DNA of 64,000 nt, taken from contig NZ_FORF01000006.1 of assembly GCF_900113935.1 (NCBI RefSeq), positions 124,001-188,000 of the forward strand. Direction: 5' to 3'. The notes under the pieces were generated by a model. It searched no databases and was not told the DNA's origin. It saw only the letters and a list, made by a program, of their open reading frames with translations. Positions 1 to 64,000 of the stretch are shown here, piece by piece; position 1 is the first letter of the stretch; the number at the start of each line of letters is the position of its first letter. This DNA is from Aquamicrobium aerolatum DSM 21857. GTDB lineage: Bacteria > Pseudomonadota > Alphaproteobacteria > Rhizobiales > Rhizobiaceae. A program made the position numbers and the translations under genes.

Positions 1-569
1 AAACGGGCTGGTTCGCCACCCGCTCAGGCTACACTGGCGAAGACGGTTTCGAGATCGCCATGCCGATCCCGGAAGCCAGGGAATTTGCCGACAAGCTGCT
101 CGCAAATGAAAACGTCGCATGGGTTGGTCTCGCTGCGCGCGACAGCCTGCGTCTTGAAGCCGGCCTGTGCCTTCACGGCAACGACATCACGCCAGACACC
201 AACCCCGTCGAAGCTGGCCTGATGTGGGCAATCGCCAAGCCGCTGCGCGAGACGGGCACATTCATCGGGGCCGACGCCTTGCGCGCCGCAATCTCTCAGG
301 GTGCGGCCCGCAAGCGCGTTGGTCTGAAGCCTGAAGGCCGCGCACCGGTTCGCGATGGCACCCCCCTCATCGACGCAGACGGAAAAACCGTCGGCGAAGT
401 CACCTCCGGCGGCTTTGGTCCCTCAGTCGGGCACCCGGTCGCCATGGGCTACGTTGATACAGAACCCGCGCAGCCCGCAACTGAAGTTTTCGCAGAAGTA
501 CGCGGCAATCGCGTGCGTCTGGCAGTTCACCCTCTTCCCTTCACGCCGCATCGCTACCGCAAAGGATAA
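1..569 (+). CDS. gcvT: Aminomethyltransferase (glycine cleavage T protein), 3' part
   Basis: This is the C-terminal half of the T protein, cut by the window edge; the reading frame enters at base 3 and about 188 residues are visible. The T protein takes the aminomethyl group from lipoylated GcvH, releases ammonia and makes methylene-tetrahydrofolate. The first visible residues read [15 protein letters not shown], a signature of the folate-binding region. The tail carries the C-terminal barrel, with [16 protein letters not shown] and then [13 protein letters not shown]. It ends five bases before gcvH, so gcvT-gcvH-gcvP form one operon. The start and any glycine riboswitch leader lie outside the window. 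Confidence 0.95.
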
Positions 570-574
570 TCCTC

Positions 575-943
575 ATGGCGACGACCTATTTCACTGAAGA
601 TCACGAATGGCTCCGCGTCGAAGGCGACACAGTCACTGTCGGCATTACCGACTACGCGCAGGAGCAGCTGGGCGACCTGGTGTTCGTTGAACTGCCGGAA
701 GTCGGCAAGGCCTTCTCGAAGGGCGATGCAGCCGTCGTGGTTGAATCGGTCAAGGCTGCGTCCGACGTCTATGCCCCCGTCGATGGCGAAGTCACCTCGG
801 TCAACGAAGCCCTCACGTCCGACCCGGCTCTCGTCAATTCGTCGGCAACCGGCGAAGGCTGGCTTTGGACAATGAAGCTTTCCAACCCATCCCAGCTCGA
901 AGGTCTGCTCGATGAGGCAGGCTACCAGGCGCTGATCGGCTAA
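575..943 (+). CDS. gcvH: Glycine cleavage system H protein
   Basis: This is the 122-residue lipoyl carrier that shuttles the aminomethyl intermediate between GcvP and GcvT. The lipoyl-attachment hairpin reads [20 protein letters not shown], and the modified lysine is residue 60. The length and the N-terminal [20 protein letters not shown] are typical of the family. The ATG start follows an AAAGGA ribosome site. The gene lies between gcvT (5-base gap) and gcvP (9-base gap), consistent with equal co-expression of the complex. Confidence 0.97.
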
Positions 944-952
944 GAGCAGGAT

Positions 953-3736
953 ATGACGGAAAAACAAGCAATTTTTGCCGATCGCCACATCGGGCCAAAC
1001 GCTTCGGACGTTCGGCACATGCTGACGACGCTCGGCGTGCCTTCGGTTGAGACATTGATCAGCCAGGCCGTTCCGCAGTCCATTCGGCTGGGGCGCCCGC
1101 TCGCCCTTCCCGCACCAGCAAGTGAGGCTGAAGCACTTGCTGAGCTCTCCGAAAAGATGAATCAGAACAAGGTTCTGAAGAGCTTTATTGGAGCAGGCTA
1201 TCACGGCGTTCACGTGCCACCTGTGATCCAGCGAAACCTGTTTGAGAACCCCGCCTGGTATACGGCCTACACCCCCTACCAGTCCGAGATCAGCCAGGGC
1301 CGCCTTGAGCTGCTTTTCAACTTCCAGACCTTGGTCAGCGAACTCACCGGCCTGCCGATCGCTTCCGCCTCGCTGCTGGATGAAGCAACCGCCGTTGCCG
1401 AAGCGATGGGAATCGCCTGGCGTCACCACCGTTCCAAGAAGAACGACGTGGTGATCGCAGGCGAACTCCACGCCCAGACGCTCGACGTTGTGAAGACGCG
1501 TGCGGAGCCTCTTGGGATCAACATCGAAGCCACCGAGATTGGCGCCGAGACTGCAGCGCTGATCGTGCCATGGCCGGACACCTATGGCGTTTTCGGCGAC
1601 CACAAGGCAACCATCGCTGCGGCCAAGGCTGCTGGCGCAATCGTCATCTTCGTTGCTGATCCATTGGCACTGACGATCACCGCATCGCCGGCATCATTGG
1701 GTGCCGACATCGCCGTCGGTTCGATGCAACGCTATGGCGTGCCGATGGGGTACGGTGGGCCGCACGCTGGGTTCTGCGCCGTTTCTGACGCCCTCACCCG
1801 TCTGATGCCGGGCCGCCTTGTAGGTCAATCGACGGACGCCCATGGCCGTCCAGGGTTCCGCCTCGCACTGCAAACGCGTGAGCAGCACATCCGTCGCGAC
1901 AAGGCGACCTCCAACATCTGCACCGCCCAGGCACTGCTCGCCAACATGGCGACCGCCTACGCAATCTGGCATGGGCCAGAAGGGCTGCAGGCCATCGCAC
2001 GACGCGTCAACAATTTCGCCTCACGCCTTGCCGCAGCGCTCGGCATCAAGGCTCGGTTGTTCGACACTGTCACCGTGACCGTCAGCGGAAATGCCAAGGC
2101 GCTCGCCGCCAAGGCTGAGGAATCCGGCTTGCTCCTGCGCGTCGTCGACGAGGACCGTATCAGCGTCGCCTTCGACGAAACCTCGACGGAAGAAGACCTG
2201 CAGACCATTGCTGGAATTCTGGGCGTCACGGTCGCGACTGAAGCACCGAGGGCACTGCCCCAAAATCCACGTGGCGGCGAATTCCTGACCCAGCCGATGT
2301 TCCATGATCATCGCTCGGAAACGGAAATGATGCGCCTGCTCCGCCGGCTTGCAGACAAGGATCTGGCCCTCGACCGCGCGATGATCCCGCTTGGCTCCTG
2401 CACCATGAAGCTGAACGCCGCAGCCGAGATGATGCCAGTCAGCTGGCAAAGCGTTGGTGGCCTTCATCCGTTTGCACCGGCAGAACACGCCACCGGCTAT
2501 AAGGCAATGACCGATGAGCTGGAAAGCTGGCTTGCCGAGATTACCGGCTTCGACGCCTGCTCTCTGCAGCCGAACGCTGGCAGCCAGGGTGAATATGCGG
2601 GTCTTCTCGCTATCCGTCGCTATCACCAGTCGCGGGGAGATACCGGGCGCGACGTCTGCCTGATCCCTTCGTCAGCTCACGGCACCAATCCCGCAAGCGC
2701 AGCCATGGCCGGCATGGGTGTGGTCATCGTCAAGTGCACCGACGATGGCGACATCGACGTTGCCGACCTCAAGGCCAAGGCAGCGCAGTATGCTGATCGT
2801 CTTGCCGCCCTCATGATCACCTACCCGTCCACCCACGGTGTGTTCGAGGAAGGTGTGCGCGAGATCTGCAAGACCGTCCACGACCATGGCGGACAGGTTT
2901 ACCTCGACGGTGCGAACCTCAACGCAATGGTTGGCCTTGCGCGCCCCGGAGACTTGGGTGCCGACGTCTGCCACATGAACCTGCACAAGACGTTCTGCAT
3001 TCCGCATGGCGGCGGTGGCCCAGGCGTTGGACCGATCGGCGTGAAATCGCATCTTGCGCCATTCCTGCCAGGGCACGTCTTCGGTGGCGATGGCTACGCC
3101 GTATCGGCTGCGCCGTTCGGCTCGGCATCCATCCTTCCGATCACGTGGATGTATATCCGTATGATGGGTGGGTCGGGCCTCAAGCACGCAACCGAGATGG
3201 CGATCCTGAACGCCAACTACATTGCCGAGCGCCTGAAGGCATTCTACCCCGTGCTGTACAAGGGCAAGAACGGTCGCGTCGCGCATGAGTGCATTCTCGA
3301 CACCCGCGTTCTGAAAGACACGGCGGGCATCGGCGTCGAGGACATCGCCAAGCGTCTGATTGACTACGGCTTCCACGCCCCGACCATGTCGTGGCCAGTG
3401 GCTGGCACGCTGATGGTCGAGCCGACGGAAAGCGAGTCAAAGCTCGAGATCGATCGCTTCTGCGACGCAATGATCGGCATTGCGCGGGAAGCGTCCAAGG
3501 TGGCCGACGGTACATGGCCGCTGGATGACAATCCGCTCGTGAACGCCCCGCATACTTCGGCGGAGACGATCGCCAACGAATGGACCCATCCATATTCGCG
3601 GACGATCGCGGCATTCCCTGCCGGCGAGGCAAATTTTGCCTCCAAATACTGGCCGCCAGTCTCGCGCATCGACAATGTTGGGGGAGATCGCAATCTCGTC
3701 TGCGCCTGTCCTCCGGTCGAGGTACTGGCAAGCTAA
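953..3736 (+). CDS. gcvP: Glycine dehydrogenase (decarboxylating), P protein
   Basis: This PLP enzyme of 927 residues decarboxylates glycine and passes the aminomethyl group to lipoyl-GcvH. It is the long single-chain form that joins the two halves which some bacteria encode as gcvPA and gcvPB. The PLP lysine is K679 in [16 protein letters not shown], followed by the usual glycine-rich loop. The N-terminal half has [15 protein letters not shown] and the [16 protein letters not shown] segment. It is the last gene of the operon; a strong stem-loop follows about 30 bases after the stop. Confidence 0.97.
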
Positions 3737-3766
3737 CGTCCGCGAGAAGCTGACGTCATCGACAAT

Positions 3767-3792
3767 GCCGAAAGCGGGTTTCCGCTTTCGGC
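3767..3792 (+). terminator. Stem-loop after the gcv operon
   Basis: An 11-bp perfect stem (GCCGAAAGCGG with its complement) closes a 4-base loop 30 bases after the gcvP stop. No T-run follows, so it is either a weak intrinsic terminator or a 3'-end stabilising hairpin. Confidence 0.5.
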
Positions 3793-3918
3793 TCAATCAA
3801 GAGCCAAGCCCGAAGTCAGTTAGGATTTCTGGGTCGCAAGCCTGATTGCCTTATGGGTCAGGCAGCGGAACGTCAGCCTGAACGCCCCACTGCGCCTCTC
3901 ATGACCATCGCGGGTCGA

Positions 3919-4056
3919 TCAGCCGATGACGGCCGCTACCGCGCGGGCGAACGTCGCCGCTCCGAACGCAAAAGCGAACGCCGAAATGAAGATCAGCACA
4001 GTTCGCGCCTGTCTCGACAAGCCGTTGCGATCTTCTCTGTCGTGTTCCTGCGCCAT
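3919..4056 (-). CDS. Small single-pass membrane protein, unrecognised
   Basis: This predicted 45-residue protein has a charged, hydrophilic N-terminus (MAQEHDREDRNGLSRQAR) and then one hydrophobic stretch of about 25 residues rich in Ala and Phe. The ATG at 4056 is preceded by GGAG eight bases upstream, which is why this start is preferred over one 26 codons earlier. It is the only open frame in the 600-base gap between gcvP and parE with both a ribosome site and a protein-like composition. No function can be assigned. It could still be a chance frame. Confidence 0.45.
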   Translation of the reverse strand: MAQEHDREDRNGLSRQARTVLIFISAFAFAFGAATFARAVAAVIG

Positions 4057-4337
4057 ATGCACTGCTCCATGCGCCTCGGCATCACGCGAGGCAAAGTTAC
4101 TCCCGCCGCCAACCTCGTGTGGAAAGGTCAACAATATCCTTCCAAGCGGCCTTCGGGACCACGCGACTTCGGGCCTTGGTTATCAAAGTGTTGCGCAATC
4201 GCTGCTGGGCTCACTATGTTGGGGAGCAACAGGGCACTCTCGAACGGAACAAGAACCTTGACGCCCAGAATGCTGATATAACGGCGACACAGTGGCCCCG
4301 TTGTGGGTGATTCGCCCTATTTCCAAGACAGGTTTAC
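4057..4337. other. Intergenic region upstream of parE
   Basis: These 281 bases separate the small minus-strand gene from parE and presumably hold promoters for both. I see no convincing hairpin, repeat or RNA gene. Overlapping plus-strand frames here have compositions unlike proteins. Confidence 0.4.
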
Positions 4338-6389
4338 ATGGACGACGGTAACGATCTTTTCTCCGGAATTTCCACACCAAGCCCGATCTCTGCCCGTCCT
4401 GCCGACCCCATCGTTCAGGCCGCGAAGTCAGCCACGGTCGCGCCGGTCGCAAAGGATGCTTCCGAAGGTTACAGCGCTCAGGACATTGAGGTTCTTGAGG
4501 GGCTCGAGCCAGTGCGGCGTCGTCCCGGCATGTATATCGGTGGCACCGACGAGAAAGCGTTGCATCATCTGTTCGCCGAAGTCATCGATAACTCGATGGA
4601 CGAAGCGGTGGCCGGCCACGCGACCTTCATTGAGGTCGAGGTACATGGCGACGGGTCTGTCAGCGTGACAGACAATGGCCGTGGCATCCCGATCGACCCA
4701 CATCCGAAATTCAAGGACAAATCGGCGCTCGAAGTGATCATGACGACACTCCATGCGGGCGGAAAATTTGATTCCAAGGTCTATGAAACGTCAGGCGGTT
4801 TGCATGGCGTAGGCGTGTCTGTGGTGAACGCCCTGTCCGATATGCTCGAAGTGGAGGTTGCACGCGGGCGCAAGCTCTACCGCCAGCGCTTCTCACGCGG
4901 CATTGCTCAGGGTGGGATCGAAAGTCTTGGCGAAGTTCACAATCGTCGTGGCACGCGCGTGCGCTTCCACCCCGATCCGGAAATCTTCGGCCACTCGTTG
5001 AAGTTCGAGCCAGCACGTCTTCTAAAGATGACGCGCTCCAAGGCGTATCTTTTTGGCGGTGTCGAGATCCGTTGGATCTGCGATCCGGAGCTGCTTTCCG
5101 AAAAGGAAGACACACCGACCAAAGCTGTGTTCCACTTTCCTGGCGGCCTCAAGGATTATCTTGCAGCGTCGCTCGGCTCTGACTTTCAAGTCACGCGAGA
5201 AATCTTCGCTGGCAAGACGGAGAAGAACAACGGCCACGGCGCCGTCGAGTGGGCAGTGACATGGTTTGGCGGCGACGGCTTCGTCAATTCCTATTGCAAC
5301 ACCATTCCGACCGATGAAGGTGGCACCCATGAGATGGGTTTCCGCAGCATCCTGACCCGTGGGCTGAAGAACTACGCCGACCTCGTCGGCAACAAGCGTG
5401 CCTCTATCGTGATGGCAGAGGACGTGATGATCTCGGCAGCCGGAATGCTGTCGGTCTTCATTCGCGAGCCGGAATTCGTCGGCCAGACCAAAAACCGGCT
5501 GGCGACTGTCGAGGCCCAGCGCATCGTCGAGAACGCGATCCGCGACGCTTTCGACCACTGGCTTGCAGACAATCCGCAGGAATCCTCAAAGCTTCTCGAC
5601 TGGGTGATCGCCCGTGCCGATGAGCGCGTCAAACGACGCCAGGAAAAGGAAGTTACCCGCAAGAGTGCGGTCAGGAAACTTCGCTTGCCGGGCAAGCTGG
5701 CTGACTGCACCCAAAACGCAGCACAGGGCGCGGAGCTTTTCATCGTGGAGGGTGACTCCGCTGGTGGCTCGGCCAAACAGGCGCGTGATCGCTCAAACCA
5801 GGCGATCCTCCCGCTGCGCGGCAAGATCCTCAACGTGGCGAGCGCCGGGCATGACAAGCTGACCGCCAATCAGACGATTGCCGACATCATTCAGGCGCTC
5901 GGATGCGGAACTCGCTCCAGATATCGCGATGAAGATTTGCGCTATGATCGCGTGATCATCATGACCGACGCCGACGTTGACGGTGCACATATCGCGTCGC
6001 TTCTAATGACCTTCTTCTACCAGGAAATGCCACAGCTGATCCGCAACGGGCATCTCTACATGGCCGTCCCGCCCCTCTATCGCATCAGCCAAGGCGGCAA
6101 GGTGCGTTACGCGCGTGACGACGATCACAAGGACGAATTGCTCAAAACCGAGTTTTCAGGCCGCGGAAAGATCGAGATCGGTCGCTTCAAGGGGCTTGGC
6201 GAAATGATGGCGGCGCAGCTCAAGGAAACCACGATGGACCCCAAGAAGCGGACCTTGCTGCGGGTCGAAATCATTGATGATGAAGACGCAACGAAGGCAT
6301 CCGTAGAAGCCTTGATGGGCACGAAGCCGGAAGCCCGTTTCCGTTTCATCCAGGAAAGGGCGGAGTTCGCGCCAGAGCTGGATATCTGA
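4338..6389 (+). CDS. parE: DNA topoisomerase IV subunit B
   Basis: This is the ATPase subunit (683 residues) of the topoisomerase that decatenates daughter chromosomes. The GHKL ATPase domain begins near residue 50 with DIEVLEGLEPVRRRPGMYIG and has VIDNSMDEA and the DNGRGIPID loop. The TOPRIM domain shows EGDSAGGSAKQARDR near residue 470 and the metal-binding DADVDGAHI near 543. The C-terminus has FKGLGEMMAAQLKETTMDP. The length fits ParE rather than the roughly 800-residue GyrB. The non-conserved first 45 residues are usual in rhizobial ParE. It converges on the next gene with only nine bases between stops. Confidence 0.95.
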   Translation: MDDGNDLFSGISTPSPISARPADPIVQAAKSATVAPVAKDASEGYSAQDIEVLEGLEPVRRRPGMYIGGTDEKALHHLFAEVIDNSMDEAVAGHATFIEVEVHGDGSVSVTDNGRGIPIDPHPKFKDKSALEVIMTTLHAGGKFDSKVYETSGGLHGVGVSVVNALSDMLEVEVARGRKLYRQRFSRGIAQGGIESLGEVHNRRGTRVRFHPDPEIFGHSLKFEPARLLKMTRSKAYLFGGVEIRWICDPELLSEKEDTPTKAVFHFPGGLKDYLAASLGSDFQVTREIFAGKTEKNNGHGAVEWAVTWFGGDGFVNSYCNTIPTDEGGTHEMGFRSILTRGLKNYADLVGNKRASIVMAEDVMISAAGMLSVFIREPEFVGQTKNRLATVEAQRIVENAIRDAFDHWLADNPQESSKLLDWVIARADERVKRRQEKEVTRKSAVRKLRLPGKLADCTQNAAQGAELFIVEGDSAGGSAKQARDRSNQAILPLRGKILNVASAGHDKLTANQTIADIIQALGCGTRSRYRDEDLRYDRVIIMTDADVDGAHIASLLMTFFYQEMPQLIRNGHLYMAVPPLYRISQGGKVRYARDDDHKDELLKTEFSGRGKIEIGRFKGLGEMMAAQLKETTMDPKKRTLLRVEIIDDEDATKASVEALMGTKPEARFRFIQERAEFAPELDI

Positions 6390-6398
6390 ACCAGCTCG

Positions 6399-7541
6399 TC
6401 AGGCTGCGGTGATCTGGAGTGCGTGGTCTCGAGCGTTGTCTCGCAACGCTTCCAGATGGATCATCCGGATAAGCGCTGCGACATCGTTGTGCTGCTCGAA
6501 GGATTCCGACTGTCCCTGAGCTGCGTCCAAAGTGCGCAGCATTGCCCAGCTGACTTCCTGTACACCCGCGACCTGCCGGCCGGCCGCAACATTGCGCCAA
6601 ATTTTCAGCGCGACCACGACCACGCCGTGTAACTCCTTTGAAACACCTGCACCACGCAGGAGCGCCATGACTGCAACGTCACGGCCCGAAGCAAGGATTG
6701 CCCGGACGCGGCCTTCCGTCTGGCCAGACAAAGCCATCAGGACGGAGCCCAGAAAATCGACCTTGCCGTGCGCCACCGCGCGCAGCAGAAACGCGCCGGT
6801 CAATTCACCACGCAGCCGTAGATGCTCGATCAGCGCCGCATGTTCCCCAACCGGCACGTTCTCGATGAGCGTCAGCGACGCGCGCATGCAGGCATCGCGG
6901 GTGATCTGATGCGCACGCCGTTCGCCCATAAGCGCCCGTACCAGCGGTGCCTCGCGCAACACCTCGCCCAGCTTGACCAGCAACATATGGCGACATTCGC
7001 CCGGCAGACTCGCATCGCCCATCAATGCCTCGCGCAGAGCTGCATCATGGCCGAAGCGCTCCACCAGCCGTCGATAGCTCAATGAAGCAATGACGGCCCC
7101 CTCATTGCGCGCCAAAGCAATACAGGCCGCCAGCTCGCCAACCTCCGCAATCGCAGCCGAAAGGCTCATCGATACCTGCGGGCGCGACGCAATAGAAAGC
7201 TGCACACGGCCTGAGCCGGCTGCAACACGGTCAATGAGATCGCCATCCATCAGAATGGGCGAACGAACGAGAACCCATTCGGCCACGTCGTCCTGATCCG
7301 ATGCAAGCGCGGCCACAATCTGTGGCGGTGCCTGCCTGCTCATTGACAATGCCTCGGAAAGAGCGGCGCGCACTTTTGGCGAAGGATCATCCAGCAGCAG
7401 CGTCAACGCCGCTTCAGCCTCACAGCGATCCTCGAACGGAAGCTCATGGTTGAGAAACGCCCTCGACAAGGCGCTCGCAGCAGCAACCCGCTCTGAAACC
7501 CGCGCATTGCCGATCCATGTGAGAAAATGCCTGATAATCAT
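6399..7541 (-). CDS. DUF2336 domain protein
   Basis: This is a 380-residue, largely alpha-helical protein. It begins MIIRHFLTWIGNARVSERVAAASALSRAFLN and continues with short Ala/Leu-rich helical units of HEAT-like character (for example VRAALSEALS, AEWVLVRSPILMDGDLIDRV and LARNEGAVIASLSYRRLVERFG). That pattern is typical of DUF2336 proteins, which are abundant in Hyphomicrobiales and have no settled function. There is no signal peptide or membrane segment. It is transcribed divergently from the MaoC-like gene across a 115-base region. Confidence 0.8.
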   Translation of the reverse strand: MIIRHFLTWIGNARVSERVAAASALSRAFLNHELPFEDRCEAEAALTLLLDDPSPKVRAALSEALSMSRQAPPQIVAALASDQDDVAEWVLVRSPILMDGDLIDRVAAGSGRVQLSIASRPQVSMSLSAAIAEVGELAACIALARNEGAVIASLSYRRLVERFGHDAALREALMGDASLPGECRHMLLVKLGEVLREAPLVRALMGERRAHQITRDACMRASLTLIENVPVGEHAALIEHLRLRGELTGAFLLRAVAHGKVDFLGSVLMALSGQTEGRVRAILASGRDVAVMALLRGAGVSKELHGVVVVALKIWRNVAAGRQVAGVQEVSWAMLRTLDAAQGQSESFEQHNDVAALIRMIHLEALRDNARDHALQITAA

Positions 7542-7656
7542 GGATGTTTAACGCCTGACCCGCCCTATACACCCTGACGCTATTGAAAAATGGTTTACGA
7601 ACGGTTCACCATAGATTTTAACCGCTAGGGAACCATCGCATTCGGAGGAACGGTAC

Positions 7657-8109
7657 ATGGCAGGGCTATATCTGGAGGAATTCGCGATCGGTCAGGTGAT
7701 CCGTCACCCGATCACCCGTACCGTGACCGAAAGTGACAACGTGTTCTTCTCGACAATGACCATGAACCCGCAGCCGCTGCATATCGATTTTGATTATGCT
7801 GCCAGGAGTGAATGGGGCAAACCGCTGGTCAATTCTCTTTTCACACTCGGCCTGATGATCGGCATTTCGGTGCATGAAACCACGCTTGGCACCATCGTCG
7901 CCAATTTGGGCATGACCGACACCACGTTTCCTCATCCGCTTTTCCATGGCGATACAGTGCGTGTCGAAACGGAAATCCGCTCCATCCGAGAATCAAAGTC
8001 GAAGCCGGATCGCGGCGTCGTCGAAATGGAACACCGCGCCTACAATCAACATGACGTTCTGGTAGCCAGATGCGTCCGCCAGACGATGATCCAGAAAAGG
8101 CCTGCCTGA
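7657..8109 (+). CDS. MaoC-family hotdog dehydratase
   Basis: This is a 150-residue single hotdog-domain protein of the MaoC type, a family that hydrates or dehydrates enoyl-CoA thioesters. The active-site region reads [30 protein letters not shown], with the conserved polar/His pair. The start has a strong ribosome site (GGAGGAA). The stop overlaps the ATG of the CitE-like lyase (TGATG), so the two are translationally coupled and likely catalyse successive steps on one acyl-CoA. The substrate cannot be read from sequence; beta-methylmalyl-CoA and itaconyl-CoA/citramalyl-CoA chemistry are candidates. Confidence 0.85.
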
Positions 8110-8978
8110 TGCGTTCCCTGCTTTTTGTACCGGGCGATTCCGAACGCAAGCTTGCCAAGGGGCTGGCTTCGGGTGCCGATGTCCTGATCATCGATCTGGA
8201 AGACTCGGTTTCCCTGGACCGCAAGGCTGCAGCACGCGAGATCACGGCATCGCTTCTTATGCAGGAACGATCGGGCCCCCGCCTCTACGTGCGCGTCAAC
8301 GACCTTTCGTCAGGCCTGACCGACGACGACCTCGGCGCAATCATGAAGGGCGCACCAGAAGGCGTCATGCTACCAAAATCAAACAGCGCAGATGATGTCG
8401 CGCGGCTTGCTGTGCGCCTGCGCGTGGAGGAAGCCCGCAATGGTCTGGAAGATGGGGTAACCCGCATCCTGCCCATCATCACAGAAACACCGCTTGGCGT
8501 CCTCAATGCGGCTAGCTACGCGCGTGGGGAGTCTCGTTTGTCCGGCCTGACCTGGGGTGCAGAAGACCTGTCCGCCGAAATCGGCGCTTCAGAGACGCGT
8601 GATGCGAATGGCGTCTATACGCAGGTTTTCCAGCACGCCCGGGTGACGACGCTCCTTGCCGCCAATGCCGCCGATGTCGCGGCAATCGACACCGTCTTTC
8701 CCGATTTCAGAAATGAAGCGTCATTCGAACGCGACAGCCGCGAGGGTGCCCGCGATGGCTTTACCGGGCGGATGGCTATTCATCCGGCGCAAGTTCCTGT
8801 CATCAACGAGATATTCGCCCCGTCTCCAGATGCCGTGCAGCATGCGCAGGCAATCGTCGACGCCTTCGCCGTTGCCGGCAATCCGGGCGTCATCAGTATC
8901 GACGGCAAGATGTTTGACCGCCCTCACCTGAAAAGAGCGGAAAGGCTGCTGGCGCGAGCCAACGCTGCCAGCACCTGA
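8109..8978 (+). CDS. HpcH/HpaI (CitE-like) acyl-CoA lyase
   Basis: This is a 289-residue TIM-barrel lyase of the CitE/malyl-CoA lyase family. Visible family motifs are RSLLFVPGDSERKLAKG at the N-terminus, the metal-binding region DVLIIDLEDSV, PLGVLNAASYARG, GLTWGAEDLSAEIGA and GRMAIHPAQVPVINEIF. The start at 8109 is chosen because it overlaps the upstream stop and opens directly on the conserved RSLLFVPG. It probably cleaves or forms a 3-hydroxyacyl-CoA such as malyl-CoA or citramalyl-CoA. Pairing with a MaoC hydratase supports a hydrate-then-cleave route. Confidence 0.87.
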   Translation: MRSLLFVPGDSERKLAKGLASGADVLIIDLEDSVSLDRKAAAREITASLLMQERSGPRLYVRVNDLSSGLTDDDLGAIMKGAPEGVMLPKSNSADDVARLAVRLRVEEARNGLEDGVTRILPIITETPLGVLNAASYARGESRLSGLTWGAEDLSAEIGASETRDANGVYTQVFQHARVTTLLAANAADVAAIDTVFPDFRNEASFERDSREGARDGFTGRMAIHPAQVPVINEIFAPSPDAVQHAQAIVDAFAVAGNPGVISIDGKMFDRPHLKRAERLLARANAAST

Positions 8979-8993
8979 GCGCCTATCGGTTCG

Positions 8994-9602
8994 TCATGCG
9001 TCGTTCCAGCGAGGACGACGCATCTGGAACGTATCCGTGACGGACGTAAAATCCAGATAGCCAAGCCGCGAAACTGTTCCGGCTTTGACAATGTCGAACA
9101 TTCCGTCCGTCATCGCGTCTTCGCTCATATAGACACCGACGACTTCGCCGAACACCATGAAGCGATTGCCGGTTTTTCCATCCAGCCCCTTCGGCTGGTG
9201 GATTTCGGTGACCTTGCATTCGAGTGCTGCCAGCGCCTGCGCGACGCGTGGTGGCTTCACCAGCGTCGACACCGCCGTTTCGAGCTTTGCATAGTCAAAT
9301 TCCGACACGCCTCGTGGAGCATCGACGGACGTCGCATTTGCCGCTTCCACCAATGCCCGGCCAACCAGATTACATACGAACTCACCCGTCTCGCGCGCAT
9401 AGACAACGCTATCTTTCTCTCCTTCCGAAGAGAACATCACGAGATGGGGGTTCGTGCTCAGTGCGTTGAAAAACGAATAAGGCGCAACATTGAGCTTGCC
9501 GGTTGACGAAACTGTCGAAATCCAGCCGATCGGGCGCGGCGATACAATCGCCTTGAACGGATCATGCGGCAGGCCATGGCCCTTGTTCGGCTCATAGAAC
9601 AC
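8994..9602 (-). CDS. Flavin reductase-like FMN-binding protein
   Basis: This 202-residue protein has the flavin-reductase-like split barrel. It opens with FYEPNKGHGLPHDPFKAIVSPRPIGWIST, where SPRPIGWIST is the FMN-phosphate-binding motif, followed by LNVAPYSFFNALSTNPHLVMFS. The start is GTG: GGGAGG sits eight bases upstream and no ATG fits the conserved beginning. It lies three bases after the nitroreductase stop, so they are co-transcribed. Family members supply reduced FMN or reduce quinone/flavin substrates; the partner here is unknown. Confidence 0.85.
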   Translation of the reverse strand: MFYEPNKGHGLPHDPFKAIVSPRPIGWISTVSSTGKLNVAPYSFFNALSTNPHLVMFSSEGEKDSVVYARETGEFVCNLVGRALVEAANATSVDAPRGVSEFDYAKLETAVSTLVKPPRVAQALAALECKVTEIHQPKGLDGKTGNRFMVFGEVVGVYMSEDAMTDGMFDIVKAGTVSRLGYLDFTSVTDTFQMRRPRWNDA

Positions 9603-9605
9603 GTG

Positions 9606-10190
9606 TCAGGCCTCCCAAGGTCCGGAATATTCTGACACCAGCGCTTCCATATCGGGGCGAGGACGGTCGGCGGTTCCGCCATCGTGCGAACCAATATGGA
9701 CAAACCCGACAACGCGCTCATTCGGCGCCAGTCCGAGCAGGCGGCGCCCTTCCTCGTCTTCGGAATACCAGTTGGTGATCCAGTTGGCGCCATAACCGTG
9801 TGCATTTGCTGCAAGCACCAGATTCATGGCGGCCGCACCACCGGAAAGGAGCATCTCCCACTGCGGCACTTTCGGATGATCCTTCACCACTGAAACGACT
9901 CCGATCACGAGCGGAGCGCGCGCAAATCGCATCAGTTCCTGCTGCTGGCGCTTTTCATCCAGGTGGCCCTCCCGCTCCTGCGCACGGGCAGCCAGCATTC
10001 GGCCAATTTCATGACGCACCTCGCCGCGATAAAGGATAAAACGCCATGGCTGCACCATGCCGTGATCGGGAACCCGTGCTGCGATCCTGAGCATCGTGGC
10101 AATTTCGGCATCGCTCGGTGCAGGCTCTTTGAGCTCCGCAATCGGAGCGGATCTGCGGGCGAGCATGAAATCAATCACTGACTGAGACAA
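9606..10190 (-). CDS. Nitroreductase family protein (YdjA-like)
   Basis: This is a 194-residue FMN-dependent NAD(P)H nitroreductase-fold protein. It shows ARRSAPIAELKEPAPSD, then AARVPDHGMVQPWRFILY and GANWITNWYSED near the C-terminus; the short, single-domain form fits the YdjA subgroup. The start is TTG at 10190, with GGAG six bases upstream; the first internal ATG would remove conserved residues. It is the first gene of a two-gene operon with the flavin reductase. The natural substrate is unknown. Confidence 0.85.
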   Translation of the reverse strand: MSQSVIDFMLARRSAPIAELKEPAPSDAEIATMLRIAARVPDHGMVQPWRFILYRGEVRHEIGRMLAARAQEREGHLDEKRQQQELMRFARAPLVIGVVSVVKDHPKVPQWEMLLSGGAAAMNLVLAANAHGYGANWITNWYSEDEEGRRLLGLAPNERVVGFVHIGSHDGGTADRPRPDMEALVSEYSGPWEA

Positions 10191-10377
10191 TAAAAACTCC
10201 TACGAAGATGGGAAGATGTTCGTGCAGTCGCTCGGCATGAGAGCTTGAGAAGAGCAACCACGCACGCCTGGACGCTTGTTGCCAGATCTCTGCAGCCGAA
10301 CGGTCAGAAGAAATCCTTGCGTGTACGTCGCATTTTATGCCTTGAATTTGCCATCCGACTGGGGTTCAACGCAAGGC

Positions 10378-11346
10378 ATGTTAGCAGCTGTTACCAGACT
10401 GTTCACCAGAATAGCATTTTCGGCAGCGGCTTGTTCGCTCGTTCCGGCTGCACACGCACAACAGGCAACGAGCCCGCTCGACAACCTGCGTGTTCCCGGT
10501 ATCTCCAGCTACGCATCACCGACGACCCAAGGCCCTCTCTCGCAAGCCGGCGAAGGCGAAATTACACTTACCGCCTTCCTTACGGACGGAGGTGCGCCGA
10601 TCACGCGCGGGCTTGTCTGGAGAGTTTTCAAGCCCGACCCGGATCAGGACGGCAAGTTGCCGTTAATTGCGTCGGCACAAGGCGGTTCGAGCAACTTCAT
10701 GCTGCAACCCGGTAGCTATCTGGTACACGCCTCTTTCGGCCGGGCTGGCGCAACCAAACGCATCACGGTCGACCGGAGCGCAAAAACAGAATCGATCGTG
10801 CTGGATGCTGGTGGATTGAAACTCGATGCGACGCTGTCCGGTGGACTCCGCATCCCTTCCGACAAGCTGCGTTTCGCGATTTACGAAGCTGAGCCCGACG
10901 CGACCGGTGACCGGGCGTTGATTGTTCCGGACGTCCAGCCCAACACGGTCGTGCGGCTCAATTCGGGAACCTACCACGTCGTATCGAACTATGGCTCTGT
11001 CAACGCAGTCATTCGTTCAGATATTCACGTCGAGGCGGGAAAACTGACGGAAGCAACGGTCGAACATCAGGGCGCCGAAGTCAGTCTCAAACTGGTACGT
11101 GAGAAAGGCGGCGAAGCTATCGCCGACACCTCATGGGCAGTTCTTACCGATTCCGGCGACGTTGTTCGCGAAAGCGTTGGCGCCTTCGCCTCGATGGTTC
11201 TGGCGGAAGGCAACTACGCAGTTGTCGCCAAAAATCGCGACAAGATTTATCAGCGGGATTTCAATGTGGTTGCTGGACGCAATCAGGACGTTGAGGTTCT
11301 TGCGGCCGAAACACTGGCCGACCCTTCTCTTGGCTCCGGCGACTGA
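10378..11346 (+). CDS. Exported protein with three beta-sandwich-like repeats
   Basis: This is a 322-residue protein of unknown function. The first 25-30 residues form a signal peptide (VTRLFTRIAFSAAACSLVPAAHAQQ, cleavage after AHA). The rest holds three related units of roughly 85 residues. Each has a strand-rich start (ITRGLVWRVFKP, LRFAIYEAEP, DTSWAVLTDSG) and a loop ending in a Gly-Xaa-Tyr turn (QPGSYLVHASFG, NSGTYHVVSNYG, AEGNYAVVAKNR). It resembles domains seen in rhizobial proteins with von Willebrand A modules, but no such module is present. The start at 10378 gives the clean signal peptide. It converges on thrS over a shared terminator. Confidence 0.75.
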   Translation: MLAAVTRLFTRIAFSAAACSLVPAAHAQQATSPLDNLRVPGISSYASPTTQGPLSQAGEGEITLTAFLTDGGAPITRGLVWRVFKPDPDQDGKLPLIASAQGGSSNFMLQPGSYLVHASFGRAGATKRITVDRSAKTESIVLDAGGLKLDATLSGGLRIPSDKLRFAIYEAEPDATGDRALIVPDVQPNTVVRLNSGTYHVVSNYGSVNAVIRSDIHVEAGKLTEATVEHQGAEVSLKLVREKGGEAIADTSWAVLTDSGDVVRESVGAFASMVLAEGNYAVVAKNRDKIYQRDFNVVAGRNQDVEVLAAETLADPSLGSGD

Positions 11347-11387
11347 GAAATAGATTCACCTCGCGCCGTTATCTGCTTGATATCTTT

Positions 11388-11428
11388 AAAAAAGGCCCCG
11401 CACATGGTCGATGTGCGGGGCCTTTTTT
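11388..11428. terminator. Bidirectional intrinsic terminator
   Basis: An 18-bp perfect stem (11388-11405 with 11411-11428) closes a 5-base loop. It has a GGCCCCGCACAT core flanked by six A on one side and seven T on the other, so it can terminate both the exported-protein gene (+) and thrS (-). Confidence 0.92.
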
Positions 11429-11436
11429 TATTTACC

Positions 11437-13419
11437 TCAGACAGCCGCCGGCACAGCACGCCGACGCGCCAGGTCAGGTGGCGTCGCTTCCTCGACGAAC
11501 GCCGCAAGGGCTGCGTCAAGCGTCATCGACTCCTGATCTCGTGACCCAAAGCGACGGACATTGACCGTGCCCTCTTCCGCTTCACGGCGACCGCAAACCA
11601 GGATCAACGGCACCTTGGACAGAGAGTGCTCCCGGACCTTGTAGTTGATCTTCTCGTTACGAAGGTCGGCTTCCGCGCTCAGCCCCACGGCCTTCAGCTT
11701 TTCTACAACGCTCTTCGCGTAGTCGTCAGCATCGGACGTAATGGTTGCGACCACCACCTGTCGTGGCGCGAGCCAAAGCGGAAAATGGCCAGCGAAGTTC
11801 TCAATCAGGATACCGAGGAAACGCTCCATCGAGCCACAGATGGCACGATGAACCATAACTGGCTGCTTCTTCTCGGAGTCAGCACCGATATAGAACGCAC
11901 CGAACCGCTCTGGCAGGTTGAAGTCAACCTGAGTGGTCCCGCACTGCCACTCGCGTCCAATGGCATCCTTCAGCGTGTACTCGAATTTCGGTCCATAGAA
12001 CGCGCCTTCTCCAGGAAGGATATCCGTCTTGATGCGACCGCCAGACTGCGCCTCGATCTGCTGAAGCACACGGGTCATGATCGCTTCAGCATGATCCCAG
12101 TTCTCGTCCGAGCCAACGCGCTTTTCCGGACGCGTCGACAGCTTGACGACGATCTCCTTGAAGCCGAAATCCTCGTAGACCGAGAGGATCAGATCGTTGA
12201 TCTTCAGGCATTCCTCGGCAAGCTGTTCTTCCGTGCAGAAGATATGCGCGTCATCTTGCGTGAAACCGCGTACCCGCATCAGCCCGTGCAGCGCGCCGGA
12301 TGGTTCATAGCGATGCACTGTGCCGAATTCGGCAAGACGGATCGGCAGTTCGCGATAAGACTTCAAGCCATGCTTGAAGATCATGACGTGGCCGGGGCAG
12401 TTCATCGGCTTCAGCGCGAAAACACGCTTGTCTTCCGCCTCATCGCCTGCGGACTGCACTGCGAACATGTTTTCCTTGTACCAGCCCCAATGGCCTGAGG
12501 TTTCCCAAAGACTATGGTCGAGAACCTGTGGCGCGTTGACTTCCTGATAGTCCGCATCGAGCCGCCTGCGCATGTAGGAAACGAGCGTCTGAAACATCTT
12601 CCAGCCGTTCGCGTGCCAGAACACAACGCCGGGGCCCTCTTCCTGAAAATGGAACAAATCCATTTCACGACCGAGACGACGATGATCCCGCTTTTCAGCC
12701 TCCTCCAGCATATGAATATACTGGTCGAGCTGTTCTTGCGTTGCCCAGGCCGTCCCATAGATGCGGGTTAGCATCGGGTTGTTGGAATCGCCGCGCCAGT
12801 ATGCTCCGGCAACCTTCATCAGTTTGAACGCGTTGCCGATCTGACCAGTGGAGGCCATATGCGGACCACGGCACAGGTCGAACCAGTCGCCCTGATAATA
12901 GATCTTGAGATCCTGACCTTCCGGAATGGCGTCGATCAGCTCGACCTTATAGGCCTCGCCCTTGTCGCGGAAAACCTGCTTCGCCTTGTCGCGCGACCAC
13001 ACTTCCCGCGTGAACGGCTGATTGCGCGCAATAATTTCACGCATCTTCTTTTCGATGACGGGAAAGTCGTCCGGTGTAAACGGCTCGTTGCGCGCGAAGT
13101 CGTAGTAAAATCCGTTCTCGATCACCGGCCCGATCGTGACCTGTGTGCCCGGCCACAATTCCTGCACTGCCTCGGCGAGGACGTGAGCGGTATCATGACG
13201 GATCAGTTCCAGCGCACGCACGTCGTCGCGGGTGACGATCTCCACGGCACCCGAGGCACCCAGCGGTTCGGAAAGATCGCGCACAACGCCATCAACCGCA
13301 TAGGCGACAGACTTCTTGGCAAGCGATTTTGAGATGGATTCAGCCAACTGCGCACCAGTCATGGCGGCGTCGTAATCGCGCACGGAACCATCGGGAAATG
13401 TAAGGGAAACAGAAGCCAT
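11437..13419 (-). CDS. thrS: Threonine--tRNA ligase
   Basis: This is a class II aminoacyl-tRNA synthetase of 660 residues, full length for the family. It has an N-terminal TGS domain ([25 protein letters not shown]), then the editing domain with the [11 protein letters not shown] motif. The catalytic core shows [15 protein letters not shown] and [14 protein letters not shown], and the C-terminal anticodon-binding domain begins near [12 protein letters not shown]. The ATG has GGAG seven bases upstream. No leader regulatory structure is evident. It ends at a strong terminator shared with the convergent gene. Confidence 0.97.
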
Positions 13420-13530
13420 AAGAATTCTCCTATCCAGTCCCGCCTACGAACGCGGGTGGCCAGTCAAACAAGCGATCCGGGGTGGTTTCCCCGATGCCGG
13501 CACACATAACCCTCCGGTCTGTGAACGTAA

Positions 13531-13558
13531 AGAGCCCGCGCCTCGAAGCGCGGGCTCT
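13531..13558 (-). terminator. Intrinsic terminator after the DUF1508 gene
   Basis: An 11-bp GC-rich stem (AGAGCCCGCGC with its complement) closes a 6-base loop. It lies 20 bases past the stop of the DUF1508 gene, with a short T-rich tail in that direction. Confidence 0.7.
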
Positions 13559-13577
13559 CTGACCGTTCGGGGAATGA

Positions 13578-13757
13578 TTACTTGCTGTTGTCTTCGACCG
13601 GCGCGTCGGGACCGTTCTTCTTGATGGAGTCGATCGCGTTCTGAGCGCTGGCCTTACTTGTGTAACCCTCGGTCGAGAACATGATCTCGCTATTGTACTT
13701 GAAGCGAACTCGGAACTCGCCTGCCTTGTCTTTGTAGATTTCAAACTTGTGAGCCAT
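13578..13757 (-). CDS. YegP-like DUF1508 protein
   Basis: This is a 59-residue single-unit DUF1508 protein. It has the family pattern KFEIYKDKAGEFRVRFKYNSE followed by GYTSKASAQNAIDSIKKN. The fold is a small beta-beta-beta-alpha unit; E. coli YegP carries two copies, here there is one. The function is not established. The start at 13757 has AAAGGAGAGG upstream, better than any earlier start. It has its own terminator downstream and is probably monocistronic. Confidence 0.88.
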   Translation of the reverse strand: MAHKFEIYKDKAGEFRVRFKYNSEIMFSTEGYTSKASAQNAIDSIKKNGPDAPVEDNSK

Positions 13758-13846
13758 CGTTTCCCTCTCCTTTAGCACCAGCAATGGTGATGTCAGTGTT
13801 CGCACTTCTCTTCCCGGCGTCAACATTTCGATGACAAATCGCCAGA

Positions 13847-14215
13847 CTATTCGTGCAATTCACCATTTTTCTGGCGCGAAATATCCCAGTAGCGCCATGG
13901 CTGATACCACCGATACCGCTGGCTGAGGCTTTCCGGGACAAGATCGACGCCATGGGTGCCACCGGGACCGCATCGAACGACTCGAAACAGCCCCATGAAA
14001 CCACCCGCCCACAGGCCATGTCGTGCAATTGCTTCGTAGGCGTATTCCGAGCATGTCGGGTAATGGCGGCAGGAATTTCCGATGAAGCCCGAGAGTGTCA
14101 GCTGATAGAGGCGTATGAATATCGTGCCGAACAGTCTGCCGGGAGTCTTCTTCCAGGGCCCCCGCCAGTTGCGGCTGTAAACCGTTTCGCGTCCATTATT
14201 CACATTCAAGTCCAT
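13847..14215 (-). CDS. yidD: Membrane protein insertion efficiency factor
   Basis: This is a 122-residue YidD-family protein. The hallmark is GNSCRHYPTCSEYAYEAI, with conserved cysteines, followed by GLWAGGFMGLFRVVRCGPGGTHGVD. YidD associates with the inner membrane and helps YidC insert membrane proteins. The N-terminus has about 25 extra residues before KTPGRLFGTIFIRLYQLTLSG, and a later start is possible because no clear ribosome site precedes the ATG. It sits near thrS rather than in the rnpA-yidC cluster, the arrangement I know from rhizobia. Confidence 0.92.
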   Translation of the reverse strand: MDLNVNNGRETVYSRNWRGPWKKTPGRLFGTIFIRLYQLTLSGFIGNSCRHYPTCSEYAYEAIARHGLWAGGFMGLFRVVRCGPGGTHGVDLVPESLSQRYRWYQPWRYWDISRQKNGELHE

Positions 14216-14334
14216 TCATCGAAGACAATCCGTTCTCAGCGTCGATCGTTTGAACACGCCGTTCGAAGTAGTATCTGTGCATCCAAAGAGACGAATGCCA
14301 CGCCGGGGACGAAACGGCAGCAAGGATTTTCAGC

Positions 14335-15372
14335 ATGAGCAATCAAATTGAACTCGGACTCGACACTTTCGGCGACGTCACAGCCGACGAAACCGGTAAA
14401 CTCAAGTCTCAGGCCCAGGTGTTGCGTGACGTCATCGAGGAAGGCGTCCTGGCGGATCAGGTCGGACTCGATTTCATAGGACTGGGCGAGCACCATCGCG
14501 ATGACTTTGTCATTTCAGCGCCTGAAGTGGCGCTGGCAGCCATCGCCGCACGGACCGACAAGATCCGCCTCGGCTCTGCGGTAACCGTGCTCAGCTCGGA
14601 CGAGCCTGTTCGCGTATTTCAGCGGTTTTCGACATTGGACGCCATCTCCAGCGGACGCGCAGAAGTCATTCTGGGACGCGGTTCCTTCACCGAATCTTTT
14701 CCGCTGTTCGGCTACGCTCTCAACGACTACGAGACGCTGTTCTCGGAAAAGCTGGACCTGTTTGCGGCGTTGCTGAAGGGCGGGACCATCAACTGGAAAG
14801 GTAGTGTACGCCCAGAGATTCGCGATCAGATCGTTTATCCTCCCATCGAGAATGGCACGCTCAAAACGTGGATCGGCGTCGGCGGAAGCCCGGAATCGGT
14901 GGTCCGCGCAGTGACCTATGGTTTGCCGATGATGCTTGCGATCATTGGTGGCGAGCCAAAGCGGTTTTTGCCCTTCATCGACCTTTATCACCGAGCCGTC
15001 GAACAGATCGGTGGCGACGTGTTGCCTCTGGGCGTCCACTCGCCGGGACATGTTGCAGAAACCGACGAGCAGGCACGCGAGGAGCTTTGGCCGGGTTACG
15101 AAGTGCTTCACAACCGGATCGGCGGCGAGCGCGGCTGGGGCCGCACGACACCCGACAGGATGAACATGGAAGCGGACATGGGTTCGCTCTATGTCGGCTC
15201 GCCTGAAACCGTAGCGAGAAAGATCGCAACGACGATGAAAACGCTCGGCATTACGCGCTTCGACATGAAGTATGCCAACGGGACCGTGTCCCACGACAAG
15301 CTGATGAAAAGCATCGAGCTCTTCGGCACAAAGGTCGCACCAATGGTGCGGGATCTGCTCGCCGGAAAATGA
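14335..15372 (+). CDS. LLM-class flavin-dependent oxidoreductase
   Basis: This 345-residue protein belongs to the luciferase-like monooxygenase fold. Supporting segments are DQVGLDFIGLGEHHRDDFVISAP, KIRLGSAVTVLSSDEPVRVFQRFSTLD and SGRAEVILGRGSFTESFPLFG. It probably uses FMNH2 or F420-like cofactor chemistry, but the substrate is unknown. The start has AAGGA nine bases upstream. It is oriented opposite to its neighbours yidD and the Fe-S scaffold gene, whose adjacency it interrupts, which suggests a later insertion. Confidence 0.87.
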   Translation: MSNQIELGLDTFGDVTADETGKLKSQAQVLRDVIEEGVLADQVGLDFIGLGEHHRDDFVISAPEVALAAIAARTDKIRLGSAVTVLSSDEPVRVFQRFSTLDAISSGRAEVILGRGSFTESFPLFGYALNDYETLFSEKLDLFAALLKGGTINWKGSVRPEIRDQIVYPPIENGTLKTWIGVGGSPESVVRAVTYGLPMMLAIIGGEPKRFLPFIDLYHRAVEQIGGDVLPLGVHSPGHVAETDEQAREELWPGYEVLHNRIGGERGWGRTTPDRMNMEADMGSLYVGSPETVARKIATTMKTLGITRFDMKYANGTVSHDKLMKSIELFGTKVAPMVRDLLAGK

Positions 15373-15381
15373 TATCGCAGG

Positions 15382-15401
15382 GAGGCGGCTCAGGCCGCCT
15401 C
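15382..15401. terminator. Stem-loop at a convergent gene junction
   Basis: A perfect 8-bp stem (GAGGCGGC with its complement) closes a TCAG loop. It is ten bases after the LLM-gene stop and spans the stop codon of the convergent Fe-S scaffold gene, whose TGA lies in the loop. There is no T-run. Confidence 0.5.
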
Positions 15402-15836
15402 ACCCGCCCGCTTGCGCTCGATCTGACCGATCGCATCGACGACAGCGTCGAAGGTCAGCATAGTCGACGTATGGCGCGCCTTATAGTCGCGCACTGGCTC
15501 AAGATACTTCAGATCTTCGAAACTGCCTTGCGGTGGAGCGCCGTTTTCCTTCAGCATCCGCAACATCGTTTCCCGCACTTGGCGCAATTCATCCGCAGTC
15601 GCGCCCACGATGTGTTCCGCCATGATCGCCGATGAAGCCTGGCCGAGCGCGCACGCTTTAACGTCATGCGCGAAGTCCGTTACGACATCCTTGTCCATTT
15701 TCAGATCGATCGTGACGGTAGAGCCGCACAATTTGGAGTGAGCTGTCGCCGTGGCATCCGGATTTTCGAGACGGCCTATCCGCCCGATATTGCCTGCGAA
15801 ACCCAAAATTTTGGCATTATACACCTCGTCGATCAT
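15390..15836 (-). CDS. U-type Fe-S cluster scaffold-like protein (degenerate)
   Basis: This 148-residue protein has the IscU/SufU fold. Two of the usual ligand regions are present: SKLCGSTVT and VKACALGQASSAIM. The third, which normally holds a Cys near the C-terminus, reads VRDYKARHTSTML here, with no Cys. It may therefore be a carrier or regulator rather than a full assembly scaffold. The start at 15836 was chosen because upstream codons are unlike the family. It lies divergent from folE. Confidence 0.85.
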   Translation of the reverse strand: MIDEVYNAKILGFAGNIGRIGRLENPDATATAHSKLCGSTVTIDLKMDKDVVTDFAHDVKACALGQASSAIMAEHIVGATADELRQVRETMLRMLKENGAPPQGSFEDLKYLEPVRDYKARHTSTMLTFDAVVDAIGQIERKRAGEAA

Positions 15837-16065
15837 GGCTTCTTCAATTCCTGCAAAGCGAGATGGATTGTTTATCGGTTGGCATCTTTCATTACCGACC
15901 CTGAACCATATATAAGTGCCAGACACCGGCTGGAACAAGCATGCGCGAGTTCGTGCCGTCGCAATACCGACCAGTTTCGGAAACCCGGCACTTCGGGGGA
16001 TCCGTGCAAGGCGGTGACCGTTCAACTCGCCCCTTCATAGAAAGGGGCTACGGGAGACCCTTTTC

Positions 16066-16713
16066 ATGGACGCCTGCGTCAAAAACATCCCCTTGCAAAC
16101 TTCGCCTGCTCAAGATCTTTCCAGCCTACAGACCAATCAACGTCCTTCCGCCGCCGAGGTTGAAGCCGCTGTGGGCGTCCTGTTGCGATGGACGGGTGAC
16201 AATCCGGAACGTGAAGGATTGATCGATACCCCGAAGCGTGTCGCCAAAGCCTATCGCGAAATGTTCTCCGGATACGAGCAGGACCCTGCTGAGGAACTTG
16301 GCCGAACCTTCGAGGAAGTCGAAGGCTACGACGACATGGTCCTCATTCGTGACATCTCGTTCCACTCGCATTGTGAACACCACATGGTGCCGATCATCGG
16401 CAAGGCGCATGTCGCCTATCTGCCGGACGGCAAGGTTGTGGGGCTGTCAAAGATCGCGCGAACGGTCGACATCTTCGCACATCGACTGCAGACGCAGGAG
16501 GCGATGACTGCCCAGATCGCTCATGTGATCCAGGACGTGCTCCAACCTCGCGGCGTCGCTGTTCTGATCGAGGCGGAACATATGTGCATGGCAATGCGCG
16601 GAATTCGCAAGCAGGGCTCGACCACATTGACGACCACATTCACCGGTGCGTTCAGGGACCATCCCGAAGAACAGGCTCGCTTCATGATGATGCTGCGCGG
16701 CCTGTCCCGCTGA
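16066..16713 (+). CDS. folE: GTP cyclohydrolase I
   Basis: This 215-residue enzyme makes 7,8-dihydroneopterin triphosphate from GTP, the first step of folate synthesis. The zinc and catalytic motifs are intact: [19 protein letters not shown], then [14 protein letters not shown], and [18 protein letters not shown] with the third zinc ligand. The ATG at 16066 follows GGGAG. The non-conserved first 25 residues are normal for the family. It is directly upstream of hisI (17-base gap), and the two are likely co-transcribed. Confidence 0.96.
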
Positions 16714-16730
16714 CTGGAGCCTTTGGCAAC

Positions 16731-17180
16731 ATGGATTTCCCCAGCCAACCAACTGACAAGAGCCTGCTTGAAGAAGGCGCAGCTTTTGCTCCGCGCTTCG
16801 ATCGCGATGGTCTGATCACCGCTATCGTCACGGATGCGCGCGACGGTGTGCTCCTCATGGTCGCCCACATGAACGCGCTGGCGCTTGGGCTGACCCTTGA
16901 GACAGGCATCGCCCACTATTGGTCGCGCTCGCGCGCTCAATTGTGGAAAAAAGGCGAAACCTCCGGAAATCTCCAGCAAGTCGTTGAGATGCGCACGGAT
17001 TGCGACCAGGACGCGATATTGTTGAAGGTCGAAGTCCTGGGGCATGATGCAACCTGTCATACAGGTCGACGTTCCTGCTTTTACAGGAAAGTCACCTTCG
17101 AGGACGGGAATGCAAAGCTCATCGATGACGGGTCGAAGCCGCAGTTCGATCCTGAACAGGTCTACTCGACTACGTCATAA
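16731..17180 (+). CDS. hisI: Phosphoribosyl-AMP cyclohydrolase
   Basis: This 149-residue enzyme catalyses the third step of histidine synthesis, opening the adenine ring of PR-AMP. The metal-binding pattern is visible: [19 protein letters not shown], then [15 protein letters not shown] and a C-terminal [10 protein letters not shown]. It is the stand-alone form, without a HisE domain. The start at 16731 is the first ATG after the folE stop and opens near the conserved region. The folE-hisI pair recurs in rhizobia. Confidence 0.95.
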
Positions 17181-17256
17181 GTCGCGCACTCAGACATCGA
17201 TTCACTATTTTGATACGCCCGCCCCTTACGTTACCATACGGGGATAGGGAGTATGC

Positions 17257-18219
17257 ATGATGCTTGAATGGGCGTCTTTGCGACGCAGACATGAGGACGG
17301 CGGCGGCGGCGCCCTGCCGACAGAACCACCGATAGCGCAGCCAAAACCCCGGAAATCTGGCGTATCTCTTGCCCTGGGCGGCGGCGCCGCGCGTGGCTGG
17401 GCCCATATCGGAGTGCTCCGTGCACTCGATGAGGCCGGGGTCGAGATTGACATGATTGCAGGCACCTCCATCGGCGCACTGGTTGGCGGCTGCTATCTGG
17501 CTGGCAAGCTGGACGAGCTGGAAGATTTCGCGCGTTCACTGACAAAGCGACGCATGTTCGGTTTGATGGACTGGAGCTTCGGCGGCAACGGCCTGTTGGG
17601 CGGAATGAAGCTCAATGCCAAGATGCAGCAGCATATGGCGGGGATTACCTTTGCCGATCTGCCAAAACCCTTCATCTGCGTCGCTGCCGAGATCCGAACC
17701 GGCCACGAAATCTGGCTCTCCAGCGGCTCGCTCATAAAGGCAATGCGTGCATCCTATGCACTTCCAGGCGTTTTCGAGCCGGTCATCTGCAACCGCCGGG
17801 TGCTCGTTGACGGAGCTTTGGTGAACCCTGTTCCGGTATCGGTGTGTCGCGCACACGAACAACCGCTCGTGGTGGCCGTCAACCTGCACTATGACCTTTT
17901 TGGACGCGCTGCCGTGATCAAGCACAGCGCCGACGATGTTGACGAGGAAATTCGTGAACTGACGATCAAGCGCGATGCGGGCGAGCGCGAAACGCGGCTC
18001 GGAATTACTGGCGTGATGGTGGAAGCGTTCAACATCATCCAGGACAGGATCGCGCGTGCCCGGATGGCCGGTGACCCGCCCGATCTGGCGCTGATGCCGA
18101 AACTTGGGCATATCGGACTGGCGGATTTCCACCGCGCAGATGAGGCGATCCGACTGGGCTACGAGATTGCACGTGCCCATCTTGACGACCTGGAACGCCT
18201 GCAAACCGTACTGGCGTAG
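17257..18219 (+). CDS. Patatin-like phospholipase family protein
   Basis: This 320-residue protein carries a complete Ser-Asp catalytic dyad. The oxyanion loop is ALGGGAARGWAHIGVL, the nucleophile S71 sits in IAGTSIGAL (Gly-Xaa-Ser-Xaa-Gly), and D185 is in VDGALVNPVP. No signal peptide or membrane segment is present, so a cytoplasmic or peripheral lipid hydrolase is likely; it belongs with the bacterial RssA-like group. A start three bases later is equally possible (ATGATG). It ends at a terminator shared with the glucose dehydrogenase gene. Confidence 0.9.
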   Translation: MMLEWASLRRRHEDGGGGALPTEPPIAQPKPRKSGVSLALGGGAARGWAHIGVLRALDEAGVEIDMIAGTSIGALVGGCYLAGKLDELEDFARSLTKRRMFGLMDWSFGGNGLLGGMKLNAKMQQHMAGITFADLPKPFICVAAEIRTGHEIWLSSGSLIKAMRASYALPGVFEPVICNRRVLVDGALVNPVPVSVCRAHEQPLVVAVNLHYDLFGRAAVIKHSADDVDEEIRELTIKRDAGERETRLGITGVMVEAFNIIQDRIARARMAGDPPDLALMPKLGHIGLADFHRADEAIRLGYEIARAHLDDLERLQTVLA

Positions 18220-18239
18220 GCCAACTGCCAACAGCACAA

Positions 18240-18271
18240 AAAAGCCCGCGATCTTTCGAGCGCGGGCTTTT
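18240..18271. terminator. Bidirectional intrinsic terminator
   Basis: An 11-bp stem (AAAAGCCCGCG with its complement) closes a 10-base loop between the convergent patatin-like and glucose dehydrogenase genes. A- and T-runs flank both arms. Confidence 0.85.
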
Positions 18272-18286
18272 CGCATTCAAACCCGC

Positions 18287-20803
18287 TTACTGTGGCAAAG
18301 CGAATGCAATGATGTAGTCACCACGCACATCAGAAGCGCGCGAGCCACCCGCCGAAACGACGACATATTGGCGGCCCGTCTTTGGCGACGTGTAGACAAG
18401 CGGCGTCACCTGCGTGCCAGCCGGAAGGCGATGCTTCCAGACTTCCTTGCCGGTAGCCAAATCGAACGCCCGGATGTTCTGGTCCAGCGTGCCGGAGTAG
18501 AACACAAGCCCGGAAGCGGTCGTCACGGGACCACCGACGGTTGGCATGCCGATAGGCATTGAAAGACCCATCTTGATGCCGAGAGGCCCATTGTCCTCCA
18601 CGGTGCCAAGCGGAACCTGCCATGCGATCTTCTGGGTCTTCAGATCGATCGCCGTCATCGTGCCATATGGCGGCTCCTGACACGGAACACCCAGCGGCGA
18701 CATGAAGGTTACCTTGGCAGCACCGTATGGCGTGCCCAACTGGCCCGACAAGCCTTCATGCGATGATGCGGCATCCGCATTGTCAGCAATTTCGCGCGGC
18801 ACGAGCTGGATGCGATGCGGCGAGCGCGTGTCGTTGAACACGAGATAGCCGGTCGGCTCGTGGATCGAAGAGCTGCCCCAGTTCATGCCACCGAAGAAGC
18901 CAGGCCACTGCAGAGAAGCGTCCAGACCGGGAGGCGTGAAGTCACCGTCGTAGCGCAACTTGCGGAACTCGATACGGCAATAGAGCTGATCGAACGGGGT
19001 TGCACCCCACATCCGCGCTTCCGTCAGCAGATCCACGCCGATCGCCGGCATGCCCACCGAGTATGGCTGCGTCGGAGCAGTCCAATCGCCCTCGGCAGCG
19101 CCCTGAGGAACCGCCTTCTCTTCGACGTCGAAGATCGGCTCACCCGTTGCGCGATCAAGCACAAAGATCTGCCCACGCTTGGTGGTCTGGATCAATGCTG
19201 CCTGACTGCCGCCGCTACCGTCGGGAAGATCGTACAGTGCTGGCTGTGAAGGAACGTCATAGTCCCACAGGTCATGGTTGACAGTGCGGAAGTGCCAACG
19301 CTCACGGCCGGTCTGGATGTCCAGCGCCACGACTGCAGAAGTATATTCCTCGTCGAAATCACGGCGGTGGCCACCAAAGAAGTCCGGTGTCGCGTTTCCT
19401 GTCGGCAGGTAGACAAGGCCGAGCTCAGCGTCGAAAGCCGGGGTCGACCAGACGTTCGGCGTGCCGCGCGTGTAGGTCTCACCTTCCGGCGGGAAACGTG
19501 TAATGTCTGGGTTACCGAGATCCCACGCCCATACCAGCTCGCCGGTTTCGGCATCGAACCCGCGCACGACACCTGACGGCAGCCCGACAGCGACGTTATC
19601 AACGACCCAGCCGCCAATGACGATGATACCGTTGGCTACTGTCGGAGCGGACGTCTGGAAGTAGAAGCCGGGGCGCACTTCGCCCATGCCGATCTTCAGA
19701 TCAACCGTCCCGTTGTCGCCGAACTGGGTGCAAACCGCGCCGGTGTCAGCATCCAGCGAGATCAGGCGCGCGTCGATTGTCGTCATCACGATGCGACGCT
19801 GGCAGATGGCCTCGGACGATGCCTGGACCTCCTCCGCAGGCGCAGCAGGCGCGTCGACCGTTTCAGCAGCCCCGTCTTCGACGTCCGCGTTCTCTTCCGA
19901 CGCTTCTGCCGCATCCTGTGCCTGACGGGCTGCTTCTGCGGCAACCTCCTGAGCGCGGATTGTCTGCAGACCAGCAGAGATTTGGCCGGTCGACTCAAAG
20001 TAGCTCACACTGCGGCAACGCTGCCACAATGGCGACTCTGCCTTGGGATCGAAGCTCCAGCGCTCGTCGCCAGTGTCGGCATCGAGGGCGTGTACGACGT
20101 TGCGAACCGTGCACGCATAAACAGTGTCGCCGATCTGGATCGGGGTGTTCTGATCATTTGCGCCGACGCCGCGGGGATCGAGAGGAACATCGCCATGGCG
20201 ATACGTCCAGGCAACCTGGAGATCCTTGACGTTGTCCGTCGTGATCTGGGTGTCCGGCGCATAGCGGGTGCCGTGGCCGGTACGCCCATAATGCTGCCAG
20301 TCGGAAGGAGCATCGACGTTCTGTGCGATCACTTCAGGCTCGCTGGTCGCGGCAACATAGGGCACCGGCTGAAATGCGCGATATCCCGTAGCTCCCAGGC
20401 CAACCAACAACACCGCAACAGCAGCAAGCGACGTACCCCTGCTAATGCGTCGACCACCACGCGTGAGCGCGGGCGCAGCAAGAAACAGAAGCAGGCCGAG
20501 TACCGCCGGCGCTACGAGCCGCGAAACCAGTGGCCAGAATTGTACGCCGACTTCCCACAACGACCATGCGATCGATACGGCAAAAACAACGAGAAAAATA
20601 TAGAGCCCCTGAACATTCCTGCGGGCAACGAGATATGCCGACAGCAGCAATGCAGCGCCAGTTGGTGCGAAGTACCAGGAGCCACCAAGAAAGATAAGCT
20701 GAATGCCACCGTAGAGGAGGTAGCCCCCTCCGATAACCATCAGCACGACAATCAGCCATACGGGCCACGGTGCCCAGCTTGATCCGGCTTTATTTTCGGA
20801 CAT
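18287..20803 (-). CDS. gcd: Membrane-bound PQQ-dependent glucose dehydrogenase
   Basis: This is an 838-residue quinoprotein of the glucose/quinate/shikimate dehydrogenase family. The first about 140 residues form five hydrophobic helices (for example PVWLIVVLMVIGGGYLLYGG), and a periplasmic beta-propeller follows with DWQHYGRTGHGTRYAPDTQI and GWVVDNVAVGLPSGVVRGFDAETG. It would oxidise glucose to gluconolactone and feed electrons to ubiquinone; substrate choice among glucose, quinate and shikimate is inferred. Residues about 282-330 are an Ala/Glu-rich insertion just before CQRRIVMTTIDARLIS. The ATG at 20803, with AAGG upstream, is preferred over a TTG six bases earlier. No pqq genes are nearby. 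Confidence 0.92.
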   Translation of the reverse strand: MSENKAGSSWAPWPVWLIVVLMVIGGGYLLYGGIQLIFLGGSWYFAPTGAALLLSAYLVARRNVQGLYIFLVVFAVSIAWSLWEVGVQFWPLVSRLVAPAVLGLLLFLAAPALTRGGRRISRGTSLAAVAVLLVGLGATGYRAFQPVPYVAATSEPEVIAQNVDAPSDWQHYGRTGHGTRYAPDTQITTDNVKDLQVAWTYRHGDVPLDPRGVGANDQNTPIQIGDTVYACTVRNVVHALDADTGDERWSFDPKAESPLWQRCRSVSYFESTGQISAGLQTIRAQEVAAEAARQAQDAAEASEENADVEDGAAETVDAPAAPAEEVQASSEAICQRRIVMTTIDARLISLDADTGAVCTQFGDNGTVDLKIGMGEVRPGFYFQTSAPTVANGIIVIGGWVVDNVAVGLPSGVVRGFDAETGELVWAWDLGNPDITRFPPEGETYTRGTPNVWSTPAFDAELGLVYLPTGNATPDFFGGHRRDFDEEYTSAVVALDIQTGRERWHFRTVNHDLWDYDVPSQPALYDLPDGSGGSQAALIQTTKRGQIFVLDRATGEPIFDVEEKAVPQGAAEGDWTAPTQPYSVGMPAIGVDLLTEARMWGATPFDQLYCRIEFRKLRYDGDFTPPGLDASLQWPGFFGGMNWGSSSIHEPTGYLVFNDTRSPHRIQLVPREIADNADAASSHEGLSGQLGTPYGAAKVTFMSPLGVPCQEPPYGTMTAIDLKTQKIAWQVPLGTVEDNGPLGIKMGLSMPIGMPTVGGPVTTASGLVFYSGTLDQNIRAFDLATGKEVWKHRLPAGTQVTPLVYTSPKTGRQYVVVSAGGSRASDVRGDYIIAFALPQ

Positions 20804-20946
20804 GTACAAGCCTTTCGTATTTTCCCAAACGAATCCAGGAAATCATGCCCTCCCACGATCAGTGAATATGCGGCGTCCAGCGAGCTTGTCCAGAGATGAA
20901 GACATGCAACATGTGTACAGTCCCCGTTCAGTTTCCTCAAAAATCG

Positions 20947-22728
20947 CTACGCCAATGCTGCATCCATCACGCGAAACTGGGCTGAGCGTGATCCGTTCCA
21001 CCAGTTTGAAGACAGGTTTCCGACGATGTGCATCGCCCTGCCGCGGTTTGAAACCAGGAAGTTTCCAAGCTCAGAATCCACGGCGCGAAAAGCCATCGCC
21101 TGAAGACGTGCTCCGGTCTGAGACCGCAGTTCCAGACGAAGATGGTTGGCCCCAACCTGTCGCGCATCTGCCAGAGTGTGATGTGGAAGCACCAGCACCG
21201 GCTGTGGATGTCCCGAACCGAACGGCCCGGCGTGCTCAAGGGCGTCAAGCAGTGAGAATGTTGCCCCATCCGCGGACAATGCTGCATCTATCTCGATGCA
21301 TTCCTCATGTCGCAGCCGCGATATGTCGTCGGATGCCCATTGCTCGAAGAAAGCCCGAACATCGCCCAGCTTGTCACGCTGGATGGTAATGCCGGCTGCC
21401 ATTGCGTGGCCTCCACCCTTGACCAGCAGCCCCTTGTCGACGGCTGCACGCACCATGCGACCAAGGTCGAACCCCGGAATGGATCTGCCAGAGCCCGTTC
21501 CGGTGCCGGTAGAGTTGAAATTGATGGCAAAGGCTGGCCGGCGAGCGTGCTCCTTGAGCCGTGCGGCGAGAAGGCCAACAATGCCTGCGTGCCAGCGGTC
21601 ACTTGCAGTCACGATCACTGACGGCCCTTCACCTGCCGCCAGTTCGACATCTGCTTCGGCCTTGGCCTCCGCCAGCATGGACTGTTCCATCGCCTGACGT
21701 TCCTGATTCAGACGATCAAGCGTCTCGGCGACACTCAATGCGGTGACAGGATCGTCGTCCGCGAGCAACCGGCTCCCGAGCGCTGCATCCCCGATTCGTC
21801 CACCGGCATTGATGCGTGGTCCGATGATGAACCCGAGATGATAGGGATTGAGAGGTTCGCCGATACGCGACACTCGCGACAACGCGGAAAGGCCAGCGTT
21901 GCCCATGCGGCGCATCGCCACCAGCCCCTTGACGACGAATGCCCTGTTGACACCGACCAACGGAACGACATCGCAGACCGTGGCGAGCGCGACCAGATCC
22001 AACCAGCCGAGAAGATCAGGAGCTGCCGCTTGTGCTCCACGTTCGCGCAAAACGCTGACAGTGCGGACAAGTGTCACGAACACGACCCCGGCGGCACACA
22101 AATGCCCCTGCCCGGACAGATCATCTTCGCGGTTCGGGTTTACGATGGCGATTGCGTCAGGCAGCACGCCACCTACCTGGTGGTGATCTAGAACAACGAC
22201 ATCAGCGCCTGCTTCATTGGCCGCGTCGATGGATGCCGCGCTGTTCGTGCCGCAATCCACCGTGATGATGAGCTTTGCGCCGCGCCCGACAAGCTCGCGC
22301 ATTGCGTCGGGGTTCGGCCCGTATCCTTCGAAAATTCGGTCCGGAATATAGATCTCGGTCTCGACGCCATAGTGCGTGAGAAATCGCTGCATAAGAGCCG
22401 ATGACGCCGCGCCATCGACGTCGTAATCGCCAAATATCGCAACCCGCTCGCCCCGCAGAACGGCATCTGCGATGCGGCCGGCCGCCTTGTCCATGTCGGT
22501 GAAGGTACGAGGATTGGGAAGCAGATCTCTGATCGTGGGGTCCAGAAAGCGTTCCGCGTCATCCTGTGCCACGCCTCGCCCAGCCAGCACTCGCGCTACG
22601 ATATCCGGAACGCCATGCCCCTGCGCAATCGCAAGCGCCGTATTTTCCTGACGCAGGTCGAGCCTGTGTACCCAGGCAAGCCCGGACGCGGAACGACGTA
22701 CATCGAGAAAATAGCGTTTATCAGTCAT
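20947..22728 (-). CDS. recJ: Single-stranded-DNA-specific exonuclease RecJ
   Basis: This is a 593-residue DHH-family 5'-3' exonuclease for recombination and repair. Motifs in order are AIFGDYDVDGAASSALM, TVDCGTNSAASIDAA, VVLDHHQVGGVLPDA (the DHH box) and, in the DHHA1 domain, KGGGHAMAAGITI. The C-terminal OB fold follows. It lies 60 bases downstream of glpX on the same strand, and together with hom and the aminotransferase this matches a conserved rhizobial block. Confidence 0.95.
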   Translation of the reverse strand: MTDKRYFLDVRRSASGLAWVHRLDLRQENTALAIAQGHGVPDIVARVLAGRGVAQDDAERFLDPTIRDLLPNPRTFTDMDKAAGRIADAVLRGERVAIFGDYDVDGAASSALMQRFLTHYGVETEIYIPDRIFEGYGPNPDAMRELVGRGAKLIITVDCGTNSAASIDAANEAGADVVVLDHHQVGGVLPDAIAIVNPNREDDLSGQGHLCAAGVVFVTLVRTVSVLRERGAQAAAPDLLGWLDLVALATVCDVVPLVGVNRAFVVKGLVAMRRMGNAGLSALSRVSRIGEPLNPYHLGFIIGPRINAGGRIGDAALGSRLLADDDPVTALSVAETLDRLNQERQAMEQSMLAEAKAEADVELAAGEGPSVIVTASDRWHAGIVGLLAARLKEHARRPAFAINFNSTGTGTGSGRSIPGFDLGRMVRAAVDKGLLVKGGGHAMAAGITIQRDKLGDVRAFFEQWASDDISRLRHEECIEIDAALSADGATFSLLDALEHAGPFGSGHPQPVLVLPHHTLADARQVGANHLRLELRSQTGARLQAMAFRAVDSELGNFLVSNRGRAMHIVGNLSSNWWNGSRSAQFRVMDAALA

Positions 22729-22788
22729 GACAGCATCCCGTTCATCGCGCGTAAGCTAGTGGCGACGAACGGGTTTGCCAAAGTCTAA

Positions 22789-23766
22789 TCAGAACTTATC
22801 CAGATCCTGATGGCGCGCCTTGATCTCGCGCACCGTGCCTGACGAAGAGCGCATGACGATCGTGTGGGTCTGGATCGAATCGCGTCCAAATTTGACCCCA
22901 GACAGCATGTTGCCATCCGTCACGCCGGTTGCTGCAAACAGAACATCGCCACGCGCCATATCTTCCATCGCATACACGCGGTTCGGGTCGGAAATACCCA
23001 TCTTGGCCGCACGCGCGATCTTGTCTTCGGTGTTGAGCAGAAGGCGTCCCTGCATCTGTCCGCCGATGCAACGCAATGCTGCCGCGGCGAGCACCCCTTC
23101 AGGCGCGCCGCCGGTACCCATGTAGATGTCGATACCTGTGTCGTCGGGGTTCGTCGTATGGATCACACCAGCAACGTCGCCGTCACCAATCAGCCGGATC
23201 GCAGCGCCGGTTGCGCGCACTGCCTCGATCAGGCGTGCGTGACGCGGCCTGTCGAGGATGCAGGCTGTAATCTCATTGACCGGAACGCCCTTGGCTTTCG
23301 CGAGGTTCTCGATGTTCTCGATTGCCGGAGCGTCGATATCAACGACACCGGACGCGTAACCCGGCCCGACCGCGATCTTGTCCATATAGACATCTGGCGC
23401 ATAAAGCAGGCTGCCCTTTTCAGCAATCGCGATGACGGCCAGCGAATTCGGCAGATTTTTGGCACAGATCGTGGTGCCCTCGAGCGGATCAAGCGCGATG
23501 TCGACGCTCGGACCATCGCCTGTACCCACTTCTTCACCGATGTAGAGCATCGGCGCCTCGTCGCGTTCGCCCTCGCCAATCACGACCACGCCATTGATAG
23601 GCAGACGATTAAGTTCGGAACGCATGGCATCCACAGCAACCTGATCGGCAGCCTTCTCGTCTCCACGACCGCGCAGACGCGCAGCGGCGACAGCGGCGCG
23701 CTCGGTGACACGTACGAGTTCGAGGGTGAGGATACGATCAAGACCGGACGAAGCGGTAGATGCCAT
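22789..23766 (-). CDS. glpX: Class II fructose-1,6-bisphosphatase
   Basis: This 325-residue metal-dependent phosphatase of gluconeogenesis also acts on sedoheptulose bisphosphate in many alphaproteobacteria. Motifs are VVIGEGERDEAPMLYIGEEVG, IALDPLEGTTICAKN, IRLIGDGDVAGVI and YMGTGGAPEGVLAAAAL. The length matches GlpX. Genes downstream (recJ) and upstream (hom) are the usual partners, but a divergent DUF2306/LytTR pair now separates glpX from hom. Confidence 0.95.
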   Translation of the reverse strand: MASTASSGLDRILTLELVRVTERAAVAAARLRGRGDEKAADQVAVDAMRSELNRLPINGVVVIGEGERDEAPMLYIGEEVGTGDGPSVDIALDPLEGTTICAKNLPNSLAVIAIAEKGSLLYAPDVYMDKIAVGPGYASGVVDIDAPAIENIENLAKAKGVPVNEITACILDRPRHARLIEAVRATGAAIRLIGDGDVAGVIHTTNPDDTGIDIYMGTGGAPEGVLAAAALRCIGGQMQGRLLLNTEDKIARAAKMGISDPNRVYAMEDMARGDVLFAATGVTDGNMLSGVKFGRDSIQTHTIVMRSSSGTVREIKARHQDLDKF

Positions 23767-23915
23767 GACAAATTCCCAAATAAGACGGTTCGCAGTTTAG
23801 GTAGCATCCTTTTGGCAAAGCCGTTGTACGACCACAAGTAGCGCGGTGCTTAATTCGGCCCGCCGCGCTCAGGTGAATCGATTAAACTCGAGTGACTGGG
23901 GATAAGCACCCGCTT

Positions 23916-24425
23916 TTACGTACGTTTCTGCCAACGGGCGCGGTATGTGTCGCGGGCCGCCGTCGCGACGAGAGCACATACGATCAGCGCGATGAGAAGC
24001 GCGGTCGCAATGCCGAAACGCCTGTCCGGGCCACTGAAAAACACCTCATGCATGATGCGTCCCGGCATGAAAGTGAAGAAGCCTGCGATGACCAGGGCAC
24101 CGAGGTAGATGCTCTTCATGGTCGCCTGGTGCTCATGAATGTGCCGCTGGCGCGCAGCCGCCACCCCCTTATACAAGAACCATGTGGTGCTGATCGACAG
24201 CAAGTGGATCGGGCTCCAGATACCGACCATCTGGATTGCGTGGATGAACATCGACGTGGCGCACACCACGAGCATAAGGACCACCCAGATCTTTCCGCCT
24301 GCCCGGTGAAACGCATCTCCTTTGCGTCGGAACAGCACGCAGGCACCGAGCAAAAATGCGAGAACTGCGGAAATCGTATGTATCTGGATGGCAAGCGAGG
24401 CTTCGAGTAGAGGCGTCAAGGTCAT
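23916..24425 (-). CDS. DUF2306 membrane protein
   Basis: This is a 169-residue integral membrane protein with four predicted hydrophobic helices. It begins LEASLAIQIHTISAVLAFLLGACVLF and has AFHRAGGKIWVVLMLVV and the His-rich loop ARQRHIHEHQATMKSIYLG. The pattern (His in helix 1, HR.G.KIW, H.H...M) is characteristic of DUF2306, where the histidines suggest heme or metal binding. The function is unknown. It is transcribed divergently from a membrane-anchored LytTR regulator, a plausible controller. Confidence 0.82.
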   Translation of the reverse strand: MTLTPLLEASLAIQIHTISAVLAFLLGACVLFRRKGDAFHRAGGKIWVVLMLVVCATSMFIHAIQMVGIWSPIHLLSISTTWFLYKGVAAARQRHIHEHQATMKSIYLGALVIAGFFTFMPGRIMHEVFFSGPDRRFGIATALLIALIVCALVATAARDTYRARWQKRT

Positions 24426-24532
24426 GAACGTACCTGCGAGATTGTGGAGCTTTTGAAAACAGTGCAGGCTTGACCTGTCTCATCAGATTGCCTCTGTTCA
24501 ACGCAAACCTCGCAAGCTGCTGGAATTCGTTC

Positions 24533-25312
24533 GTGAGCCGATCCCCTATGCAATTCGCGAAGCGCCAGTTGAAGGTGACTCTCAGGTCGCCGCTTTTGTG
24601 GGTGGCACTTGGCGCCGCCTCAGCCGTCTTCGGGATGGTGGGGCCCTTCGGCACTTACGAAGCGCTGGGGCTGCCTGCCCGGCTTGGATATTGGGCACTC
24701 GTAGCGGTTACGACCTATCTGGCAGGATTTCTTTGTGTCACGCTGCTTGAGGCCTGCTTTGCAGCCAACGACATACGACCGTCAACGGCCACTTTTGCTG
24801 TCTATGGCGCGATTGCCGGTTTGCCGGTTGCCGCTGTCGTGTGGCTGATCAACATTTGGATCTTCGACGCGAAGGTAATCGGTTTCGGAGCGCTGATCGC
24901 CTACACGGTGCCGTTGTCCGCGATTGCATCGGGATGCGTGGCGTATTTTTCGATGACACTTGAAAATACGCAGAAAAGCGAGCCCTCAGCCGTCCCGCAG
25001 CGCCCGCCCCTGCTGGAGCGTTTGACACCTGAACGACGCGGTGAGCTCTATTACCTGACGATGCAGGATCACTACGTCGAAGTCGTCACCAGCAAAGGCA
25101 CGTCGCTGGTGCTTCTTCGACTGGCGGACGCGATCAAGGAAACCGCGCCCCTGGACGGTGTTCAGATTCACCGTTCGCATTGGATCGCGCGCGACGCGGT
25201 GCGGGAAACGCAGCGGCAAGGCGATCGCCTGATGATCAAGATGGCGAACGGCGAAACCCTTCCGGTCAGCCGCTCGCGTCGCAATACCCTCAAGGATGCG
25301 GGCTTGTTATAG
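24533..25312 (+). CDS. Membrane-anchored LytTR-domain transcription regulator
   Basis: This is about 259 residues long. The N-terminal half has four hydrophobic segments (for example LLWVALGAASAVFGMVG, LVAVTTYLAGFLCVTLLEA, IAGLPVAAVVWLINIWIF). The C-terminal 95 residues are a LytTR DNA-binding domain (GELYYLTMQDHYVEVVTSKG, IHRSHWIARDAV, LPVSRSRRNTLKDAGLL). There is no receiver domain, so the membrane part probably senses the signal. The start is uncertain: GTG at 24533 has TGGA upstream, while the ATG at 24548 lacks a ribosome site. Its stop overlaps the convergent hom stop by six bases. Confidence 0.85.
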   Translation: MSRSPMQFAKRQLKVTLRSPLLWVALGAASAVFGMVGPFGTYEALGLPARLGYWALVAVTTYLAGFLCVTLLEACFAANDIRPSTATFAVYGAIAGLPVAAVVWLINIWIFDAKVIGFGALIAYTVPLSAIASGCVAYFSMTLENTQKSEPSAVPQRPPLLERLTPERRGELYYLTMQDHYVEVVTSKGTSLVLLRLADAIKETAPLDGVQIHRSHWIARDAVRETQRQGDRLMIKMANGETLPVSRSRRNTLKDAGLL

Positions 25313-26632
25313 CCGCGTTCGGGCTGCGCGTTCGATTCGGATTACCTGTGGCTTGTCAACCAGATGACCGTCACTGGTGATGCCATCGACCGCCTTGCGG
25401 ACGGCAGCTTCTGTCGTCTCGTGGGTCACGAGGATCACCGTCTTCTGATCCGCCGAGTTGTGTCCGTTGGCATGCTGGACAATGGATTCCAGTGAAATCT
25501 CGTTGTCAGCCATGCGGCGAGCGATTGCGGCGAATACACCAGTGCGATCCGAAACCGTGAGGCGAATGAAATACCCACCTTCGTGGCTGCGCATCTTGGC
25601 ACGCGTGTAAGGTGCAAGCTCTGTCACCGGACGTCCGAAAACCGGGCCATGCTGGAAACCGGGCCGGCTCTTGGCGATGTCGGCAATGTCGCCGACCACG
25701 GCAGAAGCTGTGGCATTGCCGCCGGCACCCGGACCCGACAAAAGCAACTCGCCGAGAATATCTGTCTCGATCGCAACCGCGTTCGTGACACCGTTGACCT
25801 GTGCGATCACCGACGCAGTCGGAACCATTGTCGGATGGACGCGCTGCTCGATACCGCTCTCGGTGCGTAGCGCTACCCCAAGCAGCTTGATGCGATATCC
25901 AAGGTCCGACGCAGCCCGGATGTCGGCCTGCGTGATGTTGGAAATGCCTTCAAGATAGATGTCGTCAGCAGCGATCTCAGTGCCAAAAGCAAGGCTCGTC
26001 AGGATCGACAGCTTATGAGCGGTGTCGTTCCCTTCGATATCGAAAGTCGGATCCGCTTCGGCATAGCCAAGACGCTGGGCGTCAGCGAGGCAATCCTGAA
26101 ACGAGATGCCTTCTGCTTCCATCCGCGTCAGGATGTAATTGCAGGTGCCGTTGAGGATACCGAAAATGCGCGAGACGGTGTTGCCCGCCATCGATTCACG
26201 CATCGTCTTGATGACCGGTATTCCGCCTGCGACGGCCGCTTCGTAGTTGAGAAGCACGCCTTTTTCCTCTGCAATACCAGCAAGAGCCAGTCCGTGCTTG
26301 GCAAGCAGCGCCTTGTTGGCGGTAACGACGTGGCGGCCATTTTCCAACGCAACGCGAACGCTCTCGCGTGCTGGCCCCTCATCGCCGCCGATCAGTTCGA
26401 TAAAGACATCGATGTCGGCGGTTCGCGCCATTTCAACGGGATCATCGAACCAGACCGCGCCTGACAGATCGACACCGCGATCCCGCCCCTTACTGCGAGC
26501 GGACACGGCGGTCACGAGGATAGGACGACCGCACTGGCGCGTGAGTTCCGCCGCCTTTTCGGTGAGAACACGCGCGACGCTCGCGCCCACCGTTCCAAGA
26601 CCGGCAATTCCAACACGCAACGCTTCGCTCAT
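25307..26632 (-). CDS. hom: Homoserine dehydrogenase
   Basis: This 441-residue NAD(P)H enzyme reduces aspartate semialdehyde to homoserine, feeding methionine and threonine synthesis. The Rossmann motif is VGIAGLGTVGASVARVL, the catalytic part has GILNGTCNYILTRME and GYAEADPTFDIEGNDTAHKL, and the C-terminal 80 residues form an ACT domain (YFIRLTVSDRTGVFAAIARRM) for feedback control. The gene is 38 bases downstream of an aminotransferase gene and probably shares its transcript. Confidence 0.96.
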   Translation of the reverse strand: MSEALRVGIAGLGTVGASVARVLTEKAAELTRQCGRPILVTAVSARSKGRDRGVDLSGAVWFDDPVEMARTADIDVFIELIGGDEGPARESVRVALENGRHVVTANKALLAKHGLALAGIAEEKGVLLNYEAAVAGGIPVIKTMRESMAGNTVSRIFGILNGTCNYILTRMEAEGISFQDCLADAQRLGYAEADPTFDIEGNDTAHKLSILTSLAFGTEIAADDIYLEGISNITQADIRAASDLGYRIKLLGVALRTESGIEQRVHPTMVPTASVIAQVNGVTNAVAIETDILGELLLSGPGAGGNATASAVVGDIADIAKSRPGFQHGPVFGRPVTELAPYTRAKMRSHEGGYFIRLTVSDRTGVFAAIARRMADNEISLESIVQHANGHNSADQKTVILVTHETTEAAVRKAVDGITSDGHLVDKPQVIRIERAARTRL

Positions 26633-26670
26633 AACCCCGCCACCCTTCGTAACTGTCAGATCTGCAATAA

Positions 26671-27888
26671 TCAGCGACGCGCGGCCAGCGGCGTCACATT
26701 GTCCAGCGTTTCGCCGGTTGTGCCCAGGAAGCGCTTGATGCTTCGCGCTGCCTGGCGGATGCGGTGCTCATTTTCAACAAGCGCGAGGCGAACGTAGTCG
26801 TCGCCGTGTTCGCCGAAACCGATACCGGGCGCAACCGCTACGTCGGCCTTCTCCACCAGCAGCTTGGAAAACTCCAAGGAGCCGAGATGGCGGAATGCTG
26901 CGGGGATCGGTGCCCATGCAAACATCGTCGCGGCCGGAGCCGGGATTTCCCACCCGGCGCGCGCAAACGTGTCAACCATGACGTCGCGACGACGATGATA
27001 GACAGCGCGGACTTCTTCGATTTCCGCCCCGTCGCTATTGAGGGCAGCGGTCGCAGCGACCTGGATCGGCGTGAACGCGCCGTAATCCAAGTAGGACTTC
27101 ACGCGCGTGAGGGCAGCAATCAACCGCTCATTACCGACCGCAAATCCCATACGCCATCCCGGCATGGAGAAAGTCTTGGACATCGATGTGAACTCGACTG
27201 CCACATCCATTGCACCCGGAACTTCGAGCACGGACGGCGGCGGGTTCCCATCGAAATAGATCTCGGAATACGCCAGATCCGACAGGATCAGGAGTTCGTT
27301 CTTGCGCGCATAGTCCACGACTTCTTTGTAGAAATCGAGTGTCGCGACATATGCCGTCGGGTTCGACGGATAGTTGAGGATCAAGGCCAACGGCTTCGGC
27401 GTCGAGTGACGAATGGCGCGCTCGAGAGCCGGGATGAAGTTTTCATCCGGCTCGACCTGCATGGAGCGGATCACCCCTCCAGCCATCAGGAAGCCGAAAG
27501 CGTGGATCGGATAGGTCGGGTTCGGGCACAGGATCACGTCGCCAGGCGCGGTAATCGCCTGCGCCATGTTGGCAAAGCCTTCCTTTGAACCGAGCGTCGC
27601 GACGATCTGCGTATCGGGGTTGAGCTTCACACCGAAACGGCGCGCGTAATAATTCGCCTGCGCCTTGCGCAAGCCGGGGATACCCTTCGACGAGGAATAG
27701 CGGTGCGTGCGCGGATCGCGAACAACGTCCACCAGCTTGTCGACGATCGCCTTCGGCGTCGGCAGATCGGGATTGCCCATTCCCAGGTCGATGATGTCGG
27801 CTCCACCCGTTCGCGCCGCTGCCTTCAGGCGATTAACCTGTTCGAAGACGTAAGGCGGCAGGCGGCGAACTTTGTGGAACTCTTCCAT
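26671..27888 (-). CDS. Class I/II aminotransferase (AlaC / LL-DAP aminotransferase-like)
   Basis: This is a 405-residue fold-type I PLP aminotransferase. It has IIDLGMGNPDLPTPKAIV, LNYPSNPTAYVATLDFY, LSDLAYSEIYFDG and the PLP lysine in FTSMSKTFSMPGWRMGFAVG. This subgroup is often annotated as LL-diaminopimelate aminotransferase, but its closest characterised relatives are alanine/valine transaminases such as AlaC. The ATG at 27888 has AGGA ten bases upstream; the longer frame adds a Cys-rich stretch unlike the family. The hom gene follows 38 bases later. Confidence 0.9.
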   Translation of the reverse strand: MEEFHKVRRLPPYVFEQVNRLKAAARTGGADIIDLGMGNPDLPTPKAIVDKLVDVVRDPRTHRYSSSKGIPGLRKAQANYYARRFGVKLNPDTQIVATLGSKEGFANMAQAITAPGDVILCPNPTYPIHAFGFLMAGGVIRSMQVEPDENFIPALERAIRHSTPKPLALILNYPSNPTAYVATLDFYKEVVDYARKNELLILSDLAYSEIYFDGNPPPSVLEVPGAMDVAVEFTSMSKTFSMPGWRMGFAVGNERLIAALTRVKSYLDYGAFTPIQVAATAALNSDGAEIEEVRAVYHRRRDVMVDTFARAGWEIPAPAATMFAWAPIPAAFRHLGSLEFSKLLVEKADVAVAPGIGFGEHGDDYVRLALVENEHRIRQAARSIKRFLGTTGETLDNVTPLAARR

Positions 27889-27980
27889 AGCTTTTTCCTG
27901 GAGTATGTAACCGCATTGGCGGCAGGTGTTTCGGTTCGCGGCTATATACGCAAATCGAAAGAGGGTCGAGAGACAGAACG

Positions 27981-28352
27981 TCACTCACCTTCGATGGCAC
28001 GCAAAGTTTCCTCTGCGTGAGAATTGGCCAGTCGGCGCAATTCATCGGCGCCGTCGAGCGACGTCCCCTGCCCGCCGCCTGCGGCCTGCCTCGCTCGCTT
28101 CTGGCGCAATTCCTCGACCGCGGCGCGACTTTCGTCGTTAGTCAGTTGCGGGCCCGACGGTTGGGGCGCGACGTTGAGGTTGGGGTACTCGCCCGGTCGC
28201 GAAACAGGGGTCGTGTCCTGCTTCGGTGGTGCCTGAACCGCAGCAGGAAATGCATCTTCCAGACTGACTGTCGTGCAGCCAGCCAGAAATGAAAGCACCG
28301 TCGCCGATCCCGCGACAAAACAAGAAATGAAGGCCTCGCGCCATATCGTCAT
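27981..28352 (-). CDS. Small putative lipoprotein
   Basis: This is a 123-residue protein of unknown function. It has a lipoprotein signal peptide (FISCFVAGSATVLSFLAGC) with the lipobox LAGC, so the mature protein starts at that cysteine. The mature part is Pro/Gln-rich, then highly charged and helical (ESRAAVEELRQKRARQAAGG, ELRRLANSHAEETLRAIEGE). The start at 28352 was chosen because it puts the signal peptide at the N-terminus. It lies divergently upstream of phaC. Confidence 0.75.
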   Translation of the reverse strand: MTIWREAFISCFVAGSATVLSFLAGCTTVSLEDAFPAAVQAPPKQDTTPVSRPGEYPNLNVAPQPSGPQLTNDESRAAVEELRQKRARQAAGGGQGTSLDGADELRRLANSHAEETLRAIEGE

Positions 28353-28469
28353 TCTTTTGTCCCATGACCTGCCCAGAACTTCCCGCAGGGCGTGATCGGT
28401 ATTGGACCGGTATCTAGCTCCCATGATACTGTGTCAAGAAAAGGCGGCGGCAGGAGGACAAAAAGCTAA

Positions 28470-30299
28470 ATGGGGAAGGCAGACGACGGCCACACCAAAA
28501 CCGATGCACATTCCTCCGTCGACCAATATCTGGTCAAGGATCCTGAGCGCTTTGCACTCAACGTAGCGCGGATGATTGAAGAAGCCGGCAAAGCGGCGGC
28601 AGCCTGGTCGGGCCCGCGTGAGAAGGGCGAGGTTCGCGATTCAATCTCCGAGCCGATGACCGATATGGTCAAAACCTTCTCAAAGCTGACGGAATACTGG
28701 CTTTCCGACCCCGCCCGCGCGCTTGAAGCTCAGACGCGGCTTTTTTCCGGCTACATGAATGTCTGGACGAATTCGATCCAGCGCCTCGGTGACAGCGCGA
28801 TCGAACGCGTCGTCGAGCCTGAGAAAAGCGACAAGCGCTTCACCGACCCGGAATGGGCACGCAACGCATTTTTCGACTTCATCAAACAGACTTATCTGGT
28901 CACATCGAGATGGGCAGCCGACTTGGTGGAACAGGCGGATGGTCTGGACGATCACACACGCCACAAGGCGCAATTTTATGTGCGACAGCTCAGCGAAGCC
29001 ATCTCGCCTTCGAATTTCCTTTTGACCAATCCTGAATTGTTTCGCGAAACGATGGAAGCTAACGGCGAGAATCTCGTGCGTGGCATGAAGATGCTGGCTG
29101 AAGATATCGAGGCGGGACGCGGAGATCTGAAACTGCGCCAATCTGACCCCACGGGATTCAAGATTGGGACAAACATTGCCACAACCCCCGGCAAGGTGAT
29201 CGCCCGCAGCGATGTCGCGGAAATCATTCAGTACAGCCCAAACACCGACAAGGTGCTCAAACGCCCGCTGCTGATCTGCCCGCCATGGATCAACAAGTTC
29301 TACATTCTTGATCTGAATCCCGCAAAGTCGTTCATCAGTTGGGCTGTCTCGCAGGGCCATACGGTTTTCGTGATCTCATGGGTCAATCCCGACGAGCGCC
29401 ACGGGCGCAAGAGTTGGGAGGACTACATCGACGAAGGTATCCGCTTTGGTCTCGATGCGGTTGAAAAAGCGACCGGGGAGCGGGAAGTCAACGCCATCGG
29501 CTACTGCGTCGGAGGAACGCTGCTGGCTGCAGCGCTTGCGCTATTCGCGCAGGAAGGCGATGACCGGATCAAGAGCGTCACCTTCTTCACGACGCAGGTG
29601 GACTTTACCTATGCGGGCGACCTGAAAGTTTTTGTCGACGAGGATCAGATTTCGGCGCTTGAGAAAGCCATGTCAGACAAGGGCTACCTGGATGGCACCA
29701 AAATGGCGACGGCTTTCAACATGCTTCGCGCAGGCGACCTCATCTGGCCGTACATGGTCAACAATTACGTTCGTGGCCGGGAGCCCCTGCCGTTCGACCT
29801 GCTCTACTGGAACTCCGACTCCACGCGCATGAGTGCTGCCAACCATTCCTATTATTTGCGCAACTGCTACCTCGACAACACATTGTCACGCGGCGAAATG
29901 GTTCTCTCTGGACGTAAACTGTCACTCGGCGACGTGACGATTCCAGTGTACAATCTGGCAGCAAAAGAGGACCACATAGCGCCCGCCCGCTCGGTGTTTC
30001 TCGGCTGCCAGTATTTTGGCGGTGACGTCCGTTACGTCATGTCGGGCTCCGGCCATATTGCCGGCGTCGTCAATCCGCCCGCAGCACGAAAATACCAATA
30101 CTGGACCGGCACCAAGCCCAGCGGGGACTTTGATTCCTGGGTTGCGTCTGCCAACGAACATCCCGGCTCGTGGTGGGAGAACTGGCAAAGCTGGATTGAA
30201 GAATGCGACAATCGTCGGGTTCCACCACGCAAGCCCGGTGGCAGGAAGCTTAAAGCACTTGGAGACGCCCCAGGAAGCTACGTATCGGTGCGCGTCTGA
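28470..30299 (+). CDS. phaC: Class I polyhydroxyalkanoate synthase
   Basis: This 609-residue enzyme polymerises hydroxyacyl-CoA into storage polyester on granule surfaces. The lipase-like box with the catalytic Cys is GYCVGG (C346). The catalytic Asp region reads YNLAAKEDHIAPARSVF and the His region MSGSGHIAGVVNPPAARKYQYW. The N-terminal PhaC_N domain has FIKQTYLVTSRWAADLVEQA and PPWINKFYILDLNPAKSFISW. The length fits class I, which needs no PhaE/PhaR. An AGGAGG ribosome site lies about 10 bases upstream. No phaAB genes are in the window. Confidence 0.95.
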   Translation: MGKADDGHTKTDAHSSVDQYLVKDPERFALNVARMIEEAGKAAAAWSGPREKGEVRDSISEPMTDMVKTFSKLTEYWLSDPARALEAQTRLFSGYMNVWTNSIQRLGDSAIERVVEPEKSDKRFTDPEWARNAFFDFIKQTYLVTSRWAADLVEQADGLDDHTRHKAQFYVRQLSEAISPSNFLLTNPELFRETMEANGENLVRGMKMLAEDIEAGRGDLKLRQSDPTGFKIGTNIATTPGKVIARSDVAEIIQYSPNTDKVLKRPLLICPPWINKFYILDLNPAKSFISWAVSQGHTVFVISWVNPDERHGRKSWEDYIDEGIRFGLDAVEKATGEREVNAIGYCVGGTLLAAALALFAQEGDDRIKSVTFFTTQVDFTYAGDLKVFVDEDQISALEKAMSDKGYLDGTKMATAFNMLRAGDLIWPYMVNNYVRGREPLPFDLLYWNSDSTRMSAANHSYYLRNCYLDNTLSRGEMVLSGRKLSLGDVTIPVYNLAAKEDHIAPARSVFLGCQYFGGDVRYVMSGSGHIAGVVNPPAARKYQYWTGTKPSGDFDSWVASANEHPGSWWENWQSWIEECDNRRVPPRKPGGRKLKALGDAPGSYVSVRV

Positions 30300-30570
30300 C
30301 ATAGGCCGAATATGACCTGACCGTGGCAGGTTCATCTTCTCGCCGCATTTGACTTTTAGCCGAATGGTTGCACTTCGATGTCCGATTCGTTAGGTCTTTC
30401 GCGAGGGGCATACGATATGTGACGACCGGACTGCCGAGTTTGACCAGAGGGATCGGTCATTCGAGCAGAGGGTCGCACCTTCAAATTCGATCGCTTCAGC
30501 GGTCGGCGTTTGAAGGATAGTGCGAAGGCACGACGTAGAAGTAAGTCGAGTTGTTGGAAGGGGTTCCACA
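30300..30570. other. Intergenic region with a long stem-loop
   Basis: This 271-base gap separates phaC from the M15-type lipoprotein gene. It has no convincing coding frame. Its main feature is the compound hairpin at 30473-30525, described separately. Confidence 0.5.
30473..30525 (+). repeat. Compound inverted repeat / leader stem-loop
   Basis: An 8-bp stem (CCTTCAAA at 30478-30485 with TTTGAAGG at 30509-30516) is extended inward by CGATCGC with GCGGTCG around a TTCA loop, and outward by TCGCA with TGCGA. It lies 46 bases before the proposed start of the M15-type gene, so it may be part of its mRNA leader. Confidence 0.5.
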
Positions 30571-31716
30571 TTGAAAGTAGAGGGAACGCGCCTTGTACGC
30601 GACGGTCGCACCGCATTGCTTGCGGCTCTGACGTCGGTTCTCCTCGCCTCATGCTCCACGACCGAAACTGAGCCATTCGGCTTCGCCATGCCCGCGCCGA
30701 CGCCATCGGCAGCAGTGGATCAGGCGAGCTTTGCACAAGGCCCGCTCGAAAGCGCTGTGGAAGTCACAACGGCAAGCGCCTTTGTGATGGATGATGACGA
30801 TCCCATGCTTCCTGAAGCTGTCGCTGCGGCCCCAACGCTGCGACCTGGATCCGAGGGACAGCTGCTGGCACTGCAAGCTCCCCCAGAACCTCTAGCGGAA
30901 GCGATCGTGGCCGTTGCGCAACCGGTTGCAGCACCTCAATCACCTATCGAGATTCCCGCGCAACCGCCTGAACCGGCACAACCGACCCAGTTTCTGGAAA
31001 ATGCCCCCATCCAGCAGCAAGTAGCAGCAGCGCCCGCCCCCAAGCCTCGCGGCTTCCTGTCCGCACTGTTCGGCACAAACTCGGCGTCCGCCGCAGCTCC
31101 CGTAAAAGCTTCAGCTTCGCTTATTCCCTCCCCGGCCCCCTCCGCTGAGCCTGCAAAGCCGATGGTGCAGTTGGCCTCGACGGGCCCCGCAACGCCACTG
31201 GTTGCAGCCGCATCCGGTTCGGCCACGCCCCTCCCAGGTGTTCGGGACAAGAATTCACTTTTCGAAATTTCGCGCCGCTCAGGCGCTGACGACGACGCCG
31301 ATATCGATCTCTACGAAGACGAAGCGGTCCAGGTTGCGTCTGCTGCCGGCCTCGCCCGCCTCGCCCCGAACGGCCTCCTCAAACAGACCGATAGCGTCGA
31401 TGTCGCATGCCTGAAACCGTCACTGGTTCGCGTGCTGCGCACTATCGAGAATCATTTTGGCCGAAAAGTCGTTGTCACGTCCGGCTATCGCAACCCCGGA
31501 CACAATCGCAAAGCTCGCGGCGCCCGAAATTCGCTGCACATGTATTGTGCCGCAGCCGATGTTCAGGTCGAAGGTGTCAGTAAGTGGCAACTTGCCGCTT
31601 ATGTGCGCACCATGCCCGGCCGCGGCGGCGTGGGAACCTACTGCCACACCGATTCCGTACACGTCGATGTCGGGCCGGAAAGAGACTGGAATTGGCGCTG
31701 CCGCCGCCGTAAGTAA
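30571..31716 (+). CDS. Lipoprotein with C-terminal M15-type peptidase (DUF882/YcbK-like) domain
   Basis: This is about 381 residues from a TTG start at 30571 with GGAAGGGG upstream; no ATG suits. A signal peptide ends in the lipobox LLASC. A Pro/Ala-rich linker of about 200 residues follows (for example PAQPPEPAQPTQFLENAP). The C-terminal 110 residues are the peptidase-like domain: VVVTSGYRNPGHNRKARGA, then SLHMYCAAADVQVEG and HTDSVHVDVGPERDW, with the zinc-binding His/Asp set of D-Ala-D-Ala carboxypeptidases. It probably trims or binds peptidoglycan, with the linker spanning the periplasm. Confidence 0.85.
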   Translation: MKVEGTRLVRDGRTALLAALTSVLLASCSTTETEPFGFAMPAPTPSAAVDQASFAQGPLESAVEVTTASAFVMDDDDPMLPEAVAAAPTLRPGSEGQLLALQAPPEPLAEAIVAVAQPVAAPQSPIEIPAQPPEPAQPTQFLENAPIQQQVAAAPAPKPRGFLSALFGTNSASAAAPVKASASLIPSPAPSAEPAKPMVQLASTGPATPLVAAASGSATPLPGVRDKNSLFEISRRSGADDDADIDLYEDEAVQVASAAGLARLAPNGLLKQTDSVDVACLKPSLVRVLRTIENHFGRKVVVTSGYRNPGHNRKARGARNSLHMYCAAADVQVEGVSKWQLAAYVRTMPGRGGVGTYCHTDSVHVDVGPERDWNWRCRRRK

Positions 31717-31809
31717 TTGACGTTGCGGTAATACTAAAATCGACCCGAAATGCAAAAGACGGGTTGCCACCTTCGAAAATGCTGGCTATAAGCCACCTCG
31801 TTCTGGTCA

Positions 31810-31884
31810 GCGCCCATCGTCTAGCGGTTAGGACAGCGCCCTTTCACGGCGCAGACAGGGGTTCGATTCCCCTTGGGCGTACCA
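31810..31884 (+). tRNA. tRNA-Glu (anticodon TTC)
   Basis: A 75-base cloverleaf with encoded CCA. The acceptor GCGCCCA pairs with TGGGCGT (the first pair is G-U), the D-arm region is GTCTAGCGGTTAGGAC, the anticodon arm is GCGCC-CTTTCAC-GGCGC, and the T arm is GGGGTTCGATTCCCC. Confidence 0.95.
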
Positions 31885-31892
31885 GAAACTTT

Positions 31893-31908
31893 AAAGACTA
31901 AAGTCTTT
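31893..31908 (+). terminator. Probable terminator of tRNA-Glu
   Basis: A short stem (AAAGAC/GTCTTT) with a TAAA loop lies nine bases after the tRNA and is followed by CTTTT. Confidence 0.55.
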
Positions 31909-31992
31909 CTTTTCCCCATCACTGAATCTTTGATCATGAGACTGCTGCGAAGCTCCAGAGCACTCGCGCTTTAGTTCGCGTGACACTCTTGC

Positions 31993-32017
31993 GGAACGTA
32001 TCCACTCTTCAGCTGTT
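31993..32017 (+). promoter_or_regulatory. Candidate EcfG (general stress response) promoter
   Basis: GGAAC at 31993-31997 is followed after 16 bases by TGTT at 32014-32017. This fits the alphaproteobacterial EcfG pattern GGAAC-N16/17-CGTT with one mismatch. It lies 35 bases before the PRC-barrel gene start. Confidence 0.45.
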
Positions 32018-32052
32018 TTGGTTTCATCCAACCAACCCAGCGGAGATGCACG

Positions 32053-32337
32053 ATGGATCACACCCGACACACCCGCCTGTCGACTCATGAACTGAATGCC
32101 GAGACTCTGGAAGGCGCGACCATTTATGGACCGGACGACGAAAAGATCGGCTCCACCTCCCACCTCCACGGCAGTCAGGTCGTCGTCGACGTTGGCGGCT
32201 TCCTTGGAATCGGAGCGAAACCTGTGGCAGTTCCGATCAGCAATCTCGAATTCATGCGGGATGAGGACGGCGACATCCACGCCGTGACGAATTGGACTAA
32301 AGACAGCCTCAAGGCCATGCCTGAACATATCGACTAA
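32053..32337 (+). CDS. PRC-barrel domain protein
   Basis: This is a 94-residue soluble protein that is almost entirely one PRC-barrel: LNAETLEGATIYGPDDEKIGS, then VVVDVGGFLGIGAKPVAVPISNLEF and DEDGDIHAVTNWTKDSLKAMPE. PRC-barrels occur in photosystem H subunits, RimM and many small alphaproteobacterial stress proteins. It has no signal peptide. It stands alone between tRNA-Glu and map, behind a candidate EcfG promoter, which suggests a stress role. The molecular function is unknown. Confidence 0.88.
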   Translation: MDHTRHTRLSTHELNAETLEGATIYGPDDEKIGSTSHLHGSQVVVDVGGFLGIGAKPVAVPISNLEFMRDEDGDIHAVTNWTKDSLKAMPEHID

Positions 32338-32595
32338 CAGAACGCCCCGGAACAGGCGCAGACGGCCACCACAGGCCATCACGCCACTTCCAGGCGCTCC
32401 CGGTCCGCAAGCGCCACGAAAGCCGCGCACGGCGCTCCTAGGCCCACTGAGGCGCACCTTGCTCACGACCAGCATGACCGGCTCACGGCATTCGTCAGCT
32501 GCCTCCCCCCTTTGCGACAAGCACCCTGCCTCTTGAACCTTTGCCCCTTCGGTGCGAAATGAGGGGCTGAACGAGACAGAAGGATGGGCGACAAC

Positions 32596-33423
32596 ATGGT
32601 CACCTATGTCGATGCGGCCACCGCGCCACAACGCAACACCGGCCAGATCCGACTTTACGGCCCCGAGGCTTTCGAAGGCATGCGCAAAGCGTGCCAACTC
32701 ACAGCGCGTTGCCTTGATGCGCTGGCCGACATGGTGAAACCGGGTATCACCACAAATGAGATCGATCGCTTCGTGTTCGAGTTCGGCATGGACAATGGCG
32801 CGCTGCCGGCAACGCTCAACTATCGCGGCTATACCAAATCGACCTGCACCTCTATCAATCACGTGGTCTGCCACGGCATTCCGGATGACAAGCCACTGCG
32901 CGATGGGGACATCGTCAATATCGATGTCACCTACATCCTCGACGGCTGGCACGGCGATGCAAGCCGCATGTATCCGGTTGGCCAGATCAAACGCGCCGCT
33001 GAGCGCCTGATGGAAGTCACCTACGAATGCCTCGTGCGTGGCATTGCCGCTGTGAAGCCCGGCGCTCGTACCGGGGCAATTGGCGCTGCGATCCAGACCT
33101 ATGCAGAAGCAGAGCGCTGCTCTGTGGTACGCGATTTCTGCGGCCATGGCGTCGGCAGCCTTTTCCACGACACCCCGAACATCCTCCATTACGGACAGGC
33201 AAACGAGGGCGTAGAGATCCGCGAAGGCATGATCTTCACCATCGAGCCGATGATCAATCTGGGTCGTCCGCACGTGAAAGTGCTGTCTGATGGCTGGACG
33301 GCAGTGACCCGCGACCGCTCCCTGACGGCGCAATATGAGCATACGGTCGGCGTGACGGCGGACGGGTGCGAAATCTTCACACGCTCGCCCGGTGGGCTGG
33401 AAACGCCAGGACTTGCCGCCTGA
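32596..33423 (+). CDS. map: Methionine aminopeptidase (type I)
   Basis: This 275-residue metallopeptidase removes N-terminal Met from new proteins. The conserved core has [25 protein letters not shown] (first metal Asp), [29 protein letters not shown] (His ligand), [12 protein letters not shown] (Glu ligand) and a final [14 protein letters not shown]. An ATG at 32584 is in frame, but the AGAAGGA ribosome site abuts it directly; the ATG at 32596 has a usable spacing. It is followed by radC with a 50-base gap. Confidence 0.94.
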
Positions 33424-33473
33424 CAGAACTGCCTTATCCTGTACCCTTTGCGGCATACACCGTGGAGGGGCGG

Positions 33474-34235
33474 ATGGCAGGCGCAGAGAACGACAATCGC
33501 GGCTCCTTTGCCGAGTCACCGCTGCGTGCAATTGAGCTTGAGCAGAAGCCTCCCCCGGCGCCCAAACCCCACTATGCCGGTCATCGCGACCGGCTACGTG
33601 CCCGCGTGCGTAAGTCAGGCGCGGACACACTCGCTGATTACGAGCTGCTCGAACTGCTTCTTTTTCGATCAATCCCGCGTGCAGATACAAAAGCGATGGC
33701 GAAGGCGCTGATCGCCCGCTTCGGCAGCTTCGCCGAGGTACTGGGAGCGCCCGAGCATTTGCTCAGAGAAATCAAGGGAATCGGAAAGGAAGCTGCCTTC
33801 GACCTGAAGGTTGTCGCCGCCTCTGCGGGGCGCATGACACATGGCCGGATCAACCGCCGCGCGGTCCTGTCGAGTTGGCAGCAGGTTCTCGACTATTGCC
33901 GAGCGGCAATGGCATTCGAGCCCCGCGAGAATTTCCGCATCCTTTTTCTCGACAAAAAGAACCAGCTGATCGCCGACGAGGTGCAGCAGACAGGCACCGT
34001 CGACCACACGCCCGCCTACCCGCGAGAGGTTATGCGCCGCGCGCTCGAGCTGTCTGCCACGGCCATCATACTGGTGCACAACCACCCTTCCGGCGACCCC
34101 AGTCCCTCACGTGCAGACATTGAGATGACGCGCACGATTGCCGACACCGGAAAGCCCCTGGGCGTCGTGGTGCTGGATCACATCATCGTCGGGCGCGACG
34201 GCTATGCAACACTGAAAGGCATGCAGCTCATCTGA
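33474..34235 (+). CDS. radC: RadC-family JAB-domain protein
   Basis: This is a 253-residue RadC homologue. The N-terminal helix-hairpin-helix region has [29 protein letters not shown] and [17 protein letters not shown]. The C-terminal MPN/JAB domain carries the complete metal motif [14 protein letters not shown]. Despite the name, a role in repair is not established. The ATG at 33474 has GGAGGGG five bases upstream; the longer frame would overlap map. A bidirectional terminator follows. Confidence 0.93.
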
Positions 34236-34276
34236 CGGCTGTGGTGCCATCAACACCCGCAACAGCTCCATAAAAC

Positions 34277-34304
34277 AAAAGGTCGCCGGTTAGGGCGACC
34301 TTTT
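34277..34304. terminator. Bidirectional intrinsic terminator
   Basis: An 11-bp stem (AAAAGGTCGCC with its complement) closes a 6-base loop between the convergent radC and tig genes, with A- and T-runs on the two flanks. Confidence 0.88.
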
Positions 34305-34327
34305 CAATTCAGTACGGTGAAACCCGA

Positions 34328-35815
34328 TTACTCGGCTTCATCCTGGGCAGCGGCCTTCTTCTTGGGTGCTGCCTTCTTCTTTGGTTCGCCTTCAGCTGCA
34401 GCGTCGTCAGCCTTCTCGGCCTTTGCCTTCGCAGCCTTCTTTGCAGGCTTCTTTTCCTCGGACTGCGTCGCGTCCTCATCGTCGTCAGCCAGCAGGACTT
34501 CCTTCGAAACCTTCTGGTCTTCGACTGTCACTACGCTGAGCAGGTGATCGACCACCTTCTCTTCGAACAGCGGAGCGCGGATCGAAGCGAGCGCCTGCGG
34601 GTTCTCACGGTAGAACTCGTAGACCTGCTGCTGCTGGCTCTGCGGGATGCGACGGATCTGGTCAAACAGAGCGCGCTGCAACTCGTCGTCGTTAACCTGG
34701 ACGTTGGCCTTCTCGCCAATGTCGGCAAGCACCAGGCCAAGACGGACCCGACGCTCGGCCAGACGCTGGTACTCTGCGCGGGCCTCGATCTCGTTGGTGT
34801 CTTCGTCTTCGAACGTGCGACCTGCCTGTGCGAGGTCGTTGTTGACCTGTGCCCAGATGTTGTTGAATTCGGCTTCAACCAGCTTCGAAGGCGCTTCGAA
34901 CTTGTAAGCCTCGTCCAATGCGTCCAGCAGCTTGCGCTTTGCCTTCTGGCGGGTGACCGAGCCATACTGGCTTTCGATCTGGCCCTTGACGATCTCACGC
35001 AGCTTCTCGGCGCTCTCGAGGCCGAGCTGCTTGGCAACTTCGTCGTTGATCTCGAGCTTGCCTGCCTTGGCGACAGCCTTGACCTTGATGTCGAAGGTCG
35101 CTTCCTTGCCGGCCAGATGCTCTGCAGCATACTGCTCGGGGAAGGTCACGGTGATGGTGGTCTCATCACCTTCCTTGACGCCAACGAGCTGATCTTCAAA
35201 GCCCGGAATGAACTGGTTCGAGCCCAGGACGAGATCGGAGTCTTCGGCCGCGCCACCTTCGAACGGCACACCGTCGATCTTGCCGAGGTAGTCGAAGGTC
35301 ACGCGGTCGTTGAGTTCCGCCTTGCCCTTCTTCGGCTCGTAGGTGCGGGCGGAATCGGCGACGCGCTCGACCTGCTCTTCAACTTCCGTCTCCGGCACTT
35401 CGTAGACCAGTCGCTCAATCTTGATTGTCGACAGGTCCATTTCCGCGATTGGAGGCAGAACCTCATAATCGAGCGAAAACTCGAAATCCGAGTTGCCGGC
35501 GAGGATCTTGTCCGCCTCGGCTTCATCCTCGGTCATCTTCACTTCCGGCTGCATTGCAGCCTTCTCACCACGCTCTTCAAGAATTGAGCGGGTGGAGTTC
35601 GACAGAATCTCATTGACCACTTCGGCCATGAAAGACTTGCCGTACATTTTACGCAGGTGCTGGGTCGGCACCTTGCCTGGACGGAAGCCGTTGATCTTGA
35701 CCTTGTCCTTGGCTGCCGAAAGCCGCTCTGCGAGCTTGGCTTCCATGTCCGCGGCGGGGACAATCACCTTGATCTGGCGCTTCAGCCCACTGTTGAGCGT
35801 TTCAGTTACCTGCAT
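34328..35815 (-). CDS. tig: Trigger factor (ribosome-associated chaperone and PPIase)
   Basis: This 495-residue protein meets nascent chains at the ribosome exit. The N-terminal ribosome-binding domain has [20 protein letters not shown] and the signature [18 protein letters not shown]. The FKBP-type PPIase domain ([22 protein letters not shown]) follows, then the helical chaperone arms. The last about 55 residues are a Lys/Ala/Glu-rich tail ([20 protein letters not shown]), longer than the E. coli protein. The start at 35815 has AAGG upstream and opens on the conserved domain. Confidence 0.96.
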
Positions 35816-36118
35816 CTCACAACCTTTGTCTTCATCAACGCTGGCGGAGCGGCGACTAAGCCGTCCAGCCTGCTGGAAACTCCTGGCCGGGACTGGCCCG
35901 ATGCCGATGAATGGAAACGCTCCTTCACGATCTTCATCGCGGGAACCCGTTTCAGCCAAATCACAGCACCTTGTCCCGGAAATCCGGGCCATCCGTCCCT
36001 ATGTCACCGAAATGTGGCGTTGGTCTGAAAATAGCACACACAACTTCGATTACGAATTCGCGTCACTAGATGAGAGCTTGCGTTGACGCAAGACTTATCT
36101 TAGGGACAAGCCGGATGC
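35816..36118. other. Intergenic region between tig and tRNA-Leu
   Basis: This 303-base gap should contain divergent promoters for tig and tRNA-Leu. I see no credible gene. A small perfect inverted repeat (CTTGCG/CGCAAG around TTGA) at 36077-36092 lies just before the tRNA. Confidence 0.45.
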
Positions 36119-36203
36119 GCGGGTGTGGCGGAATTGGCAGACGCACTTGGTTTAGGTCCAAGCGCCGAGAGGCGTGGGGGTTCAAGTCCCTCCACCCGCA
36201 CCA
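36119..36203 (+). tRNA. tRNA-Leu (anticodon TAG)
   Basis: An 85-base class II tRNA with encoded CCA. The acceptor GCGGGTG pairs with CACCCGC, the anticodon arm is CTTGG-TTTAGGT-CCAAG, a variable arm (GCGCCGAGAGGCGT) is present, and the T arm is GGGGGTTCAAGTCCCTC. Confidence 0.96.
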
Positions 36204-36218
36204 TCCTCAAACTCCCTT

Positions 36219-36800
36219 TCAGTATATCGGCTCTTCATAGAGCATCGTTTCGCCGTCGTGGAACGACTTGATCTGCGCGGAGCCATTTGCGTCAACCACA
36301 ACCTTCATCCTGAAGCTGCGCGCGTTCAGATTGCGCTCGATCTCGCGCCCCTCACCTTCTGGCACATAGAAGCGTTCGATGCCGTAGTCGACGTCGATGA
36401 ACTCGGTCGTCGCGCTCCATGAACCGTGAGTGGCGCCTTTTATGTCGACCTCTCCGGTTGCCGCCTCTTCCGGCAAGTGGGCATCGTAGCTGGCGGCAAC
36501 AGGCTGCCAAATGCCGCTCTCATCGGCTCGCAAACGGACGAAAACCACGCGATCTTCGCCGTTGCTTGCAGCATCCTCTTGATTGATGAGGATTGAGGTC
36601 GGAATTCTGGAGATATTGTAGCCGAGCACGACGTAGTCGCCGCGCAACAGGTCGCGCGGGTCCACCGGCTCAACCTGAAGCGTCACCTCAGTGCCGCTAC
36701 GCAGGATCGAGGCTCGTCCGGCGATCATGAACACCAGAAAGCCGATCTGGAGCAGCGCAACGCCGACGGCTACCGGCAATAACAGACGACGGGGAATCAT
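36219..36800 (-). CDS. GDYXXLXY domain protein
   Basis: This 193-residue protein is anchored by one N-terminal helix (LLLPVAVGVALLQIGFLVFMIA). The diagnostic motif is DLLRGDYVVLGYNIS (Gly-Asp-Tyr-X-X-Leu-X-Tyr), followed by beta-rich sequence with VVFVRLRADESGIWQPVAA and YGIERFYVPEGEGREIERN. These proteins are nearly always next to DUF2157 membrane proteins, as here; its ATG overlaps the upstream stop (ATGA). The function is unknown; a periplasmic partner role is likely. Confidence 0.88.
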   Translation of the reverse strand: MIPRRLLLPVAVGVALLQIGFLVFMIAGRASILRSGTEVTLQVEPVDPRDLLRGDYVVLGYNISRIPTSILINQEDAASNGEDRVVFVRLRADESGIWQPVAASYDAHLPEEAATGEVDIKGATHGSWSATTEFIDVDYGIERFYVPEGEGREIERNLNARSFRMKVVVDANGSAQIKSFHDGETMLYEEPIY

Positions 36801-37909
36801 GAGCGGCCTCCTGCAGTTCCCGCGGAGTTGGAAGCAAAGCGCCGTTCAAGATGCGTGATCAACCACGCCAGAAGCGCCAACACAAAGCCACCGACGACAA
36901 AGAACCCTGCGGTGTCGAGCATTGTCCCCAGCATCACGACATAAATGAAACCGAGCTGAAAAATAAAGGCTGCGTAGGCGAGCTTGCGCAGCCGGCTGCT
37001 CAGCGCGCCGCCGGCCAGCAGCGCCGCAATGATACCGGCAAAAGCCACGATTGACGTCAGAAGGAACCCGCTTTCATCGATCCGCGCGAACTGCATGATC
37101 CCGACCGCGAGGAGAAAACCAAACAGTCCGAGCGCCATCAGCTCTGACCCGAGTCCGAGAAGCCGCTGGGTGTCTCCGGACCTGTAACGCGCCGCGCAGA
37201 ACAGCGCTGCCGATGCAAGACCGAGCACCACCGGAACCGTAGAGCTTTCACTTTGCGCGTATTGGATGAGAGCAAACAGGAACAGCGACAGGATGAGCAA
37301 TATCCGGCTGATTTGAGAACCAGTCCAGAAAGACAATCCATACAGGGAAAGGACAATCAGCAAATAGGAGGCGGATACGGAGTTCGATAGCCAGTTTTCA
37401 AGCCCGTGGAGGACCAACCAGGCCCCGCCCAGCAAAACTGCTCCGACGGTCAGGGGAGAGGATCGCAAGCCAGCCGCGGCGAGCGCAGTGCCGGCACCCC
37501 ACGCGAATATCGCCTCCTTCTCATCGCCGGACATATGATACATCTGCGCGACCAGCGCGATTGATGCTCCGAAGGAAGCTGCGGCGACGACCCAGGCCGC
37601 CTCGCCATATCCTGAATGCCCCCTCAATTTGAGCAGCGCGCCACCAGCATAGCCGCCCAAAATGAGCGCAAAAAGCATAGCAACGCGTCCCAAGCGCGGT
37701 ATTTCCTGCCAATTCGCAGCGATAAAAATGAGAATTGCTGCGGAAAAAAGCGCGGCGGCCATCATGGCCAGCACGGAACTGAGCGCAAATCCGACCTTCT
37801 TCTGCGTGGCCGCATCGTGGCGTAGCGCGTCAGCTGTCGGACCGTCGATCAGCCCTTCCTGCTGCCACCGATCGATGTCTTGCTGCACCCGGGTCACATA
37901 CGCGGTCAT
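36797..37909 (-). CDS. DUF2157 polytopic membrane protein
   Basis: This is 370 residues long. The first 45 residues are the soluble DUF2157 helical head (VQQDIDRWQQEGLIDGPTAD ALRHDA), followed by about ten hydrophobic helices (for example VLAMMAAALFSAAILIFIAA, AYLLIVLSLYGLSFWTG-like segments, FFVVGGFVLALLAWLI). The start at 37909 has GGGAGAAG upstream. It overlaps the GDYXXLXY gene by four bases, so the two proteins are translationally coupled and probably form a complex. No function is known. Confidence 0.86.
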   Translation of the reverse strand: MTAYVTRVQQDIDRWQQEGLIDGPTADALRHDAATQKKVGFALSSVLAMMAAALFSAAILIFIAANWQEIPRLGRVAMLFALILGGYAGGALLKLRGHSGYGEAAWVVAAASFGASIALVAQMYHMSGDEKEAIFAWGAGTALAAAGLRSSPLTVGAVLLGGAWLVLHGLENWLSNSVSASYLLIVLSLYGLSFWTGSQISRILLILSLFLFALIQYAQSESSTVPVVLGLASAALFCAARYRSGDTQRLLGLGSELMALGLFGFLLAVGIMQFARIDESGFLLTSIVAFAGIIAALLAGGALSSRLRKLAYAAFIFQLGFIYVVMLGTMLDTAGFFVVGGFVLALLAWLITHLERRFASNSAGTAGGRS

Positions 37910-38054
37910 CGGCTTCTCCCTCACACTGCCATCACACCATGTTGCGGTGCACAAAAAAACAGAATTACGCCCTAATTCCGGCTAGATAGACGGATTCCGT
38001 CACAATTCGGCCGCAACCATTTGCAGCCATTAATATTGCATTGCACAAAACGCA

Positions 38055-38084
38055 TTGCTGCCATGCACCATCGTCACTTCTAAT
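38055..38084 (+). promoter_or_regulatory. Candidate promoter of the DUF1127-sRNA locus
   Basis: TTGCTG (38055-38060) and TCTAAT (38079-38084), spaced by 18 bases, lie 63 bases before the DUF1127 start. GCAA/TTGC words, including the dyad GCAACCATTTGC at 38023-38034, lie just upstream and could be an activator site. The -35 match is weak. Confidence 0.3.
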
Positions 38085-38147
38085 CCGATGCAACCGCGAC
38101 TATCTTCCAATCATCGCAAGAACAAAGAAACAGTCTAGGTGAACGAT

Positions 38148-38288
38148 ATGAACATCATCCGCAACTACCGCAACTGGCGCCGCTACCGTGATACCGTCAA
38201 CGAGCTGAGCCGCCTGTCCAACCGCGAACTGAACGATCTGGGCATCACCCGTGGTGACATCCCGTTCGTTGCACGCAAGTCGGTCTAA
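38148..38288 (+). CDS. DUF1127 small protein (CcaF-like)
   Basis: This is a 46-residue, Arg-rich protein with the DUF1127 pattern: [20 protein letters not shown], then [20 protein letters not shown]. The ATG has AGGTGA six bases upstream. In Rhodobacter sphaeroides a DUF1127 protein (CcaF1) is encoded immediately upstream of the CcsR sRNAs and affects their maturation; in Brucella and Agrobacterium similar small proteins affect RNA turnover, stress and phosphate or sugar metabolism. The three anti-SD hairpins directly downstream here support the same pairing. RNA binding is an inference from the basic composition. Confidence 0.92.
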
Positions 38289-38299
38289 CGAATTCAGAG

Positions 38300-38418
38300 T
38301 TTTCGTCGGGGCTTTCCTCCTCCCATGCCCTGATGAATATGGCCCGAGACTTCCTCCTCCCAGTCGAGGGCCACTTAAACGACACCCGCCGGACCTCCTC
38401 CCCCGGCGGGTGTTGTTA
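38300..38418 (+). ncRNA. Cuckoo/CcsR-like sRNA array with three CCTCCTCCC hairpins
   Basis: Three stem-loops follow the DUF1127 stop. Hairpin 1 (38304-38335) has a 9-bp stem, hairpin 2 (38341-38372) an interrupted stem of 5+3 bp, and hairpin 3 (38382-38413) an 11-bp GC-rich stem that also resembles a terminator. Each loop holds CCTCCTCCC (38316-38324, 38353-38361, 38394-38402), an anti-Shine-Dalgarno sequence able to pair with ribosome sites or to be sponged. The layout matches the CcsR RNAs and the cuckoo RNA family of alphaproteobacteria. They are likely cut from the DUF1127 mRNA. Confidence 0.88.
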
Positions 38419-38481
38419 TTTCAGCAAGGCAGTCTCCGCTGCTTCCTTGCATTCCCAAGCGACGCGGATTATTCCCTGCCT

Positions 38482-39885
38482 ATGACAATCAAGCCTGTTC
38501 ACGTCGTCGGCGGCGGTCTTGCCGGTTCCGAAGCCTCTTGGCAACTCGCGCAAGCCGGTGTTCCGGTCATTCTGCATGAGATGCGACCGGTGCGCGGCAC
38601 TGAAGCCCATAAGACCGAAGGGCTGGCAGAACTGGTCTGCTCCAACTCCTTCCGATCAGATGACGCAGAAACCAACGCTGTCGGCGTATTGCATGCCGAA
38701 ATGCGCCTGGCCAATTCGATCATCATGGCGTCCGGCGATGCGAATCAGGTTCCCGCGGGCGGCGCACTGGCCGTTGACCGCGACGGCTTCTCTGATGACG
38801 TTACGGCCAAGCTCGAAGCCCATCCGCTGATCACCATCGTGCGCGAAGAAGTTTCAGGCCTGCCGCCTGCGGAGTGGGATCAGACGATCATTTCGACCGG
38901 CCCACTGACTGCACCGTCGCTGGCCGAAGCGATTTCCGCAGAAACGGGTGCTGACGCCCTCGCCTTCTTCGACGCGATTGCTCCGATCATCCATTTCGAC
39001 AGCATCGACATGAATGTCGCCTGGTTCCAGTCGCGCTACGACAAGGTTGGACCTGGTGGGAGCGGCAAGGACTACATCAACTGCCCGATGGACAAGGAGC
39101 AGTATGAGGCATTCATCGCCGCCCTTAACGAAGGCGCCAAGGCCGAGTTCAAGGAATGGGAAGGTACGCCCTATTTCGATGGTTGCCTGCCAATCGAGGT
39201 GATGGCGGAGCGAGGGTCAGAAACCTTGCGCCATGGGCCGATGAAGCCAATGGGCCTGACGAACGCACATAATCCGACCGTCAAGGCCTATGCAGTCGTG
39301 CAGCTGCGCCAGGACAATGCCCTCGGCACGCTCTACAATATGGTCGGCTTCCAGACGAAGCTGAAACACGGTGAGCAGGTTCGCATTTTTCGCACGATCC
39401 CTGGGCTTGAGAACGCCGAATTCGCCCGTTTGGGTGGCCTGCACCGGAACACTTACATCAATTCGCCTACTCTGCTGGACGGTTCGCTGCAGTTGAAGTC
39501 GCGTCCGGGCCTGCGATTCGCCGGCCAGATCACCGGATGCGAAGGCTATGTCGAGTCGGCCGCTATCGGCCTTCTTGCAGGGCGTTTCGCCGCGGCTGAA
39601 CGCTTGGGGCGCCCGGTTGAGTTGCCACCACTCACGACAGCGTTTGGGGCTTTGCTCAACCACATCACCGGCGGCCATATCGTCTCCGACGACGAGCCGG
39701 GCAAGCGCTCATTCCAGCCAATGAACGTGAACTTCGGGCTCTTCCCGCCTCTGGAGCCGGGCACCGCATTGAAGCCTGAGGGTTTCGAAGGCCGATTCCG
39801 GGGTAAAGACAAGGCCATCGCCAAGAAGCGCGCGCTCGCAGCACGTGCATTGGCCGACTGCCAGTCGTGGCTTCAGGATCTCTAG
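38482..39885 (+). CDS. trmFO: tRNA (uracil-54-C5)-methyltransferase, folate/FAD-dependent
   Basis: This 467-residue flavoprotein makes ribothymidine-54 in tRNA using methylene-tetrahydrofolate. The FAD-binding N-terminus reads [19 protein letters not shown], followed by [19 protein letters not shown] and [20 protein letters not shown]. The C-terminal signature is [23 protein letters not shown]. The start is ATG 38482; a longer in-frame extension would run back through the sRNA region and has no protein character. It may receive read-through from the DUF1127 promoter. Confidence 0.95.
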
Positions 39886-39999
39886 GACGGAACTGGCGGC
39901 CAGCCGCCATCTCAGCAAGATATCGCCGTTCGTCGGCCCCGCTACCGCTCGACCTGAAAATGGACTAGGTCTGGTGAGAGTATCGGGGGAGGAACGACA

Positions 40000-40842
40000 A
40001 TGACGGATCTGAGCTTCTTCAAGGTCGAGCGCGACGATGGGGTCGTGCACATTGCCATGGATCGGCCCGACAAAGCCAACAGCATGACACCCGATTTTTG
40101 GATTGAGTTGCCGTCGCTGCTCGAACTGTTCGGGAGTGACGAAACGGTCCGCTGCGCTATCATATCCGGTGAAGGCAAGCATTTCACCAGCGGCATGGAT
40201 CTCGCAACTTTTTCCACCATTGCCACCCTGTTTGAAAGCGAACCCGGAAGAGCAGCTCTCGCACTGCGCGAGATGATCCTGCGGCTGCAGCACACATTCA
40301 CAGCCATCGAGAAAGCTCGCTTCCCTGTGATCGCTGCGGTGCATGGCGCCTGCATTGGCGCCGGGGTCGACATGATCACCGCCTGCGACTTGCGGATTGC
40401 GTCGGCAGATGCGTTCTTCGCGATCGAGGAAATCCACATCGGGATGGCGGCGGATGTAGGAACGCTCCAGCGGCTTCCAAAACTGATTGCGCCGGCGATC
40501 GCCGCCGAACTGGCCTACACGGGACGGCGCTTCCAGGCCGACGAAGCCAAAAGCATGGGGTTGGTTTCCAGCCTGTACGGGGATCGCCAGGCTCTCATCG
40601 ATGGCGCATGGGAGCTTGCGCGCTCGATGGCCGCAAAATCACCGCTGGCGCTGGCTGGAATCAAGCGCAACCTCGCCTATTCGCGCGATCACTCCGTCGC
40701 CGACGGCCTCGACTATATCGCGACATGGAATGGCGGGATGTTGCGTGCTTCAGAACTGATGACGGCAGTGCAGGCAAAGATGTCGAAGACACAGCCTGCC
40801 TTCGACAATCTTCTCGCGGATCAGCCTGCAAGCCGAAGATAG
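40000..40842 (+). CDS. Enoyl-CoA hydratase/isomerase family (dienoyl-CoA isomerase-like)
   Basis: This is a 280-residue crotonase-fold protein. It has IAMDRPDKANSMTPDFW, the oxyanion region GKHFTSGMDLATF and VHGACIGAGVDMITACDLRIAS. The segment FFAIEEIHIGMAADVGTLQRLPK keeps the Glu and Asp pair that in mammalian ECH1 catalyses delta3,5-delta2,4-dienoyl-CoA isomerisation, so that activity is more likely than plain hydration. It converges on the sterol-desaturase-family gene with no intervening base between stops. Confidence 0.9.
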   Translation: MTDLSFFKVERDDGVVHIAMDRPDKANSMTPDFWIELPSLLELFGSDETVRCAIISGEGKHFTSGMDLATFSTIATLFESEPGRAALALREMILRLQHTFTAIEKARFPVIAAVHGACIGAGVDMITACDLRIASADAFFAIEEIHIGMAADVGTLQRLPKLIAPAIAAELAYTGRRFQADEAKSMGLVSSLYGDRQALIDGAWELARSMAAKSPLALAGIKRNLAYSRDHSVADGLDYIATWNGGMLRASELMTAVQAKMSKTQPAFDNLLADQPASRR

Positions 40843-41796
40843 CTACTCCGCCGGGATACCCTGCGGAGCTTCCGGCAATCCAGGCTTGCCTGCTTCCGTC
40901 GGATTTCGGCGGACATAGGCAGCTTTCAACGTCTCCGACGTGTCGCGTGATCCATCATGGCTCCAGCCGGGCGGCCGGAACAGATACCCAAGCCGCTGGC
41001 CAAAGGACAGACCAGGCTTGCAGGCATCGGAGAACATCGCCACCCATTCATGGAATGCCACTTTGACGGGATTGAACGTGCCTATGTTGCTGACAATGCC
41101 ATAGCGCGGCGAATCTTCTTCCAGTTCCTCAACGAATGTCCCGAACATCCGATCCCAGATGATAAGCGTTCCGCCATAGTTCGCATCAAGATACCGGGGG
41201 TTGGTGGCATGATGGCAGCGGTGATGTGACGGCGTATTGAAAATGAACTCAAAAGGTCTCCACATCTTGCCGATTGTCTCGGTATGGATCCAAAACTGCC
41301 AGACCAGGTTGAATCCGAACACGAACGCGATGACCGCGGGGTGAAAACCGAGCAGAACCAGCGGGGTCTGCAAGACGAACATGCCGGTGAACAGCCCTGT
41401 CCATGACTGACGCAATGCAGTCGACAGATTGTAGTGCTGGCTGGAATGATGATTGACATGCTCAGCCCAAACCCATCGCACGCGATGCGCAATGCGATGG
41501 TAGAAATAGTAACGCAGATCATCAAGCAGGAACGCGACCAGGAACACCCACCAGGAAAGTCCCAGATCAAACATGCGGAACTGCCAGAGCCAAAGAAGCG
41601 CAGTGTAAGAGACAACGCCGAGCAGCAGCCCTGCCACCACATTGCCGGTCCCCATCATCAGGCTGGTCACCGTATCGCGGGTTTCAAATGCGCCGCGCGC
41701 CCTGCCTGTACGCACCAGCCACACCTCTATCAGGATCGCGACGACGAAGAAGGGGATGGCCAACTGCGTGATGGAAGGGAACTGATACTCGTTCAT
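40843..41796 (-). CDS. Sterol desaturase / fatty acid hydroxylase family protein
   Basis: This is a 317-residue integral membrane di-iron enzyme. The His clusters are HRIAH, HVNHHSSQH and HHRCHHATNPRYLDANYGG, in the order of the family, between hydrophobic helices (TQLAIPFFVVAILIEVWLV, NVVAGLLLGVVSYTALLWLW). It probably hydroxylates or desaturates a lipid; the substrate cannot be told. The start at 41796 overlaps the stop of the upstream gene (ATGA), preferred over an in-frame start at 41811. Confidence 0.88.
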   Translation of the reverse strand: MNEYQFPSITQLAIPFFVVAILIEVWLVRTGRARGAFETRDTVTSLMMGTGNVVAGLLLGVVSYTALLWLWQFRMFDLGLSWWVFLVAFLLDDLRYYFYHRIAHRVRWVWAEHVNHHSSQHYNLSTALRQSWTGLFTGMFVLQTPLVLLGFHPAVIAFVFGFNLVWQFWIHTETIGKMWRPFEFIFNTPSHHRCHHATNPRYLDANYGGTLIIWDRMFGTFVEELEEDSPRYGIVSNIGTFNPVKVAFHEWVAMFSDACKPGLSFGQRLGYLFRPPGWSHDGSRDTSETLKAAYVRRNPTEAGKPGLPEAPQGIPAE

Positions 41797-42227
41797 GACG
41801 ACTTCTCCCAAATTCGCCGTGGTAATGCTGTGAACAGGTCCTCGACTGCATAGGCAGTCACCACGTCTGCGAAGACAAACTCTCCACCCTTCCAGGTGAA
41901 ATCGCGTAATCGGAGCGACACGGTATGCGCGGAGGCGCGTGGGGTGCCCGACAGATCGGAACGCGCGATCAGTCGCGTCAAAAACCTGTCGCCCACGGCG
42001 TGGACAACGCCAACTCGTGAATTGGGCAATTCAAGGAATGCACAGGTGCCGTCCTGCGTCAGGTACACAGAGGACGGTCGCAAATCGGGGAAGTCGATCG
42101 CGAAGCGCTCGGCCGCAGCCTTGGCGTCCGCAAATGAAGCACGCCGGGTTCCTCCCGTCATATGCACGACGAGCACAACCAGCGATATACCCGCCGCGAC
42201 CACTGTCGCCAGCAGAAGCAGGTTCAT
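41793..42227 (-). CDS. Membrane-anchored protein of unknown function
   Basis: This is a 144-residue protein with one N-terminal helix (LLLLATVVAAGISLVVLVVHM) and a soluble domain of about 115 residues containing SVYLTQDGTCAFLELPNSRVGVVHAVGDRFLTR and VSLRLRDFTWKGGEFVFADV. I do not recognise the family. It is translationally coupled to the sterol-desaturase-family gene, so it may act with that enzyme at the membrane. Confidence 0.75.
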   Translation of the reverse strand: MNLLLLATVVAAGISLVVLVVHMTGGTRRASFADAKAAAERFAIDFPDLRPSSVYLTQDGTCAFLELPNSRVGVVHAVGDRFLTRLIARSDLSGTPRASAHTVSLRLRDFTWKGGEFVFADVVTAYAVEDLFTALPRRIWEKSS

Positions 42228-42300
42228 TCAGCGCACCCTCCCCCAATTTCCCAGACGGGATGCTACCTGAAACTAACCTCGCGTCAAAGTCGCTCCATCA

Positions 42301-43146
42301 CTACCGCCAACCCGAAGACGCGGTACGAAAGAGCAACCAGTGGCGTCGCAGCGCCGAGATTTCCGCGACCCTCTGCATCGGATCGAAACCGCGCCGGGAT
42401 GCCGCGTCAAAATAGGCGGGTGCAAGGGCGGCCGGAAGGAACGCCGGGCGAAGCAGCGGCGGCATTCCCTTTGTATCTGCTGCGAGCTTGCCTGCATGCT
42501 CGCGCCCCAGCGCAATCATCGCCTCCATCGCACGCATAGCGGCTTCGGGCGCCTGAGCGCGAACAAACTCGTCCCTGCTTGTCCCTGCTGCCTGCAAAAT
42601 ATCCTGGGGAATGTAGCACTGCCCACGTCGCGTATGTACGGGCAGTAGCCGGATCAGCCCCGAGATGGCGAGTGCGCATCCGCCATGTCCCGCTGCAGCA
42701 GCAAACCGTGACGCTTCGTTCGGATCGAGAATCAGAGCAGCCAACTGGATGATCGTCGAGGCGGTATCACCACAATAGCCCTCAAGATCGTTGCGACTTG
42801 GAATCGGATCATCATAAAGGTCGAAGATTCGTGCTTCCAGATATCTGTCAAACGCTTCCTTCGGCAGGGAGTGCGCCTTCATGACAGCTATCAGTCGCTC
42901 GGCCAGAGGATGCCCTTCCGCACCCTCGCCGTTTCCTGCGAGCACATCACGCCACCATTGGACACGAATCTCACCGGGCAGCGGTTCGTGGATACGATCA
43001 CGTATCGCTGCGATTTCGACGTTGAACAGATAAAGCACCGCCAACGCTTCGCGCTTGTCTTCAGGCGCATATAGCGTTGCCAGATATCGCTCGGGATCGG
43101 CCTGCCGCAGTTCCTGCATGCCGCTTATTTGCTGGGCCGATAGCAT
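42301..43146 (-). CDS. Squalene/phytoene synthase-fold protein, NDUFAF6-like
   Basis: This is a 281-residue protein with the all-helical squalene/phytoene synthase fold. The Asp-rich catalytic motifs are not standard: the first region reads NVEIAAIRDRIHEPLPGEIRVQWWRD and the second EGYCGDTASTIIQLAAL. This pattern is that of NDUFAF6, a mitochondrial complex I assembly factor, rather than an isoprenoid synthase. The ATG at 43146 follows the upstream gene by four bases. Neighbourhood with an Mth938/NDUFAF3-like gene supports a complex I role. A hopanoid-type synthase is less likely. Confidence 0.82.
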   Translation of the reverse strand: MLSAQQISGMQELRQADPERYLATLYAPEDKREALAVLYLFNVEIAAIRDRIHEPLPGEIRVQWWRDVLAGNGEGAEGHPLAERLIAVMKAHSLPKEAFDRYLEARIFDLYDDPIPSRNDLEGYCGDTASTIIQLAALILDPNEASRFAAAAGHGGCALAISGLIRLLPVHTRRGQCYIPQDILQAAGTSRDEFVRAQAPEAAMRAMEAMIALGREHAGKLAADTKGMPPLLRPAFLPAALAPAYFDAASRRGFDPMQRVAEISALRRHWLLFRTASSGWR

Positions 43147-43150
43147 CCGC

Positions 43151-43540
43151 TTACTCGACAGCAAGCAGAACCGCTGCCACTGCGCGGTCTTCGGCGAGCA
43201 ACACGTTGTAGGTTCGCACCGCCGCGCCGGTCGACATGGAATCGACCGAAATGCCGAGTGCCCGAAACTGCTCTCTCAGCGGACGAGGAAGAGGCACCAG
43301 ATCAATACCGGTGCCAACGAGGAGAATATTGATCTCAGCCGCCTCGCCGATCACCCGCGACAAGGTCTCTTCGTTGATCTGCGAAGGTTCGGTCACGCTC
43401 CAACCGTGAACGCCCGATGGCAGACACATGATCGAACCCCGATGCGACATCTCAGCGAAACGGAACCCGCCGTCTCCATAAGCGTCAATCGGCGCACGGC
43501 CCGGAAAATGGGCCGCGCGGATGTTGATACCTTCACGCAT
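43151..43540 (-). CDS. Mth938-like domain protein, NDUFAF3-like
   Basis: This is a 129-residue single-domain protein of the Mth938 family. It includes GDGGFRFAEMSHRGSIMCLPSGVHGW and NILLVGTGIDLVPLPRPLREQFRALGISVDSMSTGAAVRTYNVL. The mitochondrial member, NDUFAF3, assembles the Q-module of respiratory complex I. Here it sits four bases after secDF and directly before the NDUFAF6-like gene. The bacterial function has not been shown by this sequence alone. Confidence 0.87.
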   Translation of the reverse strand: MREGINIRAAHFPGRAPIDAYGDGGFRFAEMSHRGSIMCLPSGVHGWSVTEPSQINEETLSRVIGEAAEINILLVGTGIDLVPLPRPLREQFRALGISVDSMSTGAAVRTYNVLLAEDRAVAAVLLAVE

Positions 43541-43544
43541 CTGC

Positions 43545-46097
43545 TCAGGCTTTCGCGGGCGTACGTGGCGACGCCGACGCCTTTTCTTCTTCTTCGCCGA
43601 ACATACCGGGGCGAAGTTTAAACAGAATCAACATCGGCCCCGCGATAAACAGCGAGGAATAGACGCCGATGAAGATACCGATGAAGATCGGCAGAACGAA
43701 AGTAGCAATCACTTCACCGCCGAACCAGTAGAGCGCCGCCAACGCCATCAGCGTCGTCAGGCCCGTCAGAATCGTGCGCGAGAATGTCTGATTGAGCGAA
43801 AGGTTGATGACCTCCTCAATCGGCATTTTCTTGTATTTTCGCAAGGTTTCCCGAATGCGGTCGTAAATGACGATCGTATCGTTGATCGAATAGCCAACGA
43901 CAGTCAGGATCGCAGCAATCGCCGTCAGGTTCATTTCGAGCCCGAACAGCAGATAGACACCGACGATCAGGACCACGTCGTGTGCCGTCGAGACGATTGC
44001 GCCAACACCAAACTGCCACTCGAACCGCAGCCAGATGTAGATCAGCATGCCGATCATCGAAAGAAGGATACCCAGCACGCCCGTCAATGCCAGCTCGCCT
44101 GAGACTGTCGGGCCGACAACTTCGATGCGCCGGAAATCATAGTCAGCGCCAAGCGTATCGCGGACAAGCTGCATCGCGGACTGCTCCGCATTGTCGCCTT
44201 CCTGCGTCTGCAGGCGTATCATCAGTTCACGCTCACCATAGGCCTGAACCTGGATTTCTCCAAGATTGAGGTCTGACAGACGTGCGCGAACATCTCCGGA
44301 GTCTGCTTGCGGGCCCTTCGCCTGAACCTCAATCAGCGAACCGCCCATGAAGTCGATGCCGTAGTTGAAGTCCTTTACGTAGGCCAACCCCACCACAGCC
44401 AGCGAGCTGGCGATGGAGAAGCCGAACATCAGCTTGCGAAGCTGCATGAACTTGAATTTCGGCTCAAGTGGCAAGTAGTGGACCAACCCCTTGGGAAGAT
44501 TGGTTGGCTTGAACCGGCGCAACCACCAGACTGCCACCATCCAGCGAGTGAGCGTGTAGGCGGTAAACACCGTCGTCAGCAGCCCCAGACCCAGCGTGAC
44601 GGCAAAGCCGCGCACAGGACCGGTACCGACGTAGAACAGGATGGCCGCAACGATCATCGATGTCAGATTGGCGTCCACAACGGTTGAGAGCGCGCGCTGG
44701 AAGCCCTGGTCAAATGCCTGAACTATGGAGCGCCCTCTCGCGACTTCTTCACGAACCCGCTCAAAGATGATGACGTTCGAATCGACCGCCATACCAACGG
44801 TCAGCACGATGCCCGCAATGCCCGGAAGCGTCAGCGTTGCCCCAAGCATGGTCAGAATCGCCACCAGCATCGCGACGTTCGCTAGCAACGCCAGATTTGC
44901 GATCAGCCCCAGCGAGCCATAGATCAGAAACATCGAAATGACGACAAGTGCAGAGCCGACACCCGCGGCGAGTGCGCCTGCCTGAATCGAATCCTCGCCC
45001 AGGCTTGGACCGACGGTACGCTCTTCGATGATGTTGAGGTCGACCGGAAGCGCACCGGCACGCAGGAGCACGGCGAGGTCGTTGGCGCTTTGCACGGTAA
45101 AATTGCCGGAGATCTGTCCGGAACCGCCAAGAATAGGCTCACGGATCTGCGGTGCTGAAATTACCTGATTGTCGAGGATGATGGCAAACAGGCGACCAAC
45201 ATTCTGCTGCGTTGCCTGGCCAAAGCGCGTTGCACCCTGATTGTCGAAACGGAATGAGACGACGGGTTCGTTGGTCCGCTGATCAAAGCTGGTCTGTGCG
45301 TCGATCAGATTTTCACCGGAAACAATGACGCGGTTCTCGATGATGTAAGGCACCGGCGGATCGTCATGAGAATACATGACGGTCGTGCCGGCAGGTGGGC
45401 GACCAGAAATCGCCTCCTGTGCCGGGACAGACTGATCGACCATCTGGAAAGACAAACGCGCCGTCTTGCCGAGAATGTCCTTCAGCCGCTGCGGGTCATC
45501 AAGACCGGGAACCTGAACCAGAATCCGGTCAGTGCCCTGCCGCTGAATGATCGGCTCGGTGGTTCCAAGCTCGTTCACGCGGCGATTTACCACTTCAACC
45601 GACTGGTTGAGTGCAGTGGCAAGACGATAATCGATACCTTCGTCAGTCAGCGTAAAACGGAAAAGGCCGGGTTCAGCCTCATCCATCGTCAGTTCGCGCA
45701 CTGAACCAGCACCGAACAGGCCCGACGAAATCGGCTCGGTCAGACTCGCAAGCGCAGTTTTTGCCGCCTGGATTTGCTCGGCATCGCGTATGCGCACCTG
45801 CACCGAACGGCCAGATCCTGTCAGGCCGGTATATCCGATGCGGGCATCGCGCAACGCAATGCGGATGTCATCGCGCGCTGTGTCCAGATGATCGGCGATC
45901 ATTCCATCGCGATCGATCTGGAGAAGGATGTGCGACCCGCCCTGAAGATCGAGACCCAAGGTCATCTGCTTCTTGGGGAGCCAGTCCGGCAGCGAATCCA
46001 AGACCGACTGCTTCATCGTATTTGGGGCAGCAATGATCACTGCTACCGCTACGACGAGCCAGATCGCTATCGTCTTCCAGCGCGAGAAATAGAGCAT
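43545..46097 (-). CDS. secDF: Protein translocase subunits SecD and SecF, fused
   Basis: This is an 850-residue fusion of the two halves of the proton-driven Sec accessory complex. The SecD half starts with one membrane helix and LGLDLQGGSHILLQID, has a large periplasmic domain, and five helices around GIAGIVLTVGMAVDSNVIIFERVREE. The SecF half begins near residue 550 with DFNYGIDFMGGSLIEVQAKG and carries VGYSINDTIVIYDRIRE. Many Hyphomicrobiales have this fused form. It lies 57 bases downstream of yajC and is followed by the NDUFAF3-like gene. Confidence 0.96.
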   Translation of the reverse strand: MLYFSRWKTIAIWLVVAVAVIIAAPNTMKQSVLDSLPDWLPKKQMTLGLDLQGGSHILLQIDRDGMIADHLDTARDDIRIALRDARIGYTGLTGSGRSVQVRIRDAEQIQAAKTALASLTEPISSGLFGAGSVRELTMDEAEPGLFRFTLTDEGIDYRLATALNQSVEVVNRRVNELGTTEPIIQRQGTDRILVQVPGLDDPQRLKDILGKTARLSFQMVDQSVPAQEAISGRPPAGTTVMYSHDDPPVPYIIENRVIVSGENLIDAQTSFDQRTNEPVVSFRFDNQGATRFGQATQQNVGRLFAIILDNQVISAPQIREPILGGSGQISGNFTVQSANDLAVLLRAGALPVDLNIIEERTVGPSLGEDSIQAGALAAGVGSALVVISMFLIYGSLGLIANLALLANVAMLVAILTMLGATLTLPGIAGIVLTVGMAVDSNVIIFERVREEVARGRSIVQAFDQGFQRALSTVVDANLTSMIVAAILFYVGTGPVRGFAVTLGLGLLTTVFTAYTLTRWMVAVWWLRRFKPTNLPKGLVHYLPLEPKFKFMQLRKLMFGFSIASSLAVVGLAYVKDFNYGIDFMGGSLIEVQAKGPQADSGDVRARLSDLNLGEIQVQAYGERELMIRLQTQEGDNAEQSAMQLVRDTLGADYDFRRIEVVGPTVSGELALTGVLGILLSMIGMLIYIWLRFEWQFGVGAIVSTAHDVVLIVGVYLLFGLEMNLTAIAAILTVVGYSINDTIVIYDRIRETLRKYKKMPIEEVINLSLNQTFSRTILTGLTTLMALAALYWFGGEVIATFVLPIFIGIFIGVYSSLFIAGPMLILFKLRPGMFGEEEEKASASPRTPAKA

Positions 46098-46154
46098 ATT
46101 AGTATGTCCAGTCAGACAGAACGGAAACCGATACCGATACCGTCGTGTATACGG

Positions 46155-46499
46155 TTACTTCTTGGCGTTCTGGTTCGCGACCGGCTCGCCCTTGACGCGA
46201 ACGTCGGCGATGGTCGAACGCAGCGCAGTCACCTTCACGCCATTTCCGAGATCGAGTTCGAGTTCATTGTCGTCGACCACTTTGGTCACCTTCGCGACAA
46301 GCCCGCCAGCCGTAATAACCGTGTCGCCACGACGCACTGCTGCCAACATCTCACCGCGACGCTTCATCTGCTGACGCTGCGGCCGGATGATCAGGAAGTA
46401 CATGATAACAAAAATCAGTATGAACGGCAAAATGCTGACGAGAATGTCGCCGCTGCCGCCGCCGCCCAAAGATTGAGCGTATGCCGGGGTCACAAACAT
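46155..46499 (-). CDS. yajC: Preprotein translocase subunit YajC
   Basis: This 114-residue protein has a single helix (ILVSILPFILIFVIMYFLII) followed by RPQRQQMKRRGEMLAAVRRGDTVITAGG, the YajC signature. It associates with SecDF in the inner membrane. The ATG at 46499 has AGGAG six bases upstream; a longer frame upstream lacks family resemblance. It is the first gene of the yajC-secDF-assembly-factor operon and is divergent from the DUF815 gene. Confidence 0.95.
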   Translation of the reverse strand: MFVTPAYAQSLGGGGSGDILVSILPFILIFVIMYFLIIRPQRQQMKRRGEMLAAVRRGDTVITAGGLVAKVTKVVDDNELELDLGNGVKVTALRSTIADVRVKGEPVANQNAKK

Positions 46500-46686
46500 G
46501 AGAAACTCCTGAGACGAATGCGCGAAGGGACCGCGAAATGGTCCCGTGGAAGTTTCGCGGAATATAATCACTGACACCGCCAATGCAACCGCGACTGCAA
46601 CGCGCCACGTCGCTTTCCCCGCACCCGACTGCGTGTTAGAGCGTCGCGTCAGCAAACGCAGCACAAGCTGGAGGAAACCGACGCTG

Positions 46687-47574
46687 ATGAACACGCAACT
46701 GACCGAGAGCCTCGAACAGAAGCTTGACCGCCTGATCGCAGCCGTAAGCGCACTGACACCAAGCGAGCCGGTTCCGACGGACCTGTCTGCGGCAGATTGC
46801 TTTGTCTGGTCTGCCGAAAAAGGTGTTCTTGAGCCGGTTCAGCGCGTCAATCGCGTCGATATGAGCCTTATTCGCGGAATTGATCGTGTTCGCGATCTTC
46901 TGACCGAGAACACACGGCGCTTCGCTGAAAAGCTGCCAGCCAACAACACCCTTCTGTGGGGTGCGCGCGGCATGGGAAAATCATCGCTGGTGAAGGCGGC
47001 ACATGCTGCCATCAATAACGAGCGCAACGATGGTGTCAGCCCACTCAAACTGGTGGAAATTCACCGCGAGGACATCGATACGCTGCCGAAATTGATGACG
47101 CTCCTGAAGGCTTCCGATTTCAGATTTATTCTTTTTTGCGACGATCTTTCATTCGACCACGACGATACATCCTACAAATCACTCAAGGCCGCACTCGAAG
47201 GCGGCGTTGAAGGCCGGCCCGACAACGTACTGTTCTATGCGACGTCCAACCGGCGTCATCTGCTTCCGCGCGACATGATTGAAAATGAGCGCTCGACGGC
47301 GATCAACCCTGCTGAAGCAGTCGAAGAAAAAGTGTCGTTGTCGGACCGCTTTGGGCTTTGGCTGGGTTTTCACAAATGCTCGCAGGACGAGTATCTGGAA
47401 ATGGTCTCCAGCTACGCAGAACATTACGGACTTGAGGTTGCCGAAGACGAGCTCCGTCGCGATTCGCTTGAATGGGCGACAACACGAGGCAGTCGCTCCG
47501 GTCGCGTCGCCTGGCAGTACATTCAGGACCTGGCTGGGCGATTGGGCAAAACACTCGACAGTTCAGCGGAATGA
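46687..47574 (+). CDS. DUF815 family ATPase
   Basis: This is a 295-residue P-loop ATPase. The Walker A motif is LLWGARGMGKSSLVKA and the Walker B region FRFILFCDDLSFDHDD, followed by NVLFYATSNRRHLLPRDMIEN, which is the DUF815 signature (AAA+ sensor region). The first 85 residues are helical. The start at 46687 has GGAGGAAA upstream. The function of the family is not known. It is probably monocistronic. Confidence 0.88.
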   Translation: MNTQLTESLEQKLDRLIAAVSALTPSEPVPTDLSAADCFVWSAEKGVLEPVQRVNRVDMSLIRGIDRVRDLLTENTRRFAEKLPANNTLLWGARGMGKSSLVKAAHAAINNERNDGVSPLKLVEIHREDIDTLPKLMTLLKASDFRFILFCDDLSFDHDDTSYKSLKAALEGGVEGRPDNVLFYATSNRRHLLPRDMIENERSTAINPAEAVEEKVSLSDRFGLWLGFHKCSQDEYLEMVSSYAEHYGLEVAEDELRRDSLEWATTRGSRSGRVAWQYIQDLAGRLGKTLDSSAE

Positions 47575-47578
47575 AAAA

Positions 47579-47600
47579 TGCCCGCCATGCATGGCGGGCA
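47579..47600 (-). terminator. Intrinsic terminator of the serS-surE-pcm-nlpD operon
   Basis: A perfect 22-base palindrome (stem TGCCCGCC, loop ATGCAT) lies 65 bases past the nlpD-like stop. On the minus strand it is followed by TTTTT. It sits just after the DUF815 stop, so it may also end that transcript. Confidence 0.8.
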
Positions 47601-47665
47601 AATTCAGCGGCTCGGACTGGAGACTACGGCCGCCAGGTTATTATTTGATACGCGCATCCGCGCCG

Positions 47666-49324
47666 CTACTCCAGATAGGTAGCTGGGTTGACCGGCGTGG
47701 AATCCTTGCGCACTTCAAAATGCAGCTTCGGGCTATCTGCCGATCCACTCATGCCGGACAGTGCGATCTCGTCACCGCGACGCACCTTCTGGCCGCGCTG
47801 GACGTTCAGCTTGCTGGCATGGCCATAGACCGTGACGAGCCCGTCCTCGTGGCGCACCAGAACGGTGTTCCCGAATTCCTTCAATCCATCGCCGGCGTAG
47901 ATGACCACGCCATTCTCGGCTGCACGAATTGCAGTGCCTGTGGGAACGGCAATATCGATGCCGTCGTTTTTCTTGCCGCCACTGCTGCCTCCGAAGCCGG
48001 AGATCACGCGTCCGCGAGCAGGCCAGCGCATCCGTGAAATACCGCTCGCATCTGGCGCAGGCGTCGTCGTATCCACCGCCGCATTCTGGATCAGCTTGTC
48101 GGCCTGCTGGCGTGGCGGCGTGTAGGCACCGGTCGCCTGCTTTCCTGCCGCTGGCACGGAAGCGGTTGTTGTCGCGTCGGTCGCGGGCTTCGGCGCCACG
48201 GCGACCTGCGTCGTCGCAGCAGATCCTCCACCGGGAATCACCAGCTTCTGACCGATACGGATCATCCCATCATTCAGGCCGTTTGCCGCTTTGAGGGCAG
48301 TCGTCGTCGTGCCATGACGCCGCGCGATTGCCGCCAGCGTATCTCCCGACGAAACCGTATACGCGCCCGATGACGGTGCACCGGTGTTCTGATTGTTGCC
48401 CGCCGTCGTCGTTGACGGCTGCGTACGATCGTTGAGTCCGGGCTGCGACGGCAACACTGCCACGCGCTCACCTGGCGCCTTGCTCGGCACAGGCACGCCA
48501 CCATTTGCTGGCGGATCGAACCGGGAGCCCGTCGAGGAACGAGCGTCGGCAACACTAGGATTCGCGTCTGGAGCGCTTACCGGCGCGCGTGCTGAATGAA
48601 CATAGGTTGGAATTACAATCTGCTGTCCGCTCACCAGGGCGTTCGGGCTGCTCAGACCGTTGGCCTTCATGATCGCATCAGCAGGTACACCGAAGCGACG
48701 CGAAAGATTGTAGACCGTTTCTCCCTGATTGACGCTGACCTGCGTGCCACCTGCCCGCGACCAGCCACCATCATTGTTGATGCCGATCGTCGCAGACGCC
48801 TGCTGTTGTGGCAGCGAGACAACGGGAGCGGCCGTCGGCATTGCCGGTTGAGCGGCCGCGACCGAACCAGTCGGGTTGGAATCAAGGCTTGCACGGGTCA
48901 CCGCCGGTGCCAACGCTGGTCCGCTCGTGACGGCCTGACGTGCAGGCGCCGCATAGACAGGCTGTGCCGATGCAGACGGATAGGAATTCTGTGGGGGGTA
49001 AGAGTTCTGTACCGGATACGGGCTCTGCGTCCCATAACCGCCACCCACATTTCCCTCAGGCCGCGGCGAAGAGCGACCACGGTTGAGGATGCCGCCGCCT
49101 CTCTGGCGCGCCACCGACCCTGTCGACATCTGATCAACCTGCGCATAATCGCCAGGATAGGCCTGTTGAACAGGCGCCTGCGAAGCGCGGGTCGACCCCG
49201 TCATGATTGAATCCTGGAAGCGGGTGACATCCGAGCTGCAACCTGCAGCAAGTCCACCGACCATGAAAACTGCGGCACCGCGCAACAGGGCCCGCTGGTA
49301 TTTGCCTGAAACTGCCAACCGCAT
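47666..49324 (-). CDS. NlpD-like lipoprotein, two LysM domains and a degenerate M23 domain
   Basis: This is about 552 residues. The signal peptide ends in the lipobox LAAGC. Pro/Gln/Ser-rich sequence precedes a first LysM (VNQGETVYNLSRRFGVPADA), and a second LysM (YTVSSGDTLAAIARRHG) follows a linker. The C-terminal M23 domain reads GRVISGFGG, KNDGIDIAVPTGTAIRAA, TVYGHASKLNV and LHFEVRKDSTPVNPATYLE. The first metal His is replaced by Asn, as in E. coli NlpD, which activates amidases rather than cutting peptidoglycan. Gene order serS-surE-pcm-nlpD also matches the surE-pcm-nlpD order of enterobacteria. The start at 49324 is uncertain. Confidence 0.88.
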   Translation of the reverse strand: MRLAVSGKYQRALLRGAAVFMVGGLAAGCSSDVTRFQDSIMTGSTRASQAPVQQAYPGDYAQVDQMSTGSVARQRGGGILNRGRSSPRPEGNVGGGYGTQSPYPVQNSYPPQNSYPSASAQPVYAAPARQAVTSGPALAPAVTRASLDSNPTGSVAAAQPAMPTAAPVVSLPQQQASATIGINNDGGWSRAGGTQVSVNQGETVYNLSRRFGVPADAIMKANGLSSPNALVSGQQIVIPTYVHSARAPVSAPDANPSVADARSSTGSRFDPPANGGVPVPSKAPGERVAVLPSQPGLNDRTQPSTTTAGNNQNTGAPSSGAYTVSSGDTLAAIARRHGTTTTALKAANGLNDGMIRIGQKLVIPGGGSAATTQVAVAPKPATDATTTASVPAAGKQATGAYTPPRQQADKLIQNAAVDTTTPAPDASGISRMRWPARGRVISGFGGSSGGKKNDGIDIAVPTGTAIRAAENGVVIYAGDGLKEFGNTVLVRHEDGLVTVYGHASKLNVQRGQKVRRGDEIALSGMSGSADSPKLHFEVRKDSTPVNPATYLE

Positions 49325-49420
49325 CACACTACCCGATACCCATACCAACTCATGGCTGGATTAAAGCGCGTTAATGTTACCGGGCGGTTAAGGGCGGGCT
49401 CTAAATTATTCAGTCGGGTT

Positions 49421-50092
49421 TCAGATCGCTGCGGCGATACCGCTGGCCATAGGCTGCAGCCGTACATTGGCCAGAACCTCACGCTCAAAACGACTACCAA
49501 GCTTCACCAGCCGTTCCATGACCTGAATGTCTTCGGCAGGACCGATCGGCGCAACCATGATGCCACCGGTGGCCAACTGATCCACGAATCCCCTCGGGAG
49601 GGTTTCATAGGCAGCCCAGGCAACGATTCGATCAAATGGCCCTTCGGCCATGGCGCCCTGCGAGCCATCCGCATGTCTGATGAGGACATTGTTGATGCCA
49701 AGCGTCTCATGACGCCGACGCGCTTTTTCGACCAGCGTCTTGTAACGATCGAACGTCAACACGCGCGCCGCGATACGCGACATCACGGCTGACGTGTAAC
49801 CCGATCCGGTCCCGATCTCGAGAACGCGGTGTCCCGGCTGCAGATCCAGAGCGGCAAGCACACGCATCTGAAGATCGAGACCCTCGATCGTTTCGCCACA
49901 TTCGATCGGCACCATCCGATCCGACCACGCTTCCGCGCTCCACTGGGCTGGAACGAAATCCAGCCTCGGCGTCACTTCCACAGCGCTCATCAATGGCCTG
50001 TGATTGATACCGGCCGCGCGCATGCGCATGACAAAAGCTGCAAAGCGCTCGCGTTCTGCTTCCTGAATGTCCATACGCGCGCCCGTATTCAC
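49421..50092 (-). CDS. pcm: Protein-L-isoaspartate O-methyltransferase
   Basis: This 223-residue SAM-dependent enzyme repairs isoaspartyl residues in aged proteins. The SAM-binding motif is [20 protein letters not shown], preceded by [23 protein letters not shown] and followed by [25 protein letters not shown] start at 50092 overlaps the surE stop (GTGA) and has AAGG upstream; an ATG at 50074 is the alternative. It is the third gene of serS-surE-pcm-nlpD. Confidence 0.93.
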
Positions 50093-50850
50093 GCAAGCGC
50101 CTTGGCGATCTGGTCCTTCACTGCATATGCCGTGAGATCCAGATGGAGCGGCGTTACCGAAATCTGGTCATTCCGCAGAGCGGCCAGATCGGAGCCTTCG
50201 CGGAAGTCGGTGGCTGAACGGCTGAACCTCAGCCAATAATAAGGGAACCCGCGGCCATCCTTGCGCTCGTCCAGCCACAGCCCATGGGTAATTTTTCCCT
50301 GGCTGGTAACAGACACGCCCTTGACCTCATCCGGCCGGCAATTGGGGAAGTTCAGATTCAAGAACACATTGTCCGGCAACGGCAACCGAATCAGCTTCTG
50401 GAGCAGTTCCGGTGCATGTTTTTCTGTCGTTTCCCACAACACGGTACGGCCATCCTCGGTGACGGAGTAGCCCTGGCTCAATGCGATCGAGCGAATGCCG
50501 AGCAGTGTCCCCTCCATCGCGCCAGCGATGGTTCCAGAATAGGTGACGTCATCCGCGACGTTGGAGCCGGAATTGACGCCGGATAAAATCAGGTCCGGTG
50601 CCTCAGGCATCAGCTTGCGCACCCCCATGATGACGCAATCCGTCGGCGTTCCACGCACGGCATACTTCTTCTCGCCAAGCTTGCGCATACGCAATGGCTC
50701 GGACAACGACAGCGAATGTGCAAAACCAGACTGATCTGTTTCAGGCGCCACGACCCATACGTCGTCGCTGAGGGTGCGAGCGATACGCTCCAGAACCTGC
50801 AAACCCTCGGCGTGAATACCGTCGTCGTTCGTCAGAAGAATCCGCATCAT
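50089..50850 (-). CDS. surE: 5'/3'-nucleotidase SurE
   Basis: This 253-residue metal-dependent nucleotidase opens with the signature [18 protein letters not shown] and carries [25 protein letters not shown], which together form the active site. It hydrolyses nucleoside monophosphates and is linked to stress survival. The ATG overlaps the serS stop (ATGA) and its own stop overlaps the start of pcm, so all three are translationally coupled. Confidence 0.96.
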
Positions 50851-52148
50851 GCAGCCTCGATCTTGGCAACGCCGCCCATATAGGGCCGCAAAACGTCCGG
50901 CACCGAGATCGTGCCGTCATCATTCTGATAGTTCTCGATCACCGCGATCAGCGCGCGCCCGACAGCCACGCCCGACCCGTTCAAGGTATGAACAAACGCC
51001 GTCGACTTGCCGTCTGCTGCACGATAGCGCGCATTCATGCGACGCGCCTGGAAATCGCCGCAAACCGAACAGGAAGAAATCTCACGATAGGTGTTCTGCC
51101 CTGGGAGCCACACCTCGATGTCGTGCGTCTTGCGTGCGCCAAAACCCATATCACCGGTGCAAAGAACCACCGTGCGGAACGGCAGGCCCAGACGCTTGAG
51201 CACCGTCTCTGCGCATTCCGTCATGCGGTCATGCTCTGCCAACGCAGTTTCCGCATCGGTGATCGACACCATCTCGACCTTGTAGAACTGATGCTGGCGC
51301 AACATTCCGCGCGTATCACGGCCAGCAGATCCCGCTTCCGAGCGGAAGCATGCAGTCAGCGCGGTAAAGCGCAGCGGAAGCTTCTCGCCAGCGACGATTT
51401 CCTCTCGAACGAGATTCGTCAAAGGCACTTCCGATGTCGGGATCAAGGCAAGACGCCCCTCGCCATGCTTGGCGAAAAACAGGTCTTCCTCGAACTTTGG
51501 CAACTGATTGGTGCCAAACAGCGCCTCGTCACGAACGAGGAGAGGCGGATTGACTTCGGTATAGCCATGCTCGGTGGTGTGAAGGTCGAGCATGAACTGG
51601 CCAAGAGCGCGCTCAAGGCGCGCCAGTTGGCCCGAGACCACCGTGAAGCGCGAGCCGGAAAGCTTGGCTGCACGCTCGAAGTCCATATAGCCGAGCGCTT
51701 CGCCAATCTCGAAATGCTCCTTGGGAGCAGCGATCTGGCGTGGCTCCCCAACCCGGCGGATTTCGACATTGTCGTTTTCGTCGCGACCGACCGGAACATC
51801 GTCGAGCGGAAGGTTTGGAATCACTGCAAGAGCATCGTTCAATGCCCTGTCGAGTTCACGCGCTTCGCTTTCGCCCGTTTGGACAAAGCTTTTCAGCTCC
51901 GAAACCTCGGCCTTGAGGCGGTCGGCCAGCGCAGCATCCTTGGCTGCCATTGCCTTGCCGATTTCCTTCGACGCCGCATTCTGGCGCGCCTGCGCTTCCT
52001 GCAAACGTGTCAGATGGCTGCGGCGGGCTTCGTCCTTGGCGACAAGGTCGTCGACAACCGATCGCGCGGACTCCACAGACTGGCCGCGCTTGACGAGCGC
52101 GTCTGCGAGAGCCTGGGGGTTTTCACGGATCCAACGGATGTCGAGCAT
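50847..52148 (-). CDS. serS: Serine--tRNA ligase
   Basis: This is a class II synthetase of 433 residues. The N-terminal coiled-coil arm (about residues 1-110, for example [20 protein letters not shown]) contacts the long arm of tRNA-Ser. The catalytic motifs are [28 protein letters not shown] (motif 2) and [19 protein letters not shown] (motif 3). The length is normal. It is the first gene of the serS-surE-pcm-nlpD operon. Confidence 0.96.
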
Positions 52149-52218
52149 GGGTTTCTATCCTCAAATAGCCGAAAAATGGCGTCTGAGGGGGTAAACCGCA
52201 AATGGCTTAGAAGCAAGC

Positions 52219-52248
52219 GTCTGCGTTGTCAGCAAGGACAACGCAGAC
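52219..52248 (-). terminator. Stem-loop after pyrG
   Basis: A 12-bp perfect stem (GTCTGCGTTGTC with its complement) closes a 6-base loop 16 bases past the pyrG stop. The T-tract in that direction is poor, so this is a probable but weak terminator. Confidence 0.6.
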
Positions 52249-52263
52249 AAGGTCTTGAGAAAA

Positions 52264-53892
52264 TCAGACCAGGCGGCTCTGTTCGACCGCAGCATTGATG
52301 AAGCTGGCGAACAGAGGATGCGGCTCGAACGGCCTTGATTTCAGTTCGGGGTGATATTGCACACCGATGAACCAGGGGTGGTCAGCATACTCGACGGTTT
52401 CCGGCAGAACGCCATCTGGCGACATGCCCGAAAACACGAGGCCGCATTCTTCCAGGCGGTCCTTGTAGTCGACATTCACCTCATAGCGGTGACGATGGCG
52501 CTCGGAGATTTCCGTGCTGCCATAAATCTCCGCGATCTTGGTGCCTTCCTTCAGCGCTGCCTTGAACGCACCCAGACGCATCGTGCCGCCGAGATCGCCA
52601 GATGCACGGCGCTTTTCAAGCATATTGCCCTTCAGCCACTCGGTCATCAGACCAACGACCGGCTCCTTCGCCGTGCCGAATTCGGTCGAAGACGCGTTCT
52701 CGATACCCGCCAGCGAGCGCGCTGCTTCGATGCATGCCATCTGCATGCCGAAGCAGATGCCGAAATACGGCACCTTGCGTTCGCGGGCAAAACGCGCAGC
52801 GGCAATCTTGCCTTCTGCCCCGCGCTCACCGAAGCCGCCGGGAACCAGGATGCCGTGAACCTTCTCCAGCCAGGGCGACGGGTCTTCCTTCTCGAAGATC
52901 TCGCTCTCGATCCACTCGAGCTTGACCCGCACACGGTTGGCCATGCCGCCATGCGACAGCGCCTCGGTCAGCGATTTGTAAGCGTCCTTGAGGCCAGTGT
53001 ACTTGCCCACAATGGCGATCGTGACTTCGCCCTCCGGATTATGAAGACGCTCGGAAATCTCGTGCCAGCGCTCCATGCGCGGCTTTGGCGCCGGATCAAT
53101 TCCGAAAGCGGCGAGGACTTCGCCGTCGAGACCTTCCTTGTGATAGGCCATCGGCACGTCATAGATGTGATCTACGTCCAGTGCCTGAATAACGGCGGAC
53201 TCACGAACATTGCAGAACAGCGACAGCTTGCGACGCTCTTCCACAGGGATCTCACGATCTGCGCGCACCAGCAGAATATCCGGCGCAATACCGATCGAAC
53301 GCAGTTCCTTGACCGAGTGCTGCGTCGGCTTGGTCTTCAGTTCGCCCGCAGCCGGGATCCACGGCATCAGCGTCAGGTGAATGTAGACAGCCTGTCCGCG
53401 CGGCAACTCGTTGCCGATCTGGCGGATGGTTTCGAGGAACGGCATCGCTTCGATGTCGCCCACCGTGCCGCCAATCTCGCAAAGTACGAAATCGAAATCG
53501 TCATTGTCGGAAAGGACGAAATTCTTGATCTCGTCGGTGACGTGCGGAATCACCTGCACGGTCGCCCCGAGGTAATCGCCACGACGCTCGCGCTCGATGA
53601 TGTTCTTGTAGATGCGGCCGGTGGTGATGTTGTCCTGCTGATTGGCAGAACGGCCGGTGAACCGCTCATAGTGACCAAGATCGAGGTCGGTCTCCGCACC
53701 GTCGTCGGTCACAAAGACCTCGCCGTGCTGGTAGGGCGACATCGTGCCCGGGTCCACGTTGAGATAGGGATCGAGCTTGCGGATCCGCACACGGTAGCCA
53801 CGCGCCTGCAACAGAGCTCCAAGAGCTGCTGCAGCGATGCCTTTGCCGAGTGAGGAGACCACGCCGCCGGTGATGAAAACATATCGCGCCAT
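52264..53892 (-). CDS. pyrG: CTP synthase
   Basis: This 542-residue enzyme aminates UTP to CTP using glutamine. The N-terminal synthetase domain begins [22 protein letters not shown] and has [20 protein letters not shown]. The C-terminal glutaminase carries the nucleophile Cys in [17 protein letters not shown] and the catalytic His in [13 protein letters not shown]. The length is normal. It lies downstream of secG on the same strand but a terminator separates them. Confidence 0.97.
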
Positions 53893-53981
53893 GGGAGTCG
53901 TCGCTTAGCCTTCTGCGAATGATTCCGCCAGAAAAAAATGACTTCCAGCCGAATACATCGTCAAATTTGCACAAAAGAAAA

Positions 53982-54001
53982 GGGCCGACGCTGGTCGGCC
54001 C
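53982..54001 (-). terminator. Intrinsic terminator of secG
   Basis: An 8-bp stem (GGGCCGAC with its complement) closes a GCTG loop 26 bases past the secG stop. On the minus strand it runs into TTTTCTTTT. Confidence 0.85.
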
Positions 54002-54027
54002 CTGGGGCTGATTTTCGTTCAGCGACC

Positions 54028-54390
54028 TTATTGGCCGCTGGGAACCTGCGGTTGAGCAGGTTCTGCGGGTGTTGTCGAACCGCCGATCTGGTCGAGGATT
54101 CCACCGCTTCCGCTGGGCGCACCTTGCTGGGAGGAAGCAGGGATACGATCGAAGATGTCGTGAGGACGCTCGCCGTAGCGGGCCAACAGCGACAAAGAAA
54201 GCGACGTTGCAAAGAATGCAACTGCCAGGATGGCCGTGGTGCGAGTCAACGCATTTGCTGCGCCACGTGCTGTCATGAAGCCCGAGCCGCCGCCGATACC
54301 GAGACCACCGCCCTCTGAACGCTGCAGAAGGACGACACCCACCAGCGCGAGAACGACCATCAAGTGAATGACGATGAGAATAGTCTGCAT
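54028..54390 (-). CDS. secG: Preprotein translocase subunit SecG
   Basis: This 120-residue protein has two hydrophobic helices: ILIVIHLMVVLALVGVVLLQ, and ILAVAFFATSLSLSLLARYG after the cytoplasmic loop RSEGGGLGIGGGSGFMTARG. That layout is the SecG signature. The C-terminal 40 residues are Gly/Ser/Pro/Gln-rich and poorly conserved. It is downstream of tpiA with a 134-base gap, an order common in rhizobia. Confidence 0.93.
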   Translation of the reverse strand: MQTILIVIHLMVVLALVGVVLLQRSEGGGLGIGGGSGFMTARGAANALTRTTAILAVAFFATSLSLSLLARYGERPHDIFDRIPASSQQGAPSGSGGILDQIGGSTTPAEPAQPQVPSGQ

Positions 54391-54524
54391 TCTTCAATCC
54401 GGAATTGTTAGGCGGCGCCCGAATGTGGCTTGACCGCGGCTCAATACACGCCTTTGCCGCGCATTCCAACCCATATGGGTTTGGTTATCGGCGCAAAAAA
54501 GGACGCTCGACAGAAAATCGATCA

Positions 54525-55289
54525 CTAAATCGCGCGATATGCCTCGGCAATCCCGAGAAAATCCGCAGCTTTAAGGCTTGCCCCGCCGACGAGCGCCCCG
54601 TCAACATTGGCCACTGCCATCAATTCCACCGCGTTCGACGGCTTGACCGAGCCGCCATAAAGGATGCGCATGCGCCCAGCCTCGGCTCCGACGATTCCGG
54701 CCAACTCTGCCCTGATATGCGCGTGTGCCGATGCGACGTCATCAGCGGACGGCGTAAGTCCCGTGCCGATTGCCCATACAGGCTCATAGGCGATCACAGA
54801 ATTTTCGTGTGTTGCATCGCTGGGAACAGAGCCCGCAAGCTGTCGCGACAACACCTCCAGCGTGCGCCCGGCCTCCCGCTCGGCATGGGTTTCACCGATG
54901 CAGATCACCGCGACCAGACCTGCGCGCCATGCAGCTTGCGCCTTCGCATTCACGATTGCGTCAGTTTCGGCATGATCGGTCCGGCGCTCGGAATGGCCGA
55001 CGATCACGAAGGCCGCACCCGCATCCTTGAGCATCTCGGCTGAGACATCTCCAGTATGGGCACCCTTCTCCATCGGATGGCAATCCTGACCGCCTGCCTT
55101 CACAGGAGCGCTTGCAAGTACGTCCGCCGCTTTTGAAAGCAACGTCGCAGGGACACAAAGCAGCGCGTCGACACGAGCATCGAGACCATCCTTCATGCCG
55201 TCACCGATCGCGGCGATCTCGTCGAGCGACGCACTCGTGCCATTCATCTTCCAATTACCTGCAACGAGCGGGCGAATGCCGGGGGTCAT
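54525..55289 (-). CDS. tpiA: Triose-phosphate isomerase
   Basis: This 254-residue glycolytic barrel enzyme has [13 protein letters not shown] at the N-terminus (substrate-binding Lys), [10 protein letters not shown] (catalytic His), [11 protein letters not shown] (catalytic Glu) and [15 protein letters not shown] near the end. The ATG at 55289 has AAGGA eight bases upstream, favoured over a GTG six bases earlier. It is divergent from ppiD over 142 bases, which hold promoters of both. Confidence 0.97.
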
Positions 55290-55431
55290 GGTCACTTTTC
55301 CTTCCCTGAGCCGTGAGACTGGGCTTTCCTACCAAAAACCAGCTACAAAGCAATCGACACAGGCGGGGAAGGACGGTATGCCCGACTCCGCTTGTCACCC
55401 TTTGATATTTCTAAGGTTACCGGAAGACGAT

Positions 55432-57318
55432 ATGCTTAATGGACTCCGAAACGCAGCCGGCTCATGGGTCGCCAAACTCCTGCTTGGAATGTTGATCCTC
55501 AGCTTTGCGATCTGGGGAATTTCCGGCCAGATTTTCGGCGGTCTGGGCTCCAATGTCATTGAGGTTGGCAAGACTCGTGTCTCCATCATGGAGTACCGCC
55601 TCGCCTATGACCGCCAGGTCTCACAGCTTTCGCAGCAGTTCGGCCAGCCGATCACGCGTGAGCAAGCGCAGGCTTTTGGTGTCGACAATCAGGTTCTCGC
55701 TCAACTGGTCGCCGGTGCGGTCCTCGATGAGCAGGCGCGTGAGATGCGTCTTGGCTTGTCGCGCGATCGACTTGCCTTGTTGACTGCTGAAGACCCGGCG
55801 TTCCAGGGTGCCAACGGCCAGTTTGACCGTGCACAGTTCGAGTGGGTCTTGCGCCAGATCGGTATGCGACCTCAGGATTATCTGAAGAATCGCGAGCAAG
55901 TCGCGGTGCGTCAGCAAATCGTCGAAGCAGTTTCCGACGGAATCGCAGCGCCCGACACGTTCCTGCGCGCTGTGTCTCTCTATCAGAATGAAGACCGGAC
56001 GGTTGAGTACGTCGTGTTGCCACCATCAATGGTGCAGCAGATCGACGCCCCGTCGGATGCACAAGTGCAGGAATGGTTCGACGCGAACAAGGCAAACTAC
56101 GCCGCTCCTGAATATCGTCGCTTCAAATATGTAAAGCTCGAGCCAGCCGATATTGCTGACCCGGCCTCGGTGACAGAAGAGCAGGCGCGCGCAGCATACG
56201 ACCGAAATGTCGACCGCTACACGACCGCCGAACGTCGCCGGATCGAACAGCTGGTGTTTGCGGATGAAGCAGCGGCAAATGCGGCGCTGGACAAGATCCG
56301 CGGTGGGGCGACGTTCGAAGATGTCGTTACCGAACAGGGCAAGACCTTGAAGGACGCGCTCCTGGGCACTTTCGAGAAGTCCCGCGTGGCCGACCCTGCG
56401 ATTGCCGAGGCAGCATTTGCGTTGCCGGAGGGTGAGGTCAGCCAGGTCGTCGCCGGTACGTTCGGCCCGATCCTGCTGCGCGTCACTGCTATCGAGCCAG
56501 CAAACGTGCGGCCTTTCGAAAGCGTCCAGCAGGAAATCCGCGAAGAAATAGCTATGGACGATGCGCACCGCATTCTCGCTGAAGTCCATGATGGCTACGA
56601 GGATGCGCGCGCCGCCGGCGACTCGCTGGACGAGGCCGCCGCCAAGCAGAAGCTGACGGTGAACACCGTTGAAGCCCTGGACATCACAGGCAAGACACCG
56701 GAAGGCACCACTCTTACCGACCTGCCTCAGTCGAGCGCTTTGCTGCGTGACGTATTCGAGACCGAAGCGGGGGTAGAGAACCCGCCCCTCAACATCGGCT
56801 CCACCGGTTATGTCTTTTACGAAGTCGAGGGGATCACCCCTGCCCGCGACCGCACGCTTGAAGAAGTGCGCGAGCAGGTGATCTCCGACTGGACAAGCAA
56901 CGAACGTGAGGCCCGCCTTGCCGCCCGTGCGACTGAAATTCAGAAGCAAGTCGCTGACGGGAAGACCTTTGCCGAGGTCGTCGCTGGGCTTGACCTCGAG
57001 GTCCAGACCCGTCGAGGTCTGAAGCGCAATGCGAATGACGCCGATTTTGGCAACGCCGGCGTTGCAGCCGCATTTGGCGTCGGGCGCGGTGAAAGTGGCG
57101 TCGTTCAGGCTCCTGAGGGTGGATCCCAGATCGTGTTCCGCGTTGCAGAAGTAACGCAGCCACTCAACGCAGGTGCAGACGCGTTGCCAGAGGACGCGCG
57201 CAAACGCTTTGCCTCTGGTTTTGGCGACGATCTTCTCGACCAGATGGTGACGACCCTGCAAAGCCAGTATTCTGTCGCGATTGACCGCAACGCGATCCAG
57301 CAGGCACTGAGCTTCTGA
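55432..57318 (+). CDS. ppiD: Periplasmic folding chaperone / peptidyl-prolyl isomerase, PpiD-like
   Basis: This is a 628-residue inner-membrane-anchored SurA/PpiD-type protein. The single N-terminal helix is [20 protein letters not shown], followed by the SurA_N chaperone region (about 40-190). The parvulin domain near 230-370 has [34 protein letters not shown] and [18 protein letters not shown]; as in E. coli PpiD it looks divergent, so chaperone activity may dominate. It is ten bases upstream of trpD. Confidence 0.9.
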
Positions 57319-57328
57319 GGGGTGCGCA

Positions 57329-58354
57329 ATGACTGACTTCAAGGCGCTTATCGGCAAGGTAGCGGACAACCAGTCGCTCACATTCGAAGAATCGCGCCAG
57401 GCGTTCGACATCATGATGTCCGGCAAGGCGACGCCCAGTCAGATCGGCGGTTTTCTGATGGCGCTGCGTACGCGCGGTGAAACCGTTGACGAGATTTCCG
57501 GCGCGGTTGCGATCATGCGCGACAAGATGCTGCCTGTCGTTGCCCCAGCTGATGCGGTCGACATCGTCGGCACCGGCGGAGACGCATCCGGCACCTACAA
57601 TGTCTCCACTTGCGCCGCCTTCATCGTCGCTGGAGCTGGCGTCACTGTGGCCAAGCACGGCAACCGGGCACTGTCGTCGAAATCCGGCTCCGCGGATGCT
57701 CTCGCTGCGCTCGGAATTGAGATCGAAATCGGCCCCGAGAAGATTGCGCAGTGCATCGCTGAAGCAGGTGTTGGCTTCATGTTTGCACCGGCTCACCATT
57801 CCGCGATGCGGCATGTTGGACCCTCGCGCGTGGAACTCGGAACGCGAACGATCTTCAACCTGCTCGGCCCCCTCGCCAATCCGGCTGGCGTCAAGCGCCA
57901 GTTGATCGGCGTTTATGCCGCGCATTGGGTGGAGCCGATTGCGCATGTCATGAAAGCGCTTGGCTCTGAAACTGCCTGGGTCGTCCATGGCGATGGGCTC
58001 GACGAACTGACGACCGCCGGGAAGTCACTGGTTGCGCAGTTGAAGAACGGGGAAATCACGACGTTCGAGATCGAGCCGGAACAGGTCGGGCTCCCTCGCG
58101 CCCGCATGGAGGATCTGCGCGGTGGTGACGGGGCTCACAACGCCCAGGCGTTGCGAGCTGTCCTTGCTGGCGAAAAAAGCGCTTATCGTGACATTTCCTT
58201 GCTCAATGCCGCCGGCGCCCTCGTCGTGGCGGAGCGCGCCAAGACGCTTCAGGAGGCCATTGCTCTCGCTGCCGATTCCATCGACAGCGGCGCAGCGTTG
58301 GAGCGCCTTGAAAAGCTGATTGAAGTTTCCAGAACAGAGGTGGCGTCGGCATGA
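57329..58354 (+). CDS. trpD: Anthranilate phosphoribosyltransferase
   Basis: This 341-residue enzyme couples anthranilate to PRPP, the second step of tryptophan synthesis. The PRPP-binding motif is [17 protein letters not shown], followed by [23 protein letters not shown] and [21 protein letters not shown]. It is the separate form, with no glutamine amidotransferase domain. Its stop overlaps the trpC start (ATGA). Confidence 0.97.
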
Positions 58355-59151
58355 CGGATATCCTGCGCAAGATCGAAACCTACAAGCGCGTCGAGATCGC
58401 CGCCGCAAAAGCACGTCTTCCACTGGAGGAAGTCAGAGCCCGCGCTGCAGACCAATCTCCTGCCCGTGGGTTTGCTGCGACAATCAAGGCACGGCAAGCC
58501 GCAGGTGAGATGGCCCTGATCGCCGAGATCAAGAAGGCCAGTCCTTCCAAGGGCCTGATCCGTGCGGACTTCAATCCAGCAGAACTAGCCAAAGCATATG
58601 AGGCCGGAGGGGCAGCCTGCCTGTCAGTCCTGACCGACACGCCTTCCTTTCAGGGTGCACCGGAGTTTCTGACGGACGCACGCGCCGCCTGCGCCCTCCC
58701 CGCACTTCGCAAGGACTTCATGTTCGAGCCCTACCAGGTTCATGAAGCGCGCAGCTGGGGTGCAGACGCGATTCTCGTCATCATGGCAAGCCTCACCGAC
58801 GACGAGGCAAGACTGCTCGAAGACGAAGCATTCGAAGCCGGCATGGATGTTCTGGTCGAAGTCCACGACGAGACAGAGATGGAGCGCGCGCTGACCCATC
58901 TGGCGTCGCCACTGATCGGCATCAACAATCGCAATTTGCGCACATTCGAAGTGAGCCTCGAAACGTCTGAACGTCTGGCAAAGATGGTTCCATCGGACCG
59001 TATCATTGTCGGCGAAAGCGGCATCTTCACCCACGAAGACTGCAACCGGCTGAAAGCGTCCGGTATTTCGACCTTCCTCGTCGGCGAGAGCCTGATGCGC
59101 CAGCCGGACGTCACTGCCGCGACACGCACATTGTTGAAAGGCACCACCTGA
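58351..59151 (+). CDS. trpC: Indole-3-glycerol phosphate synthase
   Basis: This is a 266-residue barrel enzyme, monofunctional and without a TrpF domain. The conserved segments are [79 protein letters not shown] and [17 protein letters not shown]. It is followed three bases later by moaC, so tryptophan and molybdopterin genes share a transcript, an arrangement common in alphaproteobacteria. Confidence 0.97.
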
Positions 59152-59153
59152 CC

Positions 59154-59645
59154 ATGACAAGCGACCGTCTCACTCATCTTGATGCGTCCGGCGAAGCCAA
59201 CATGGTCGACGTGGGCGACAAGAACGACACGGTTCGTACCGCCATTGCCGAAGGCGCCGTGGTCATGAAACCAGAAACGCTGGCGATGATTTGCGCTGGC
59301 GACGCCAAGAAAGGCGACGTCCTCGGCACCGCGCGTATTGCCGGCATCATGGCTGCTAAGCGGACCCACGAACTGATTCCGCTTTGCCACCCTCTGTTGC
59401 TGACCAAAGTGACTGTCGAGATCACCCCGGACGAAGACCTTCCCGGGCTTCGGGTAACCGCCTTTGCGCGCGTCAACGGCAAGACCGGCGTCGAGATGGA
59501 AGCGCTGACGGCCGCCTCGGTTGCCTGCCTCACCGTCTACGATATGGCAAAGGCCGTCGATCGCGGAATGAATGTCACGGATATACGCGTCGTCGAAAAG
59601 ACGGGTGGCAAGTCTGGCGACTATCGAAACGTGCAGGATCGGTAA
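59154..59645 (+). CDS. moaC: Cyclic pyranopterin monophosphate synthase
   Basis: This 163-residue enzyme converts the MoaA product into cPMP in molybdenum-cofactor synthesis. It has [17 protein letters not shown]-like N-terminal sequence, [18 protein letters not shown] with the conserved His, and [24 protein letters not shown]. The start has a usable ATG three bases after the trpC stop. It is one base upstream of moeA. Confidence 0.97.
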
Positions 59646-59646
59646 G

Positions 59647-60855
59647 ATGGCTGCACTCCTGCCGGTCGAAGACGCACTTGCTCTCCTTCTGACCGACGCG
59701 TCACCTCTGGCGGGAGAAGATGTCCCTCTCGGCAGCGCAGGCAACCGGGTTCTGGCCGTTGATATTCATGCGCGCAGGACCCAGCCACCTTTTGATGCGT
59801 CGGCGATGGACGGTTACGCGGTGCGCGCGGACGACGTTGCGCAGATCCCAGCCAGACTTCGCGTCATCGGTGTGTCAGTCGCGGGCCAGCGTTTCTCAGG
59901 CTGCGTCAACTCCGGGGAAGCAGTCCGTATCTTCACCGGTGCACCGGTCCCAGCGGGAGCCGACGCAATCCTGCTTCAGGAAGATGCCCGTCTGATTGAC
60001 GAAGGAACCATTGAAGCACTGGAAGCTGTCGCAAGAGGCCGCCACATACGCCGTGCCGGACTGGATTTTTCCACCGGGGATCTTCTCCTGCCGAGTGGTC
60101 GCGTCCTTGACGCTGCCGCCCTCTCACTCGCCGCATCCGCCAACTATCCAACACTTTCTGTCGTGCGCAAACCGCTCGTCGCGATCCTTGCCACTGGCTC
60201 AGAACTGGTGGAACCTGGAACCACGCCCGGTGACGACCAGATCGTTGCTTCGAACAATGTCGGCGTCGCAACGCTTGTGAGTGCGGCGGGAGGGCGAGTC
60301 GTTGATCTTGGCATAATACCAGACGATCGCGCAGCTTTGGCTGGTGCAGTGAATTCAGCCCGCGAACTCGGCGCTGACGTCATCGTGACACTTGGTGGTG
60401 CCTCTGTGGGAGATCACGATCTGGTCCAGGAAGTCTTGGGCGCGCAAGGCATGGCGCTCGACTTCTGGAAGATCAAAATGCGTCCAGGAAAGCCACTGAT
60501 TTCTGGCCGGCTGGGGGCAACGCGCGTGCTGGGTCTGCCGGGAAACCCGGTCTCGAGTCTCGTTTGCTCGCACCTGTTCCTAGTGCCGCTCGTCGCGCGT
60601 TTGGCCGGGCGTATACACAAGCCCGATGTGCGCACGGCGGTCCTCGGCGTTTCCATGAAAGCCAACGATCACCGTCAGGATTATGTGCGTGCAGTAGTGA
60701 GCGTCGACGAGGGCCGTCTCACGGCGATGCCCTTCGCCGTGCAGGATTCGTCAATGCTCAGCACGTTGGCAGCAGCCAACACCTTGATCATTCGTGCGCC
60801 AGACGCGCCCGCTGCCTCGGCTGGCGATGCCTGCACCGTTCTAATGCTTCGCTAG
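59647..60855 (+). CDS. moeA: Molybdopterin molybdenumtransferase
   Basis: This 402-residue enzyme inserts molybdate into adenylated molybdopterin. The domains appear in order: a region with PPFDASAMDGYAVRADDV, a beta-domain (VRIFTGAPVPAGADAIL), the MPT-binding domain with VTLGGASVGDHDLVQEVLG and KPLISGRLGATRVLGLPGNPVSS, and a C-terminal domain. The ATG at 59647 directly follows the moaC stop. It is the last gene of trpD-trpC-moaC-moeA; a repeat lies downstream where relatives usually have lexA. Confidence 0.96.
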   Translation: MAALLPVEDALALLLTDASPLAGEDVPLGSAGNRVLAVDIHARRTQPPFDASAMDGYAVRADDVAQIPARLRVIGVSVAGQRFSGCVNSGEAVRIFTGAPVPAGADAILLQEDARLIDEGTIEALEAVARGRHIRRAGLDFSTGDLLLPSGRVLDAAALSLAASANYPTLSVVRKPLVAILATGSELVEPGTTPGDDQIVASNNVGVATLVSAAGGRVVDLGIIPDDRAALAGAVNSARELGADVIVTLGGASVGDHDLVQEVLGAQGMALDFWKIKMRPGKPLISGRLGATRVLGLPGNPVSSLVCSHLFLVPLVARLAGRIHKPDVRTAVLGVSMKANDHRQDYVRAVVSVDEGRLTAMPFAVQDSSMLSTLAAANTLIIRAPDAPAASAGDACTVLMLR

Positions 60856-60957
60856 GGCATGTTTCCCGAAAATGGGAACCGGTCTCGCGATAAACACATG
60901 CGCGAAACCAGAAACTTGATCCGTTTCAAGCGAATCCGGTAAAGTGCGACAAGCTTT
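60856..60957. repeat. Rhizobial-type intergenic palindromic element
   Basis: This fills the moeA-cobU gap. It contains the core CATGTTTCCCGAAAATGGGA followed by ACCGGTCTCGCG and a complementary ACATGCGCGAA arm, then a tail (ATCCGTTTCAAGCGAATCC) resembling the 3' part of the common element. This matches, imperfectly, a repeat family seen between genes in Mesorhizobium and Sinorhizobium; family assignment is from memory. Confidence 0.6.
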
Positions 60958-60962
60958 GACCG

Positions 60963-61472
60963 CTATTTGACGGTCATCGGGAGGCCTGCAACCATGAACA
61001 CCACCCGATCGGCGCATTGAGCGACCATCTGGTTCAGACGGCCCGCATGATCCCTGAATTCGCGCGCAAGCCGATTGTCGGGCACAATACCCAGACCGAC
61101 CTCATTGGACACGATCACCAGCGGCCCTCGGAAGCGCGCAACCACTTCCACCAGACGCTCCGAATCAGCTTCAACATCGCATCCTGCCAGCATCACATTG
61201 GTAAGCCACAGCGTCAGACAGTCTATCAGAACCGGTTGACCGGATCCGCACGCCTCCAACGCCTCGGCCAGATCGAGCGGCGCTTCAAACGTCTGCCATC
61301 GTGAATCGCGCCTGGCTCGATGATGAGAAATACGCTCACGCATTTCGTCATCGAACGCCTGCGCAGTCGCGATGTAGCTCAATGGCCCAGGGATACGAGC
61401 GAGAATTTCTTCCGCGTACCGGCTCTTGCCCGAGCGGGCGCCGCCAAGAACAAATGTCAGGTTTCCCGTCAC
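60963..61472 (-). CDS. cobU: Adenosylcobinamide kinase / phosphate guanylyltransferase
   Basis: This 169-residue bifunctional enzyme of the cobalamin nucleotide-loop pathway is called CobP in Pseudomonas-type nomenclature. The P-loop is TFVLGGARSGKSRYAEE, followed by YIATAQAFDDEMRERISHHRARRD, the catalytic-His region, and VIVSNEVGLGIVPDNRLAREFRD. The GTG start at 61472 has GAGGGAAG upstream; longer frames have no family resemblance. It is divergent from cobS across 59 bases. Confidence 0.94.
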   Translation of the reverse strand: MTGNLTFVLGGARSGKSRYAEEILARIPGPLSYIATAQAFDDEMRERISHHRARRDSRWQTFEAPLDLAEALEACGSGQPVLIDCLTLWLTNVMLAGCDVEADSERLVEVVARFRGPLVIVSNEVGLGIVPDNRLAREFRDHAGRLNQMVAQCADRVVFMVAGLPMTVK

Positions 61473-61531
61473 GCTTCCCTCTTCCAAACCGACCTCGTGC
61501 TTTCCGCTCAGAAACCCGTTATTGAATTCAG

Positions 61532-62308
61532 ATGACCTCCAAGCGCAAGCCTCTACCGCCCATTCTGCACGATATCGTCGCGTGCGTCGGCTTCTACACG
61601 CGCCTGCCGGTGAGAGTTGACTTTGAGCGACCACTCGCGCTGTCGCAGTGGGCGGCCCCTGTCGCCGGTCTCGTCGTGGGGCTGCTGGCTGGCAGTTTCG
61701 GCTGGCTCATATGGTGTCTTGGCGTTCCGCCCACGATCACTGCTGCCATAATCCTTGCCGCCACCATTGCAATGACCGGCGCGCTCCATGAGGACGGGCT
61801 GGGCGACACGGCCGACGGATTTGGTGGCGGCCGCAATCGAGAGCAAAAGCTCGCAATCATGAAGGACAGCCAATCCGGCACCTATGGCGTGCTGGCTTTG
61901 AGCCTGTCTGTGCTACTTCGTTGGAGCGCACTGACAGCGCTGCTTGCAACAGCGGGCGGCATGACCACCCTTCTCGTGCTTGCCAGCGCCCATGCGGCTT
62001 CACGCTCCATCATCCCCGCCTTCATGTCTCTTGTGCCCTCCGCACGCCCAGACGGCCTTTCTGCCAGCGTTGGGCAAACTGATGCAAAGACTGGCGTCAT
62101 CGCCTTGGCCATCGGTGGAATGTCGCTGCTCGTCCTGAGTGGGCTCGAAATCGCGGCCATCGCGTTGCTCTTTCTCGGAGGCGTTTTTATTTTCATACGC
62201 TGGCTCGCTCTGCGCCAGATCGGAGGGCAAACAGGCGATGTACTGGGTGCTCTGCAACAATTTGGTGAGATCGCGGTCCTATCGACCGCAGCCACCCTGC
62301 TGCCGTAA
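61532..62308 (+). CDS. cobS: Adenosylcobinamide-GDP ribazoletransferase (cobalamin synthase)
   Basis: This 258-residue integral membrane enzyme joins adenosylcobinamide-GDP to alpha-ribazole; it is CobV in the Pseudomonas scheme. The hallmark is GALHEDGLGDTADGFGGGRNREQKLAIMKDSQSGTYGVLAL. Hydrophobic helices surround it (AAIILAATIAMTG, GLVVGLLAGSFGWLIWCLG). It lies 12 bases upstream of cobT. No cobalamin riboswitch is visible in the 59-base gap before it. Confidence 0.95.
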   Translation: MTSKRKPLPPILHDIVACVGFYTRLPVRVDFERPLALSQWAAPVAGLVVGLLAGSFGWLIWCLGVPPTITAAIILAATIAMTGALHEDGLGDTADGFGGGRNREQKLAIMKDSQSGTYGVLALSLSVLLRWSALTALLATAGGMTTLLVLASAHAASRSIIPAFMSLVPSARPDGLSASVGQTDAKTGVIALAIGGMSLLVLSGLEIAAIALLFLGGVFIFIRWLALRQIGGQTGDVLGALQQFGEIAVLSTAATLLP

Positions 62309-62320
62309 TGGAATGAACTG

Positions 62321-63334
62321 ATGAATCTACCCGTTTCAATTGACGCATTGCGCAGGCTATGTGCTGAGCTACCCGAGGGAAGCGCCACAGCCGCTCAATC
62401 TGCCGCTCAAAGACAGGCCATGCTCACAAAGCCGCGCGGCAGTCTGGGACGCCTCGAAGAGCTGGCCATCTTCCTCGCAAGATGGCAGCGAGGCATGAAG
62501 CCCTCTCTTGATCATGTTGATGTATTGATTTTCGCCGGGTCACACGGCATCGCCGCCAGAGGCGTGTCTGCCTATCCGACGGAAGTGACAGCCCAGATGG
62601 TAGCCAATTTTGCCAATGGCGGCGCGGCGATCAATCAGTTGGCCGCCATAGCGGGAGCCAACCTGTCTGTGACACCATTGGAAATCGACAAACCGACCGC
62701 TGACTTCACCGTGGCTCCCGCTATGAACGAAGCGGAGTTTCTCGCCGCTGTCACGGCAGGCATGCGAGCAGTTGTACCCGGCGTGGATCTAATCACGGTC
62801 GGCGAGATGGGAATCGGCAACACCACCGTTGCGTCGGCGACTGCGGCAGCCCTCTTCGGAGGCAGCGGCAGCTCGTGGGTCGGTCGGGGAAGCGGCGTCG
62901 ATGATGAAGGCTTGACGCGAAAGGCCACAGCCGTCGACACGGCACTGACCTTCCACGGCAACGCACTGCAAGACCCGCTGGAGGCACTGCGCCTTGTAGG
63001 CGGGCGGGAACTTGCCGCAATCTTTGGCGCAGTTCTGGCTGCAAGGCTGCAAGGCGTCCCTGTGGTCCTTGACGGATTTGTCGCAACAGCCGCAGCAGCG
63101 CCCCTCACCCGCCTGCACCCAAACGGCCTGGCGCACGCACTCGCAGGCCATGTCTCTGCGGAAGCCCAACACCCTCGCCTTCTGAAGCTGCTTAACCTAG
63201 ACCCCATACTCGATCTAGGAATGCGTCTTGGAGAAGGATCGGGCGCGTGCCTGGCCGTGAATATCCTGCGCAGTGCAATTGCCTGTCACAATGGGATGGC
63301 AAGTTTTGCGGAAGCTGGCGTGTCCGAAAACTGA
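62321..63334 (+). CDS. cobT: Nicotinate-nucleotide--dimethylbenzimidazole phosphoribosyltransferase
   Basis: This 337-residue enzyme makes alpha-ribazole phosphate, the lower ligand of B12; it is CobU in Pseudomonas nomenclature. It has KPRGSLGRLEELAIFLARWQ, VLIFAGSHGIAARGVSAYP, LITVGEMGIGNTTVASATAAAL and RGSGVDDEGLTRKATAVDTAL. The length is normal. With cobU and cobS it supplies all but one step of the nucleotide loop; a phosphatase (cobC) is not in the window. Confidence 0.96.
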   Translation: MNLPVSIDALRRLCAELPEGSATAAQSAAQRQAMLTKPRGSLGRLEELAIFLARWQRGMKPSLDHVDVLIFAGSHGIAARGVSAYPTEVTAQMVANFANGGAAINQLAAIAGANLSVTPLEIDKPTADFTVAPAMNEAEFLAAVTAGMRAVVPGVDLITVGEMGIGNTTVASATAAALFGGSGSSWVGRGSGVDDEGLTRKATAVDTALTFHGNALQDPLEALRLVGGRELAAIFGAVLAARLQGVPVVLDGFVATAAAAPLTRLHPNGLAHALAGHVSAEAQHPRLLKLLNLDPILDLGMRLGEGSGACLAVNILRSAIACHNGMASFAEAGVSEN

Positions 63335-63344
63335 TTCAGACTTT

Positions 63345-63370
63345 CCCGAGCGGGCAGATGCCGGCTCGGG
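63345..63370 (+). terminator. Stem-loop after cobT
   Basis: CCCGAGC pairs with GCTCGGG, and inside it GGC pairs with GCC around an AGAT loop, ten bases past the cobT stop. TCAGAC just before and GTCTGA further downstream could form an outer stem. There is no T-run. Confidence 0.45.
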
Positions 63371-63483
63371 GACAACGTGCTCAAGAACGTCTGAAAGGAG
63401 ACAGCGAAATCAATTCGCTTGTCAGACCGAAGAGTCTCGCATTCAAAATGCGTTTCAGTCGGTCTCTATAAAGTAAGGAGAAA

Positions 63484-63498
63484 AAGGCTTTAAGCCTT
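63484..63498 (-). terminator. Terminator of tRNA-Asp
   Basis: AAGGCTT pairs with its complement nine bases past the tRNA 3' end, followed on the minus strand by TTTTT. Confidence 0.7.
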
Positions 63499-63506
63499 GA
63501 ATAAAA

Positions 63507-63583
63507 TGGCGCGAGTGACGGGGCTCGAACCCGCGACCTCCGGCGTGACAGGCCGGCACTCTAACCGACTGAGCTACACCCGC
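63507..63583 (-). tRNA. tRNA-Asp (anticodon GTC)
   Basis: A 77-base cloverleaf read on the minus strand with encoded CCA. The acceptor GCGGGTG pairs with CACTCGC, the anticodon loop is CTGTCAC between GCCGG-type stems, and the T arm is GCGGGTTCGAGCCCCGT. Confidence 0.95.
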
Positions 63584-63832
63584 GCTCCCCAACGTTGCGC
63601 CGCAGCGGCGTCTCGTTGTTGGCTGTGAATTAGGCGGTTCCAGGCGAAGTGTCAAGCGCTTCCTGGAAGGAATTTTGATAATTTTATCAAAGATTTTTGT
63701 CCGGCTGTGGATAGCCGACTTAAGGCGCGAAACATCCCCCAAGGGAAGCCGTATAATTTGATGAAACACTGACCGACGGCCGTTTTTGCCCTTGCCTAAC
63801 ACCCGATAACGGCCTAAAGCACGCGCCGGAAT

Positions 63833-63908
<76 letters not shown>

Positions 63909-63978
63909 TTCCTTTCAATGACTTAGCTGGTTTTTACGAACATATGCTAAGGTTCATTGAACCTGAGGACGGCAATTG

Positions 63979-64000
63979 ATGACCGATCCCGACCTGGCTG
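63979..64000 (+). CDS. Start of an unidentified gene, cut by the window edge
   Basis: An ATG at 63979 with GAGGAC upstream begins MTDPDLA before the window ends. The position after tRNA-Val and the ribosome site favour a real start, but seven codons do not identify a product. Confidence 0.4.

Follow-up and report, generated by a model that had tools for sequence, protein, structure and literature searches.

A DUF1127 gene followed by an ar14 small RNA upstream of trmFO in Aquamicrobium aerolatum, with a predicted LsrB/VtlR site before the pair

The locus described here lies in a 64-kb window (64,000 nucleotides, the whole stretch of DNA analyzed) of the Aquamicrobium aerolatum DSM 21857 genome and consists of a short DUF1127 gene, an ar14 small RNA (sRNA), and trmFO, preceded by a predicted binding site for a LysR-type regulator (Table 1). 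The sequence-only reading of this DNA had recognized a 46-residue DUF1127 protein followed by three stem-loops, and both parts were borne out: in a protein family search the product matches PF06568 at 66.6 bits (cut-off, 23.3; E = 1.6e-18), and RNA folding yields three hairpins. The gene is one of two DUF1127 genes in the genome, and its product is 89 to 91% identical to the proteins of same-genus relatives. The description of the gene as fused to a hairpin array was correct as to adjacency but not as to fusion, given that 8 nt separate the stop codon from the start of the ar14 match. The nearest relatives of TrmFO come from a Hyphomicrobiales metagenome-assembled genome (MAG), Mesorhizobium, Aminobacter, and Phyllobacterium.

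Table 1. Coordinates of the features of the locus and of one further RNA element, as positions in the window
Feature	Coordinates	Strand	Basis
THF-II riboswitch	16018-16056	+	RF02977, 60.8 bits
Predicted LsrB/VtlR (LysR-type) binding site	38042-38067	+	Published motifs, same-genus conservation
Putative promoter: -35 CTTCTA (38077-38082), -10 CTATCT (38100-38105), 17-nt spacer	38077-38105	+	By eye
DUF1127 protein gene, small, arginine-rich, 46 aa	38148-38288	+	PF06568 match
ar14 (alpha-r14/NfeR1, cuckoo group) sRNA, three hairpins	38297-38418	+	RF02344
Hairpin 1, anti-Shine-Dalgarno loop CCTCCTCCC at 38316-38324	38302-38337	+	RNA folding
Hairpin 2, anti-Shine-Dalgarno loop at 38353-38361	38340-38373	+	RNA folding
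Hairpin 3, anti-Shine-Dalgarno loop at 38394-38402; terminator-like, short T-rich tail after	38378-38417	+	RNA folding
trmFO, tRNA U54 methyltransferase, conserved downstream neighbor	38482-39885	+	NCBIfam TrmFO

The Rfam covariance search that had been proposed for the hairpins gave a clear match: RF02344 (ar14) aligns to this 122-nt region with 96 bits (cut-off, 58.8; E = 2.4e-16) over model positions 1 to 123 of 123. Because this full-length, high-scoring match spans all three hairpins, they most likely form one sRNA; the earlier view of three units in tandem, that is, three sRNAs in a row, was discarded, as a single match covers all of them. The claim that each stem-loop carries the same loop motif was confirmed by exact matching and by folding. 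The 9-mer CCTCCTCCC occurs at 38316, 38353, and 38394 and nowhere else on either strand of the window, and with 0.37 copies expected in shuffled versions of the window against three observed, chance occurrence is ruled out. The ar14 region folds at -65.4 kcal/mol (z = -5.6 relative to 200 shuffles) with all three motifs in hairpin loops, and the motifs are still open in loops when the whole presumed transcript is folded. Hairpin 3 had also been read as a terminator; its 15-bp stem and short T-rich tail resemble a terminator, although it was not picked up by a strict terminator scan.

These features place the RNA in a known family. The ar14 RNAs, represented by NfeR1 (Smr14C2) in Sinorhizobium meliloti, possess three hairpins whose stems vary greatly but which all present the same CCUCCUCCC in unpaired form (PMC10746234, PMC7143759). 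The RNA analyzed here shares this organization, exceeds the curated cut-off along the entire sequence and structure model, is present in multiple copies in the genome, and has an LsrB-type motif upstream of the presumed transcript. It differs from NfeR1, which has its own promoter, in its location immediately past a DUF1127 stop codon and in the absence of the ntrB target site. It is also a member of the cuckoo group, which is characterized by two to four hairpins with a conserved loop motif and no sequence conservation in the helices (PMC4504443). The combination of a DUF1127 gene and a CcsR-like sRNA is known as the CIN1 locus and is frequent in alphaproteobacteria (PMC10253847); the locus in A. 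aerolatum, where a short DUF1127 gene adjoins a CcsR-like sRNA on the same strand and the pair is conserved in relatives, belongs to this type. The ccaF1-CcsR1-4 locus of Rhodobacter sphaeroides has the same layout but carries a cluster of four separate CcsR RNAs, whereas here one ar14 unit spans the three hairpins; the protein is 71 aa long there and 46 aa here, the promoter is of the RpoHI/RpoHII type there and accompanied by an LsrB/VtlR-type site here, and adjacency to trmFO is a further difference. The proposal that the locus works like CcsR or cuckoo RNAs is supported but needs revision on three points: the RNA is ar14/NfeR1 and not CcsR1-4, it is a single RNA, and its regulation probably depends on LsrB/VtlR.

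All five same-genus loci with a best match to the 38297-38418 site retain the order DUF1127-ar14-trmFO, which also occurs across Mesorhizobium, Aminobacter, Brucella, and others. Among 80 named loci collected via trmFO, ∼24 contain a DUF1127 gene followed by ar14, mostly with 20 to 33 nt between the stop codon and the first motif. At these loci, one to four ar14 units stand in a row, and relatives include true tandem arrays of two to four units. In the search of relatives as a whole, ar14 was found over the cut-off in 24 of 40 genomes. Thus, the locus is a real, well-conserved, and already described arrangement, a member of ar14/CIN1.

In relatives, 52 ar14 units that precede trmFO were compared (a locus with four motifs, L052, was left out), revealing 42, 38, and 36 stem variants for hairpins 1, 2, and 3, respectively. 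An enclosing helix is predicted in all but one case and the loop motif is unpaired in nearly all; as the units were picked by their loop motif, the invariance of the loops is partly by construction, but the pairing of the changing stems is not. Judged from these sequences, the stems change by compensation and the loops stay exposed. The pattern that the sequence-only reading had named as contrary to its interpretation, unconserved loop motifs together with decaying stems, was not observed: the loops are exposed, and the changing stems still pair. These observations bear on the possibility that the hairpins do no more than end the DUF1127 mRNA as its 3' UTR and terminator, shielding that mRNA and insulating trmFO, and have no action in trans. 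The terminator-like last hairpin and the position directly upstream of trmFO would fit such a role, but a terminator requires neither three loops nor a constant anti-Shine-Dalgarno motif, the stems vary freely while the motif is kept, and ar14 relatives silence in trans via this motif (PMC10746234), so that we regard a pure terminator function as very improbable.

Several weaker or isolated elements were also encountered. A weak ar14-like element in the A. aerolatum genome (L004:1501-1613; G000:C17:102807-102919), which at 48 bits is below the cut-off, lies directly 3' of a phasin-looking gene and shows TCTCCTCCC in two of its loops, whereas its middle hairpin lacks the motif; it is possibly another 3'-UTR-derived anti-Shine-Dalgarno RNA. 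A genome from a different family of the order has, directly upstream of trmFO, an alternating series of four DUF1127 genes and three weak ar14-like elements, the latter all below the Rfam cut-off (L030:888-2603), as if protein and RNA had been duplicated together. A 1.1-Mb genome of the same family (L028, G013) contains a single ar14 copy that passes the cut-off, at 61.7 bits, and a 2.0-Mb genome of the same family (G012) contains none over the cut-off.

LsrB and VtlR are names of the same regulator in different genera. The predicted site upstream of the DUF1127 gene consists of two overlapping, exact motifs: TGCA-N6-GCAT (38042-38055), which the nfeR1 promoter carries as its LsrB motif (PMC10746234), and GCAT-N3-TG-N3-T (38052-38064), known from Brucella and Agrobacterium as the VtlR box (PMC7486931). 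In aligned same-genus loci, the entire site stands out as a conserved block, TGCACAAAACGCATTGCTGCCATGCA, and its 16-nt core has a single exact copy in the genome. The loose TGCA-N6-GCAT pattern alone is not significant, with 3 matches in the window versus 4 expected; the weight of the match derives from its position and conservation and not from the pattern as such. Of the putative promoter elements that follow, the -10 block is conserved in the same-genus alignment and the -35 element is weak; a generic sigma-70 scan found no promoter. Transcription would start at ∼38112, which would put the LsrB motif at about -70 to -57, compared to -72 to -57 for nfeR1 of S. meliloti (PMC10746234). The published box is therefore found at the promoter distance expected for the LsrB/VtlR regulon, insofar as that distance is counted from the inferred start.

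Boxes of this kind are common before DUF1127 genes. A VtlR box is present within 300 nt of 51 of the 101 DUF1127 genes near trmFO in relatives, compared to 2.7% of random 300-nt stretches, and nearly all boxes lie at -98 to -143; in eight of the 51 cases, the gene is the second of a pair and shares its box with the first, leaving ∼43, and the relatedness of the loci further reduces the number of independent cases. A candidate regulator is encoded in the same genome, namely, a LysR gene located between trxB and an AbcR (ar15) sRNA (L128:455-1612; G000:C6, up to 90723), which we take to be LsrB-like on the basis of its neighborhood and general background rather than a dedicated model. The match to the adjoining AbcR sRNA is preceded, at a distance of 61 nt, by a VtlR box. 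In known systems, LsrB activates NfeR1 (PMC10746234), and Brucella VtlR activates three DUF1127 genes along with AbcR2 (PMC12595884). The A. aerolatum locus agrees with the VtlR/LsrB regulon of Brucella and Agrobacterium, which comprises AbcR sRNAs and DUF1127 proteins, in the box before a short DUF1127 gene and in the adjacency of the LsrB-like gene to an AbcR sRNA; it differs in that the DUF1127 transcript appears to carry ar14 as well.

Because ar14 starts only 8 nt after the stop codon, it probably arises by processing of the 3' UTR of the DUF1127 mRNA. The spacing and the lack of a box between the two genes point to cotranscription of DUF1127 and ar14 followed by processing, presumably by RNase E. 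Homologues are reported to have a sigma-70 promoter preceded by a conserved LsrB motif, a feature that the RNA family does not require of its members. Here, the LsrB motif is present and conserved, but upstream of DUF1127, with no promoter directly before ar14; none of the DUF1127-first loci has an LsrB box between the two genes, the box being upstream of DUF1127 instead, and neither the sigma-70 scan nor the box search detected a separate promoter in that interval. Conversely, ar14 could be an independent sRNA gene, transcribed from a separate promoter that lies within the DUF1127 coding sequence and merely neighboring the protein gene. In S. meliloti, NfeR1 does have both a sigma-70 promoter and an LsrB site to itself (PMC10746234), and in Rhizobium, Sinorhizobium, and their relatives, ar14, often in two copies, lies ∼350 to 650 nt upstream of DUF1127 genes, some copies with their own box. 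In the A. aerolatum genome, ar14 exceeds the cut-off at three sites and is weak at a fourth; the two other copies over the cut-off, on contigs C9 and C11, are free-standing and have box-like sites 73 to 74 nt before the first loop motif, and several free-standing copies have a box ∼80 nt before it. Set against the tight spacing and the missing box and promoter at DUF1127-first loci, such independence is unlikely for the copy studied here.

From the observed protein and RNA families, the RNA structure, the conservation, the regulator site, and the LsrB-like gene, we infer that the locus is, quite likely, a CIN1-type operon in which LsrB/VtlR drives a single transcript, the sRNA comes from the 3' UTR, and its loops silence ribosome binding sites. 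LsrB/VtlR would bind the predicted site as an activator, and the transcript would run from ∼38112 to ∼38418, with the DUF1127 coding region first and ar14 at the end. The sRNA would then be cut out by a ribonuclease, probably RNase E, possibly aided by the DUF1127 protein. CcsR RNAs are cut from the ccaF1 3' UTR with the involvement of RNase E (PMC8625941); whether DUF1127 proteins act on RNA or on other proteins is disputed, with CcaF1 acting on RNA and the Agrobacterium and Salmonella members acting through proteins (PMC12501420). Finally, each of the three exposed loops would reduce translation by pairing with G-rich ribosome binding sites, mostly those of mRNAs for transport and metabolism, as NfeR1 silences mRNAs by direct pairing of its loop motif at ribosome binding sites (PMC10746234).

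The search for candidate targets of such silencing identified five genome sites with GGGAGGAGG 2 to 10 nt before an ATG, compared to one for the control. Three of the five open a long reading frame, one of which encodes an ABC transporter ATPase (L134) with a start site that reads GGGAGGAGGAGCATG and a predicted ar14 pairing of -23.9 kcal/mol. Such perfect sites are few, which counts against the operon with silencing loops. The start region of ntrB (L138:2469, reverse strand of the locus) has no recognizable Shine-Dalgarno sequence, unlike the NfeR1 target in S. meliloti. ntrB, the best validated NfeR1 target, shows no anti-Shine-Dalgarno complementarity here (predicted pairing, -3 to -4 kcal/mol) and is unsupported as a conserved ar14 target, so that the S. 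meliloti ntrB circuit is probably not conserved in A. aerolatum. For pairing of the loops with the ribosome binding site of DUF1127 itself or of trmFO, the prediction was only about -3 to -4 kcal/mol, and self-regulation by this route was likewise rejected. The loops might instead serve as a sponge or decoy for Shine-Dalgarno-like sequences in other RNAs or for a protein, a role compatible with the three identical motifs and with the ability of the DUF1127 protein CcaF1 to bind RNA (PMC10253847); nothing at this locus points to a partner RNA or protein, however, and direct pairing with mRNAs is how the closest studied relative silences them (PMC10746234), making this the least probable of the interpretations considered.

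The RNA family, the loop motif, and the link to DUF1127 are already known, and the locus itself is accordingly ordinary. The new part may be the LsrB/VtlR site as the switch before DUF1127-ar14: a box tied to the joint transcript was not found in the literature searched, most subscription journals being outside it. More broadly, we lean toward the view that LsrB/VtlR directly drives the joint transcript across Phyllobacteriaceae-type Rhizobiales and that, from lineage to lineage, the sRNA has changed between two forms, a free-standing gene equipped with an LsrB site and the processed 3' UTR of a DUF1127 gene. If true, the joint transcript would merge two classes of targets that the literature searched describes separately, the DUF1127 proteins and NfeR1/ar14. 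With a single ar14 unit and what appears to be one LsrB/VtlR-controlled promoter for both protein and sRNA, the locus offers a clean case for testing the disputed notion that DUF1127 proteins mature or assist the sRNA of the same transcript and for studying how sRNA genes shift from a promoter of their own to a 3' UTR or the reverse.
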